A DNA stretch of 40,563 bases from Clostridia bacterium (GTDB lineage Bacteria; Bacillota; Clostridia; Oscillospirales; Acutalibacteraceae). A model generated the notes under the pieces. The model worked only from the letters and a program-made list of their open reading frames with translations. It did no database searches and was not told the DNA's origin. Shown in pieces: positions 1 through 40,563 of the stretch. Position 1 is the first letter of the stretch. The number at the start of each line of letters is the position of its first letter. The stretch is from assembly GCA_017537245.1 (NCBI GenBank), contig JAFYLD010000040.1:1-40563 (forward strand). The letters run 5' to 3'. The position numbers were made by a program, and so were the translations under genes.

Positions 1-19
1 CAAATAACAATATTTTATT

Positions 20-1966
20 TTAAATCTCGTTATCGAGAATTTCCATTTTTACTTTAAATTTATGTGTTTTTGCCTTGTCTGTAGGTTCGATTATTACCTT
101 ACCCCAACCACATTCGCGGTTTTCGGTTTTGTCGCTTGGTATCGGAATACCAACTATGGTAAAGCGATTATCACCACCACCAATTGCCGTAATACTTGCA
201 TTTTGTGGTTCTAACACAGTACAACGAAGTTTGCCGCCCTTATAGGTAATGGTTATTTCGTTGCCGTCTATCTTTGGCTCGTCCATCATATGTAGATGGA
301 AACGCTTGATAAAGTCCTCGCTCTTTGCGGTAACTTCGTCCTCGACGGTAAACGTACCATTTTCACCCACAGTCGCATCAAAACTCATTTTGCGAACAAC
401 CTTGTCGCAAGTGTGAGAATACGCAAGCGTTAAATCGCCCTCAATCTCGGCCTTTGTGTCACTCTCGAAGTGAGAGAGCACCTTTGCCATCTGGCAATCG
501 CGTTGCCAAGCAGCCGCAAGATCGGGCTCAAGATTATAGTCTGTGGTAGGCGCAGGCATTCGTGTGCCGCCGTCGTCTATGTGATCAAAAGTCTTGCCCC
601 ACTCGGTTATCTTGCGCAAGGTTTTAACCTCGGGATCACGAATGGTAAGGCAGTTGTGTGACGAGGTGCGAGTGTCATAATTATAGAAATGTTCGCAACC
701 GTACCAATAATAAGCGCCCGAGCTTGATACAAGTATTCCGTTATGATAAATCTGAAAATCGCCCGTATCATAATGCTCGTGACCTTGACACCAAAGTTCG
801 CCTATCTTCATATAAACGGTGGTGTTATTCTCATCGTTTTTATGAATAATAGTGCCTGCCGGATATTTAAAATATCTTGTCTTTTCGTAAGGTTCAGGTT
901 TAAAATCATCGGCAATACGGTTAAACACCAAGTGTGCCACAGGCGAATAAAGACCCTCGCCATAGGTGCAATCCTTATATAAATCTGTACCATAATGTGT
1001 TGGCATTAATATTTCATCACGATAATTTTCGAGGAAATATTTTTTGTAATGAGCGTTACCGGTAATTGCCGCCGCAAAGAAGTTTACAATAGTAAACGGA
1101 TGCTTTACTACGTGACCGCCACCCTTGTCATCGTTACAGTCGTTACCTATACGCAAACTCTCGCCGTCAGCGCGGGTTAGATAATAGTAACTATCAGCAT
1201 TTTCAACACACTCGTCAAAAATTCTTTGGCCGCTCATTTGATAAAATAGTAGTTGCGCCCAAAGCGCCGATACCTGACGATAAGCGCCGTAAGATGGGCC
1301 TTGATTATGAAGTCCGCAAGAAAAACTAAACTTATAAAACGGAACTAAATCGTTTATTATTCTACCAACGACAAAGTCGTATATGTCAGGACGCTCGTCA
1401 TAGGTCGCGATAGAAAAAGCCAACATATCACGAAGATATTGCGCCTCGTGTGAGTGAGAGTGGGTATTTCTCTGCTTTACCGGAGGATAACCTACCTCCA
1501 TACCCGCTTCTAAAAAGCACTCGCATTTAGCTATAAAATACTCTTTTTCTTCATCACTTAAATACTTATAAAGCCAGTCGTAAACTAGTGATACAACAAA
1601 AACCATGTGTCCCGTATGACGACAAAGCATAAGATTAACGTTGCGGTCAATACTAAAACGGTCTACTATCTTTTTTGTATCGTCAATAAGCTTGCGAGCC
1701 TTTACTGCGTCCTGCTCTACCCACGCTTCAAAGGCTTTTGACTCGATCATCATGCAAACCATCATATTGTATTTGCCTGTTGCTATATCGTCATAAAACT
1801 GGCGAAAATCCTTTTTGCAAATTCGTTGCCAAAGCTCGTATGCGCGATGATTTTCTATATGAGAAAAATTATCTATTATTCTTTTTCTATCAGACTCTCT
1901 AAACATAACGCGCGGATGCTCGGCAGGCGGTGTTATATATGGCTTTTCGTATGGTGAAACTAACAT
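20..1966 (-). CDS. Heparinase II/III-family polysaccharide lyase-like protein
   Basis: The 648-residue product resembles heparinase II/III-family proteins, which cleave uronic-acid-containing polysaccharides by beta-elimination. About residues 60-370 are helix-rich, as in the alpha/alpha toroid of the family, and about 380-640 are beta-rich, as in the C-terminal Hepar_II_III sandwich, with a Tyr/His-rich stretch (GHEHYDTGDFQIYHNG, then SSHNCLTIRDPE) typical of the region after the toroid. No signal peptide is visible, so it probably acts on imported oligosaccharides in the cytoplasm. The ATG is preceded by AAGGAG at good spacing. It starts 11 bp after the 2-hydroxyacid dehydrogenase stop, so the two should share a transcript. 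The exact substrate (heparin, alginate, other uronates) cannot be told. Confidence 0.8.
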   Translation of the reverse strand: MLVSPYEKPYITPPAEHPRVMFRESDRKRIIDNFSHIENHRAYELWQRICKKDFRQFYDDIATGKYNMMVCMMIESKAFEAWVEQDAVKARKLIDDTKKIVDRFSIDRNVNLMLCRHTGHMVFVVSLVYDWLYKYLSDEEKEYFIAKCECFLEAGMEVGYPPVKQRNTHSHSHEAQYLRDMLAFSIATYDERPDIYDFVVGRIINDLVPFYKFSFSCGLHNQGPSYGAYRQVSALWAQLLFYQMSGQRIFDECVENADSYYYLTRADGESLRIGNDCNDDKGGGHVVKHPFTIVNFFAAAITGNAHYKKYFLENYRDEILMPTHYGTDLYKDCTYGEGLYSPVAHLVFNRIADDFKPEPYEKTRYFKYPAGTIIHKNDENNTTVYMKIGELWCQGHEHYDTGDFQIYHNGILVSSSGAYYWYGCEHFYNYDTRTSSHNCLTIRDPEVKTLRKITEWGKTFDHIDDGGTRMPAPTTDYNLEPDLAAAWQRDCQMAKVLSHFESDTKAEIEGDLTLAYSHTCDKVVRKMSFDATVGENGTFTVEDEVTAKSEDFIKRFHLHMMDEPKIDGNEITITYKGGKLRCTVLEPQNASITAIGGGDNRFTIVGIPIPSDKTENRECGWGKVIIEPTDKAKTHKFKVKMEILDNEI

Positions 1967-1977
1967 AATCTTTCTCC

Positions 1978-2982
1978 TTAAAACTTTGACATACTTTTAG
2001 CCTTCTCGGCCAAAATTTCGTTTTTAAGCGGTACGTTGCCGTTTATGTAATCGGCGCTTTCCGTTACAAGTTTGCGTGTAATTACTTCGCGCAAATTAAC
2101 GGTAGGGCCTGCCTGGTGCGGCAAAAGTAACGCGTTATCTAGTGATAACAACGGGCTTTCCATATCCATCGGTTCTTTTTCATAAACGTCAAGCGCCGCG
2201 TTAAAATCGCCTTTTTCAAGATGCTTTATAAGTGCCGCTTCGTCAACGACCGCTCCTCTAGCGGTATTAACAAGTAGCGCACCCGGCTTTATTTTTGAAA
2301 GCAGAGCATCATCCACTATATGATATGTGCTATCGTTATATGGCAAATGAAGTGAAATTATATCGCAAGTAGAAAAGATTTCTTCTATACCGCACTGGGT
2401 AATATTATATTTACTTTTTTCTTCTGCCGATATTTCGGCGATATCGTAAACCTTAATATCAACCTCAAAACCCGCAAGCATTTTCGCCACGTATCTACCA
2501 ACGCCGCCAAAGCCCACAAGTCCTACCGATTTGTACAAAAGACCGTCGGTATAATCGTCGCTTTCGCGCCAGATTTTTTTCTTTTTAAGTCTATCGGTAT
2601 AAAAAGGAATATTGCGAAGTGCCGCTAGCATATATGCTACCGCGCCCTCGGCTGTGGATTTTGAATAGTAGTCAAATCCGCTTATAACCTTTATGCCACG
2701 AGTATATACCTCATCGCAAACTACCGGCGCTACAGTAGAGCCTAGGTGAGTTAGAAGTTTTAGTTTTGGTGCGTGTTCTAAAATTTCGGGCGTAAGTGCG
2801 GGAGAACCCCAACAGGTAATATAGGTATCGCAATCACTGATTTTTTCTTTTAATTCTTCTGGTGTAGAGTTCGCTGTATCAAGCCAAATTATCTCGCCCA
2901 ACGACTCGGCAAGAGCAATATTATCCTTAGAAAAAAAGGTTTCAAAGGTTTTATCTTGTTTTATTGCGACTAAAGTTTTCAT
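1978..2982 (-). CDS. D-isomer-specific 2-hydroxyacid dehydrogenase
   Basis: This 334-residue protein belongs to the NAD-dependent D-2-hydroxyacid dehydrogenase family (phosphoglycerate/glyoxylate/hydroxypyruvate reductase type). The Rossmann glycine motif GFGGVGR lies near residues 157-163. The catalytic set is present: Arg242 in NTARGAVVDE, Glu270 in DVYEKEP and His289 in LPHQAG. The reading frame is open upstream to 3090, but the ATG at 2982 is chosen because it follows an AGGTG ribosome site and sits about 25 nt after a clear promoter. It is the first gene of a two-gene operon with the heparinase-like gene, suggesting reduction of a keto acid released from uronic-acid breakdown (inference). 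The precise substrate is unknown. Confidence 0.85.
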   Translation of the reverse strand: MKTLVAIKQDKTFETFFSKDNIALAESLGEIIWLDTANSTPEELKEKISDCDTYITCWGSPALTPEILEHAPKLKLLTHLGSTVAPVVCDEVYTRGIKVISGFDYYSKSTAEGAVAYMLAALRNIPFYTDRLKKKKIWRESDDYTDGLLYKSVGLVGFGGVGRYVAKMLAGFEVDIKVYDIAEISAEEKSKYNITQCGIEEIFSTCDIISLHLPYNDSTYHIVDDALLSKIKPGALLVNTARGAVVDEAALIKHLEKGDFNAALDVYEKEPMDMESPLLSLDNALLLPHQAGPTVNLREVITRKLVTESADYINGNVPLKNEILAEKAKSMSKF

Positions 2983-3012
2983 AACAACACCTACATATAT
3001 AATTCTACTGTG

Positions 3013-3041
3013 ATTATATAGTAAAACCGCACTTTTTGCAA
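3013..3041 (-). promoter_or_regulatory. Sigma-A promoter of the dehydrogenase/heparinase operon
   Basis: On the minus strand, TTGCAA (3036-3041) and TATAAT (3013-3018) are separated by exactly 17 bp. The expected start of transcription is near 3006, about 24 nt before the ATG. Confidence 0.75.
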
Positions 3042-3070
3042 CGATTTTTATAACGTTTGATTGACAAAAT

Positions 3071-3709
3071 AACGAAACAATACGCAACATAACCTACCAA
3101 ATGTACAGAAAAGATCGCCGCGACGACGATTTTTCTACCACAACCATTCACGCAATAGACGCGGTAAAATTTATTGCAGAAAGCGAATACAAAACGGTTG
3201 ATTTTACCTACCAGCAAATCGCTGGCGAAAGTGAAAACATCGCAAATATATATTTAAACGGTGTGTTTGAAAACGACGTTGTAGCGCAGCTTTCACTGGT
3301 CGCTATGGGTGGTACGGTGGCCGAGAGAATTTCGGTTAACACTAATGCCGCTACCTATTTTGTGGAGCTACCTTTTTGGAGCAACCCCGATTCCCCGGGA
3401 AAACTCACCCGCCTTGTCGGCAACGAAACAACGCACGTTATTACGGGCGATAGCCTAATAGACTCTAACGAAATGTTTGAAGAAAGCGGATTTTTTGAGG
3501 AAAATAAAAACTTTTTTGAGCTTGTAAAATTAAAAAACAATACCGAAGACGTATCAAGCGGATTACAGTCGGTAGAGCTTGCCGATTACATTCGCAAAAG
3601 AAAAACTAAATACAAAAAAATAACACGCCAAAAGCGTTGCACTGTTGAGGACAGTGCACCCGACCAATTGCAGCCCAGGCTGCAATCAAAGAAAGCAAAT
3701 AATCGCTGA
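3071..3709 (+). pseudogene. C-terminal remnant of a Gfo/Idh/MocA-family oxidoreductase
   Basis: The frame encodes the C-terminal alpha/beta domain of a Gfo/Idh/MocA sugar oxidoreductase: YRKDRRDDDFSTTTIHAID is characteristic, followed by the large beta-sheet segment and the closing helix (SVELADYIRKRK). The NAD-binding Rossmann half (about 120-160 residues) is missing. The first internal ATG is at 3101, but family-like residues (TYQM before YRKD) continue upstream to about 3071, with an in-frame TGA at 3062. No ribosome site precedes 3101. The break lies only some 20-30 bp from the -35 element of the divergent dehydrogenase promoter, so a deletion or rearrangement seems to have joined them. 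The last ~28 codons read through two palindromes and are probably not native. Confidence 0.7.
3638..3686. repeat. Two adjacent short perfect palindromes
   Basis: TGCACTGT-TGAGG-ACAGTGCA (3638-3658) and ATTGCAGCC-CA-GGCTGCAAT (3667-3686) are perfect stem-loops 8 bp apart, at the 3' end of the oxidoreductase remnant and in frame with it. Neither is followed by a T tract. They resemble the short-loop hairpins found at 25.4-26.1 kb in this window. Confidence 0.6.
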
Positions 3710-3726
3710 CTTTATAAAGCAAATCG

Positions 3727-3756
3727 AATCCCTACCGAGCAATCGGTGGGGATTTT
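3727..3756 (+). terminator. Rho-independent terminator
   Basis: A 12-bp stem (3727-3738 with 3743-3754, one T-G wobble) closes on a GCAA tetraloop and ends in TTTT. It would end transcripts crossing the oxidoreductase remnant. Confidence 0.7.
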
Positions 3757-3811
3757 AGTAAAATAGTTGCGTTTTTGAAGAAAACTTGCTAAAATATAAT
3801 AAATTCAATAT

Positions 3812-3833
3812 CTTGTACCAAATTTGGTGCAAG
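3812..3833. promoter_or_regulatory. Inverted repeat at the promoter of the orphan gene at 3895
   Basis: The arms CTTGTACCAAA and TTTGGTGCAAG directly abut and match with one mismatch, a typical dimeric-repressor operator shape. A TATAAT at 3842-3847, the likely -10 of the next gene, lies 8 bp downstream. No good -35 is seen at normal spacing, so the promoter may need an activator or be weak. Confidence 0.45.
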
Positions 3834-3894
3834 GTTAGGTGTATAATGTGCTTGTATCGCAAAAACGATAATAAATATAAGAGAGGTAATCGAT

Positions 3895-4392
3895 ATGACA
3901 GTCGAACAAAAATTAGAAGCATTGTACAATGCGGTCAACAAAGCATGGGACGACGCTTTTGACGGCTGGGAATGGGAAGAGCCTGAAAGCAAATCGAAGC
4001 CCTACGTGCTGGGTGAAAAGCATCCTGAATATGGTTTTGCCTTTTTCTTGGGTGGATGTGAGGATTTTTGGGGTGGTTTAATTTGGGTTGAATATGAACC
4101 TGAAAAAGACATTGTTGGAATTTACATAAAAGAAAGACCCATTAAAGACTATCTCATAGAAGACCTAAAGAATCTTTTTGAAAAACACGCGCCGTTTAAT
4201 ATGAAGGTATCTTACCAAAGAAAAACAACCCCCATACTATCCAGAAAAGAAAAAGTTGAACCTGAAAACCTTTTGAAATTTTTCAAAGAATTCAAGGTTG
4301 CTTACAAAGAACACTATCCGTTGTTTTATATGTTTACGGTTAGTGCCAAAGAACTGTATGACGGAACTTGTGTTACAAGCGGTGATTGCTAA
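3895..4392 (+). CDS. Hypothetical soluble protein
   Basis: This 165-residue protein is not recognised. It is rich in Trp, Lys and Glu, with an acidic aromatic N-terminus (DDAFDGWEWEEPE), a Phe/Gly/Trp-rich central stretch (FAFFLGGCEDFWGGLIW) and a lysine-rich C-terminal half. It has no signal peptide or membrane segment and looks like a cytoplasmic alpha+beta protein. AGAGAGG precedes the ATG at good spacing. It is a single-gene unit between two terminators with a possible operator upstream. Its base use differs somewhat from the surrounding metabolic genes, so an accessory origin is possible but not shown. Confidence 0.65.
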   Translation: MTVEQKLEALYNAVNKAWDDAFDGWEWEEPESKSKPYVLGEKHPEYGFAFFLGGCEDFWGGLIWVEYEPEKDIVGIYIKERPIKDYLIEDLKNLFEKHAPFNMKVSYQRKTTPILSRKEKVEPENLLKFFKEFKVAYKEHYPLFYMFTVSAKELYDGTCVTSGDC

Positions 4393-4409
4393 AAGGTTTC
4401 CCTCTTTTG

Positions 4410-4435
4410 CTAATAGCACCACAGGCTGCTATTAG
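4410..4435. other. Stem-loop in the 3' region of the orphan gene
   Basis: CTAATAGCA (4410-4418) and TGCTATTAG (4427-4435) form a perfect 9-bp stem with an 8-nt loop. No T tract follows, so it is not a standard terminator. The rest of 4393-4526 holds no gene I can support. Confidence 0.4.
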
Positions 4436-4526
4436 TCGTGAGTAAGGTTAAAGAGTTTTAGATTCTCCTAAAGTTTTGGAAGTGTGGCGTACATTTTCCC
4501 TGCTTGTTACGGTATAAGACAGAATT

Positions 4527-4561
4527 AAAAGCTGTGTAGAAAATTTCTACACAGCTTTTTT
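4527..4561. terminator. Bidirectional terminator between the orphan gene and MATE gene
   Basis: AAAAGCTGTGTAG and its complement CTACACAGCTTTT flank a short A/T loop, with A and T runs on either side. It can end the plus-strand gene at 3895 and the convergent MATE operon. Confidence 0.75.
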
Positions 4562-4605
4562 ACTGTCCTTTAGAGTACAACCCCAAAGCGTGTTATTTTT
4601 TGTTT

Positions 4606-5940
4606 TTAATAATTGTATTTTTTGCGTTTTAGCACCATAAACAGCGCGCCAAAAACTACCGCCATAAACTCGGCCACGATAATAGAAAACCATACGCCGT
4701 CTATACCAAATAAAAGTGGCAAAAGTAATACCGCAGCAATTTGGAAAACCAACGTGCGCAAGAAAGATATTGTCGCAGAGGTGAGTCCGTCGTTAAGCGC
4801 GGTAAAGAATCCCGACGCAAAAATCGCGAATCCCATAAATACAAACGAGAGCGCAAAAATTCTAAATCCCGATACGGTAAGTTGCATAAGCGAACTATCA
4901 TACCCTACAAAAATCTTTGCAAGCGGTACTGCAACAAGTTGACCAATACCTATCATACACACACCGATAACACCGATGAGCGTTAGGCTCTTTTTGAGAA
5001 TGTTTTTTAATTCTCCGTGATTTTGAGCGCCAAAATGATAACTTATAATCGGCGCTGTACCAATGGAATAACCAATAAAAACAGATGCAAAAATAAAACT
5101 TACGTACATCATAACGCCATACGCGGCAATACCATCTTCGCCCGCGTATTTCATAAGTTGTACGTTATATAGCATACCTACAAGATTCATCGAAATATTA
5201 CTCATAAGTTCGGATGAACCGTTGGTGCACGCTTTAACAAGCGCTTTGCCGTCAAATTTGGTTTTACCAAGACGTAAAAGGCTACTATTTTTTCTATAAA
5301 AATATACAAGCGGTAATACACCGCCTATAACCTGACTCATACCCGTAGCTATCGCCGCGCCGACAAGCTTTAAGTCTTGCGGCAACAATATAACGAGTAT
5401 AGCGTCGAGAATTATATTTGTAACACCAGATGATACGGTAGTAATAAGCCCAAGCTTTGGTTTTTCGGCAGTGACAAAAAAGCTCTGAAACAAAAATTGC
5501 AACACGTTGAAAGGAAGCGCGATTAAAATTATTCTAGCGTATAATACTGCATTGTCGAGCAACTCACCCGCAGCGCCGAGCAATGTTGCGATAGGTCGCG
5601 CAAATATAATGCCCAACACTGCCAAAACCACACCAACTGCAGCGGCCGTATAAACAAAAAGCGAAAAGTTTTGGTTTGCTTGTTGTGGATTACCTTCGCC
5701 AAACTTTTTGGCAACAATGGCGCTACCACCCGTACCAAACATAAATCCCGCCGTGGCTAGTATCATTAAAAAAGGGAATATTAAATTAACCGCCGCAAAA
5801 GGAGTTTTACCGGCGTAATTAGAAACAAAAAATCCGTCCACAACGCCATATATCGACATAAAAATCATCATCGCGATAGACGGCAATGTAAAGCGGATTA
5901 GTTTGTTAAAATTAAAGTGGTCTGAAAGCTGTATTCTCAT
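4606..5940 (-). CDS. MATE-family multidrug/metabolite exporter
   Basis: The 444-residue protein has about twelve hydrophobic segments and the two-bundle pattern of MATE (multi antimicrobial extrusion) exporters. The N-terminal helix pair matches the family (FTLPSIAMMIFMSIYGVVDG) and the glycine-rich loop GFMFGTGGSAIVAKKFGEGN is typical. These are Na+- or H+-coupled efflux pumps in the cytoplasmic membrane. Its ATG overlaps the stop of the kinase-like gene by 4 nt (ATGA), so translation is coupled. Substrate unknown. Confidence 0.88.
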   Translation of the reverse strand: MRIQLSDHFNFNKLIRFTLPSIAMMIFMSIYGVVDGFFVSNYAGKTPFAAVNLIFPFLMILATAGFMFGTGGSAIVAKKFGEGNPQQANQNFSLFVYTAAAVGVVLAVLGIIFARPIATLLGAAGELLDNAVLYARIILIALPFNVLQFLFQSFFVTAEKPKLGLITTVSSGVTNIILDAILVILLPQDLKLVGAAIATGMSQVIGGVLPLVYFYRKNSSLLRLGKTKFDGKALVKACTNGSSELMSNISMNLVGMLYNVQLMKYAGEDGIAAYGVMMYVSFIFASVFIGYSIGTAPIISYHFGAQNHGELKNILKKSLTLIGVIGVCMIGIGQLVAVPLAKIFVGYDSSLMQLTVSGFRIFALSFVFMGFAIFASGFFTALNDGLTSATISFLRTLVFQIAAVLLLPLLFGIDGVWFSIIVAEFMAVVFGALFMVLKRKKYNY

Positions 5941-6557
5941 CTTTCGATTTTAAACCAATCGTCAGCCATTTGAGCTACGGATTTTGCCAATTCTTTGATT
6001 TGCCAATCGGTAGTATTAACTGTTAGGTGATAATCGTGACGCTCGCCCCAACCCTGACCAGATAAAACAGTGCGAGTATTTGCGCGCATTCTATCTATTT
6101 TTTTAATTTTTCTTGCAAGCTTGCGCTCGGTAATCTTTTCGTCAGACTTTGCGCGTTGCATACATCTTTCAATTTTTGCCGATAATTCAGCACATACAAA
6201 TATATTAAAAGGCTTATACTCGCTCAAGATAACGTCGGCATTTCTACCTACGATAACGCAGTCTTTTCCTAGAGCGGCAATTTCTTCGATAACCTTTTTT
6301 TGCTGCACAAGAAGCTTTACCGCGCTTGCGTTCATGTAACCTGCAGAACCGATTGTACCAACAAAGCTAATCGGTATATCCTGCCAACCATGGTTATCAA
6401 GCACGTTTTCTATGTAGTTTTCATCTACACCGCTTTTTTTAGCTACTGCGCTGATAATTTCGCTATCGTAATAGTCAAATCCTAATATATCAGCAATTCG
6501 CTTTCCAAGTTCTCTACCGCCTGAACCAAACTCACGGCTAATTGTAATAATTTTCAT
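5937..6557 (-). CDS. Cytidylate kinase-like family protein
   Basis: This 206-residue protein begins MKIITISREFGSGGRELG, the hallmark N-terminal strand and P-loop variant of the cytidylate-kinase-like (Cytidylate_kin2) family, followed by DYYDSEII and an Arg-rich lid region (RKLARKIKKIDRMRANTR). The family presumably binds nucleotide, but its substrate is unsettled and it is distinct from housekeeping Cmk. AAAGGG precedes the ATG. It is the first gene of a translationally coupled pair with the MATE exporter, suggesting a role in regulating or using the exported compound (inference). Confidence 0.8.
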   Translation of the reverse strand: MKIITISREFGSGGRELGKRIADILGFDYYDSEIISAVAKKSGVDENYIENVLDNHGWQDIPISFVGTIGSAGYMNASAVKLLVQQKKVIEEIAALGKDCVIVGRNADVILSEYKPFNIFVCAELSAKIERCMQRAKSDEKITERKLARKIKKIDRMRANTRTVLSGQGWGERHDYHLTVNTTDWQIKELAKSVAQMADDWFKIER

Positions 6558-6624
6558 ACTTTAACCCTTTCAAAAAGCATACATATACAATTATACTAAC
6601 ATATTCACCTTTTAATTTCAACAA

Positions 6625-6658
6625 AAAAATCAGCAGATTTTTCCATCTGCTGATTTTT
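6625..6658 (-). terminator. Terminator of the GH16 gene
   Basis: AAAAATCAGCAGAT (6625-6638) pairs perfectly with 6645-6658 around a 6-nt loop. On the minus strand it is followed by a run of T and lies just after the GH16 stop codon. Confidence 0.85.
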
Positions 6659-6664
6659 ATTTAA

Positions 6665-9600
6665 TTAATAACCAAAGTGATTACCATTATTAAAGTTTTC
6701 AGTTTCGCGGGTTATGATATCACGTCTGCCGTCATACTGATAAACTCGCAAATAATCCATCTCAAGACCTATCTTGTCCGGATTTGCCGTCGTGCCCTCG
6801 TTGGTAAGCATATCGGTAAACATAACCGCCACTTCTTCGGTAGCGTCGTTATGCTTTGCGTTAGAAGTATAAAGCACGTTATCAATTATGAAATACATAT
6901 ATTGGTTTGCTACCTCAGCATCATTTACAATGTCATAATTGCTAGGCTTCATACCGTCTTGTGTATTATAATTAATGCTGCTTGAGCCAACGATTGCATC
7001 GTCGCCCTCTATACCATCGCCGTTTACGTCATAGATATATAACGTAAAATTAAACTTATCTACACCGTTTGTGCTCCAGTAGAATCCATAACGGCGAGGA
7101 GCTGTAAGTTGAATTTGAAGGTCCTCGTTATATTTTGCAGTTACGCGACCGCTTCTATCTTTGGTATATCTTGTAACGCTACCAGAAGTAAAATCGTAAT
7201 AAGCCGCGCTTGCGCTAAAGTAGTAGTCGTCTGACGGCTCGCCAAACCATTCCTTTTGCATAACTCCGCGTGGAGTATCTGGGTTATCCCAGTCGATAAC
7301 GTTAACCGTAGCTTGACTTCTAGCGCCCACAGAATAGAACTTGTGCACGTTTAGATAAAGTCTGTAATCGTAACTACCTGTTGTGCTGGTTTTTTGATAA
7401 GAAGAATACAAAAGACCATTGCTTTGCATAAGTTCCCAAATATCTATTTCAAAATAGTTTGTAGGAACTTGGTATTTATAGGTTGTGAGGTCATTAGAAA
7501 TAGGCCAGACTGTTTTACCATCGTAAGCATATTTACCGGTATCATTCAACTTATAAACCTTGCCGTAAAGTGACTCGTCCATAGCGTAGTTTGTCATAAC
7601 GCCGTGACCTAGCATCCACCAAGAAGCAAAGGTATGACCGTCCGACGGCAAACTACCGTACATTTCGGCATAGCCTTGTTTCCAAAGTAAAGATGCGTTA
7701 GATTTTACGTAACCGGGATTTGCGATGATATCCTCATCGTCAATTTCGCCGCCAAAAGCATCCTTGCCTGTTTGGTTATACAATCTTTCATACCCTAAAA
7801 AGTCGGTTTCGGCAGTAGCATACTCTGCCTTAACACCACGAGTAATGTAAATTGTGCCATCTTTTATTTGATAAAGTTTAGATAACTCTGATGCGTTTGC
7901 ACCCTCTACGTTTCGGTAAGTGCCTGCAGTACCGCGATTGGTTTCGGTATTCATTCTTGAATGATACCAAATATCGGTCGAAATCTCTGGATTTTTATCA
8001 CCGTCAATAACACCTTCAAACTCGTCACCCCAAGCATAATACATTACCTTTTCGGTATCAGCCACGCCGTCATAGTCGGTATCAACCAAAACGGTTTTTG
8101 CCCATTTTTCTTTGTCTAGCGTTGCTTTTTCAACGCTGTAAACGTAGCCTGTCTTTTCGTTAGAATTTGTTATAAAATCGCGAACCGCCTGCTCTACGCC
8201 TGTAAAACTGCCACCCTTTAACCAAACGACACACTTCTCTTTATTGTACTCGATAGAATAATCGTTGGTTTCAAGGCTATTTGAACTATACGCACTATAA
8301 TTTGCTATATCGCCTACGATAATTTCACAAGAGCCCGTAGGTGTAGCTACTATATCGTTTTCGTGAACGTAAACTGCGTTTTTATCGCTTTCTTTACCTG
8401 ATACGGTTTTGTTTGCACTTACAACCTTTTGAATATCCAGTTTAGGGAATTTAACTTCTAAATAAATTTCAAGCAAACGCGCCGCATCATAATTATCATT
8501 TTCGCCGTAGTATATTTTTACTGTACCTAGTTCAAGGTTGCGCCAAAATCCGTCCGAAATTTTATCGTAATCCCCTACCATCATACGAGTTAAAACAGCA
8601 AGGTCAACAATATTAACCACTCCGTTACGGCTAACGTCGGCATACACGTTTTCGTAACCCGGCGACATCAACAATTTCTTTCTAAGAGCCACTAAATCAG
8701 ATGCTCCATAGCTATCGGCTTGACCGTCGCCATCTATATCAAAATATTCTCGAGCATCGCCAAAATTTTTAAGCCTTGGTATACTATTTGACGCGCCGCC
8801 AATATACCAAACGTCGCTATTTGCCTCTACGTCAATATCACCATTTGTACCGTCTGCTTTGTAATACTTGGTTGTATTTTTATCATCGGTTATGCAATAG
8901 CTATTTTTAATAACAGCGTTACCACCGGCGATTGCATTGTTTGTTTCGCCAACGCCGTAAACTTGACAATTCTCTACAGAACAACCCTCTATTAAAGAAC
9001 CTTGCAAACTCTCGCCCGCAATGGCTCCTGCTTTGTTACCGCCCGATACAAAAGAACTATCACGCACGTGTAGATTCTTTACAACGCCTTCCTCGCCCAA
9101 AACAGGAATTAGACCTGCCGCATCATCGTCACCACAAAAAACACCCGTAACAACGTGACCGTCACCATCTATTTCGCCATTAAAGTTAACGTAGGTATAT
9201 TTAGACGAGCTAGGCGTATCTTGCGTAATCCACGTGGATTCTGATGCATCAATATCGCAGGTTAATTTGTAATATACTCGGTTATACGCATTTTTACCGC
9301 CCGAAGCTATTGCGCGAGCAAGATGGAAAGCGTTATCTATAAAATAAGGGTCTTCCTTAGTTCCCGAGCCTATAAGGTCATGATACATGCCGTAAGTACC
9401 ACTTGGATTTGCGCTTGCTATAATACTCACTGCGCCCGTGCCGCCATTTTGCGCTATTATTTGATCTGTGTAAGAAGAAAAAGACGTGCTTATTTTAGAA
9501 TTGTTTTTTGGCATAGGAATTGCTCTGCTACCAAGTTCTACCAACTGCCAATCGCTACGCCATTTTAGCTCTGGCATATCGGTCAACACGTACTTGTTTT

Positions 9601-10759
9601 TTACTTCTAAACGATGAATAGAAAGTAGTTTATCATATTTACCGGGATATGCGTCACAAAGTGTAGTCGGATAATCGGTATAGTTATTATAAACGTAAAC
9701 CTGGAAACTGTTTGTATAACGATTATAGTTAATCTCTTTGCCCGGAATATAAACCTCGTCAACAACCGGCGCACCTAGTGATACGCAACCAGAAAGAGTA
9801 ACGTTGTTCATGCTTTGCGATCCTGATATAATACCGCCTAGCGTACTAACGTAACCCTCGGGAGTTGTAACCTCTGAAGAAGAGCCTTGAACTATCTCAC
9901 AAGAATATCCATCGAACAAAGTGTTAAGTATTTTTAATTCTTGGGCAGTAGAGCTTGTAGAAACAACACCGGCAGCGCCAGCAGAGTAAGTATTATTTGA
10001 TCCTAAAACAATATTACGGGTACTTTGAATATAACAATTTCTTACCGAAACGTTTGCGATGGTTTCTATTGTTGAATCATTGGTATACGAGCCTAAAACT
10101 GTAGTAACAATTGCGGCACATCCCGTGCTCTTAGAATAGCAACTGTCAAAATTAAAGTTTTGAACTGTTGCCGTGCCATCCATTTTAGCTACAAAGCCTT
10201 TACCGTTTGATGAATACATGCCGTAAATAGTAACACCGTTACCATCAAGATTACCAACAAACGACGTTCCGGGATTCCAAGTATTTTTACTAGAACCCGC
10301 AACAAAAGATTTTATACCCGCTAGCGTTTCGCTGCCTCTAATATCGTTTAGATAAAAAGCCTTTACACCGTCGGCAACTTTATAATAATATGGTGTATAA
10401 ACAGGAACCATTTTTTGATAACCTGAACTTGTAGTCTTATCATAATCTTGATGCTTAATCTCACTTGTTTGTTTACCGCCGGCAACATTCTGGGTGGTAT
10501 CGGTAACGCTGCTAAGCGCCAAATAAAGTTGATCGGCAGTTTCGATTATGTATGGGTCGTCTTGCGTACCGCTACCGCCGGCATACTCTGTTGCGGCACT
10601 ACCACTCCAAACCGAAATAGAATTAACTGCCCTTTCGGGTGTTTCTACTATGGGAGTAGTCGCATCTACGCTAACGTTTATACCGGTTGGTACAATAACC
10701 CCAACCATAACCAACGCCAATATTAAGCTTGTTATCTTTTTTATATTATTAAACTTCAT
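6665..10759 (-). CDS. Secreted multidomain GH16 glucanase with internal dockerin
   Basis: The 1364-residue protein starts with a Sec signal peptide (residues 1 to about 33). Two segments begin with the GSGTxxDPYxI pattern (about 62-71 and 464-473) and are rich in the short Gly/Asn/Val strands of GLUG-like or right-handed beta-helix folds. Residues about 674-727 form a type I dockerin: DIDGDG (first calcium loop, with a three-residue insertion) and DVSRNGVVNIVD (canonical second loop), each followed by an amphipathic helix. A middle domain (740-880) resembles accessory domains of exo-glycosidases. A GH16 catalytic domain spans about 905-1342, with DEFEG at 912-916, the catalytic EIDIWE at 1104-1109 (nucleophile and acid/base Glu, bulge form of laminarinases) and the closing strand MDYLRVYQ. 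It likely cleaves a beta-1,3- or mixed beta-glucan outside the cell. CAAGGAG precedes the ATG. Confidence 0.85.
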   Translation of the reverse strand: MKFNNIKKITSLILALVMVGVIVPTGINVSVDATTPIVETPERAVNSISVWSGSAATEYAGGSGTQDDPYIIETADQLYLALSSVTDTTQNVAGGKQTSEIKHQDYDKTTSSGYQKMVPVYTPYYYKVADGVKAFYLNDIRGSETLAGIKSFVAGSSKNTWNPGTSFVGNLDGNGVTIYGMYSSNGKGFVAKMDGTATVQNFNFDSCYSKSTGCAAIVTTVLGSYTNDSTIETIANVSVRNCYIQSTRNIVLGSNNTYSAGAAGVVSTSSTAQELKILNTLFDGYSCEIVQGSSSEVTTPEGYVSTLGGIISGSQSMNNVTLSGCVSLGAPVVDEVYIPGKEINYNRYTNSFQVYVYNNYTDYPTTLCDAYPGKYDKLLSIHRLEVKNKYVLTDMPELKWRSDWQLVELGSRAIPMPKNNSKISTSFSSYTDQIIAQNGGTGAVSIIASANPSGTYGMYHDLIGSGTKEDPYFIDNAFHLARAIASGGKNAYNRVYYKLTCDIDASESTWITQDTPSSSKYTYVNFNGEIDGDGHVVTGVFCGDDDAAGLIPVLGEEGVVKNLHVRDSSFVSGGNKAGAIAGESLQGSLIEGCSVENCQVYGVGETNNAIAGGNAVIKNSYCITDDKNTTKYYKADGTNGDIDVEANSDVWYIGGASNSIPRLKNFGDAREYFDIDGDGQADSYGASDLVALRKKLLMSPGYENVYADVSRNGVVNIVDLAVLTRMMVGDYDKISDGFWRNLELGTVKIYYGENDNYDAARLLEIYLEVKFPKLDIQKVVSANKTVSGKESDKNAVYVHENDIVATPTGSCEIIVGDIANYSAYSSNSLETNDYSIEYNKEKCVVWLKGGSFTGVEQAVRDFITNSNEKTGYVYSVEKATLDKEKWAKTVLVDTDYDGVADTEKVMYYAWGDEFEGVIDGDKNPEISTDIWYHSRMNTETNRGTAGTYRNVEGANASELSKLYQIKDGTIYITRGVKAEYATAETDFLGYERLYNQTGKDAFGGEIDDEDIIANPGYVKSNASLLWKQGYAEMYGSLPSDGHTFASWWMLGHGVMTNYAMDESLYGKVYKLNDTGKYAYDGKTVWPISNDLTTYKYQVPTNYFEIDIWELMQSNGLLYSSYQKTSTTGSYDYRLYLNVHKFYSVGARSQATVNVIDWDNPDTPRGVMQKEWFGEPSDDYYFSASAAYYDFTSGSVTRYTKDRSGRVTAKYNEDLQIQLTAPRRYGFYWSTNGVDKFNFTLYIYDVNGDGIEGDDAIVGSSSINYNTQDGMKPSNYDIVNDAEVANQYMYFIIDNVLYTSNAKHNDATEEVAVMFTDMLTNEGTTANPDKIGLEMDYLRVYQYDGRRDIITRETENFNNGNHFGY

Positions 10760-10797
10760 TCGCTTGCTCCTTGGTAAGTGAATTATATATTTATAAT

Positions 10798-10826
10798 ATT
10801 ATAACATTAAATATACTGTTTTGCAA
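10798..10826 (-). promoter_or_regulatory. Sigma-A promoter of the GH16 gene
   Basis: On the minus strand TTGCAA (10821-10826) and TATAAT (10798-10803) are 17 bp apart. The predicted 5' UTR is about 30 nt and rich in A/T. Confidence 0.75.
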
Positions 10827-10844
10827 CGAAATATACCAAAAAAC

Positions 10845-10871
10845 AAAAACACCGCAAAAAGCGGTGTTTTT
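10845..10871 (-). terminator. Terminator of the atp operon
   Basis: AAAAACACCGC and GCGGTGTTTTT pair perfectly around five A residues. On the minus strand the hairpin is followed by a T-rich run. It lies just after the atpC stop. Confidence 0.85.
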
Positions 10872-10875
10872 CACT

Positions 10876-11135
10876 TTAATTCCATTGAAAATCGCTGCAC
10901 AACAACGTGGTCTTATCGCCTTGAACGGTAAGAATTCCGCCACCTATTGTAGCTGTCTTTTCGTTTTCATCAGCTAAAACAATTTTGCATTTACCTGGTT
11001 TTACCGCGGTGATAAAGGGTATATGCCCTGCCATAACGGCAAGTTCGCCCTCGGTACCACGAACGATAAGGGTTGTAGCCTCATCGTCAAACACGCTGCC
11101 GTCAGGTGTAGAAACAACAAGTTTATAGGTGCTCA

Positions 11136-11136
<1 letters not shown>
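10876..11136 (-). CDS. atpC: F-type ATP synthase epsilon subunit, short form
   Basis: The 86-residue product matches the N-terminal beta-sandwich of AtpC: YKLVVSTPDGSVFDDEA, GTEGELAVMAGHIPFI and the IGGGILTV strand are typical. Usual epsilon subunits have about 130-140 residues. Here the C-terminal two-helix domain, which mediates ATP inhibition in other bacteria, is absent. The stop is followed immediately by the operon terminator, so this is a compact native end and not an assembly break. The ATG overlaps the atpD stop by one base (TAATG). The subunit should still link gamma to the c-ring but cannot adopt the extended inhibitory state. Confidence 0.9.
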
Positions 11137-12533
<1,397 letters not shown>

Positions 12534-12554
12534 TTATTTCAACTCCTTAAGAAG

Positions 12555-13361
12555 TTAGTTGCCTGCGCCGGCAACAATCTCGGTAATTTCTTGCGTGATT
12601 GCGCCTTGACGCGCACGGTTATACTCTAGTTGCAATTCGTCAATCATTTGCTGAGCGTTCTTGCCCGCAGAATCCATCGCCATACGGCGAGCCGCAACCT
12701 CACTTGCAAAGCTCTCGCGAACGCAAGCTACGATCACACCCGAAAGATATTCGGGCACTGCGATATCAAGTATTGTACGTTCATCTGGTTCAAAAACTGC
12801 GGCAGTATTTTTTACGTTTTGGCCCTTTGTAAGCGGTAAAACCCACTTGATATCAGGCGTTTGAGTCATCATTGAAATATAGTTTGTAGTAACTATTCCC
12901 AAGCGGTCAAACTCACCCGCCGCAAACTGCTCGCACAACTCTTTTGCCAATTTGAAAGCGTCTGCTGCATAAAACTTTTCGCTAGATACGATTTTCTGGC
13001 CATATCTTTCGCAAGCACGTTTACCAATCGGTATGATTTCGGCCTCGCCAAAATCACGCACAGTACGAAAAACGTTTGCATTATAGCCACCTGCCAAGCC
13101 TCTGTCACCCGCGATTACGATAAGACGAGTTTTGCCACCGTCTTTAAACTCGCGCATAAACGGACTGCTTTGACAATCGGGCGATGCGGTAAGCAAATCT
13201 ACCACGTTTTGCACCGCCGCCTCATATTGACGACCTGCCGCCATAGCTAAATTTGCTTTGCGCATTTTAGAGGATGCAACAAGTCCCATAGCCTTGGTAA
13301 GATGCAACGTAGAGTCAACACTTTTTATACGCAGTTTAAGTGTTTTAGTGTTACCTGACAT
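12555..13361 (-). CDS. atpG: F-type ATP synthase gamma subunit
   Basis: The 268-residue protein is the central rotor shaft of F1. The N-terminal coiled-coil signature LKLRIKSVDSTLHLTKAMGLVASSKMRKA and the C-terminal signature NARQGAITQEITEIVAGAG (here NRARQG) are clear. It is slightly shorter than the usual 280-290 residues. It sits 6 bp downstream of atpA. Confidence 0.95.
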   Translation of the reverse strand: MSGNTKTLKLRIKSVDSTLHLTKAMGLVASSKMRKANLAMAAGRQYEAAVQNVVDLLTASPDCQSSPFMREFKDGGKTRLIVIAGDRGLAGGYNANVFRTVRDFGEAEIIPIGKRACERYGQKIVSSEKFYAADAFKLAKELCEQFAAGEFDRLGIVTTNYISMMTQTPDIKWVLPLTKGQNVKNTAAVFEPDERTILDIAVPEYLSGVIVACVRESFASEVAARRMAMDSAGKNAQQMIDELQLEYNRARQGAITQEITEIVAGAGN

Positions 13362-13367
13362 CTGGCA

Positions 13368-14861
13368 TTACCTCGTCATTTCACTGAGTGTTTCTTCGAG
13401 TGACGCTACGTCTTCATCCTCAAAATAGCCTTCTTCAAAACGTTTTAACAAATCGGCTTTTTGATTTTGTAGTTTTTCATATAAACGCTCTTCAAAATCC
13501 TTAACTTTATCTACAGGTATCGTATCTAACCAGCCCTTTGTAACGGCATAGATAATAGCAACCTGACAACCAACAGAAATTGGGTTGTTACGATTTTGTT
13601 TAAGCACTTCAACAATACGCTCGCCAAGCGCTAGACGAGATTTAGTATCGGCATCGAGGTCGCTACCAAACTGCGCAAAAGCTTGAAGTTCGCGGTACTG
13701 TGAATATAAAAGTTTAAGTTCGCCCGAAACCTTTTTCATGCTCTTTTTCTGAGCTGAACCACCAACACGGCTTACCGAAATACCAGGGTTGATAGCCGGC
13801 ATAACGCCCGCGTGGAAAAGTTCAGTTTCGAGGAATATTTGTCCGTCGGTAATAGAGATAACGTTTGTAGGAATATATGCCGAAACGTCACCTGCTTGTG
13901 TTTCGATAATTGGAAGCGCGGTAATAGAACCACCGCCGTATTCAGGCGCTACGCAAGCCGCTCTTTCGAGTAGTCTTGAGTGCAAGTAGAATACGTCACC
14001 GGGATATGCTTCACGACCCGGTGGACGGCGAATAAGAAGCGATAACGCACGGTATGCTACCGCGTGCTTACTTAAATCGTCATATATAATAAGAACGTCC
14101 TTACCCTGCGCTCTAAAATATTCAGCCATAGCGCAGCCAGAATATGGAGCGATATACTGAAGCGGCGCACTCTCGGAAGCAGATGCCGATACAACGATGG
14201 TGTAGTCCATAGCGCCTGCTTTGGTAAGATTGTTTACAAGACTTACAACAGAAGTATTCTTTTGACCGATAGCAACGTAGATGCACAAAACGCCTGTGTT
14301 CTTTTGGTTGATAATCGTATCAATAGCGATTTCGGTTTTACCGGTTTGACGGTCGCCGATAATAAGCTCACGCTGACCGCGACCAATAGGAATCATACTG
14401 TCAATCGCTTTAATACCTGTTTGTAGTGGTACAGATACGCTCTTACGCTCGATAATACCAGGCGCTTCTGCCTCGATTGGATTAAAGCCGCTATACTCGA
14501 TTGGACCTTTACCGTCAATTGGCTCGCCCAACGCATTTACAACACGTCCGAGCATTTTTTCGCCAACAGGCACGGAAAGCACCTTGCCCGTACGGCGCAC
14601 AACAGTACCCTCACGAATGTTATTATCGTTAGATAGCATAGCAACCGAAACGGTGTCTTCCTCTAGGTTTTGAGCAAGACCTGCAGAGCCGTCTTCAAAC
14701 TCTAATAGCTCGTTTGCCATACAGTTGGTAAGACCATATACGCGTGCAATACCGTCACCGACAAGAATAACTCTGCCGGTTTCTTTCATCTCTATTTGTG
14801 AGCGATAATTTTTTATCTGCTCTTTTATAATATAACTAATTTCTTGTTGTTTTTCGCTCAT
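13368..14861 (-). CDS. atpA: F-type ATP synthase alpha subunit
   Basis: The 497-residue non-catalytic nucleotide-binding subunit of F1 has its P-loop GDRQTGKT at 169-176 and the family signature near [17 protein letters not shown], whose Arg acts as the arginine finger for the beta site. Length is normal. The start overlaps the atpH stop by 4 nt. Confidence 0.97.
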
Positions 14862-15388
14862 ACGCTAATCACTTCCTTCGCGCGTTTTAAGTTAGATTTA
14901 ACGCTGCCGTCAAGCAACTGACCATCAAGCTCTACCGCAATACCGCCAAGCAATGTGTCGTCTGTAACACAGTTTAACGTCACCTTTTTGCCGGTGCGTT
15001 TTTCGAGCGCTTTTATAAGGTCGATCTTTTGCTGCTCGGTAAGTTCTACCACGCTTGTAACCTTGGCAACAACCGTGCCGCTAGCCCACTCACGTAGGCG
15101 GTAAAATTCACTAGCGCTATCAAAAAATTGCTCGGTCTTGCCTTGTTCGCACATAAGACACAAAAAGGACAAAACATGTGTATTAACCTTGCCTTCAAAG
15201 GCTTGTGCCAGTGTCGCGGTGCGTTCGCTTTTGGGGATACTTGGAGTAGCTAAAAACTGTAGATATTCGGGAGTTTCTGCAAACACCTCTTCTACCATTT
15301 TTAGTCCTTCGTAAAATTCATCTATTAAATTTTCTTCGCGCGCCAACATAAACAGCGCCTCGGCGTAGTTGTTACCTGTCGCTGTCAT
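14858..15388 (-). CDS. atpH: F-type ATP synthase delta subunit
   Basis: This 176-residue protein is the peripheral-stalk delta subunit joining F1 to subunit b. It has the N-terminal helical bundle ([22 protein letters not shown]) and the C-terminal segment ending in the conserved [12 protein letters not shown]. Position between atpF and atpA, with overlaps of 1 and 4 nt, agrees. Confidence 0.93.
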
Positions 15389-15879
15389 TAGTTTTCACCT
15401 ATTTTATCAATAAAATCGTCAATAAGCGCTTTGTGATCGTCGGCATTAACCTCACGCTCAAGCATTTTTTCTGCCAAAGCGGTAGAAACGTCTATAATCT
15501 GTTCCTTTATGGTTTCGCCAACACGCTTGCGCTCTAGTTCGGCATCCTCTTCTGCTTGACGAATAATTCCGTCAGCAGTAGCTCTTGCGTCCTCAACAAT
15601 TTTGTCACCACGCGCTTTTGCAATATCTGCCGCTTCCTTAACAATGCCTTCGGCCTCTGCCTTGGCATTAGCGAGTCGCTCTGTAAGCTCGGCGTCTTTT
15701 TGCTCGGCACTTGTACGCGCAGACTCGGCGTCGGCATAATCACTATCGATTTGTGCGCGACGTTCGTCTAGCATCTTTTGCACCGGTTTGTACAAAAACT
15801 TTTTAAGTATTAAGAACAAAAGTACAAGGTTTGCAAGAGAAATGAGTATTTGCCATATATTTACGGATATAATACTCAA
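15388..15879 (-). CDS. atpF: F-type ATP synthase b subunit
   Basis: The 163-residue protein has one N-terminal membrane helix (about residues 7-25, with KKFLYKPVQKMLDERR after it) and a long charged coiled coil, as expected for the peripheral-stalk b subunit. The start codon is TTG, supported by GGGGGAAC at suitable spacing and the lack of any upstream ATG. Confidence 0.95.
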   Translation of the reverse strand: MSIISVNIWQILISLANLVLLFLILKKFLYKPVQKMLDERRAQIDSDYADAESARTSAEQKDAELTERLANAKAEAEGIVKEAADIAKARGDKIVEDARATADGIIRQAEEDAELERKRVGETIKEQIIDVSTALAEKMLEREVNADDHKALIDDFIDKIGEN

Positions 15880-15894
15880 CTGTTGTTCCCCCGA

Positions 15895-16185
<291 letters not shown>

Positions 16186-16199
16186 TTACCTCCGTAAAA

Positions 16200-17117
16200 T
16201 TATTTATTTGTTTTAATTTTTTGTGATTTTTTAGACTGCTTTTTTTGCTGTCTTTTTTCATATAGTTCACGCGGGAAGTTGCCCGAAATGTTAAGCATTG
16301 TAAGCATTGCAAAGATAAACGCTTGCATACAGCCGCTAAACAAATCAAAGTAAACCGATAACACCGCGGGAAGACCAACCTGTAAAAACGGTATTTCACC
16401 AAACACACCCGGTAGCCAACCGAGTAACAACTCGGAAACACCCTGTAACGCCGACGCGATTAGTACCGCAATAACCGAGCCCGATAAAACGTTACCGTAA
16501 TGACGGAACGCCAATGACACAGGCGTTGCTACCTCGCCCAAGATATTGAGCGGTGTCATTACAAATATTGGCTCTGTAAATCCTTTAAGATAATTGCCAA
16601 AGCCGCCCTTTAACTTGTAGTAGGTTATAAGCGCAAAGGTAAGTATTGCCCAACCCGCTACTATGTTAATGTCTGACGTTGGTGGGAATAGTCCCAAAAG
16701 CGCCATAAGGCTTGACACAGCCGAAAGTCCCATAATCGCCGCAATAAACGGCTCATAGCCGTTAAAGAAATCACCCATGTTAGCGTTTACTAGATTTTTG
16801 GTCTTTTCGACAATCCACTCGACTATAAGTTGACGTTTAAGCGTTGCTTTAACCTTTAGTCCGTGAGTAAAGTAAAGGCACATAAAAAATAGCGCAATTA
16901 TTACTGCGACCGAGTTGACCTGCGCCTCGGTTATTGCCAAATCTTGTATCGGCATAGGAATGGTAAAATACGGCATAGCGCCCGAAATCGAGATTCCCTC
17001 GCTTGGCACGTTAGTTAAAACCTTTAATACCATACACAATACAAACGGCAATATCATACCCAAAACGTACAGCGTATCAACCAGCTTAAAACGACCGCTA
17101 GTTTTTGTTTTTGTCAA
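16200..17117 (-). CDS. atpB: F-type ATP synthase a subunit
   Basis: The 305-residue membrane protein forms the stator half-channels against the c-ring. The essential arginine is Arg205 in SLAFRHYGN, preceded by the ILGEVATP segment and followed by the hydrophobic C-terminal helices. The C-terminal tail is unusually lysine/glutamine-rich (about the last 20 residues). It is 20 bp upstream of atpE. Confidence 0.95.
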   Translation of the reverse strand: MTKTKTSGRFKLVDTLYVLGMILPFVLCMVLKVLTNVPSEGISISGAMPYFTIPMPIQDLAITEAQVNSVAVIIALFFMCLYFTHGLKVKATLKRQLIVEWIVEKTKNLVNANMGDFFNGYEPFIAAIMGLSAVSSLMALLGLFPPTSDINIVAGWAILTFALITYYKLKGGFGNYLKGFTEPIFVMTPLNILGEVATPVSLAFRHYGNVLSGSVIAVLIASALQGVSELLLGWLPGVFGEIPFLQVGLPAVLSVYFDLFSGCMQAFIFAMLTMLNISGNFPRELYEKRQQKKQSKKSQKIKTNK

Positions 17118-17152
17118 AGCAACACCCCCTTATAGATGTTTTTATAAAAAAT

Positions 17153-17563
17153 TTAGTCTTTTTTGTTTTTGTCAATTAATGGTCGCAAGAAAATTGCGAT
17201 GCTCGGGAAAATTAGCGGAATAGTTACGGTCATCCAGCTAAAGATTGGAATAACTACACCGATTATTGTAAACAAAAGCAGTAACGTCATTCTAAGTGAA
17301 TAAGACGTTTTAATTGTCTTTTTTGCTTCTTCCTCGTCTTGCGATACGGCCTTTTGAACGTAAAGTCCCATTGCAAAAAAGTTGCCAACCGCTACTGCAG
17401 CACCCCAAAAGTTGCCTAGTAATATTGTGTAATCCCACTTGCCAATTATTAAAAATATTGCTTGCATTAGCACACTAAATATAATAACAAACGAAGCGAT
17501 ATATTTTGTTTCTTTTATTACAGTTTTATCAACCTTCATAAATCCAAAACCATTCTTTCCCAT
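17153..17563 (-). CDS. atpI: AtpI-like membrane protein
   Basis: This 136-residue protein has about four hydrophobic helices and stands first in the atp operon, where AtpI (ATP synthase assembly or ion-supply protein) is usual. Sequence identity to the family is low by eye, so the call rests partly on position. The ATG at 17563 has no ribosome site and lies only 2-4 nt from the predicted transcription start. Met9 (start at 17539) is a plausible alternative, with only a weak GGA upstream. Confidence 0.65.
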   Translation of the reverse strand: MGKNGFGFMKVDKTVIKETKYIASFVIIFSVLMQAIFLIIGKWDYTILLGNFWGAAVAVGNFFAMGLYVQKAVSQDEEEAKKTIKTSYSLRMTLLLLFTIIGVVIPIFSWMTVTIPLIFPSIAIFLRPLIDKNKKD

Positions 17564-17572
17564 TTTATTAGT

Positions 17573-17601
17573 ATTTTAACATATCTTATTAAATATGTCT
17601 A
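17573..17601 (-). promoter_or_regulatory. Promoter of the atp operon
   Basis: On the minus strand TAGACA (17596-17601) and TAAAAT (17573-17578) are 17 bp apart, with an extended -10 TG one base before the hexamer. Transcription should start near 17566. Confidence 0.7.
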
Positions 17602-17633
17602 TAAAAAATAAAAATTTAACAAAGAATTTTTTA

Positions 17634-17662
17634 TTGCGTTTATCTATATTTAACTGTATAAT
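17634..17662 (+). promoter_or_regulatory. Promoter of the membrane-protein gene at 17687
   Basis: TTGCGT (17634-17639) and TATAAT (17657-17662) are 17 bp apart, just before an AAAGGAGGT ribosome site. It diverges from the atp operon promoter. Confidence 0.7.
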
Positions 17663-17686
17663 TGTTTTAAAGGAGGTATTGGTTTT

Positions 17687-18058
17687 ATGAACGATATCGA
17701 AAATACCTTATCAAACACAAAAAAGCGGATTACAAAAACAAAAGTTGCGCTTTGGTTATTGGTTGTACCATATATAATTTTCACGGTTTGTATGTTAATT
17801 ATTGAGTTTGGCGGCAATTATCTTGGTTTATCAACCGAATTGCAATTTGTTGCATTTGTATTTTTATATTTATATCCATCCTATGCCACAGGATTAACCA
17901 TAGCAAGCGCCATATTACAAATGATTTCAATATTCAAAGGTGAAGAAAAACTAAAAAACATATTAATGCTGATATTTTCTGTTTTGAGCCTTTTATTCAT
18001 CTGTTTTTACTATACTATATTTGATTCGTATTTTGAAAATATGATGAATTGGGAATAG
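17687..18058 (+). CDS. Small integral membrane protein of unknown function
   Basis: The 123-residue protein has a lysine-rich cytoplasmic N-terminus and about three hydrophobic helices (near 21-42, 55-85 and 94-115). I do not recognise a family. AAAGGAGGT precedes the ATG. It stands alone between the divergent atp operon and a BofA-like gene, with a strong hairpin at its 3' end. A link to the ATP synthase is not supported by anything beyond position. Confidence 0.7.
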   Translation: MNDIENTLSNTKKRITKTKVALWLLVVPYIIFTVCMLIIEFGGNYLGLSTELQFVAFVFLYLYPSYATGLTIASAILQMISIFKGEEKLKNILMLIFSVLSLLFICFYYTIFDSYFENMMNWE

Positions 18059-18082
18059 ACGCTTTATCTCGAATAATAAACA

Positions 18083-18114
18083 CAACACCCTACATATAAT
18101 TATGTGGGGTGTTG
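18083..18114 (+). other. 14-bp hairpin between the membrane-protein gene and BofA-like gene
   Basis: CAACACCCTACATA (18083-18096) pairs with 18101-18114 (one T-G wobble) around TAAT. The 3' arm contains GGGGTG, the only plausible ribosome site for the next gene. There is no T tract, so it may be a weak terminator or a translational control element. Confidence 0.5.
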
Positions 18115-18118
18115 CTAT

Positions 18119-18379
18119 TTGAAAATCATAGCTGTTCTCACAATGATCTGGTTATCATTATGCTCGCTTGTGCTACTGTTTTTACATATAAAAAGTCATG
18201 CTTTTTTCAAGTCAATTATTATAAATGCGCTACTAGGATTTTTTGCCGTTGCTCTAATAAATCTAACACAAAAATTCACAGGTGTCTTTGTGCCAATAAA
18301 TTGGTACACCGTAATCGGTAGCGGTACGCTAGGGCTACCCTGCGTTTGCGGGTTAATACTAGCACAAATCATAATATAA
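18119..18379 (+). CDS. bofA: Pro-sigma-K processing inhibitor BofA-family protein
   Basis: The protein (86 residues from the TTG at 18119) has two hydrophobic segments. Its C-terminal half fits the BofA family pattern: INALLGFFAVALINL, then a short polar stretch, VPINWYTVIGSGTLGLPCV and a hydrophobic end. BofA proteins sit in the mother-cell membrane and restrain the SpoIVFB protease during sporulation. The start is uncertain: GTG at 18104 lies inside a hairpin, TTG at 18119 has GGGGTG 7 nt upstream, and ATG at 18146 would cut the first helix. Confidence 0.65.
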   Translation: MKIIAVLTMIWLSLCSLVLLFLHIKSHAFFKSIIINALLGFFAVALINLTQKFTGVFVPINWYTVIGSGTLGLPCVCGLILAQIII

Positions 18380-18380
18380 A

Positions 18381-18407
18381 AAGAGCCTCCCCAAAAAGGA
18401 GGCTCTT
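18381..18407 (-). terminator. Terminator of manA
   Basis: AAGAGCCTCC and GGAGGCTCTT pair perfectly around a 7-nt loop. On the minus strand a run of T follows, so it terminates manA. In the plus direction the trailing sequence is AAAATTT and termination would be weak. Confidence 0.8.
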
Positions 18408-18412
18408 AAAAT

Positions 18413-19369
18413 TTACATGTGGGTATGCATTATCTCGGCAGTGCCCGAAATTCTGGTTTTTAGTCCTGCTGGTATAAACACACTGTCGCCTTTTTTAAGT
18501 CGCATCATACCGCCTGTGTATGAAAGTGTTGCATTACCGTCTAAAACAAGTAGAGAAATAAAGCTATCGTTATCATAAACACCAACGTTGCCGTTAAGTG
18601 TAATAAGTTCGGTTGTAAAATACTCGCAAGATGCAAGCTCTCTAACAGTACCAAAAGGATAGATGGTTACGTCACCCACCGCGCCGTAAGGCTTGGTTGG
18701 TTTTTGTGTTTTGGTAACCTCTACCGCCTGCTTAATATGAAGTTCACGTGGCTTACCGTCGGCGCCTAGACGACCGTAGTCAGATACACGATAGGTTGTG
18801 TTTGAGTTTTGTTGCACCTCGGCAATGAGTATTCCCTTGCCAATCGCGTGCATTGTGCCCGCGTCAATAAAGAACACGTCACCTTTTTTAACCGGAACGT
18901 AGTTGCAAACCGGAGAAAGGTTGTTGCTGTTGATACGTTCTAAAAACTCGCCTTGACTGATATCTTGGTTAAAACCATAGATAAGTTGCGCGTCGTCATC
19001 GCAGTCAACAACGTACCACATTTCAGTCTTGCCGTATTCGCCCTCTTTTGCTAGAGCGTACTCGTCGTTTGGATGCACCTGGACCGAAAGCCTGTCCTTT
19101 GCGTCGATAAGTTTTATAAGAATTGGAAAATATGTAAAGTCGGCGCTCTTTTTACCAAGAGCCTTTTTGCCCCAAGTTTCAACAACTTGTTGCAAGGTTT
19201 GTCCTGCAAACTCACCGTTGCGAACAACACTGTTGCCGTCTTTGTGGCAAGAAAGCATCCAGCCCTCTGCCGCCTTTTCTTTATCGGTTTCAAAACCGAA
19301 TTCATCAATTAGTCTTCTACCGCCCCATAGATAATCCTTTAGCGGTGCTTTAAGTAGTAATGGATACAT
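18413..19369 (-). CDS. manA: Mannose-6-phosphate isomerase, class I
   Basis: The 318-residue protein interconverts mannose 6-phosphate and fructose 6-phosphate. It is a short type I cupin isomerase: the zinc-site strand LSVQVHPNDEYA and GKTEMWYVV are typical, followed by VKKGDVFFIDAGTMHAIG with the third zinc histidine. ATG at 19369 is chosen over an upstream in-frame GTG (19387), because TAGGAGG lies just before it. It is a single gene with its own promoter and terminator, and would feed mannose from GH130 activity into glycolysis. Confidence 0.93.
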   Translation of the reverse strand: MYPLLLKAPLKDYLWGGRRLIDEFGFETDKEKAAEGWMLSCHKDGNSVVRNGEFAGQTLQQVVETWGKKALGKKSADFTYFPILIKLIDAKDRLSVQVHPNDEYALAKEGEYGKTEMWYVVDCDDDAQLIYGFNQDISQGEFLERINSNNLSPVCNYVPVKKGDVFFIDAGTMHAIGKGILIAEVQQNSNTTYRVSDYGRLGADGKPRELHIKQAVEVTKTQKPTKPYGAVGDVTIYPFGTVRELASCEYFTTELITLNGNVGVYDNDSFISLLVLDGNATLSYTGGMMRLKKGDSVFIPAGLKTRISGTAEIMHTHM

Positions 19370-19400
19370 CAAAAAACCTCCTACCACGTCTATTTCTAGT

Positions 19401-19429
19401 ATTATATCACCTTATTTTGCGCGTATCAA
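19401..19429 (-). promoter_or_regulatory. Promoter of manA
   Basis: On the minus strand TTGATA (19424-19429) and TATAAT (19401-19406) are 17 bp apart, about 30 bp upstream of the ATG. Confidence 0.75.
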
Positions 19430-19763
19430 GAGAATATTGGAATTTTGACGAAAAAAGTCGCATAAAATTCACTGTTTTTTGTAAAATTTTTAAGCAAAAT
19501 AATTTTATTTTGTTTTACATAAATTTTTTATTCACTTTATTTTTGCATACACCATTTTACCACTTATTAACCGAGTTTTCCACCGTTTTAAGGTCGAAAA
19601 ATGCCATAAAACCACACTTTTGCCTTCTAAGTGGTGGATTTCTCGGTGGAAAATGTGAAAAACTTTTTAGGTTGTTTTGGTTTACATAACACTTAAAAAT
19701 GCAAAAATTTCCATAAAAATTGTAACCTTTTTGTAACTTGATTTTTTCACCGATTACCCCTTA
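19430..19763. other. Gene-free AT-rich stretch with interleaved inverted repeats
   Basis: No supported gene lies here. It holds ACCACTTA (19559-19566) complementary to TAAGTGGT (19628-19635), and TTTTCCACCG (19576-19585) complementary to CGGTGGAAAA (19644-19653). Both pairs are perfect, and their order is that of an H-type pseudoknot. A tandem TTGTAAC pair (19720-19726 and 19731-19737) lies nearer the 3' end of the neighbouring minus-strand operon. Confidence 0.5.
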
Positions 19764-20015
19764 TCACGTCAATATATACAAAAGTGCTAAAAAAAGCAAA
19801 TTGTCATCACAATCTTTTGATAATATTAAAACAAGTCCTAAAACGAGTAGCTCATCTGCGCTAAATGAAAAACCTGGCGGAGGGACGTGGGTTTTATCGC
19901 ATTTTGTCTTGTTTTGCGGCGGTATATCGGCCGTTTTTTTAGCTCTTTTATTCATTTCAAGCATTTCGTTTATGGCGCTGTTCTTGCGATTTGAAAAATT
20001 ATGCATACCGGTCAA
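19764..20015 (-). CDS. Small clostridial protein with hydrophobic DDxLL-type C-terminus
   Basis: The 83-residue protein has a basic, proline-rich N-terminal half (PPQNKTKCDK, HVPPPGFSF) and ends in two hydrophobic stretches around a Cys-Asp-Asp (ELLVLGLVLILS, CDDNLLFLALLYIL). Small proteins with this end are familiar from Clostridia and often lie in or near sporulation loci, but no function is known to me. The start is TTG at 20015 (GGGAG about 10 nt upstream) or ATG at 20006. It is third in a minus-strand operon of three small genes. Confidence 0.6.
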   Translation of the reverse strand: MTGMHNFSNRKNSAINEMLEMNKRAKKTADIPPQNKTKCDKTHVPPPGFSFSADELLVLGLVLILSKDCDDNLLFLALLYILT

Positions 20016-20029
20016 TAATTATGCACTCC

Positions 20030-20386
20030 CTAAAAATCAAACATTCCGCTCCCCTTTAAAAGAGGTAATAAATCGATAAGTTTTAAAAGTTTTATCGCGG
20101 TGTCTACCTTTTCGCGTCTAGGCTCACTAAGATGCGGTTTTAACGCCAACAGCAGTTTTGCGCGATTATCGTCGTGACCAGCTTTAAGACGCGACATAAT
20201 CGACATTATTTTGCCTAGTTGCAAAGGATCGATATTATCAAACCATCCGCCCGAACTATCGCTAGATTCGGGCGGTGTTTCTTTTTGATCGTTATTCCCC
20301 AGTATATTCTCTGCCATTTCGCGCAAGTGATTTAAACTTTCGGGGTCGTTTAGCAGTTCTGCTAGTTTTTCGCTAATGTCATCCAT
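20030..20386 (-). CDS. Uncharacterised clostridial helical protein
   Basis: The 118-residue acidic protein has MDDISEKLAELLNDPES at its start and a conserved-looking end (NRAKLLLALKPHLSEPRREKVDTAIKLLKLIDLLPLL). This pattern recurs in Clostridia beside the two neighbouring small genes. It is predicted helical with a low-complexity Ser/Asp linker. The ATG at 20386 is preferred because AGGTGG lies 8 nt before it; an upstream GTG at 20398 is poorly spaced. It overlaps the upstream gene by 8 nt, so translation is coupled. Confidence 0.7.
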   Translation of the reverse strand: MDDISEKLAELLNDPESLNHLREMAENILGNNDQKETPPESSDSSGGWFDNIDPLQLGKIMSIMSRLKAGHDDNRAKLLLALKPHLSEPRREKVDTAIKLLKLIDLLPLLKGSGMFDF

Positions 20387-20585
20387 TCTTTTTTCCACCT
20401 AAAATTTTCATTAGTTTTTGCGCGGCATCGCTGTTTAATATTTTATTTAACTTTTCCTTGTCGGCCAAAACCTCTTCTATCTTTTTGCGGTCGTCTTCTT
20501 TTAAGTTTTTTAGTAGCGCGTCCTTATCTCCTTGTCGCGCAGCATCGAGAGTTTTTTTATCTATTTTACCAAAATCATTATTCAT
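20379..20585 (-). CDS. Small uncharacterised charged helical protein
   Basis: The 68-residue protein is highly charged and helical (DKKTLDAARQGDKDALLKNL, then EEVLADKEKLNKILNSDAAQKLM). It is the first gene of the three-gene operon. GGGAGG precedes the ATG. Its repeated DAA/LLxxL pattern is like the downstream 118-residue protein, hinting at a shared helical-repeat theme. Function unknown. Confidence 0.7.
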   Translation of the reverse strand: MNNDFGKIDKKTLDAARQGDKDALLKNLKEDDRKKIEEVLADKEKLNKILNSDAAQKLMKILGGKKNG

Positions 20586-20614
20586 TTGATTTTCCTCCCA
20601 AAATAAAGTATTAT
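20586..20614 (+). promoter_or_regulatory. Promoter of the phosphoesterase gene
   Basis: TTGATT (20586-20591) and TATTAT (20609-20614) are 17 bp apart. It overlaps the ribosome site and start region of the divergent small-protein operon, so the two units face each other closely. Confidence 0.55.
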
Positions 20615-20647
20615 ATATGTAAATGTATGTTAAGAGAGGGTGCGTTT

Positions 20648-21121
20648 ATGCGAATTGTGGTAATTTCTGACTCGCATGGTCACGGTAGCGTTATAGATAG
20701 AATAATTCGTCGCGAACAAAATGCCGATGCGATAGTTTTTCTTGGTGACGTTACTCGCGATATCGAGGATTTCACTTATGAATATGACGATAAAAAATTT
20801 TATATAGTAAGCGGAAATTGCGATTTTCTTTCCGACTACCCTTATTGCTTGACGGTAGATTTTGGCGGCACAAAAGTTTTTATCACCCACGGGCACACCT
20901 TGGGTGTCAAAGGCGGTATCGGCGGTTTACTACAAGCCGCAAAGCAGCAGGAATGTCAAATAGCGCTTTACGGACATACCCACGTGTCCGATATAAAATA
21001 CGTTGACGGTATACACGTCATAAATCCCGGCTCTTGCGCCCGCTCGCGTGATGGCGGCAACAGTTACGCGATTATAGATATTAGAGATAATGGAATTTTA
21101 CCAAGTATTGTAAGAATATAA
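20648..21121 (+). CDS. YfcE/MJ0936-type metallophosphoesterase
   Basis: The 157-residue protein has the full calcineurin-like dimetal set: DSHG at 8-11, FLGDV, SGNCD, THGH and YGHTHV near 118-123. Small enzymes of this family hydrolyse phosphodiesters or phosphomonoesters, with manganese or similar metals. ATG at 20648 is chosen over an in-frame ATG at 20627 because GAGAGGGTG precedes it and the family starts MRIVVISDSHG. It is a single gene, closed by a strong bidirectional terminator. Confidence 0.88.
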   Translation: MRIVVISDSHGHGSVIDRIIRREQNADAIVFLGDVTRDIEDFTYEYDDKKFYIVSGNCDFLSDYPYCLTVDFGGTKVFITHGHTLGVKGGIGGLLQAAKQQECQIALYGHTHVSDIKYVDGIHVINPGSCARSRDGGNSYAIIDIRDNGILPSIVRI

Positions 21122-21152
21122 AAAAGCACGAACCTTTTCGGTTCGTGCTTTT
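21122..21152. terminator. Bidirectional terminator
   Basis: AAAAGCACGAACC and GGTTCGTGCTTTT pair perfectly around TTTTC, between the convergent phosphoesterase and YitT genes. Confidence 0.85.
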
Positions 21153-21155
21153 AAA

Positions 21156-22049
21156 TTATTTTTTAACCTTTGCAAAGTTGCCAAAAGTGTTACCAACGTT
21201 TTCGACAAACGAAAAGGTATTATCATATTTTTTAAGTATGTTTTGAAAATCCACTATTTGGTGCTTATTTACCACGCAAATTAGTACGTCTTTTTCTTCT
21301 TGTTTATATGCGCCAACTGCAGTAAGCTTGGTAGCGCCGTGACGGAGTGTAGTTAATACCTCTTTGCTTATTTCGTCAGCGTGGGTAGTAATAACCGTAA
21401 ATTTATAGGCTTGCTTTGAACCTTGAAGAATTATATTACCCAAAAACGTGGATATAAAGCAATAAATAATACACAAACACACCGGCTTGTAATCATAACT
21501 CGTGCTACCCTGCGCATCAGCCTTTGCATAAACAAAGAAAGATGCTACCGCAACTATTGCGTTAAGAGTTAATGTTATCCAAAAAAAGTTTAAATAGGGC
21601 TTTTTCACGCTTATGTATTTTGACACAATGTCGGTGCCACCAGTAGATGCGTTGTGACGCGCACATATTCCATAAACCAAACCGCCCAAGGTACCGCTTA
21701 TTATTACGGGATATATAGTGTCGTGATTGCCTGCATCATACTGAAATGCCGAAAAATCAAGTTGCCCGAGTCCCAAATAGGCAAATGAGTAAACCAAACA
21801 AAATAGCAATGATTTTTTTGCAAAATCACGATTCACAAAAAAATAAGCAATCACACATAACGGCACGTTAATCAAAAGCGACATATAACCTATGCTAAAC
21901 CCCGTTTTGTACTGTATCATAGTAGCAATACCGTTTATGCCTGCCGGAGCAAAGTTGTTTTTTACAATAAAGAGTTGATAGGTAAAAGCCAGTAAAATTG
22001 CCGCTAAAATTATAAAGAAATATGCGCTAATATTTTTGAACTTTTTCAT
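21156..22049 (-). CDS. YitT-family membrane protein (DUF161/DUF2179)
   Basis: The 297-residue protein has five or six N-terminal membrane helices with the YitT motifs NNFAPAGINGIATMI and RHNASTGGTDIV, then a soluble C-terminal DUF2179 domain (about 215-290: YKFTVITTHADEISKEVL, AVGAYKQEEKDVLICVVNKHQ). The family is widespread in Firmicutes; its transported substrate is not established. GGGTG precedes the ATG. It is monocistronic. Confidence 0.9.
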   Translation of the reverse strand: MKKFKNISAYFFIILAAILLAFTYQLFIVKNNFAPAGINGIATMIQYKTGFSIGYMSLLINVPLCVIAYFFVNRDFAKKSLLFCLVYSFAYLGLGQLDFSAFQYDAGNHDTIYPVIISGTLGGLVYGICARHNASTGGTDIVSKYISVKKPYLNFFWITLTLNAIVAVASFFVYAKADAQGSTSYDYKPVCLCIIYCFISTFLGNIILQGSKQAYKFTVITTHADEISKEVLTTLRHGATKLTAVGAYKQEEKDVLICVVNKHQIVDFQNILKKYDNTFSFVENVGNTFGNFAKVKK

Positions 22050-22067
22050 AACACATCACCCAAGGTC

Positions 22068-22095
22068 ATTGTAGCACACTTTAAATTTTTTGCAA
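22068..22095 (-). promoter_or_regulatory. Promoter of the YitT gene
   Basis: On the minus strand TTGCAA (22090-22095) and TACAAT (22068-22073) are 16 bp apart, with an extended -10 TG. Confidence 0.6.
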
Positions 22096-22096
22096 C

Positions 22097-22125
22097 AAAA
22101 AAGACGGGAAAACTCCCGTCTTTTT
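22097..22125 (-). terminator. Terminator of the EF-G-like gene
   Basis: AAAAAAGACGGGA pairs with TCCCGTCTTTTT around AAAC. On the minus strand it ends in a run of six T. Confidence 0.85.
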
Positions 22126-22129
22126 AAAA

Positions 22130-24169
22130 TTATTCTTTATTTGCCTCTTCAATAACCTTTTGAGCTATATTTGCAGGTACTGTTTCGTATCTTGCAAACT
22201 CAAGTGTAAAGGTTGCTGTGCCCTGTGTTAGCGAACGCATAGCGGTTGAGAAGTCTGACATTTCGGCAGTTGGTACTTCACCGATGATTTCTTGCATCTT
22301 GTTTTCGAGTGGGTTCATACCAATGATTCTACCACGACGTTTGTTAATATCGCCAATTACGTCACCGAGCATATCGTCAGGAACGATAACGTTAAGTGTG
22401 CTAATAGGCTCTAGTAGAACAGGACTTGCGTTAGAGATACCTTCTTTAAACGCGATAGATGCAGCCATCTTAAACGCCATTTCAGAAGAGTCAACAGGGT
22501 GGTAAGAACCGTCAACGAGTGTTGCCTTAATACCAACCATTGGGTAGCCTGCCAAAACACCCTTTTGGGTAGAGTCGCGAAGACCCTTTTCTACTGCAGG
22601 GAAGAAGTTCTTTGGAACCGCGCCGCCAAATACCTTTTCTTCAAATACGAGTTCGAGGCTATCGGTTGGCTCAAATTCAATCCAAACGTCACCAAATTGA
22701 CCGTGACCGCCAGATTGTTTCTTGTGTCTGCCTTGTGCCTTAACTGCTTTTTGAATTGTTTCGCGATATGCAATCTTTGGTTTAGAGAGTAGTACGTCGC
22801 AACCAAATTTTGCCTTTAGTTTTGATACAACTATATCGGTATGTTGCTCACCGAGTGTGCTCATAACAAGCTCACGTGTTTCGGTGTCGTTATAAACCTT
22901 AAGTGTTGGGTCTTCTTCCATAATTCTGTTAAGACCTGCGCTAATCTTTTCTTCGTCGCCCTTCTTTGCAGGGTAGATAGCGGTCTTAAGATTTGGTAGT
23001 GGGAACTCGATAGCATTAACGGCTACTGTACCAGTTGCAGACAATGTGTCGCCTGTTATGCTTTCGCCAAGCTTTGCAACAGAGCCAATGTCACCCGCCA
23101 TAATTTCGGTAGCGTCTTCTTGTTTGCCGCCTTTTAGCCACATAATCTTTGAAAGACGTTCTTCGTCGCCTGTACGATTATTTTTTAGCTTCATATCGCC
23201 GGTAATTTTACCGGAGATAACCTTAAAGTATGAAAGCTTACCAACAAATGGGTCAGCGATTGTCTTAAAGATAAAGAGCGCGTTTTCTTTTGCAGCATCA
23301 TAAGTAACCTTTACGCCGCTTTCTAACGTATACGTACTATCAGCAGCGGATGGCATAACCTCTGCAATGCTGTCGGCAAATAGACCGATAGCGTCGCCTG
23401 TAAGCTGAACACCGCAATATACAGGACAAATGTCGCCGCCAGCAACACCGGTCTTTAGACCTGCGATAATTTCGTCGGCAGTGAGGTCTTCGCCTTCAAA
23501 GTATTTTTCCATCAACGCTTCGTCGGTAGATGCAACTGCCTCAATAAGCATAGCGCGCATAGAAGCTACTTCGCTGCTATCTGGCATATCGGTATCGGCA
23601 AGATTTAAACCGTCTGCGGTATAAGCTTTGTTAGCAACCAAGTCAACGTAGCACTGAACAACATCGTCAACAATGTATGGAACAACAACAGGGCAAACAA
23701 CTGCGCCGTAATTTGCAACCAAAGCAGAAATTACGCGGTAGAAGTGAGCGTGGGTAGAATTAAGTTTACCAACAAAGAAACCTACTGCCTTACCTGCAGC
23801 GCGAGCCTTTTCAAAAGCTTGCTTTGCGCCAACGGTAAGACCTGATTTACCAGAGATTGTAACAATAACGCTGTCTGCTGCGGCAAGAGCCTCGCTAACG
23901 CCACCCGCAAAGTCAAATAGACCCGGCGCGTCGATAAGATTTAACTTAAAGTCGCCTTTTTCAAGAGCGTAAATGCTGGTAGAAACAGAACAGCCACGTT
24001 TCTTTTCTTCTGCGTCAAAGTCGAAAACTGAGGTACCTTCTGATGTATTACCTATTCGCTCTATTGCTTTGGAATGGTACAAAATCGCGCTTGCAAGCGT
24101 TGATTTACCTGAGTTACCATGACCCAAAAAGGCAATATTTTTAATTTTGTCAGCTGAATAGTTTTTCAT
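22130..24169 (-). CDS. EF-G paralogue (translation-factor GTPase family)
   Basis: The 679-residue protein has the five-domain layout of EF-G: P-loop GHGNSGKS at 16-23, a switch II sequence DAPG at 80-83, and domains III-V with the EF-G-like GGHGQFGDVWIEFEP and RGRIIGM segments. Two GTPase hallmarks deviate. The residue after DAPG, the catalytic His in EF-G/EF-Tu, is Leu84, and the guanine-specificity motif NKxD reads GKLN (134-137). It is therefore an EF-G-like paralogue and not the main translocase. ATG at 24169 is chosen because AAGGAGG precedes it; an in-frame upstream start at 24229 lacks one. It is monocistronic, with its own promoter and terminator. Confidence 0.87.
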   Translation of the reverse strand: MKNYSADKIKNIAFLGHGNSGKSTLASAILYHSKAIERIGNTSEGTSVFDFDAEEKKRGCSVSTSIYALEKGDFKLNLIDAPGLFDFAGGVSEALAAADSVIVTISGKSGLTVGAKQAFEKARAAGKAVGFFVGKLNSTHAHFYRVISALVANYGAVVCPVVVPYIVDDVVQCYVDLVANKAYTADGLNLADTDMPDSSEVASMRAMLIEAVASTDEALMEKYFEGEDLTADEIIAGLKTGVAGGDICPVYCGVQLTGDAIGLFADSIAEVMPSAADSTYTLESGVKVTYDAAKENALFIFKTIADPFVGKLSYFKVISGKITGDMKLKNNRTGDEERLSKIMWLKGGKQEDATEIMAGDIGSVAKLGESITGDTLSATGTVAVNAIEFPLPNLKTAIYPAKKGDEEKISAGLNRIMEEDPTLKVYNDTETRELVMSTLGEQHTDIVVSKLKAKFGCDVLLSKPKIAYRETIQKAVKAQGRHKKQSGGHGQFGDVWIEFEPTDSLELVFEEKVFGGAVPKNFFPAVEKGLRDSTQKGVLAGYPMVGIKATLVDGSYHPVDSSEMAFKMAASIAFKEGISNASPVLLEPISTLNVIVPDDMLGDVIGDINKRRGRIIGMNPLENKMQEIIGEVPTAEMSDFSTAMRSLTQGTATFTLEFARYETVPANIAQKVIEEANKE

Positions 24170-24219
24170 AAGTGTATCCTCCTTGTGAACTTTTACTAAA
24201 AAGTTCTGATTATTGGTTA

Positions 24220-24248
24220 AGTATAGCATATATTTTTAGCAATTACAA
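24220..24248 (-). promoter_or_regulatory. Promoter of the EF-G-like gene
   Basis: On the minus strand TTGTAA (24243-24248) and TATACT (24220-24225) are 17 bp apart. Confidence 0.65.
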
Positions 24249-24294
24249 CCAAAATTTTAAAAAATTTTAATATCTTTTGGTTAAAACTCACAAA

Positions 24295-24353
24295 TTGTAA
24301 CTATTTGTAACCTTTTACGGCTTAAAAGTTACAAAATTGAAAACATTTGTAAC
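24295..24353. repeat. Cluster of TTGTAAC motifs in a divergent intergenic region
   Basis: TTGTAAC occurs directly at 24295-24301, 24305-24311 and 24347-24353, and inverted at 24328-24334. The first two are 10 bp apart. The same tandem pair occurs at 19720-19737 (11 bp apart). Helical-turn spacing suggests protein sites, but the tract is AT-rich and no regulator is identified. Confidence 0.4.
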
Positions 24354-24360
24354 CAAATTG

Positions 24361-24389
24361 TTGCTTAATTTTTTTAGTATTTATATATA
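24361..24389 (+). promoter_or_regulatory. Candidate promoter of the secreted-protein gene
   Basis: TTGCTT (24361-24366) and TATATA (24384-24389) are 17 bp apart. Further TATAAT-like hexamers follow at once, so the exact -10 is uncertain. Confidence 0.5.
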
Positions 24390-24429
24390 TAATATAATCA
24401 CGGAATTTAACTGAAAGGAGTCGTAAGTG

Positions 24430-25017
24430 ATGAAAAAAGTTTTTAGTCTTATTTTATGTGTCGTTGCGATAATTGCTTGTTTGTCACTTATTGCTCCGGA
24501 AATAAGCGACACTGCCAAAGTTTCGGCAGCTACCGCGCAAGAAGCTGGCACAAATCCTGCAGAAGCACGTTTTCTAAACATGCTTAACCACAATTTTGTT
24601 TACAATGCCGATTTTGATAACGCTGACACAATTATCAACAACGCGTCACTCGCGCTCCTTGATTTGCGCGACAGCGCTAACGAGGACTTTATAGCAAACA
24701 CCTACGTTAAGGGTTTTGTAAAAGATATGTACGGCATCGAAATTGAAGATATGTCGGGCATTAATGCTGACTATCCACAACTTGACGGTTATCTCTACGT
24801 CATTCCTCGCGGCTTTACAAGTTATAACCACACCATCGTTTCTATAAAAGAAAATGAAGATGGCAGCTATACAGTAGTAAGCGACGTTATCGTTGATAAC
24901 CACGACGGCTTTGCAAAATCAGAAAAGGCTGTATCACTCTTTGTAAAGAATGACAGTTCTGCTTTTGGCTACAATATGATTTACTGCAACATCATCGAAA
25001 ATAGTACTGATATTTAA
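24430..25017 (+). CDS. Secreted protein of unknown function
   Basis: The 195-residue protein has a Sec signal peptide (MKKVFSLILCVVAIIACLSL, cleavage probably after VSAATA near 36-38). The mature part is about 155 residues, acidic and without membrane segments. It has a helical N-terminal portion (ARFLNMLNHNFVYN) and a beta-rich C-terminal portion (LDGYLYVIPRG, SYTVVSDVIVDN) that could be a small binding or inhibitory fold. No family is recognised. AAGGAG precedes the ATG; a GTG one codon upstream is an alternative start. Confidence 0.75.
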   Translation: MKKVFSLILCVVAIIACLSLIAPEISDTAKVSAATAQEAGTNPAEARFLNMLNHNFVYNADFDNADTIINNASLALLDLRDSANEDFIANTYVKGFVKDMYGIEIEDMSGINADYPQLDGYLYVIPRGFTSYNHTIVSIKENEDGSYTVVSDVIVDNHDGFAKSEKAVSLFVKNDSSAFGYNMIYCNIIENSTDI

Positions 25018-25020
25018 TAA

Positions 25021-25055
25021 AAATACGGGCAAATTAAGTTTGTCCGTATTTTTTT
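25021..25055 (+). terminator. Terminator of the secreted-protein gene
   Basis: AAATACGGGCAAA pairs with TTTGTCCGTATTT (one G-T wobble) around five bases and ends in a T run. Confidence 0.8.
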
Positions 25056-25077
25056 GAAAATTTTTTTAAAATTTTGC

Positions 25078-25106
25078 TTGACAAATTCCCAATAAACATA
25101 TATAAT
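25078..25106 (+). promoter_or_regulatory. Consensus promoter of the tRNA pair
   Basis: TTGACA (25078-25083) and TATAAT (25101-25106) match the sigma-A consensus exactly with a 17-bp spacer, as expected for strongly expressed tRNA genes. It lies 31 bp before tRNA-Met. Confidence 0.9.
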
Positions 25107-25136
25107 ACTTTGGCACGGTGAAAAACCGATGAATAT

Positions 25137-25213
25137 GGCTGTATAGCTCAGCTGGCTAGAGCACACGGTTCATACCCGTGGTGTCATTGGTTCGAATCCT
25201 ATTACAGCCACCA
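25137..25213 (+). tRNA. tRNA-Met (CAT anticodon), elongator type
   Basis: A complete cloverleaf is seen. The acceptor stem GGCTGTA pairs with TACAGCC, the anticodon stem CACGG/CCGTG carries the loop TTCATAC with CAT at 25171-25173, and the T-loop is GGTTCGAATCC. CCA is encoded. G1-C72 pairing and the overall sequence fit elongator Met better than initiator; a lysidine-modified tRNA-Ile2 is less likely but not excluded by anticodon alone. Confidence 0.92.
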
Positions 25214-25216
25214 TTC

Positions 25217-25292
25217 GGCCCGTTGGTCAAGAGGCCTAAGACACCGCCCTTTCACGGCGGTAACACGAGTTCGAATCTCGTACGGGTCACCA
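25217..25292 (+). tRNA. tRNA-Glu (TTC anticodon)
   Basis: The acceptor stem GGCCCGT pairs with ACGGGTC (one G-T), the anticodon stem CCGCC/GGCGG holds the loop CTTTCAC with TTC at 25251-25253, and the T-arm is CGAGTTCGAATCTCG. CCA is encoded. It starts 3 nt after tRNA-Met in the same transcript. Its 3' end is repeated twice downstream. Confidence 0.93.
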
Positions 25293-25298
25293 AAAAAA

Positions 25299-25332
25299 GA
25301 CAGATGCCCTTTAGGGTGTCTGTCCTTTTTTT
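25299..25332 (+). terminator. Terminator of the tRNA operon
   Basis: GACAGATGCCC pairs with GGGTGTCTGTC (two adjacent wobbles) around TTTA and is followed by a long T run. Confidence 0.8.
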
Positions 25333-25344
25333 ATTTGTCTTTAA

Positions 25345-25467
25345 GTGCGAGATTCGAAAAGAACGGTCGGGCAAAGCCCGATGTCAATTGTCCGGGGGAC
25401 AGTTGACAAGTTCGGGTGCGTGTCGGTGGCGGTGCCACCGAGCGAATCTCGTACGGGTCACCAAAAA
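25345..25467. repeat. Structured element ending in a tRNA-Glu 3'-end copy (copy B)
   Basis: Positions 25443-25467 repeat the tRNA-Glu 3' end and flanking A run exactly (25 bp, matching 25272-25296). The element begins with GTGCGAGATTCG (25345-25356), an inverted copy of CGAATCTCGTAC with one mismatch. Between them lie three hairpins: TCGGGC-AAA-GCCCGA (25367-25381), an 11-bp stem GTCAATTGTCC/GGACAGTTGAC with a GGG loop (25383-25407), and TCGGTGGC-GGT-GCCACCGA (25423-25441). The whole could fold as a closed multibranch structure. No anticodon arm or D-arm is present, so it is not a tRNA gene. Confidence 0.75.
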
Positions 25468-25582
25468 TCCCTTAGACAAAAGTCTGAGGGATTTTTACTT
25501 TTTACCTTTTCACTATTCACTTTTATTTAGTCGGTAAAGGGATTTTTGGAAGGTAATAAGTAATAGGTAATAGTGAATAAGT
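25464..25582. repeat. Hairpin plus polypyrimidine/polypurine dispersed repeat
   Basis: A terminator-like hairpin (AAATCCCTTAGAC with GTCTGAGGGATTT, then TTTTT) is followed by a pyrimidine tract (ACTTTTTACCTTTTCAC, CTATTCACTTTT). After a short gap comes a purine tract with inverted similarity (GGTAATAGTGAATAAG). GGGATTTTTACTTTTTAC recurs inverted at about 40068-40085, so this is a dispersed repeat family. Confidence 0.55.
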
Positions 25583-25586
25583 TCGG

Positions 25587-25628
25587 TGTGCCTATGGCAC
25601 AAATATATCCGCAAGGCTTTGCCTTGCG
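25587..25628. repeat. Two short triloop palindromes upstream of the small ORF
   Basis: TGTGCC-TAT-GGCACA (25587-25601) and CGCAAGGC-TTT-GCCTTGCG (25610-25628) are perfect, each with a 3-nt loop, like the hairpins in copies B and C. The second is followed by CTTTTTG and overlaps the -35 of the next gene. Confidence 0.6.
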
Positions 25629-25652
25629 CTTTTTGTTTTATAATGATATAAT
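25624..25652 (+). promoter_or_regulatory. Promoter of the 89-residue ORF, partly inside a palindrome
   Basis: TTGCGC (25624-25629) and TATAAT (25647-25652) are 17 bp apart. The -35 hexamer is formed by the 3' arm of the CGCAAGGC palindrome. Confidence 0.55.
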
Positions 25653-25673
25653 AAATTTTAAGGCGGTGATTGT

Positions 25674-25943
25674 GTGCGAAAATACAAAATAGCTCATTAT
25701 AAGAAATCCAATTCAATTTGGTTCGTTAATGGCGGAAAATTATTAGTGAATGACAACGAATATGTTGTAAAGTGTTTTTTTAAAACTGTAGCAGTGTTTA
25801 AAATTGATAAAACTTTCGCCCATAAAATTTCTTATAATTTATCGCGCAAAGGAATTAATTTATCGGATGACATAAAAAGTATAGATCTTTATTTTCCTGC
25901 AAAAACTTTAGATAAGTTATATGAATTATTTAATCTTAAATGA
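25674..25943 (+). CDS. Small hypothetical protein in the repeat patch
   Basis: The 89-residue basic protein begins at a GTG preceded by GGCGGTG. It is beta-rich in the first half (SIWFVNGGKLLVNDNEYVVK) and ends in a helix (AKTLDKLYELFNLK), rather like a small PH/GRAM-type fold, but no family is recognised. It lies between tRNA-Glu 3'-end copies B and C, has its own promoter and terminator, and is the only gene in that accessory interval. Confidence 0.6.
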   Translation: MRKYKIAHYKKSNSIWFVNGGKLLVNDNEYVVKCFFKTVAVFKIDKTFAHKISYNLSRKGINLSDDIKSIDLYFPAKTLDKLYELFNLK

Positions 25944-25962
25944 TTTTTAGTGTCATATGCAT

Positions 25963-25995
25963 AAAATAAAGCACCCAAAATGGGTGCTTTATTTT
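25963..25995. terminator. Bidirectional terminator
   Basis: AAAATAAAGCACCCA and TGGGTGCTTTATTTT pair perfectly around AAA. It serves the 89-residue ORF and, in reverse, the GH130 fragment. Confidence 0.8.
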
Positions 25996-25996
25996 T

Positions 25997-26065
25997 TTAT
26001 TTCTCATCCACACAAAGATTTAATAGATCTTCTAGTTTTGCGGTAGCAAGGCACTCTACTGTGTC
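25997..26065 (-). pseudogene. C-terminal 22-codon fragment of a second GH130 gene
   Basis: The minus strand encodes DTVECLATAKLEDLLNLCVDEK and a stop, matching the end of the intact GH130 protein at 27009-28016 (DTVECLATAKLEDLLNLC, then AESM). The DNA match over about 56 bp has roughly three differences, and 26033-26065 is identical to the intact gene. Homology stops abruptly at 26065, in the first bases of repeat copy C, so a GH130 paralogue was probably cut away here. Confidence 0.8.
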
Positions 26066-26112
26066 GACGGCGCTGCCGTCGAGCGAATCTCGTACGGGTC
26101 ACCAAAAAAAGA
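26064..26112. repeat. tRNA-Glu 3'-end copy C with preceding hairpin
   Basis: Positions 26084-26112 match tRNA-Glu and its 3' flank (25272-25300) over 29 bp. Directly before lies TCGACGGC-GCT-GCCGTCGA (26064-26082), the equivalent of TCGGTGGC-GGT-GCCACCGA in copy B. The two stems differ at two positions on each arm by compensatory changes (GT/AC versus AC/GT), and both copies share the same 2-bp deletion relative to the tRNA (GAGCGAATC versus GAGTTCGAATC). Confidence 0.8.
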
Positions 26113-26135
26113 ACACCTAAAAGGTGTTCTTTTTT
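26104..26135. terminator. Bidirectional terminator after the transaminase operon
   Basis: GAACACC and GGTGTTC, extended by A and T runs, flank TAAAA. It ends the minus-strand operon whose last gene stops at 26150. It overlaps the A run of repeat copy C. Confidence 0.8.
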
Positions 26136-26149
26136 CTTTTATGCAAAAT

Positions 26150-26992
26150 TTAATTAGTTTCGCGCAAAAAGTCTTGTAACAACGTTTTTTGCAAACGCTC
26201 GACAATTTCTGTCGCTTTGTCGCCTACTGATTTGCCGTCTACTTTATCGGCCACAAGACACAACGCGCCGGCCGACGATACAAGCACCTCATCGGCGTCA
26301 AAAAGTTGTTCTAGGTTAAACGGCTGTTCTAAAACAGGTACGTTCATTTCCTTGCAAGCCTTTATAATATGCTTTCTTGCAATGCCCGGTAAAATTAAAT
26401 TATCGGTAGGCGCGGTAATTAGCGCGCCATCTTTTATAATATGTACGTTGCTATGCGCGCACTCGGTAACGCGTCCGTTTCTATGAAAAACCGTTTCAAA
26501 GCATCCTGCTTCTTTTGCTCGTTGAGATGCAATAACCGCAGGAATTAGATTTAGGGTTTTTATGTTGCAGTGTAAAAAACGTGTGTCCTCCATTGTAATA
26601 AGCTGAACACGCTTTTCAAGGTTTAAAATTTCTTTATGGTAAATATTTATCCAGATATTTGCCCTACCTTCGCTTGGAAACGTATGGTTTCTAACCGCCG
26701 CGCTACCGCGTGTAGCCTGAAAATAAACAAAGTTTTCACCCGTGTCCATTTTCTTAACCATATCGTTTAATAACTCTGCCATTTCTTGCTTTGAATATGG
26801 CAGTTCTATCTCTAAAAGCTTGGCGCTATTATAAAATCTATCTAAATGTTCGTCGAGCGAAAATATATTATAATTTCGACTGTAGGTAGCGTCGTATATA
26901 CCATCGCCAAAAAAGCAAACTCTATCACTCATTGGAATAAAGATGTTTTCTATTTCGTCGCAAACGCCGTTATAATAACCTAAATTTTTCAT
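26150..26992 (-). CDS. Class IV aminotransferase, D-amino-acid transaminase type
   Basis: The 280-residue PLP enzyme is of fold type IV. The PLP lysine is Lys145 (CNIKTLN) and the cofactor Glu is Glu177 (VTECAHSN). RNHTFP at 101-106 gives the Arg-x-His carboxylate trap that, with Tyr33, is diagnostic of D-alanine/D-amino-acid transaminases as against branched-chain ones. It would make D-Ala or D-Glu from keto acids. GAGGAC precedes the ATG, 16 bp after the GH130 stop, so it is the last gene of the four-gene operon. Confidence 0.82.
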   Translation of the reverse strand: MKNLGYYNGVCDEIENIFIPMSDRVCFFGDGIYDATYSRNYNIFSLDEHLDRFYNSAKLLEIELPYSKQEMAELLNDMVKKMDTGENFVYFQATRGSAAVRNHTFPSEGRANIWINIYHKEILNLEKRVQLITMEDTRFLHCNIKTLNLIPAVIASQRAKEAGCFETVFHRNGRVTECAHSNVHIIKDGALITAPTDNLILPGIARKHIIKACKEMNVPVLEQPFNLEQLFDADEVLVSSAGALCLVADKVDGKSVGDKATEIVERLQKTLLQDFLRETN

Positions 26993-27008
26993 AAAATGTC
27001 CTCGTGTT

Positions 27009-28016
27009 TTACATTGATTCTGCGCAAAGATTTAATAAATCTTCAAGTTTTGCGGTAGCAAGGCACTCTACTGTGTCGGATGCGCCGTAGTAAATTTTTA
27101 CCTCGCCGTCGTCTTCAAGTATCATACCGCCCGGGAATATTACGTTTTGACGAAGTCCCTCGTCAACCTCGTAATCGGTTTCGGGCGCGATAAGTGGCAA
27201 CTTGCTCATACCTATTACCTTTGACGGATCGTTAAGGTCAAGTAGCATAATGCCTGCGCAGTAACGCTTTTTCCAGGTATCTTCCCAACCGTTTTTACCG
27301 CGTGTTTGGTCTATATCTACGCTATGAAAAGTAGTAAGCCAACCTTTTTCGGTCTTGATAGGTGGCGCTGCAGGGCCAATCTTATCATTAGCAAACGGCA
27401 CGTGCTCAACACCCATAACAAGTGTGTTGTTACCCCAGAATTTAAGGTCTGGCGACTGCGCAAACCAAATGTCAAAACGGTCTTTACCACCGCGTGAATA
27501 TACCGGGAATGGACGCTCTAGACGAGTGTATAGTCCATTTATCTTTTCCGGGAAAAGCACCATATTGCGATTGTCGGGAGCCGAGATGCTAAGCACCTCA
27601 AGACGCTCGAGGTCGTGAATAATACCAACGCCGCCGTGAACACCGTGATTTGTATCAACCGCAAAACACATATATAATACGTCGTCGATTACTGTAAGAC
27701 GAGGGTCGTAAAAACGTCGAATTTCATCAGTTACATAATCTTCGGCCGCTAAAAATGGTTTTGGAGAAACGTTCCAATGAATACCATCGTCGCTGGTAGC
27801 AAGACCTAGGTCTACCTTTTTAAGCGGATTTGTTCCGTAGCCGTTTATTTTAATATCGTTACGAAAAACCATAACGTACTTGCCCTTGTATTTTGCAATA
27901 CCGGCATTGTAAATACAGGTTGCCTCGTAAGGAATATCTTTCATAGAAAGAACCGGATTGCCCTCGTATCTTTTGATAACGGGGGACGATTTAAGTTCTG
28001 GAAAGACCTTTGGCAT
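27009..28016 (-). CDS. GH130-family mannoside phosphorylase-like enzyme
   Basis: The 335-residue protein fits GH130, a five-bladed propeller family that phosphorolyses beta-mannosides. It has NPVLSMKDIPYEATCIYNAG near the start, YDPRLT with the likely catalytic Asp104, and RNMVLFPEKINGLYTRLERP and GPAAPPI in the active-site region. No signal peptide is visible, so it would act on imported mannosides, releasing mannose 1-phosphate. Subfamily and acceptor cannot be decided. AGGAG precedes the ATG, 18 bp after the MATE stop. A C-terminal fragment of a close paralogue lies 1 kb downstream. Confidence 0.88.
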   Translation of the reverse strand: MPKVFPELKSSPVIKRYEGNPVLSMKDIPYEATCIYNAGIAKYKGKYVMVFRNDIKINGYGTNPLKKVDLGLATSDDGIHWNVSPKPFLAAEDYVTDEIRRFYDPRLTVIDDVLYMCFAVDTNHGVHGGVGIIHDLERLEVLSISAPDNRNMVLFPEKINGLYTRLERPFPVYSRGGKDRFDIWFAQSPDLKFWGNNTLVMGVEHVPFANDKIGPAAPPIKTEKGWLTTFHSVDIDQTRGKNGWEDTWKKRYCAGIMLLDLNDPSKVIGMSKLPLIAPETDYEVDEGLRQNVIFPGGMILEDDGEVKIYYGASDTVECLATAKLEDLLNLCAESM

Positions 28017-28034
28017 AATAAATCTCCTTTTGTT

Positions 28035-29405
28035 TTATATGTCGTCGGCAAGCGTTTTTCTGCGTTGCCAGATTCCTGATAAAAAGTATATAACACCGGG
28101 TATTGCATAGCCGTAAGCCGCAAGACCATAACCCAAGACAAAGCCGTAGAATCCCCAATCAAAGTATATACCAAACAGCCAGCTTAGACCAATACGTAGC
28201 ACCACGCCGTCTAAAAGCGCTAACACCATACTGAGCTTTGCGTTGCCTATGCCTTGAATTAGCGCACCTGTACCACGCATAAGCGCGAGGGCTGGGAACA
28301 TCCAAAGTATTGCTTTAATAAACGTGCCCGAAAGTTCGTGAACGGCAGGGTCGTCTGAGAATAATTGGAACATAAATTTACCAAAGAATATGTAAAGCGC
28401 TATAAACACTACCGTCCAAATTCCTGCAAAAATCCAAGCACAATGCACTACTCGTTTTGCGCGCTCTGGTTTGCCGGCGCCTACGTTTTGGCTTACCATT
28501 GGCATTGCGGCAAAGTGAATACCTTGAGATATCTTGTTGATAATATCGTCTATCTTACCGCCCGCGCTAAAGGTAGCCGATTCTACAAGACCAATGCCGT
28601 TTATCATAGAGTTTACAAACAACATTGAAATATTGATGCAACCTGATTGTATCGCCATTGGTGTACCGATAGATAGCATCATTTTGGCGTATTGACGATG
28701 CATTATAAAGCTCTTTGGCTTAAAGTCAAAACCAAATGCCTCTTTTCGCTTATAGAGGTAGTAAATCGAGAATATAAACGATACCGCTTGACCAATAACG
28801 GTGGCGTAGGCCGCGCCTGCAACTCCCCATCCCCAAAGACCTGTGAATAGATAGTCTAGTATCAAGTTTACAGCCGACGCTATCGCGATAAACAAAAGCG
28901 GCCTTGACGAGTCGCCCATGCCACGAAGTATCGCCGACACTATGTTGTAACCTGCGGTAAAAATAAAACCTACTGTACATATTACCATATACTCCATCGC
29001 CATATCGTACGATGCTTTTGGTATGTTCATAAGGTCTAGTATTTGAGTTCTAAAACCTAGTATTATAATCGACAGTATTGCCGCTATTATAAATATAAGG
29101 GTAAACAACGTGCCGATAATGTCGTTCATCTCTTTGCGCTTACCAACGCCTAGCGCCTGCGCTAAAAGTACCTGCCCCGCGTTTGAAAAGCCGAGACACA
29201 ACATGGTGGCAAAGGTGATAATATAACCGCTTTGACCTACCGCAGAAATGCCCGCAGTACCAACGTATTTACCAACAATAACCATATCTATCGTGCTGTA
29301 AAGCACCTGTAATGCGTTAGACAACATAAACGGCAACATAAAAGTAAACATTTGCCGCATTATAGGTCCGCTTGTAAAATTCTTGCTAATTGCCTTTTTA
29401 GACAC
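28035..29405 (-). CDS. MATE-family efflux transporter
   Basis: The 456-residue protein has about twelve membrane helices and MATE features (FMLPFMLSNALQVLYSTIDM, then GKYVGTAGISAVGQSG). It is of the NorM/DinF-like superfamily, distinct from the MATE at 4606-5940. The start is GTG at 29405, three bases after the acetyltransferase stop, with GAAGAG in the end of that gene as a distant ribosome site. Operon membership with sugar enzymes might mean export of a sugar-derived product, but this is a guess. Confidence 0.88.
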   Translation of the reverse strand: MSKKAISKNFTSGPIMRQMFTFMLPFMLSNALQVLYSTIDMVIVGKYVGTAGISAVGQSGYIITFATMLCLGFSNAGQVLLAQALGVGKRKEMNDIIGTLFTLIFIIAAILSIIILGFRTQILDLMNIPKASYDMAMEYMVICTVGFIFTAGYNIVSAILRGMGDSSRPLLFIAIASAVNLILDYLFTGLWGWGVAGAAYATVIGQAVSFIFSIYYLYKRKEAFGFDFKPKSFIMHRQYAKMMLSIGTPMAIQSGCINISMLFVNSMINGIGLVESATFSAGGKIDDIINKISQGIHFAAMPMVSQNVGAGKPERAKRVVHCAWIFAGIWTVVFIALYIFFGKFMFQLFSDDPAVHELSGTFIKAILWMFPALALMRGTGALIQGIGNAKLSMVLALLDGVVLRIGLSWLFGIYFDWGFYGFVLGYGLAAYGYAIPGVIYFLSGIWQRRKTLADDI

Positions 29406-29408
29406 TTT

Positions 29409-29981
29409 TTATTTCATCTCTTCTTCCGTTAAATTTCGATAGACTTTACACGGATTACCCATAGCGATAACTCCACTTGGTATATCACGCGTCACAACAC
29501 TACCTGCTCCTATTATAACGTTATCACCTATTGTAACGCCCGCCAGTACCGTAACCGAGCCACCAATCCAAACGTTGTTACCCACAGTAATTGGTTTTGC
29601 ATATTCTAATCCCGCGACACGTTCGCCAGTATTTATAGGATGTCCGGCTGTATAAAAAGCACAGTTAGGACCTACAAGCACGTTTTTACCAAAACGAATG
29701 GTCGCGCAATCAAGCATTACGCAGTTGTGATTGGCAAAAAAGTTGTCGCCCAAATGCACGTTGTAGCCATAGTCACACCAAAAGTTTGGTAATATTGTAG
29801 CGTTTTGTCCAGTTGAGCCGACTATCTCTTTAAGTAGTTTTGTATGTGAGTCAACGTCTGTTATAGGCAGTTTGTTATATTTATCACACTTTTCTTTACA
29901 GGCAAATATCTCCAGTACCAACTCCCTATCGGTATTGGGATTATATAGCTCGCCCAAGTCGCGTTTTTGTTTTTCGGTCAT
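29409..29981 (-). CDS. Maltose/galactoside O-acetyltransferase-type enzyme
   Basis: The 190-residue protein has the N-terminal helical cap (LYNPNTDRELVLEIFACKEK region) and a left-handed beta-helix of hexapeptide repeats (ATILPNFWCDYGYNVHLG, VGPNCAF, VIIGAGSVV). The catalytic His lies in TAGHP, and GNPCKVYR closes the domain. It transfers acetyl from acetyl-CoA to sugar hydroxyls. AGGCGGTG precedes the ATG. It is the first gene of the operon acetyltransferase-MATE-GH130-transaminase. Confidence 0.9.
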   Translation of the reverse strand: MTEKQKRDLGELYNPNTDRELVLEIFACKEKCDKYNKLPITDVDSHTKLLKEIVGSTGQNATILPNFWCDYGYNVHLGDNFFANHNCVMLDCATIRFGKNVLVGPNCAFYTAGHPINTGERVAGLEYAKPITVGNNVWIGGSVTVLAGVTIGDNVIIGAGSVVTRDIPSGVIAMGNPCKVYRNLTEEEMK

Positions 29982-30011
29982 ATAATCACCGCCTAAAACT
30001 AAATTATGTTT

Positions 30012-30039
30012 ATTTTAACATATCAAAATAATATTGCAA
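30012..30039 (-). promoter_or_regulatory. Promoter of the GH130 operon
   Basis: On the minus strand TTGCAA (30034-30039) and TAAAAT (30012-30017) are 16 bp apart, with an extended -10 TG. Confidence 0.6.
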
Positions 30040-30050
30040 CACAAACATTA

Positions 30051-30079
30051 AAAAAACGCCGCGTTTTTGCGGCGTTTTT
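30051..30079. terminator. Terminator of the 42-residue ORF
   Basis: AAAAAACGCCGC pairs with GCGGCGTTTTT around GTTTTT, just downstream of the small ORF on the minus strand. Confidence 0.8.
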
Positions 30080-30082
30080 GTT

Positions 30083-30211
30083 TTAATTTTCTTTTGTTTC
30101 ATCGGTAGCAATATAAATCTCTTCGCTCTTTCTTTGCGCGTCTATCAACAAATTTATTGCTTTTTCGACACCATCAAGCAAGTCGAGGTACATTTGCTTG
30201 TAGTCAGGCAT
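30083..30211 (-). CDS. 42-residue small protein
   Basis: The short ORF encodes MPDYKQMYLDLLDGVEKAIN, an acidic LLIDAQRKSEEIY segment and an ATDETKEN tail. AAGGAGG stands 8 nt before the ATG and a terminator follows directly, so it is very likely translated. Similar short helical proteins with xYKxMYLxLxN near the N-terminus and AQxxxEExY near the C-terminus are common and uncharacterised in Firmicutes. It lies about 55 nt downstream of the structured RNA at 30265-30420, which might be its leader. Confidence 0.7.
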   Translation of the reverse strand: MPDYKQMYLDLLDGVEKAINLLIDAQRKSEEIYIATDETKEN

Positions 30212-30264
30212 AGATAACCCTCCTTAATATAACAATATTATTTTTTGTTATATCGGCCGAAAAC

Positions 30265-30420
30265 TAAAAAAGTGCGCAGCATAAGCTACGCACCGAAAAA
30301 CACATAGCTCATACGCTGCGACACGAATTTGCAATCCACAAGAGAAAGTCAAATAAGAGAATGTGTTTTTACCGAAGTAAAAACTCTTCTCTTGTGATTG
30401 CATTATTAAATTCATGTCGC
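30265..30420 (-). ncRNA. Unclassified structured RNA gene (~155 nt)
   Basis: The minus strand carries a promoter (30427-30455), a structured body and an intrinsic terminator (30266-30293). Reading 5' to 3', the first bases GCGACA pair with TGTCGC, and after one mismatch GAATTT pairs with AAATTC. Then TGCAATC pairs with GATTGCA and ACAAGAGAA with TTCTCTTGT, so the ends of the ~100-nt rod lie together. Its tip holds GTTTTTAC-TTCG-GTAAAAAC. After the rod, GCAGCGTA and AGCTATGTG could pair with the terminator half, competing with GTGCGTAGC-TTAT-GCTGCGCAC. I cannot assign a known family; a leader of the 42-residue ORF is the main alternative. Confidence 0.65.
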
Positions 30421-30426
30421 ACGATA

Positions 30427-30455
30427 ATGATATCATAAATAAAAAATATCGTCAA
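30427..30455 (-). promoter_or_regulatory. Promoter of the structured RNA gene
   Basis: On the minus strand TTGACG (30450-30455) and TATCAT (30427-30432) are 17 bp apart. The predicted start is at about 30420, exactly where the closing helix of the RNA begins. Confidence 0.7.
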
Positions 30456-30483
30456 GTAATTCGACAAAAGTTGTTAAAAGATT

Positions 30484-30517
30484 ACAAAAAAACCGCAGTT
30501 TTTTAAAACTGCGGTTT
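30484..30517 (-). terminator. Terminator of the flavodiiron-rubredoxin operon
   Basis: AAACCGCAGTTTT pairs with AAAACTGCGGTTT. On the minus strand seven T follow. Confidence 0.82.
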
Positions 30518-30527
30518 GATATTTGTT

Positions 30528-30689
30528 TTATTGTTCTTCCTCAAAATCTTCTTTGCCTACGCCACAAAGCGGACAAACAAAATCGTCTGGCAATTCTTCA
30601 AACTCGGTGCCTGGCTCTATTCCGTTATCTTCGTCGCCTAGCGCTTCGTCATAAATCCAGCCACAAACTGTGCATACATACTTTTTCAT
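30528..30689 (-). CDS. Rubredoxin
   Basis: The 53-residue protein has the two iron-binding loops of rubredoxin, CTVCG (Cys6, Cys9) and CPLCG (Cys39, Cys42), and the WIYDEALGD and LPDDFVCP context. It carries single electrons from NAD(P)H:rubredoxin reductase or similar donors. GGAGG precedes the ATG, and it lies 19 bp downstream of the flavodiiron gene, its likely partner in oxygen or NO reduction. Confidence 0.93.
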
Positions 30690-30708
30690 AATAAATTCCT
30701 CCAAAAAA

Positions 30709-32499
30709 TTATTTTATTTCCTCAAAATCGGCGGCGCCGTGTTTGCAAAGTGGGCATATTATATCTTCGGGCAAGGTTTCGCCTTCATATATATAGCCAC
30801 AAATTTTGCACACGTAACCTTTTTTGCCGTCTATTTGTGGTTTTGGCTTTACTTTATCGTAATAATAACTGTATGTCATGGTTTCTTTATCAGAAAGCAC
30901 TCTCGACTCAGTTACCTCGCAAATAAACATACCGTGTGTATCAAGGTCAACGTATTGTTCGACCTTTAAAGAAATGAACGAATTTATATATCTTGGCAAG
31001 AAAACAAGACCGTTGTCCGAACGAAGTTGCTCGTCAGAATCGAATTTATTAACGTTTCTGCCGCTTTCAAAGCCAAACTTTTCAAAAACAGAGAACGGAG
31101 CGTCAACACTAAGCACGTTAACGTTCATCTTACCGTTTTGCTTAATAATATGATGCGAATAGTTTTCTTTATTTATGGTTACGGCAATTTTGTTTGGCGT
31201 GTTTGTAACCTGTGTTACTGCGTTTACAATAAGGCCGTTATCTTTTTGACCATCGTTACATGTAACAACGTATAGTCCGTAACCTATATTAAATAGCGCG
31301 GTTAGGTCGTTTTTGTTGGCGGTTTCGTCTTGTTGCGCCAAATAATCTTTGCAAAGCTCGTCGGCTAAAGCGGTTAACTGATTATTGCTTTCTTCGTTCA
31401 GCGCCGATAAAATCTTAACTGTATTTTCGGCAAAAGAAATGTTTTTGCTGTTTGCAAACATTTCTTTCATAACCTTGGCCGCTAGTGGCGCCCAACTGCC
31501 GTTTTCTATAAACGCTACTGTTCGATTTTGAAAATTGCGCTCGGTTAGGTGGTTTATAAACTCACGCATAAAGGGGAAAATCTCGGCATTGTAGGTAGTG
31601 GTAGCAAGTACCAACTTGCTGTAACGAAAAGCGTCTTCTACCGCCTCGGCCATATCGCAGCGTGCAAGGTCGTTTATAACAACCTTTGGGCAACCGTTTG
31701 CGCGTAATTTTTCGGCAAGCTTGTAGACCGCTTTTTTAGTATTGCCATAAACCGAGGTGTAGGCAATTACTATTCCCTCTTCTTCTACTTGATAACTAGA
31801 CCAAGTATTATAAAGACCAATATAATAACCCAAATTTTCGTCAAGTACCGGTCCGTGCAAAGGACAAATCTTTTCTATGTCGAGGTTTGCCGCTTTTTTA
31901 AGCAGATTTTGTACCTGCGCGCCGTATTTGCCAACTATACCTATATAGTAACGTCTTGCCTCGCATGCCCAGTCCTCGTCGGTGTCGGGTGTGCCAAATT
32001 TGCCAAATCCATCGGCCGAAAACAGCACCTTGTCGGTAGAGTCATAGGTAACTATAACCTCTGGCCAATGCACCATAGGCGCTGTAACAAAGGTAAGCTT
32101 GTGACGACCCAAGTCTAGTGTGTCACCCTCGCCTACTATTATGCGGTTATCGGCAAAATCGGTGCCAAAAAATTGGTTCATCATAGCAAACGCTTTTTGC
32201 GAAGAAACAATTTTCGCTTTTGGATAACGCTTGATAAAGTTTGCAATATTTGCCGAGTGGTCGGGCTCCATGTGTTGAATTATAAGATAATCGGGTTCGG
32301 TATTACCCAAAACCGCCTCGATATTATCTAGCCACTCGTGTGTAAAGGCGGCATCGACAGTATCCATAACGGCGATTTTACTATCTAGAATAACGTAAGA
32401 ATTATAAGAAATGCCGTTAGGGACAACGTATTGCCCCTCAAACAAATCTATCTTGCGGTCGTTTACACCAACGTATTTAATATCGTTTGTAATTATCAC
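30709..32499 (-). CDS. Flavodiiron protein fused to flavin reductase and rubredoxin domains
   Basis: The 596-residue protein has four parts. A metallo-beta-lactamase-like domain (1 to about 245) carries diiron ligands His76, Glu78, Asp80, His81 (HMEPDH), His144, Asp163 and His215. A flavodoxin domain (about 245-390) has the FMN loop TSVYGNTK. A flavin-reductase-like FMN domain follows (about 400-545, [15 protein letters not shown] to the SYYYDK end), and then a C-terminal rubredoxin domain (Cys564, Cys567, Cys582, Cys585). It should reduce O2 to water or NO to N2O in the cytoplasm, taking electrons internally. The start is GTG at 32499, after AGGAGG. Confidence 0.92.
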
Positions 32500-32546
32500 T
32501 GGCTATGCCTCCTAAATCAAAATTATTGTATGCAAATTTTGCTATT

Positions 32547-33143
32547 TTAATCTTCTACTCTAATAACAATTTTCTCAATAATAGGTTGGTTTGCTGCAGG
32601 AATAGTGCCGTTGTCGTCAACCGGTGTTACGGTTGTACAAATCTCGTCAACAATGGTCATACCCTCTGTTACGTAACCAAACGCCGCATATTGACCATCT
32701 AGGAAGGTGCTATCTTGATGCACAATAAAGAACTGTGAGCTTGCGCTGTCGTACATTTGTGAACGCGCCATAGAAATTACGCCGCGAAGATGGCTAAGCT
32801 GATTATCGTATCCGTTAGCTGTAAACTCACCTACGATCGTTTTGTCAGAACCGCCTGTGCCGTCACCCTTAGGGTCACCGCCTTGCATCATAAAGCCTTC
32901 CATAATTCTGTGGAAGGTAAGACCGTCATAAAAACCGTCTTCTGCAAGCATTACAAAATTGTCAACCGTCTTTGGAGCGCTTTCGCGGTCAAGTTGAACC
33001 GTTACTGTACCGTAACCTTTAATAACGATATCTGCATAATAAGTGCCGCTCTCACCACAAGCGGAAAGTGTTGCCATAAGGCTAAACGTTAGCGCCAAAA
33101 CGCAAATTAGCGCTATGATTTTGTTCTTTAGTAGTTTTGTCAT
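32547..33143 (-). CDS. Lipoprotein cyclophilin-type peptidyl-prolyl isomerase
   Basis: The 198-residue protein has a lipoprotein signal (MTKLLKNKIIALICVLAL, lipobox LSAC near residue 29). It is followed by a cyclophilin domain with FHRIMEGFMMQGGDP, GTGG and SQFFIVHQ motifs. The catalytic Arg is in FHRI. It would assist folding of exported proteins at the outer face of the membrane. ATG at 33143 is chosen because the lipoprotein signal begins there, with GAAAGG upstream, although the frame is open to 33263. It lies 47 bp upstream of the flavodiiron gene with no terminator between, so read-through is likely. Confidence 0.9.
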   Translation of the reverse strand: MTKLLKNKIIALICVLALTFSLMATLSACGESGTYYADIVIKGYGTVTVQLDRESAPKTVDNFVMLAEDGFYDGLTFHRIMEGFMMQGGDPKGDGTGGSDKTIVGEFTANGYDNQLSHLRGVISMARSQMYDSASSQFFIVHQDSTFLDGQYAAFGYVTEGMTIVDEICTTVTPVDDNGTIPAANQPIIEKIVIRVED

Positions 33144-33179
33144 ATCACTCAAAACCTTTCTTTTAATTTTTACAAAAAA

Positions 33180-33208
33180 ATAATAACACACTATTTTTAA
33201 AATTTCAA
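33180..33208 (-). promoter_or_regulatory. Promoter of the cyclophilin gene
   Basis: On the minus strand TTGAAA (33203-33208) and TATTAT (33180-33185) are 17 bp apart with an extended -10 TG. Confidence 0.6.
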
Positions 33209-33256
33209 TAAAATTACTGTGAACAAATACCCCAAATTTTATCGACAATATTTTTC

Positions 33257-33284
33257 TTGACAAAATTAACCACTTGAATATAAT
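33257..33284 (+). promoter_or_regulatory. Promoter of the riboswitch-antiporter unit
   Basis: TTGACA (33257-33262) and TATAAT (33279-33284) are both consensus, 16 bp apart. Confidence 0.75.
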
Positions 33285-33288
33285 GATA

Positions 33289-33308
33289 GTGTAATCAATG
33301 GATTACAC
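33289..33308 (+). other. Hairpin at the 5' end of the riboswitch transcript
   Basis: GTGTAATC-AATG-GATTACAC is a perfect 8-bp stem starting 4 bp after the -10, so it spans the predicted start of transcription. It could be an operator or a 5' RNA hairpin. Confidence 0.5.
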
Positions 33309-33313
33309 AGTTT

Positions 33314-33464
33314 AAAAATATCGTTTCGATATGGGGGAGTAGCAAGCGCACAAACGTGCGTAGCAAGTCAACAATCTCGATTTTTTAAAAATCTGGCTTG
33401 CTTTAAATTGCGAGACTCATGTAGAGCTTGTGTCAAAAGCTGTACGTGGGGTCTTTATATTTGC
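33314..33464 (+). promoter_or_regulatory. yybP-ykoY (Mn2+-sensing) riboswitch
   Basis: The leader has the conserved yybP-ykoY elements in order: GGGGGAGTAGC (33333-33343), a hairpin GCGCAC-AAAC-GTGCGT, GTCAACA (33367-33373) inside a GCAAG/CTTGC helix, and GCGAGAC (33410-33416) with a following helix ACATG/CATGT-like arm. AAATAT and ATATTT can close P1. This class senses Mn2+ and turns on exporters. An intrinsic terminator lies just downstream, so control is probably at transcription elongation. Confidence 0.85.
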
Positions 33465-33469
33465 TTGAC

Positions 33470-33502
33470 ACCGAGTATGGCGCGGCCGTGCTCGGTATTT
33501 TT
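33470..33502 (+). terminator. Riboswitch expression-platform terminator
   Basis: ACCGAGTATGG pairs with CCGTGCTCGGT (two wobbles) around CGCGG, followed by ATTTTT. It precedes the antiporter ribosome site, as expected for an attenuator. Confidence 0.8.
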
Positions 33503-33549
33503 ATGCAAATTTTTAAAATTTTTGCCTAAAAAGCAAAGGAGGATTCCCC

Positions 33550-34545
33550 ATGGTAGTTACATTTATTCTCTACTTTTTATCGGCGGCAGCGCTTGTCTAC
33601 TTTTCTATGAAGTGCGCAGATTATGTTGACCTGCTCGATAAAAAAACCAACATGTCAGGCGCGTTTATAGGCGGTGTTATTCTTGCCGCTATCACCTCGC
33701 TACCTGAACTTGTTACTAGTATTACGGCGATAACCGTAGTAGACAATCCCGGTCTTATCATCGGTAACGTGCTTGGTAGTAACGTATTTAACCTATGTAT
33801 CTTTGGCGCTACAACAGCGTTGTCGGTTAAAGCGTTTGCCAATGCAAAAATCGGCAAATCACACATTGCAACCATTATTTGCACAATTGTTGCCGATATC
33901 TTGATGATTGCAACCTTGCTAATCAACCCTGATTACACACGTATTCCATACGTCGAGATAAACGGTGCTTCACTTGTTATCTTAATAATTTACTTTATTT
34001 CTCTAAAATTCCTTGCAAACGACGACAGCGAAAACGACGAGGAAGACAATTCTAACCTTACCCTAAAGCAAATAGTGATTCGCTTTGTGATTATGGCTAT
34101 CGGTCTTGTTGGAATGAGCTTTTTGGTTACACATTTCACCGACAAAATCGCAGAAGAATATCAACTAGGCGCATCTCTTGCAGGCGCTATCTTCTTGGGC
34201 GTTGTTACATCTTTGCCAGAGCTTGCATCAAGCGTTGTTCTTGTTCGTAAGCGCAACTTTAACGCAATGGTTGGTAACGTTGTAGGTAGTAATATGTTTA
34301 ACTTTACCATCTTTAGCATATCTGACTTTATTGCGGGAAACAAATACGTTTATATTGATAGCGCAGCATCAAGATATATGATTTATTTTGGTATTATTTC
34401 TACCGTTTTTGTAGCGGCATCAATACTTATGCAAAACCGCTTTAAAAAGACAAATCCAACCAAGGGCGCAAAACTTGTAACCTACGTTGTTTTAGGCGCT
34501 GCAGTTTTGGTTTCATACCTTGCTTGTATGGTACTTTCACGATAA
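33550..34545 (+). CDS. CaCA-family cation antiporter, probable Mn2+ (or Ca2+) exporter
   Basis: The 331-residue membrane protein has the two inverted alpha-repeats of Na+/Ca2+ exchangers of the YrbG group: GGVILAAITSLPELVTS with GNVLGSNVFN, and GAIFLGVVTSLPELASS with GNVVGSNMFN. An acidic linker (NDDSENDEEDNSN, about 158-170) joins the halves. Its leader carries a yybP-ykoY riboswitch, so Mn2+ efflux is the likely physiological role. GGAGG precedes the ATG. It is monocistronic. Confidence 0.9.
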   Translation: MVVTFILYFLSAAALVYFSMKCADYVDLLDKKTNMSGAFIGGVILAAITSLPELVTSITAITVVDNPGLIIGNVLGSNVFNLCIFGATTALSVKAFANAKIGKSHIATIICTIVADILMIATLLINPDYTRIPYVEINGASLVILIIYFISLKFLANDDSENDEEDNSNLTLKQIVIRFVIMAIGLVGMSFLVTHFTDKIAEEYQLGASLAGAIFLGVVTSLPELASSVVLVRKRNFNAMVGNVVGSNMFNFTIFSISDFIAGNKYVYIDSAASRYMIYFGIISTVFVAASILMQNRFKKTNPTKGAKLVTYVVLGAAVLVSYLACMVLSR

Positions 34546-34553
34546 AAATAATT

Positions 34554-34594
34554 GACGAATAGTAAGTTTATTTGACTTGCTATTCGTCTTTTTT
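34554..34594 (+). terminator. Terminator of the antiporter gene
   Basis: A 14-bp stem (34554-34567 with 34575-34588, one wobble) is followed by six T. Confidence 0.82.
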
Positions 34595-34598
34595 GTTG

Positions 34599-34627
34599 TT
34601 GCAAATTAAGTTTAAATGTTATAGAAT
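34599..34627 (+). promoter_or_regulatory. Promoter of the GH99-like/rhamnosidase pair
   Basis: TTGCAA (34599-34604) and TAGAAT (34622-34627) are 17 bp apart. Confidence 0.6.
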
Positions 34628-34668
34628 AATTACGATAAACAAACTATTATTTCGCGAGGTGCTTTTAT

Positions 34669-35781
34669 ATGAGTAAATACGACGTAGCGGCATATATTTG
34701 GCCGGCATACACCGGCAAAGAACCTAGAACCAAAATCTTTTGGCCAGAGGACATCGGCGAGTGGCAAACTGTGCGCGATGCTTATGGCGAGGTAAAAGAC
34801 AACGGTTATGTGTGGGACAGAAAACCACTTCTTGGTTTTCAAGAGGAATCCGACCCCGAGGTTATGGAGCAGCAGATTAAAATGGCGCTCGACCATGGCG
34901 TTAACGTATTTATCTACGACTGGTACTGGTACGACGACCGCCCATTCCTTGAAAACTGCCTAAACGACGGTTTCTTAAAGGCTAAAAACTGTAAAGATAT
35001 GAAGTTTTACATTATGTGGGCAAACCACGATGCAAACTACACCTGGGACCGCAGAAGTTCGGGCAAGTTGTGGGACACAATTTGGCGTGGCGACGTAACT
35101 ATTGAGCAGTTTTATAAAATCGGTCGCCGTTGGATCGACCAATACTTTAAACTTGACAACTACTACAAAATTGATAACAAACCTGTTATTAGCATCTATG
35201 CTCTCAAAAACTTTGTAAAAGGTTTTGGCAGCATAGAAAAAACTCGCGAGGCTATGGAGTGGCTAGACGCCGAGGCAAAGGCAAGCGGTCTTGACGGCGT
35301 GCATTTTCAGTTTGTGCGCTGGAACGGACAAAAGGAAAACTTCTCGGGCGTTGACGGCGAAGTAATCGAAACCACCAACGAACTTATTACCGAGCTTGGT
35401 TTTTCTTCTCTTACACACTATCAGTTTGTTCACTTCACCTACATTGACCGCGAGTATGATGAACTTCTCCCCGACGTGCAAAAAGAATGGGACACAGTAG
35501 CCGAAAGTTATAAAGTGCCATACTTCCCTCACGTTTCGATCGGTTGGGACAACAACCCTCGTTTTAAGGATTTTAGCTGGGGTATTTGCAAAAACAATAC
35601 CCCCGAAAAGTTTGAAAAAGCGCTACGCATGGCAAAAGATTTTGCCGACAAGACAGGTGTTTCGCTAATAACTGTAAACAGCTGGAACGAGTGGACCGAA
35701 ACAAGCTACCTACTCCCCGACAACGTTTATGGTTACGGTTATCTAGAAGCTGTTAAAAAGGTTTTTGTCGATGAAAAATAA
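34669..35781 (+). CDS. GH99-like (WbsX-type) carbohydrate-active protein
   Basis: The 370-residue protein matches the WbsX/GH99-like TIM-barrel family: an N-terminal IWPAYTG strand, GVNVFIYDWYWYDDRPFLENCL, FYIMWANHDANYTW, and the C-terminal NSWNEWTETSYLLPD with conserved Glu residues. Members include rhamnan and O-antigen-linked enzymes, and some are endo-acting glycosidases. No signal peptide is visible, so it is cytoplasmic. GAGGTG precedes the ATG. Its last 11 bases overlap the rhamnosidase gene, suggesting joint processing of a rhamnose-containing glycan. Confidence 0.82.
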   Translation: MSKYDVAAYIWPAYTGKEPRTKIFWPEDIGEWQTVRDAYGEVKDNGYVWDRKPLLGFQEESDPEVMEQQIKMALDHGVNVFIYDWYWYDDRPFLENCLNDGFLKAKNCKDMKFYIMWANHDANYTWDRRSSGKLWDTIWRGDVTIEQFYKIGRRWIDQYFKLDNYYKIDNKPVISIYALKNFVKGFGSIEKTREAMEWLDAEAKASGLDGVHFQFVRWNGQKENFSGVDGEVIETTNELITELGFSSLTHYQFVHFTYIDREYDELLPDVQKEWDTVAESYKVPYFPHVSIGWDNNPRFKDFSWGICKNNTPEKFEKALRMAKDFADKTGVSLITVNSWNEWTETSYLLPDNVYGYGYLEAVKKVFVDEK

Positions 35782-37786
35782 TATCTTTAAATACGGCGAG
35801 TGGATTTGCCCGGTTGAGTTTTTAGACGAGCAACCAATAAATCTGCTTAGCAAAGAAAAATGCGCTATAAAACCCGAATTACCAGAAAAATTCAAAAACG
35901 TGCATATGCTAACCAAAAAGACCTTTTCTCTAGCAGAAAAGGTCGGTTCATATAGCATACGAATTACTGCCGACGATTATTATAAACTTTATATAAACGG
36001 TCAATTCGTGGCGCAGGGTGTGGCGCAGGGTTATCACTTTTGCTATTATTGGAACGAGATTGATATAACCGACTTTTTAAAGGCGGGCAAAAACGAAATT
36101 TACGTTGACGTTTATTATCAAGGTCTTGTAAATCGCGTTTATAACAGCGCCGACAGACGAATGGGACTAGTTGCCGAGATTTATAATAACGACGCGTGTA
36201 TTCTAGCGACCGATAGCAGTTGGCAATACACCCTATCTGGCGCTTATACTATAAGCCATATAATTGGCTACGACACCGCCTTTGCCGAGAATTTTGATAG
36301 CCGTTGGACACCTGCTGCGTGGCACAACGCGTGCGAAAAGAAGGTTGATTACACCTTTAGTGATGAAAGTGTAAAAACCTTGCAGGTTTATCCTATAAAC
36401 CCCGTATTAACCAAAGAATTGGAAAACGGCGCTATCTTTTATGACTTTGGCAGCGAAATTACCGCCACGCTAAGGATTACCGCGCGTGGTAAATCGGGCG
36501 ATATGGTTCGTATCTTGTGTGGTGAAGAACTAGAGGACACCCCGCTTAAAGTGCGTTACAATATGCGAGCTAACTGCCTTTATGACGAGCGTTGGACACT
36601 AGCCGATGGTGAATCTACACTCGCGCAATACGAATACAAAGCTTTTCGCTACGTAACACTTGTGCCTGACCGCGACGTTGAAATCACCTCTATTTGCGCT
36701 ATGGTACAGCATTATCCTTTTGACGATGATTACTGCACACTCGAGACCGATAACAAGGTTTTAAAATCGGTTTGGGACGTTTGTAAAAACGGTATTAAAT
36801 ATGGCGCGGGCGAGGTATTTGTAGACTGTCCAAGTCGCGAAAAGGGACAGTATGCGGGCGACCTTACCATCAGTAGCGCGTCGCACGTAATTGTTACGGG
36901 CGATTACTCGCTATTTAAAAAAGCGGTTGATAATCAAATGCAATCTGCCGCCGCTTGCCGCGGACTACTCGCAGTAACACCCGGCAACTATATGCAAGAA
37001 ATTGCCGACTACTCGCTACAATTCCCTATTTTGGCTCTAAGGCATTATAATCACTTTAAAGATACGGAGTATCTCAAAAAATGTTACGACGTCTGTGATG
37101 GAATTATAGAGCATTTTAGCCGTTTTCAAAACGCCGACGGACTACTCGAAACGGTTGACGACAAGTGGAATTTGGTTGACTGGCCCGACAATTTGCGCGA
37201 CGGCTATGACTTTAAGCTTGAAAAACCGTTAGAGCCTGGTGTGCACAACGTGATTAACGCGTTTTATATCGGTTGTATTATGCAAACCGAGCAAATAGCT
37301 GATATTTTGGGCATTGCACGCGAGAACAAAAGCCGCGAGCTTATTGCGGCATATAACACCGCATTTTTCAACAAAGAAACAGGGCTTTATACCGATCGTC
37401 CTTACGGCGCTCACAGTTCGTTGCACTCTAACGTTGTTCCCGCTTTTTACGGCATTACAACCGCCGACCAAAACGATAAAATCGCCGAGTTCATAATGCA
37501 AAAGGGACTTTGTTGCGGCGTTTATTTTGCCTATTTTGTGCTAAAATCTCTTTGCAAAATGGGTAAATACCACGATGCTTACAGCCTAATCATAAACGAG
37601 AGTGAGCACTCGTGGTACAATATGGTGCGCGAGGGCGCTACCACCTGTTTTGAAGCGTGGGGCAAGGACCAAAAGTGGAATACAAGCCTTTGTCACCCAT
37701 GGGCATCGGGACCAATTTCGGTATTAGCGGAAGATATTTTACCAAACATGCCCGAGGTTGGCAGACTAATTTACAAAAACAAATAA
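35771..37786 (+). CDS. GH78-type alpha-L-rhamnosidase
   Basis: The 671-residue protein has N-terminal beta-sandwich domains (about 50-310, including a YYKLYINGQFVAQG carbohydrate-binding-like strand pair and FYDFGSEITATLRI) and an alpha/alpha-barrel catalytic domain (about 320-610). DCPSREKGQYAGD at 352-364 holds the likely general-acid Glu357, and the barrel ends with CFEAWG and SLCHPWASGP, typical of GH78. No signal peptide is seen, so it removes terminal alpha-L-rhamnose from imported glycans. ATG at 35771 follows AAAAAGG within the preceding gene; translation is probably coupled. Confidence 0.88.
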   Translation: MKNNIFKYGEWICPVEFLDEQPINLLSKEKCAIKPELPEKFKNVHMLTKKTFSLAEKVGSYSIRITADDYYKLYINGQFVAQGVAQGYHFCYYWNEIDITDFLKAGKNEIYVDVYYQGLVNRVYNSADRRMGLVAEIYNNDACILATDSSWQYTLSGAYTISHIIGYDTAFAENFDSRWTPAAWHNACEKKVDYTFSDESVKTLQVYPINPVLTKELENGAIFYDFGSEITATLRITARGKSGDMVRILCGEELEDTPLKVRYNMRANCLYDERWTLADGESTLAQYEYKAFRYVTLVPDRDVEITSICAMVQHYPFDDDYCTLETDNKVLKSVWDVCKNGIKYGAGEVFVDCPSREKGQYAGDLTISSASHVIVTGDYSLFKKAVDNQMQSAAACRGLLAVTPGNYMQEIADYSLQFPILALRHYNHFKDTEYLKKCYDVCDGIIEHFSRFQNADGLLETVDDKWNLVDWPDNLRDGYDFKLEKPLEPGVHNVINAFYIGCIMQTEQIADILGIARENKSRELIAAYNTAFFNKETGLYTDRPYGAHSSLHSNVVPAFYGITTADQNDKIAEFIMQKGLCCGVYFAYFVLKSLCKMGKYHDAYSLIINESEHSWYNMVREGATTCFEAWGKDQKWNTSLCHPWASGPISVLAEDILPNMPEVGRLIYKNK

Positions 37787-37789
37787 TTA

Positions 37790-37822
37790 AAAAGGTATCA
37801 ACTTATCGGTTGATACCTTTTT
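37790..37822. terminator. Bidirectional terminator
   Basis: GGTATCAAC and GTTGATACC, extended by A and T runs, flank TTATCG. It serves the rhamnosidase gene and the convergent gene ending at 37826. Confidence 0.85.
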
Positions 37823-37825
37823 GTT

Positions 37826-38260
37826 TTATAAATATTCTTGCATTTGCGTACGCAAGTTTTCTTCTACTTTTATTAGTCTTTTGCAAATATCTTTGCTCTT
37901 TTCATCTGCCGCTTCATACTGATTTAGATATTTGTTAAGCGATTTTATTCCCATGTCGCAACCGTCGGTCATAAGGCTAGCAACAGTTTTGTCGGACTCG
38001 TCTAGTCCTAGCATTACGTTAGTCTTAATCCAAGACATACCCGTTGCCACGGGGTTTGGCGCTTTGCCATCGTCGTGATAAGAGGCTAGTAACTTTTGCA
38101 ATTCTTTATCTAGTTTTTTGTGCTCACGCTTGCACTCGTCCAAAAGATTGCGAATCTTGTGCGAAGTAGTATGGCTATACACGTCATCAATAGACTTAAC
38201 ACCCATCTTAATACCCGCGTCACACTCACGCAGCAGCTTAATCGTATCTTGCTCTACCAT
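37826..38260 (-). CDS. Predicted four-helix-bundle protein (DUF2383/PA2169-like)
   Basis: The 144-residue protein is almost all helix with regular heptad-like spacing (LLRECDAGIKMGVKSIDDV, KIRNLLDECKREHKKLDKEL, SDKTVASLMTDGCDMGIKSL, ICKRLIKVEENLRTQM). This fits ferritin-like four-helix bundles of the DUF2383/PA2169 type, though no clear diiron ExxH pair is certain. Function unknown. AAGGAT before the ATG is buried in the arm of a 16-bp hairpin. Confidence 0.6.
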   Translation of the reverse strand: MVEQDTIKLLRECDAGIKMGVKSIDDVYSHTTSHKIRNLLDECKREHKKLDKELQKLLASYHDDGKAPNPVATGMSWIKTNVMLGLDESDKTVASLMTDGCDMGIKSLNKYLNQYEAADEKSKDICKRLIKVEENLRTQMQEYL

Positions 38261-38261
38261 A

Positions 38262-38306
38262 AAAACACATCCTTTCGAGATTATTATTCCCGAAAGGATG
38301 TGTTTT
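38262..38306 (-). promoter_or_regulatory. 16-bp hairpin that contains the ribosome site of the downstream gene
   Basis: AAAACACATCCTTTCG (38262-38277) and CGAAAGGATGTGTTTT (38291-38306) pair perfectly around 13 nt. On the minus strand the distal arm contains AAGGAT, the ribosome site of the gene starting at 38260, and ends in TTTTT. It looks both like a terminator of the upstream lipoprotein transcript and like a translational block. Confidence 0.7.
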
Positions 38307-38360
38307 ATTTTTTTAATAACAATATAAACAAGCGTGATTAAAAAATCTAAATTTTATAAA

Positions 38361-38798
38361 TTATGAAAAATTAACCTCGTAAATTACTTTCAAACCATTA
38401 TCTGGATGATAGGTCCAACTCACAGTAAAATCACCACAGTTTTGACTTTGCATTCCATCAAGCGCTCTTGTACTAGCCATTTTCTCAGTAAGCGAATCAG
38501 GCAAATTCAAAAAACTATTGGTAGCCACTATAGCCGCTGTCGCATCTTCTTCATAACGCGAATAACCAGTGTCATTAGGATTGGTATCAATCGTTAATGC
38601 CGTACTATCAGAAGATAATGACGCAAAGTTTATATCAGCATCGCAACATACTATAAATGCTTCATCTAACATATCTTTTCTTTTTTGGATTGGATCCTCC
38701 TCCTGTGTCGTTTCTGTGTTAACAGGCGCAGCACTAGAACAAGCACAAAGTCCTAGAGAAAACAAAACAACTAACAATGCAATTACAAATTTTTTCAT
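38361..38798 (-). CDS. Small lipoprotein of unknown function
   Basis: The 145-residue protein has a lipoprotein signal (MKKFVIALLVVLFSLGLCAC, Cys20 lipidated) and an acidic mature part with SSAAPVNTETTQEED near its start, then a mixed alpha/beta region. No family recognised. ATG at 38798 is chosen because AAGGAGG precedes it, although the frame is open to 38957. Its promoter overlaps two operator-like repeats shared with a divergent XRE regulator. Confidence 0.75.
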   Translation of the reverse strand: MKKFVIALLVVLFSLGLCACSSAAPVNTETTQEEDPIQKRKDMLDEAFIVCCDADINFASLSSDSTALTIDTNPNDTGYSRYEEDATAAIVATNSFLNLPDSLTEKMASTRALDGMQSQNCGDFTVSWTYHPDNGLKVIYEVNFS

Positions 38799-38815
38799 AA
38801 ACATCCTCCTTAAAA

Positions 38816-38866
38816 TATACCAAATTGGGATATTTAAATTATACCAGTGTGGGATAATAAAGTCAA
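38816..38866 (-). promoter_or_regulatory. Lipoprotein promoter with twin operators
   Basis: On the minus strand TTGACT (38861-38866) and TATAAT (38838-38843) are 17 bp apart. Two copies of TATACCA-NNN-TGGGATA, a 17-bp near-palindrome, lie at 38816-38832 (just past the start site) and 38840-38856 (in the spacer), with centres 24 bp apart. This is the layout of a repressor operator pair, probably bound by the XRE protein encoded next door. Confidence 0.75.
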
Positions 38867-38877
38867 GAGGTGATTTT

Positions 38878-39084
38878 GTGAGATTAAAAGAAATAAGAAA
38901 ATCCAAAGGCATTTCCCAATTAAAATTAGCCATGGATTTAAATACAAACCAAAACACTATTAGCCGCTACGAAACCGGAGAACGTGAACCTGGTATAAAC
39001 GAACTCATAAAAATTGCCGATTATTTTAACGTTTCTATTGATTATTTGCTTGAAAGAACAGAAAATCCTAATATACAAAAATAA
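38878..39084 (+). CDS. XRE-family helix-turn-helix regulator
   Basis: The 68-residue protein is a single HTH_3/Cro-CI domain: LKEIRKSKGISQLKLAMDL (helices 1-2), TNQNTISRYETGEREP (recognition helix region) and a closing DYFNVSIDYLLERTE helix. It lacks any dimerisation extension, as in many phage-like or toxin-antitoxin repressors. The start is GTG with AAGAGGTG upstream. It diverges from the lipoprotein gene and very likely represses it and itself through the shared TATACCA repeats. Confidence 0.9.
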   Translation: MRLKEIRKSKGISQLKLAMDLNTNQNTISRYETGEREPGINELIKIADYFNVSIDYLLERTENPNIQK

Positions 39085-39110
39085 AAAAGCCGTGAATAGT
39101 CACGGCTTTT
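39085..39110. terminator. Bidirectional terminator
   Basis: AAAAGCCGTGA pairs with TCACGGCTTTT around ATAG, between the XRE gene and the convergent Dabb gene. Confidence 0.85.
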
Positions 39111-39119
39111 ATTATATAT

Positions 39120-39413
39120 TTACACCTCAAAATCAAGGCACATTCTGGTCTCGGTATATGGGCGCACAAAGTTATCGGCAACGTAAACGTGGTCGGGGTG
39201 TACTGCGTAACTCTTTAGCGCGTTTTCGTCGTCAAATACCGAGTAAAGCATAACGTCAGCGTTAGATGACGCAAGGCTTTCGGTTTGCACGTTTATTTCT
39301 AAAAGTCCCGGTATTTTACCGAGCAAACCCTCTAGGTTTTGTTTAATACCATTTTTAACGTCTGTGTTATTGTGCTCTGCTTTTAATTTCCATAAAATAA
39401 TATGTTTTACCAT
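39120..39413 (-). CDS. Dabb-family (stress-responsive A/B barrel) protein
   Basis: The 97-residue protein has the Dabb ferredoxin-like pattern: MVKHIILWKLK strand, a helix (IKQNLEGLLGKIPG), a second strand (LLEINVQTE), ADVMLYSVFDDENALKSYAVHPDHVYVADNF and a final strand. Such dimeric small barrels are found in stress proteins and some polyketide cyclases; the substrate is unknown. ATG at 39413 follows GGGGAGTG. It has its own extended -10 promoter. Confidence 0.85.
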   Translation of the reverse strand: MVKHIILWKLKAEHNNTDVKNGIKQNLEGLLGKIPGLLEINVQTESLASSNADVMLYSVFDDENALKSYAVHPDHVYVADNFVRPYTETRMCLDFEV

Positions 39414-39432
39414 AATATCACTCCCCAAGCGC

Positions 39433-39461
39433 ATTATAGCACAAAAGCAGTATTATCGCAA
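39433..39461 (-). promoter_or_regulatory. Promoter of the Dabb gene
   Basis: On the minus strand TTGCGA (39456-39461) and TATAAT (39433-39438) are 17 bp apart, with an extended -10 TG. Confidence 0.7.
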
Positions 39462-39465
39462 TAAT

Positions 39466-39496
39466 AAAAAGCCCCGGAAAAACCCGAGGCTTTTTG
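39466..39496 (-). terminator. Terminator of the csoR unit
   Basis: AAAAAGCC...CGG pairs with CCG...GGCTTTTT (one internal mismatch) around five A. It ends the csoR/cysteine-rich unit on the minus strand. Confidence 0.75.
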
Positions 39497-39506
39497 TCAC
39501 GTTAGA

Positions 39507-39656
39507 TTATTTGTTTTCTAAATACTTGTCTGCTTCTTCTTTTGAAATTTCTTTCATTGTTTCGCCGCAGCACTTGATACCGCAGTTTGGGCAGGTGCAA
39601 TCGATTAGCACTTTAACCATTGCGCCACATTTTTCACAACGTACGATTTTTTCCAT
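39507..39656 (-). CDS. Cysteine-rich desulforedoxin-like small protein
   Basis: The 49-residue ORF has seven Cys: Cys7, Cys10 (CEKCG), Cys20, Cys22, Cys25 (CTCPNC), Cys29, Cys30 (CCGETM). CxxCGxxVxVL followed by CCGExM is the desulforedoxin/desulfoferrodoxin N-terminal pattern, here with an extra CPNC insertion, so it may bind Fe, Zn or Cu. GGAGGTG precedes the ATG, and it begins 20 bp after the csoR stop, so it is co-transcribed. No copper ATPase or CopZ is in view, so it may be the regulated target. Confidence 0.75.
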   Translation of the reverse strand: MEKIVRCEKCGAMVKVLIDCTCPNCGIKCCGETMKEISKEEADKYLENK

Positions 39657-39676
39657 ATTTTCACCTCCTATAATGA

Positions 39677-39973
39677 TTATTGATTAAATCTTTTAAACAA
39701 ACTAATAAGCTCATCAATCGTATCAAGCTCGCCGTTTTCTAAATCTCTTGTCACGCACATATACAAGTGGTTTTCAAGCACGTGTGACGAAAGGCTTTTA
39801 ACAGCGTTTTTTACAGCCGATAGTTGAATAAGCACGTCGTTACAATACGCGTCGTTTTCGACCATTTTAATTATGCCGTTTACTTGCCCGTTTATTCGGT
39901 TAAGACGGCTTATTATCAATTTTTTCTCTTCGTCGCTTCTTTTTGTTTTTTTACTACAACAATTATTATCCAT
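39677..39973 (-). CDS. csoR: CsoR/RcnR-family metal-responsive repressor
   Basis: The 98-residue helical protein has the CsoR Cu(I) triad: Cys44 (AYCNDVLIQLSAVK), His69 and Cys73 (ENHLYMC, HxxxC). The N-terminal CC pair (Cys5, Cys6) is an extra. CsoR proteins release DNA when Cu(I) binds. Its promoter contains a palindrome of the CsoR type. GGAGGG precedes the ATG. The next gene is a cysteine-rich metal-protein candidate. Confidence 0.92.
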   Translation of the reverse strand: MDNNCCSKKTKRSDEEKKLIISRLNRINGQVNGIIKMVENDAYCNDVLIQLSAVKNAVKSLSSHVLENHLYMCVTRDLENGELDTIDELISLFKRFNQ

Positions 39974-39991
39974 AAGCTACCCTCCAAATAC

Positions 39992-40021
39992 ATAATATAC
40001 CCCCGAGGGGTATATTGTCAA
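39992..40021 (-). promoter_or_regulatory. csoR promoter with CsoR-type operator
   Basis: On the minus strand TTGACA (40016-40021) and TATTAT (39992-39997) are 18 bp apart; a TATATT at 16 bp is an alternative. The spacer contains the perfect palindrome AATATACCCC and GGGGTATATT around CGA (39994-40016), matching CsoR operators (TATACCCC...GGGGTATA). A half-like GGGGGGTATATT lies upstream at 40024-40035. Confidence 0.85.
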
Positions 40022-40034
40022 TAGGGGGGTATAT

Positions 40035-40110
40035 TTGAGGTAAAAGGTAAGAGTGAAGAAGTAAGAAGTAAAAAGTAAAAATCCCGCTCACTTACGTGAA
40101 CGGGATTTTT
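40035..40110. repeat. Dispersed repeat: purine tract plus hairpin (inverted copy)
   Basis: A purine tract (AGGTAAAAGGTAAGAGTG, GAAGTAAGAAGTAAAAAG) leads into a terminator-like hairpin (AAAAATCCCGCTCAC with GTGAACGGGATTTTT around TTAC, one mismatch). In reverse orientation it matches the repeat at 25464-25530 (GGGATTTTTACTTTTTAC). It may also terminate the SGNH hydrolase gene. Confidence 0.55.
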
Positions 40111-40185
40111 GGGTATTTTGAACTTAATGACACGATTTGAATGTGCCTGAAAACCGGAGATTTCTTCTACTTAAAAGCAGCATTT

Positions 40186-40563
40186 CTACTTTCTTAGTTT
40201 TTCAAACGTTTCAAGCCAGAGCCTTTTTATAATTTCGTGGCCGCTTGGGGTAGGATGTACACCGTCGGCAGTCCAATACTCGGGCGGAGCTTTCGTGCAA
40301 GCTTCATCAAAAGCCGCCTGTAATTCAATAAGAGGCAAACTGTATTTGTTGGCAATTTTCTTCGCAACCTCAGCCTTTTCGGCAACATCTTTTTTAAATC
40401 TTTCCAATCGGTCGGGAATTTCATCGGTGTTACAGGTAGCAGAGCCTTCCAACACATAAGGTGCAATAATCATAAGCTTTGTTTCAGGACAGGCAGCTCT
40501 AACCTCATCAATAAGCATAGTATATATCTTTTCAAATTTTTCTGTGTCGACACCATTCCGAGA
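40186..40563 (-). CDS. SGNH/GDSL hydrolase, partial (5' end outside window)
   Basis: The frame is open to the right edge, so the start lies outside. The 125 visible residues cover the C-terminal half of an SGNH hydrolase: a helix (TEKFEKIYTMLIDEVRAAC), the strand KLMIIAPYVL, a charged helix region, and DGVHPTPSGH with the catalytic Asp and His near the end. The Ser (block I) and Gly/Asn blocks would be outside. Likely an esterase or acetylxylan/sugar-esterase type; substrate unknown. Confidence 0.85.
   Translation of the reverse strand, partial: SRNGVDTEKFEKIYTMLIDEVRAACPETKLMIIAPYVLEGSATCNTDEIPDRLERFKKDVAEKAEVAKKIANKYSLPLIELQAAFDEACTKAPPEYWTADGVHPTPSGHEIIKRLWLETFEKLRK

Follow-up and report, generated by a model that had tools for sequence, protein, structure and literature searches.

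Why should the 3′ end of a bacterial tRNA gene recur twice behind the gene itself, each time preceded by a hairpin? The question arises in a 40,563-nucleotide stretch of DNA from a Clostridia bacterium of the Acutalibacteraceae (contig JAFYLD010000040.1), which we call the window. On its forward strand, tRNA-Met (CAT; 25137–25213; ARAGORN and Rfam RF00005) is the upstream neighbour of tRNA-Glu (TTC; 25217–25292; ARAGORN and Rfam). A first-pass annotation reported that the last 21 nt of tRNA-Glu (25272–25292) and the A run behind them are repeated exactly at 25443–25467 (25 nt) and 26084–26112 (29 nt), and we find the same. The tRNA has GAGTT|CGAATC at a point where the two extra copies have GAG|CGAATC, confirming the described loss of two bases at the junction. 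Each is also preceded, as reported, by an 8-bp triloop hairpin, TCGGTGGC-GGT-GCCACCGA at 25423–25441 and TCGACGGC-GCT-GCCGTCGA at 26064–26082, with two double compensatory changes between them. Because GAGCGAATCTCGTACGGGTCACCA, at up to two mismatches, occurs only three times in the window's genome (two copies exact, the tRNA itself with two mismatches), these repeats do not reflect chance.

Architecture of the tRNA-Glu locus

The tRNA-Glu gene, the putative docking gene, carries its nt 56–76 at 25272–25292 and is followed, straight after the CCA, by a first hairpin terminator (25293–25334; like the two other terminators, on the forward strand and assigned by eye). In certain gut Clostridia, many tRNA genes are followed by a folded element of about 100 nt; in the window it spans 25345–25455. 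The hairpin originally described as capping each repeat is real but is merely P3, the last of several helices in this element of about 110 nt. The tRNA arm recurs in inverted form at 25345–25356, and an 86-nt body (25357–25442) separates this copy from the right arm; neither feature was part of the first-pass annotation.

All parts of the element read on the forward strand. The left arm, P1L (GTGCGAGATTCG), is antisense to tRNA-Glu nt 56–67 with one G·T pair. The structured body, delimited by its covariance-model match, folds and covariation, runs in the order AAAAG, P2 (GAAC/GTTC), the hairpin P2a, the long hairpin P2b (25382–25408), a linker (CGGGTGCGTG; 25413–25422), P3 and the GAG junction. 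The right arm, P1R, follows together with the remainder of the duplicated tRNA-Glu 3′ end (nt 56–76; 25443–25463).

A second terminator (25464–25498), unlike the first in sequence, opens a gene-bearing stretch. Its 89-aa open reading frame (25674–25943, forward strand) is the candidate cargo of a second cassette and found no match in Pfam or PADLOC at E 0.01. On the reverse strand, 25998–26063 holds a GH130 gene 3′-end fragment (DTVECLATAKLEDLLNLC...) that duplicates part of the end of the gene at 27009–28016 and by eye meets P3 at the microhomology GTGTCG. The second extra copy (26064–26112) is indeed a repeat, yet a truncated remnant from which everything left of P3 is gone: P3 and the junction nucleotides (26064–26083) lead into the third tRNA-Glu 3′ end (nt 56–76; 26084–26104), and a third terminator (26105–26140) closes the array.

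The labels ‘tRNA-derived’ and ‘SINE-like’ were not supported by this dissection. tRNA sequence is confined to the arms, and in an Rfam search at loose thresholds all matches besides the tRNAs fell far under each family's threshold, the body matching none. We likewise rejected a tRNA-derived SINE, as the tRNA model matches the two tRNA genes alone and the body is not tRNA-like.

Distribution of the element

Within the genus, a covariance model of the body matched 136 times in 36 of 70 genomes and not at all in the other 34. At family level 29/299 genomes had matches, and another family of the same class contributed two convincing genomes; two further loci (L237 and L238) share the P2b hairpin alone and were left out of the count. 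We fetched flanks for part of the 136 matches, added 32 hits from 25 family loci and merged re-fetched copies, which yielded 153 distinct copies. Every genome named here is a metagenome assembly.

A tRNA or tmRNA lies upstream on the same strand in 130 of the 153 copies, no more than 120 nt away in 106 of these 130. Of the 23 copies with no upstream tRNA in the fetched stretch, 17 start less than 250 nt into it. The other six are in L100, L101 (a tRNA-Val lies about 1.6 kb upstream), L131 (a masked run covers an apparent tRNA-Leu), L172 and L152, whose two copies are exceptions to the rule. The targets comprise 24 tRNA anticodon types and the tmRNA, with up to 15 copies per genome (G053). One further body copy in the window's own genome (C21:80–164) has the arms of another tRNA 3′ end; its own tRNA is lost to the contig end, and the letters of its arms correspond to tRNA-Ser(GCT) in other genomes. 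Since many copies lie at contig ends, the element probably breaks assemblies at tRNA genes.

Occupancy varies. In a search that matched 63 of the 70 genomes and fetched 30 loci, the tRNA was visible in 11; at this one orthologous locus the element was present in 8 and absent from 3, with a copy number of 0, 1 or 2. Among 16 tRNA-Glu(TTC) loci found by sequence pattern, 8 have the element, 7 have none and 1 is cut off. Copies that were unique and fixed would have spoken against the first-pass proposal of a mobile element; the varying copy number goes against that outcome, and the copies may move. The closest body belonged to the same genome but a different tRNA for 18 of 126 copies (expected 4.6); in G067 the bodies at tRNA-Arg and tRNA-Glu are 93% identical.

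These data bear on a quite different explanation, in which the host maintains a cis element for tRNA expression or maturation and ordinary duplication makes the tandem copies. The short distance that separates 106 of 130 copies from their tRNA would suit such a role. Near-identical bodies at different tRNAs argue against it, as does dispensability, which follows from the lack of an element in 34 of 70 genus genomes and at 7 of 16 tRNA-Glu(TTC) loci.

Arm and linker follow the adjacent tRNA

For the arms we started from the 130 tRNA-linked copies and excluded three lying more than 330 nt from the tRNA (127), two without a readable C56 (125) and three with a short right flank (122). Across these 122 copies, P1L matches nt 56–67 of its own tRNA at 10.58 of 12 positions, against 7.55 (sd 0.12, maximum 7.88) in 1,000 shuffles; the register was re-chosen for each shuffle, and fixing it for the own tRNA gave nearly the same result. 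The 125 copies present 48 distinct target 12-mers. The own tRNA scores strictly best in 66 of 127 copies and is tied or beaten in 61, because T-arm letters are common to tRNAs; a mean of 7.5% of the other tRNA ends do as well as the own one. The body linker follows the tRNA as well: in the 102 copies whose linker fits the pattern, its letter agrees with tRNA nt 62 in 60/62 and 39/40 cases (Fisher p 1e-24, uncorrected for kinship).

In the copies listed with an exact 8-nt antisense match, this match begins at C56, which lies 21 nt, rarely 22, before the end of the tRNA. This junction is among the observations behind our preferred but tentative reading, to which we assign a probability of roughly 45%: small mobile DNA cassettes with a specific docking site in the T-loop of tRNA or tmRNA genes, between nt 55 and nt 56.

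On the right side, 56 of 127 arms agree with the tRNA 3′ end at 19 or more of 21 positions. By edit distance, the right flank is within 4 edits of that end in 74 of 122 copies and at 7 or more in 32, with 16 intermediates left out. In these 32 tail-type copies, whose right flank is no longer a tRNA end, P1L is still antisense to nt 62–67 at 85% of positions (47% for other tRNAs) and P1R matches at 30%; the low P1R value is partly by definition, since tails were chosen by their poor right arm, a choice that leaves the P1L value unaffected. Near-full copies have a lower P1L match at nt 62–67, 77%. A cruder grouping by contiguous right-arm identity, which also picks tails by a poor right arm, gave 84%, 47% and 41%, respectively; it had placed some near-full ends with one indel among the tails and was replaced by edit distance. 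A retained P1L counts against the cassette reading: it is not what one would predict if units simply decayed once they had jumped for the last time, so a host function or upkeep by template switching may be needed. The retention, 85% against 30% for P1R, speaks for a host-maintained cis element.

Folding and covariation

The segment 25340–25467 folds with a z score of −6.75 as RNA and −6.50 as DNA. In the window, two structures compete for P1L: tRNA nt 56–67, the first terminator and the left arm form one long hairpin (25272–25357; DNA z −6.46), and P1L with P1R closes the body (z −7.53); both are good, and they are mutually exclusive. The L048 stretch (z −4.50) lacked tRNA nt 56–67 and so provides no test of the first hairpin. 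Across 71 aligned copies, double changes occur in 26 of 28 pairs; as that alignment was fitted to the model's structure, it leans towards it. An 11-copy MAFFT alignment, independent of the model structure, shows covariation in 17 of 33 pairs. Unpaired nucleotides in the body are conserved, too. The proposal that selection preserves the structure, first made from two hairpins, therefore extends to a repeated family at many tRNA genes.

G·T pairs make up 42 of 3,228 body cells (1.3%) but 97 of 1,332 (7.3%) in tRNA stems (Fisher p 1e-23, for related sequences), and the mismatches between P1L and the tRNA (12 G·T, 14 A·C, 23 other) have no wobble excess. The rarity of wobble pairs suggests that the body folds as DNA and lowers the odds of an RNA.

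The pair of exclusive hairpins fits a host-maintained cis element, in which a read-through transcript or the DNA would toggle P1L between tRNA nt 56–67 (the terminator hairpin) and P1R (the closed body). The scarce G·U pairs and the lack of wobble among P1L–tRNA mismatches speak against the RNA form of this switch, and we consider a cis element on the whole rather unlikely. Scarce G·T and a P1L that follows its tRNA would be accounted for by a third explanation, spread by replication errors without any enzyme: slippage between nt 56–76 and P1R would make tandem units, and template switching in the imperfect palindromes (tRNA/P1L and P1L/P1R) would keep pairing perfect. Template switching in quasipalindromes is described in the accessible parts of two reports (PMC7202029, PMC8794818). 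Replication errors leave unexplained the same body at 24 anticodon types and the tmRNA, the agreement of a linker letter with nt 62 and the conserved unpaired nucleotides, and P1R of tail-type copies is uncorrected past about 6 nt. We regard this explanation as unlikely, even with the array features below in its favour.

Tandem units and cargo

The idea of cassette-like units between tRNA 3′ ends, a few with a gene, is supported. Successive units are spaced 152–175 bp apart in 12 of 19 cases, too short for an integrase gene. Most units are gene-free; the few with a gene include the window (25674–25943), L165, whose 306-aa product matches PADLOC PDC-S02 (E 1.8e-30) and is a phage-defence candidate, and L171, which carries a methyltransferase. 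None of the cargo reading frames examined at these three loci encodes an integrase. Some arrays end in a truncated unit, and arrays of the L020 type have homogenised terminator–P1L blocks; replication errors would account for both.

Under the preferred reading of mobile cassettes, a unit would consist of tRNA nt 56–76, a terminator, an optional gene, P1L and the structured body, its nt 56–76 restoring the interrupted tRNA. New units would join beside the tRNA, so that an array would lengthen on that side and decay on the other.

Known systems and candidate movers

The attC sites of integrons are folded imperfect palindromes with complementary outer arms (R''/R') in which structure is kept over sequence. 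Our units resemble integron cassettes in that tandem units each end in a folded palindrome with complementary outer arms, structure is conserved beyond sequence, a single gene appears now and then, and there would be one fixed docking site; a folded site with such arms and conserved structure is what we observe. They differ in their putative docking at the T-arm of a tRNA or tmRNA instead of attI, with arms that fit the particular tRNA, in bringing a tRNA 3′ end and a terminator, in a P2/P2a/P2b/P3 body that replaces the attC layout, in being mostly gene-free, and in the lack of an integrase seen beside the window array. Integrons recombine within an R-box of consensus GTTRRRY; the putative junction here, G-TT|C of tRNA T-arms, does not conform, as GTTC misfits GTTR.

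REP sequences and MITEs of Y1 (RAYT) transposases are short, non-coding, hairpin-rich, multicopy and non-autonomous. The element shares all these traits but is tied to tRNA genes by a target-matched arm, and Y1 presence is uncorrelated with it. At IS200/IS605 ends, a 4–5-nt guide 5′ of a hairpin recognises the single-stranded cleavage site. P1L, also 5′ of a hairpin and complementary to the target, would by analogy follow this guide logic; here, however, the guide has 9–12 nt and the tRNA end is duplicated. The Y1 domain (PF01797) occurs in 22 of 36 bearing and 20 of 34 other genomes (p 1.0) and is unmatched in 14 of the 36, including G053 with its 15 copies, where past activity is possible.

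Large serine recombinases show no association either (26/36 bearing, 27/34 other genomes; p 0.58). Tyrosine recombinases are in all 30 genomes listed, bearing or not; G006 (97% complete, 3 copies) has one at E ≤ 1e-10. None of these three families stands out as the mover, a point against the cassette reading. Among the reading frames at 23000–29000, judged partly by eye, we recognised no integrase gene beside the window array. At L100, an integrase gene precedes the array; we rejected it as mover, reading it as an ordinary element between tRNA and array. A viral origin was also rejected: a pattern that catches 94 of 153 known copies picked 18 viral loci, none true by the model R2, which gave two weak hits, at E 0.096 and E 0.48, that by eye resemble coding sequence. 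The 128-base window element had no blastn match in phage and plasmid records, and comparison against near-identical strains yielded no clean insertion boundary.

Mobile elements classically integrate at the 3′ ends of tRNA and tmRNA genes, and the repeats might be ordinary att-site scars left by lost phages, ICEs or islands. The integrase gene at L100, beside a tRNA-Arg 3′ end, would fit, and so would the ssrA islands (dsiB) of Dehalococcoides, which occur in tandem and for which one report (PMC3146451) infers insertion midway along the T-loop of the tmRNA, with the gene end directly repeated over 20 bp at the boundaries. In 16 of these islands an integration module surrounds a serine recombinase, and a 15-bp motif lies next to the repeat. 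Our element shares with dsiB the putative T-loop docking, the tandem arrangement and the gene-end direct repeat at its boundaries (56/127 and 74/122 by the measures above); it differs in units often of about 150–175 bp, a structured body of about 100 nt, an antisense arm, the lack of a visible module and a range of 24 anticodon types plus tmRNA. Scars would not share one covarying body across many tRNAs or carry an inverted arm that fits the respective tRNA. Units of this length have no room for an integrase gene, the cargo frames examined at the window, L165 and L171 encode none, and recombinase families are uncorrelated with the element. Shared covariation and the match to the own tRNA make the scar reading strained, and we hold it to be improbable.

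Discussion

What recurs behind tRNA-Glu is a family of covarying elements that may constitute an undescribed group of mobile cassettes using tRNA genes as docking sites. P1L would serve as an address at the DNA level: its full 9–12 nt are complementary to the target T-arm, and its inner 6 nt or so would close the folded body by pairing with the right arm. The body, if it folds as single-stranded DNA, may be the site of a trans-acting recombinase, as attC is for the integron integrase. A more specific version is possible, though we lean against it: the antisense arm would be re-matched to each tRNA or tmRNA, alongside a structural linker denoting the T-stem class, and in this way address-bearing cassettes would have colonised 24 anticodon types and the tmRNA, reached 15 copies per genome and collected cassettes, including the defence candidate, through a recombination enzyme.

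A narrow literature search, covering few subscription papers or preprints, found no account of such an element, and the accessible part of a structured-RNA survey (PMC8040213) contained nothing on it. If these are cassettes, the tRNA genes of these Clostridia would act as platforms in the manner of an integron, although no integron is recognised, and the element would bear a readable target address, so that changing one arm makes target choice testable. If they are regulatory, they would represent a new kind of tRNA-adjacent switch. Under either reading, an element unmatched in Rfam at threshold is carried by 36 of 70 genomes in one genus.

Anatomy of the element in the window

In the window, tRNA-Met (25137-25213) and tRNA-Glu(TTC) (25217-25292) are followed by a structured element of about 110 nt (25345-25455). 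Two further copies of the final 21 nt of tRNA-Glu, without mismatch, start at 25443 and 26084, each preceded by an 8-bp triloop hairpin, just as the first-pass annotation had described. The hairpin is present but does not stand alone: 25423-25441 forms hairpin P3 of a larger structure that extends to the left. The left arm (P1L), GTGCGAGATTCG at 25345, is reverse-complementary to nt 56-67 of tRNA-Glu except for one G.T pair. It is followed, from 5' to 3', by AAAAG, the 4-bp stem P2, hairpins P2a and P2b, a linker (CGGGTGCGTG) and P3. The 3' end of the element reads GAG followed by CGAATCTCGTAC, and its right arm (P1R) is the beginning of the duplicated tRNA end. The stretch 25340-25467 folds much more stably than shuffled sequences do, both as RNA (z -6.75) and as DNA (z -6.50). 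Because only the arms are tRNA sequence, the SINE-like origin suggested in the first-pass annotation was not borne out.

The second copy in the window is reduced to P3 and the right side. A 3'-end fragment of a GH130 gene (25998-26063) is joined to this P3 at the microhomology GTGTCG (by eye), and the joint looks like a rearrangement junction. A full-length GH130 gene also lies in the window (27009-28016).

The element defines a covarying family

Because stricter filters apply to scans of more than 40 genomes, the genome counts that follow are lower bounds. A covariance model built on the body only (R1, 11 copies) gave 136 matches at E<=0.01, spread over 36 of the 70 genomes from the window's own genus with a maximum of 15 per genome, and at E<=0.001 it matched 29 of 299 family genomes (4 of them of the own genus) in 21 of 122 genera. 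A broader model (R2, 71 copies), run on 392 genomes of the class, matched 6, including two of the own genus. Among the remaining four, G456 and G591, both of one other family, have a shorter version of the body downstream of tRNA-Tyr and, by eye, identical arm logic. Loci L237 and L238 were not counted as members, since they have hairpin P2b alone in common; this hairpin, CAGTCCGGTGGACTG, occurs by itself in these other Clostridia and is possibly an independent palindromic repeat. The named bearing genomes are metagenome assemblies, in which arrays frequently run into contig ends. They include Tb.RUG.48, RGIG7795 (water buffalo reticulum), RUG11190, RUG14147, UBA3220 and SIG560, are catalogued under Clostridiaceae, Ruminococcaceae, Oscillospiraceae or Clostridia and, judging from their record names, are presumably of rumen origin in the majority.

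Across 71 copies in an alignment fitted to the model, 93.6% of cells are paired, double changes occur at 26 of 28 pairs, and the covariation score is 0.610, compared to 0.167 for shuffled and at most 0.135 for slid alignments. A MAFFT alignment of 11 copies displays double changes at 17 of 33 predicted pairs. G.T pairs are scarce in the body helices: after removal of 103 G.T cells from one nearly invariant column, they account for 42 of 3,228 cells, versus 97 of 1,332 in tRNA acceptor and T stems (111 genes at the fetched loci; Fisher p 1e-23, among related copies). Likewise, mismatches between P1L and tRNA nt 56-64 comprise 12 G.T, 14 A.C and 23 others over 1,125 positions. Because a selected RNA helix should tolerate wobble, this scarcity points to pairing, recognition or templating of the element at the DNA level, though an RNA may still be involved.

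The left arm tracks the neighboring tRNA

Within the fetched stretches, 130 of 153 distinct copies have a tRNA or tmRNA gene upstream on the same strand, 106 of them at a distance of 120 nt or less; of the 23 others, 17 start less than 250 nt from the beginning of the stretch. The targets span 24 tRNA anticodon types and tmRNA, and at the tmRNA loci (L140, L116 and L067) the arms match the tmRNA T-arm. Among the matches listed, exact 8-nt arm matches begin 21, rarely 22, nt before the tRNA end, which places their start at C56.

Against nt 56-67 of its own tRNA, P1L gives 10.58 antisense matches of 12 (122 copies), compared to 7.55 for shuffled tRNAs with the register re-chosen (sd 0.12, maximum 7.88 of 1,000; copies related). 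Shuffling only within T62 or C62 classes gave 7.98, and shuffling among tRNAs identical at nt 56-62 gave 9.50 (maximum 9.82 of 2,000), against 10.57 observed (125 copies for both). Because the copies are related and these tests carry no kinship correction, their p values overstate independence. Because many tRNAs have T-arm letters in common, only 66 of 127 copies match their own tRNA better than every other one. In the linker, CGxGyGCGTG, y is T in 60 of 62 copies with a T62 tRNA and is not T in 39 of 40 with a C62 tRNA, again counted over related copies. This letter therefore follows tRNA nt 62, so that two element subfamilies suit the two T-stem classes.

At one exceptional locus (L152:1501-1790), two copies lie upstream, not downstream, of tRNA-Gly, with a left arm unlike both the right arm and any tRNA seen there. 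Elements occupy 8 of 16 tRNA-Glu(TTC) loci. Another tRNA-Glu gene, with anticodon CTC by eye, ends in the same 21 nt, but no element was found behind it in the stretch read at seven loci (L003, L006, L016, L017, L023, L024 and L025); at those of the seven that were read further, apparent tRNA-Asn and 5S rRNA genes follow it.

Arrays, cargo and occupancy

The repeating unit consists of tRNA nt 56-76 (or a drifted form), terminator, P1L and body. Successive copies are spaced by 152-175 bp in 12 of 19 cases, the remaining seven spacings being 115, 205, 258, 269, 679, 1235 and 1338 bp. In one array (L130), a terminator and the left part of its element are present on either side of a different unit, which fits the two traveling together; several arrays stop inside P1L or the body. 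Some units carry a gene as cargo: at L165 two elements enclose one for a 306-aa protein with a match to PDC-S02, a phage-defence candidate (E 1.8e-30), L171 has a methyltransferase gene, and the window has a gene for an 89-aa protein with no family assigned. At the tRNA-Arg(ACG) locus next to an M50-protease-like gene (named by eye), the tRNA is visible in 11 of 30 fetched loci, of which 8 carry one or two elements and 3 (G011, G019 and G035) carry none.

On a contig of the window's own genome (L033:316-1450), a left-arm remnant, GGAGAGACTTGAAAAGAACGGTC, lies downstream of tRNA-Tyr, behind a gene whose product is rich in glycine and probably secreted (by eye), and may mark a decayed cassette. 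The same arrays contain a second, longer body type in array orientation (L080, 1268-1520; L130, 1146-1400; L136, 1187-1400), with letters such as GACGGGTACTG...GGTCGTCGAGC, at tRNA-Pro and tRNA-Leu. At tRNA-Pro its left arm seems antisense to the 3' side of the anticodon stem and the variable loop; against Rfam, it yielded only tRNAs and two far sub-threshold matches. Genes for four-helix-bundle proteins (named by eye) directly follow tRNA genes at L001, L023 and L145:14901-15550, bordered by series of small ATGATG/ATATCATC hairpins; they seem to represent a further repeat family associated with tRNAs.

Mobile cassettes as the favored reading

We favor reading the elements as mobile tRNA-docking cassettes. 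What the sequences show is the anatomy of the element, its tracking of the tRNA and its varying occupancy; movement, strand and enzyme are inferred. In the T-loop, cassettes would dock between nt 55 and 56; P1L would serve as an address at the DNA level, and the folded body would be the site on which the recombinase acts.

The strongest objection comes from drifted copies. Of 122 copies, 54 have a right flank identical to a tRNA 3' end, and 74 have one that deviates from it by no more than 4 edits; the flanks of 32 tail-type copies deviate by at least 7. In these 32, P1R matches tRNA nt 62-67 at 30%, partly by group definition, and agrees with P1L at merely 30%. P1L still matches the tRNA there at 85%, versus 47% for shuffled tRNAs (maximum 60%), with the same result for one copy per array (27). 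P1L is thus tied to the tRNA and not to P1R alone; in copies with near-full tRNA ends, its match is 77%. This retention suggests that host-level selection, or else template-switch repair of the palindrome, holds P1L to its tRNA, and both compete with the cassette reading as rival explanations. P1L can form two mutually exclusive hairpins in the window, one with tRNA nt 56-67 around the terminator (z -6.46; -10.70 at L020) and one with P1R around the body (z -7.53). At L156, two tandem bodies with a difference of a single nt have tails that diverge strongly over about 17 nt immediately after P1R (by eye), a local hypervariable patch.

Among three recombinase families searched, none stands out as a resident mover. 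Y1 transposases are not associated with the element (22 of 36 bearing versus 20 of 34 other genomes), on which ground we rejected a REP/MITE reading, nor are large serine recombinases (26 of 36 versus 27 of 34). Tyrosine recombinases occur in all 30 genomes examined, 12 of them bearing; G006 (97% complete, 3 element copies) has a single one at E<=1e-10. No copy was found in viral contigs with a pattern recognizing 94 of 153 known copies, nor in phage and plasmid records. At L100:260-1440, a tyrosine integrase gene and then a tRNA-Arg 3' end lie directly ahead of an array of elements, which looks like the insertion of an ordinary integrative element between the tRNA and its array.

Like integron cassettes, the elements combine a folded site, complementary arms and tandem units, but they fit neither the R-box point nor attI, and intI was not recognized among the window ORFs (23000-29000, partly by eye). 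The ssrA islands of Dehalococcoides have the docking point in the T-loop and tandem repeats of the gene end in common with the element, but they are islands of genes, and many contain a serine recombinase module (PMC3146451). The element may also resemble IS200/IS605 ends. We found no prior description of such an element in the literature searched, mostly outside subscription papers; its novelty is judged on this and on an Rfam search that gave the body no match at threshold.

Among 126 copies, the nearest body belongs to a different tRNA of the same genome in 18 (4.6 expected), to the same tRNA of a different genome in 41 (8.8 expected) and to neither category in 65 (112.4 expected). Judged from these sequence relationships, it is therefore likely that elements both persist at one tRNA and move between tRNAs.
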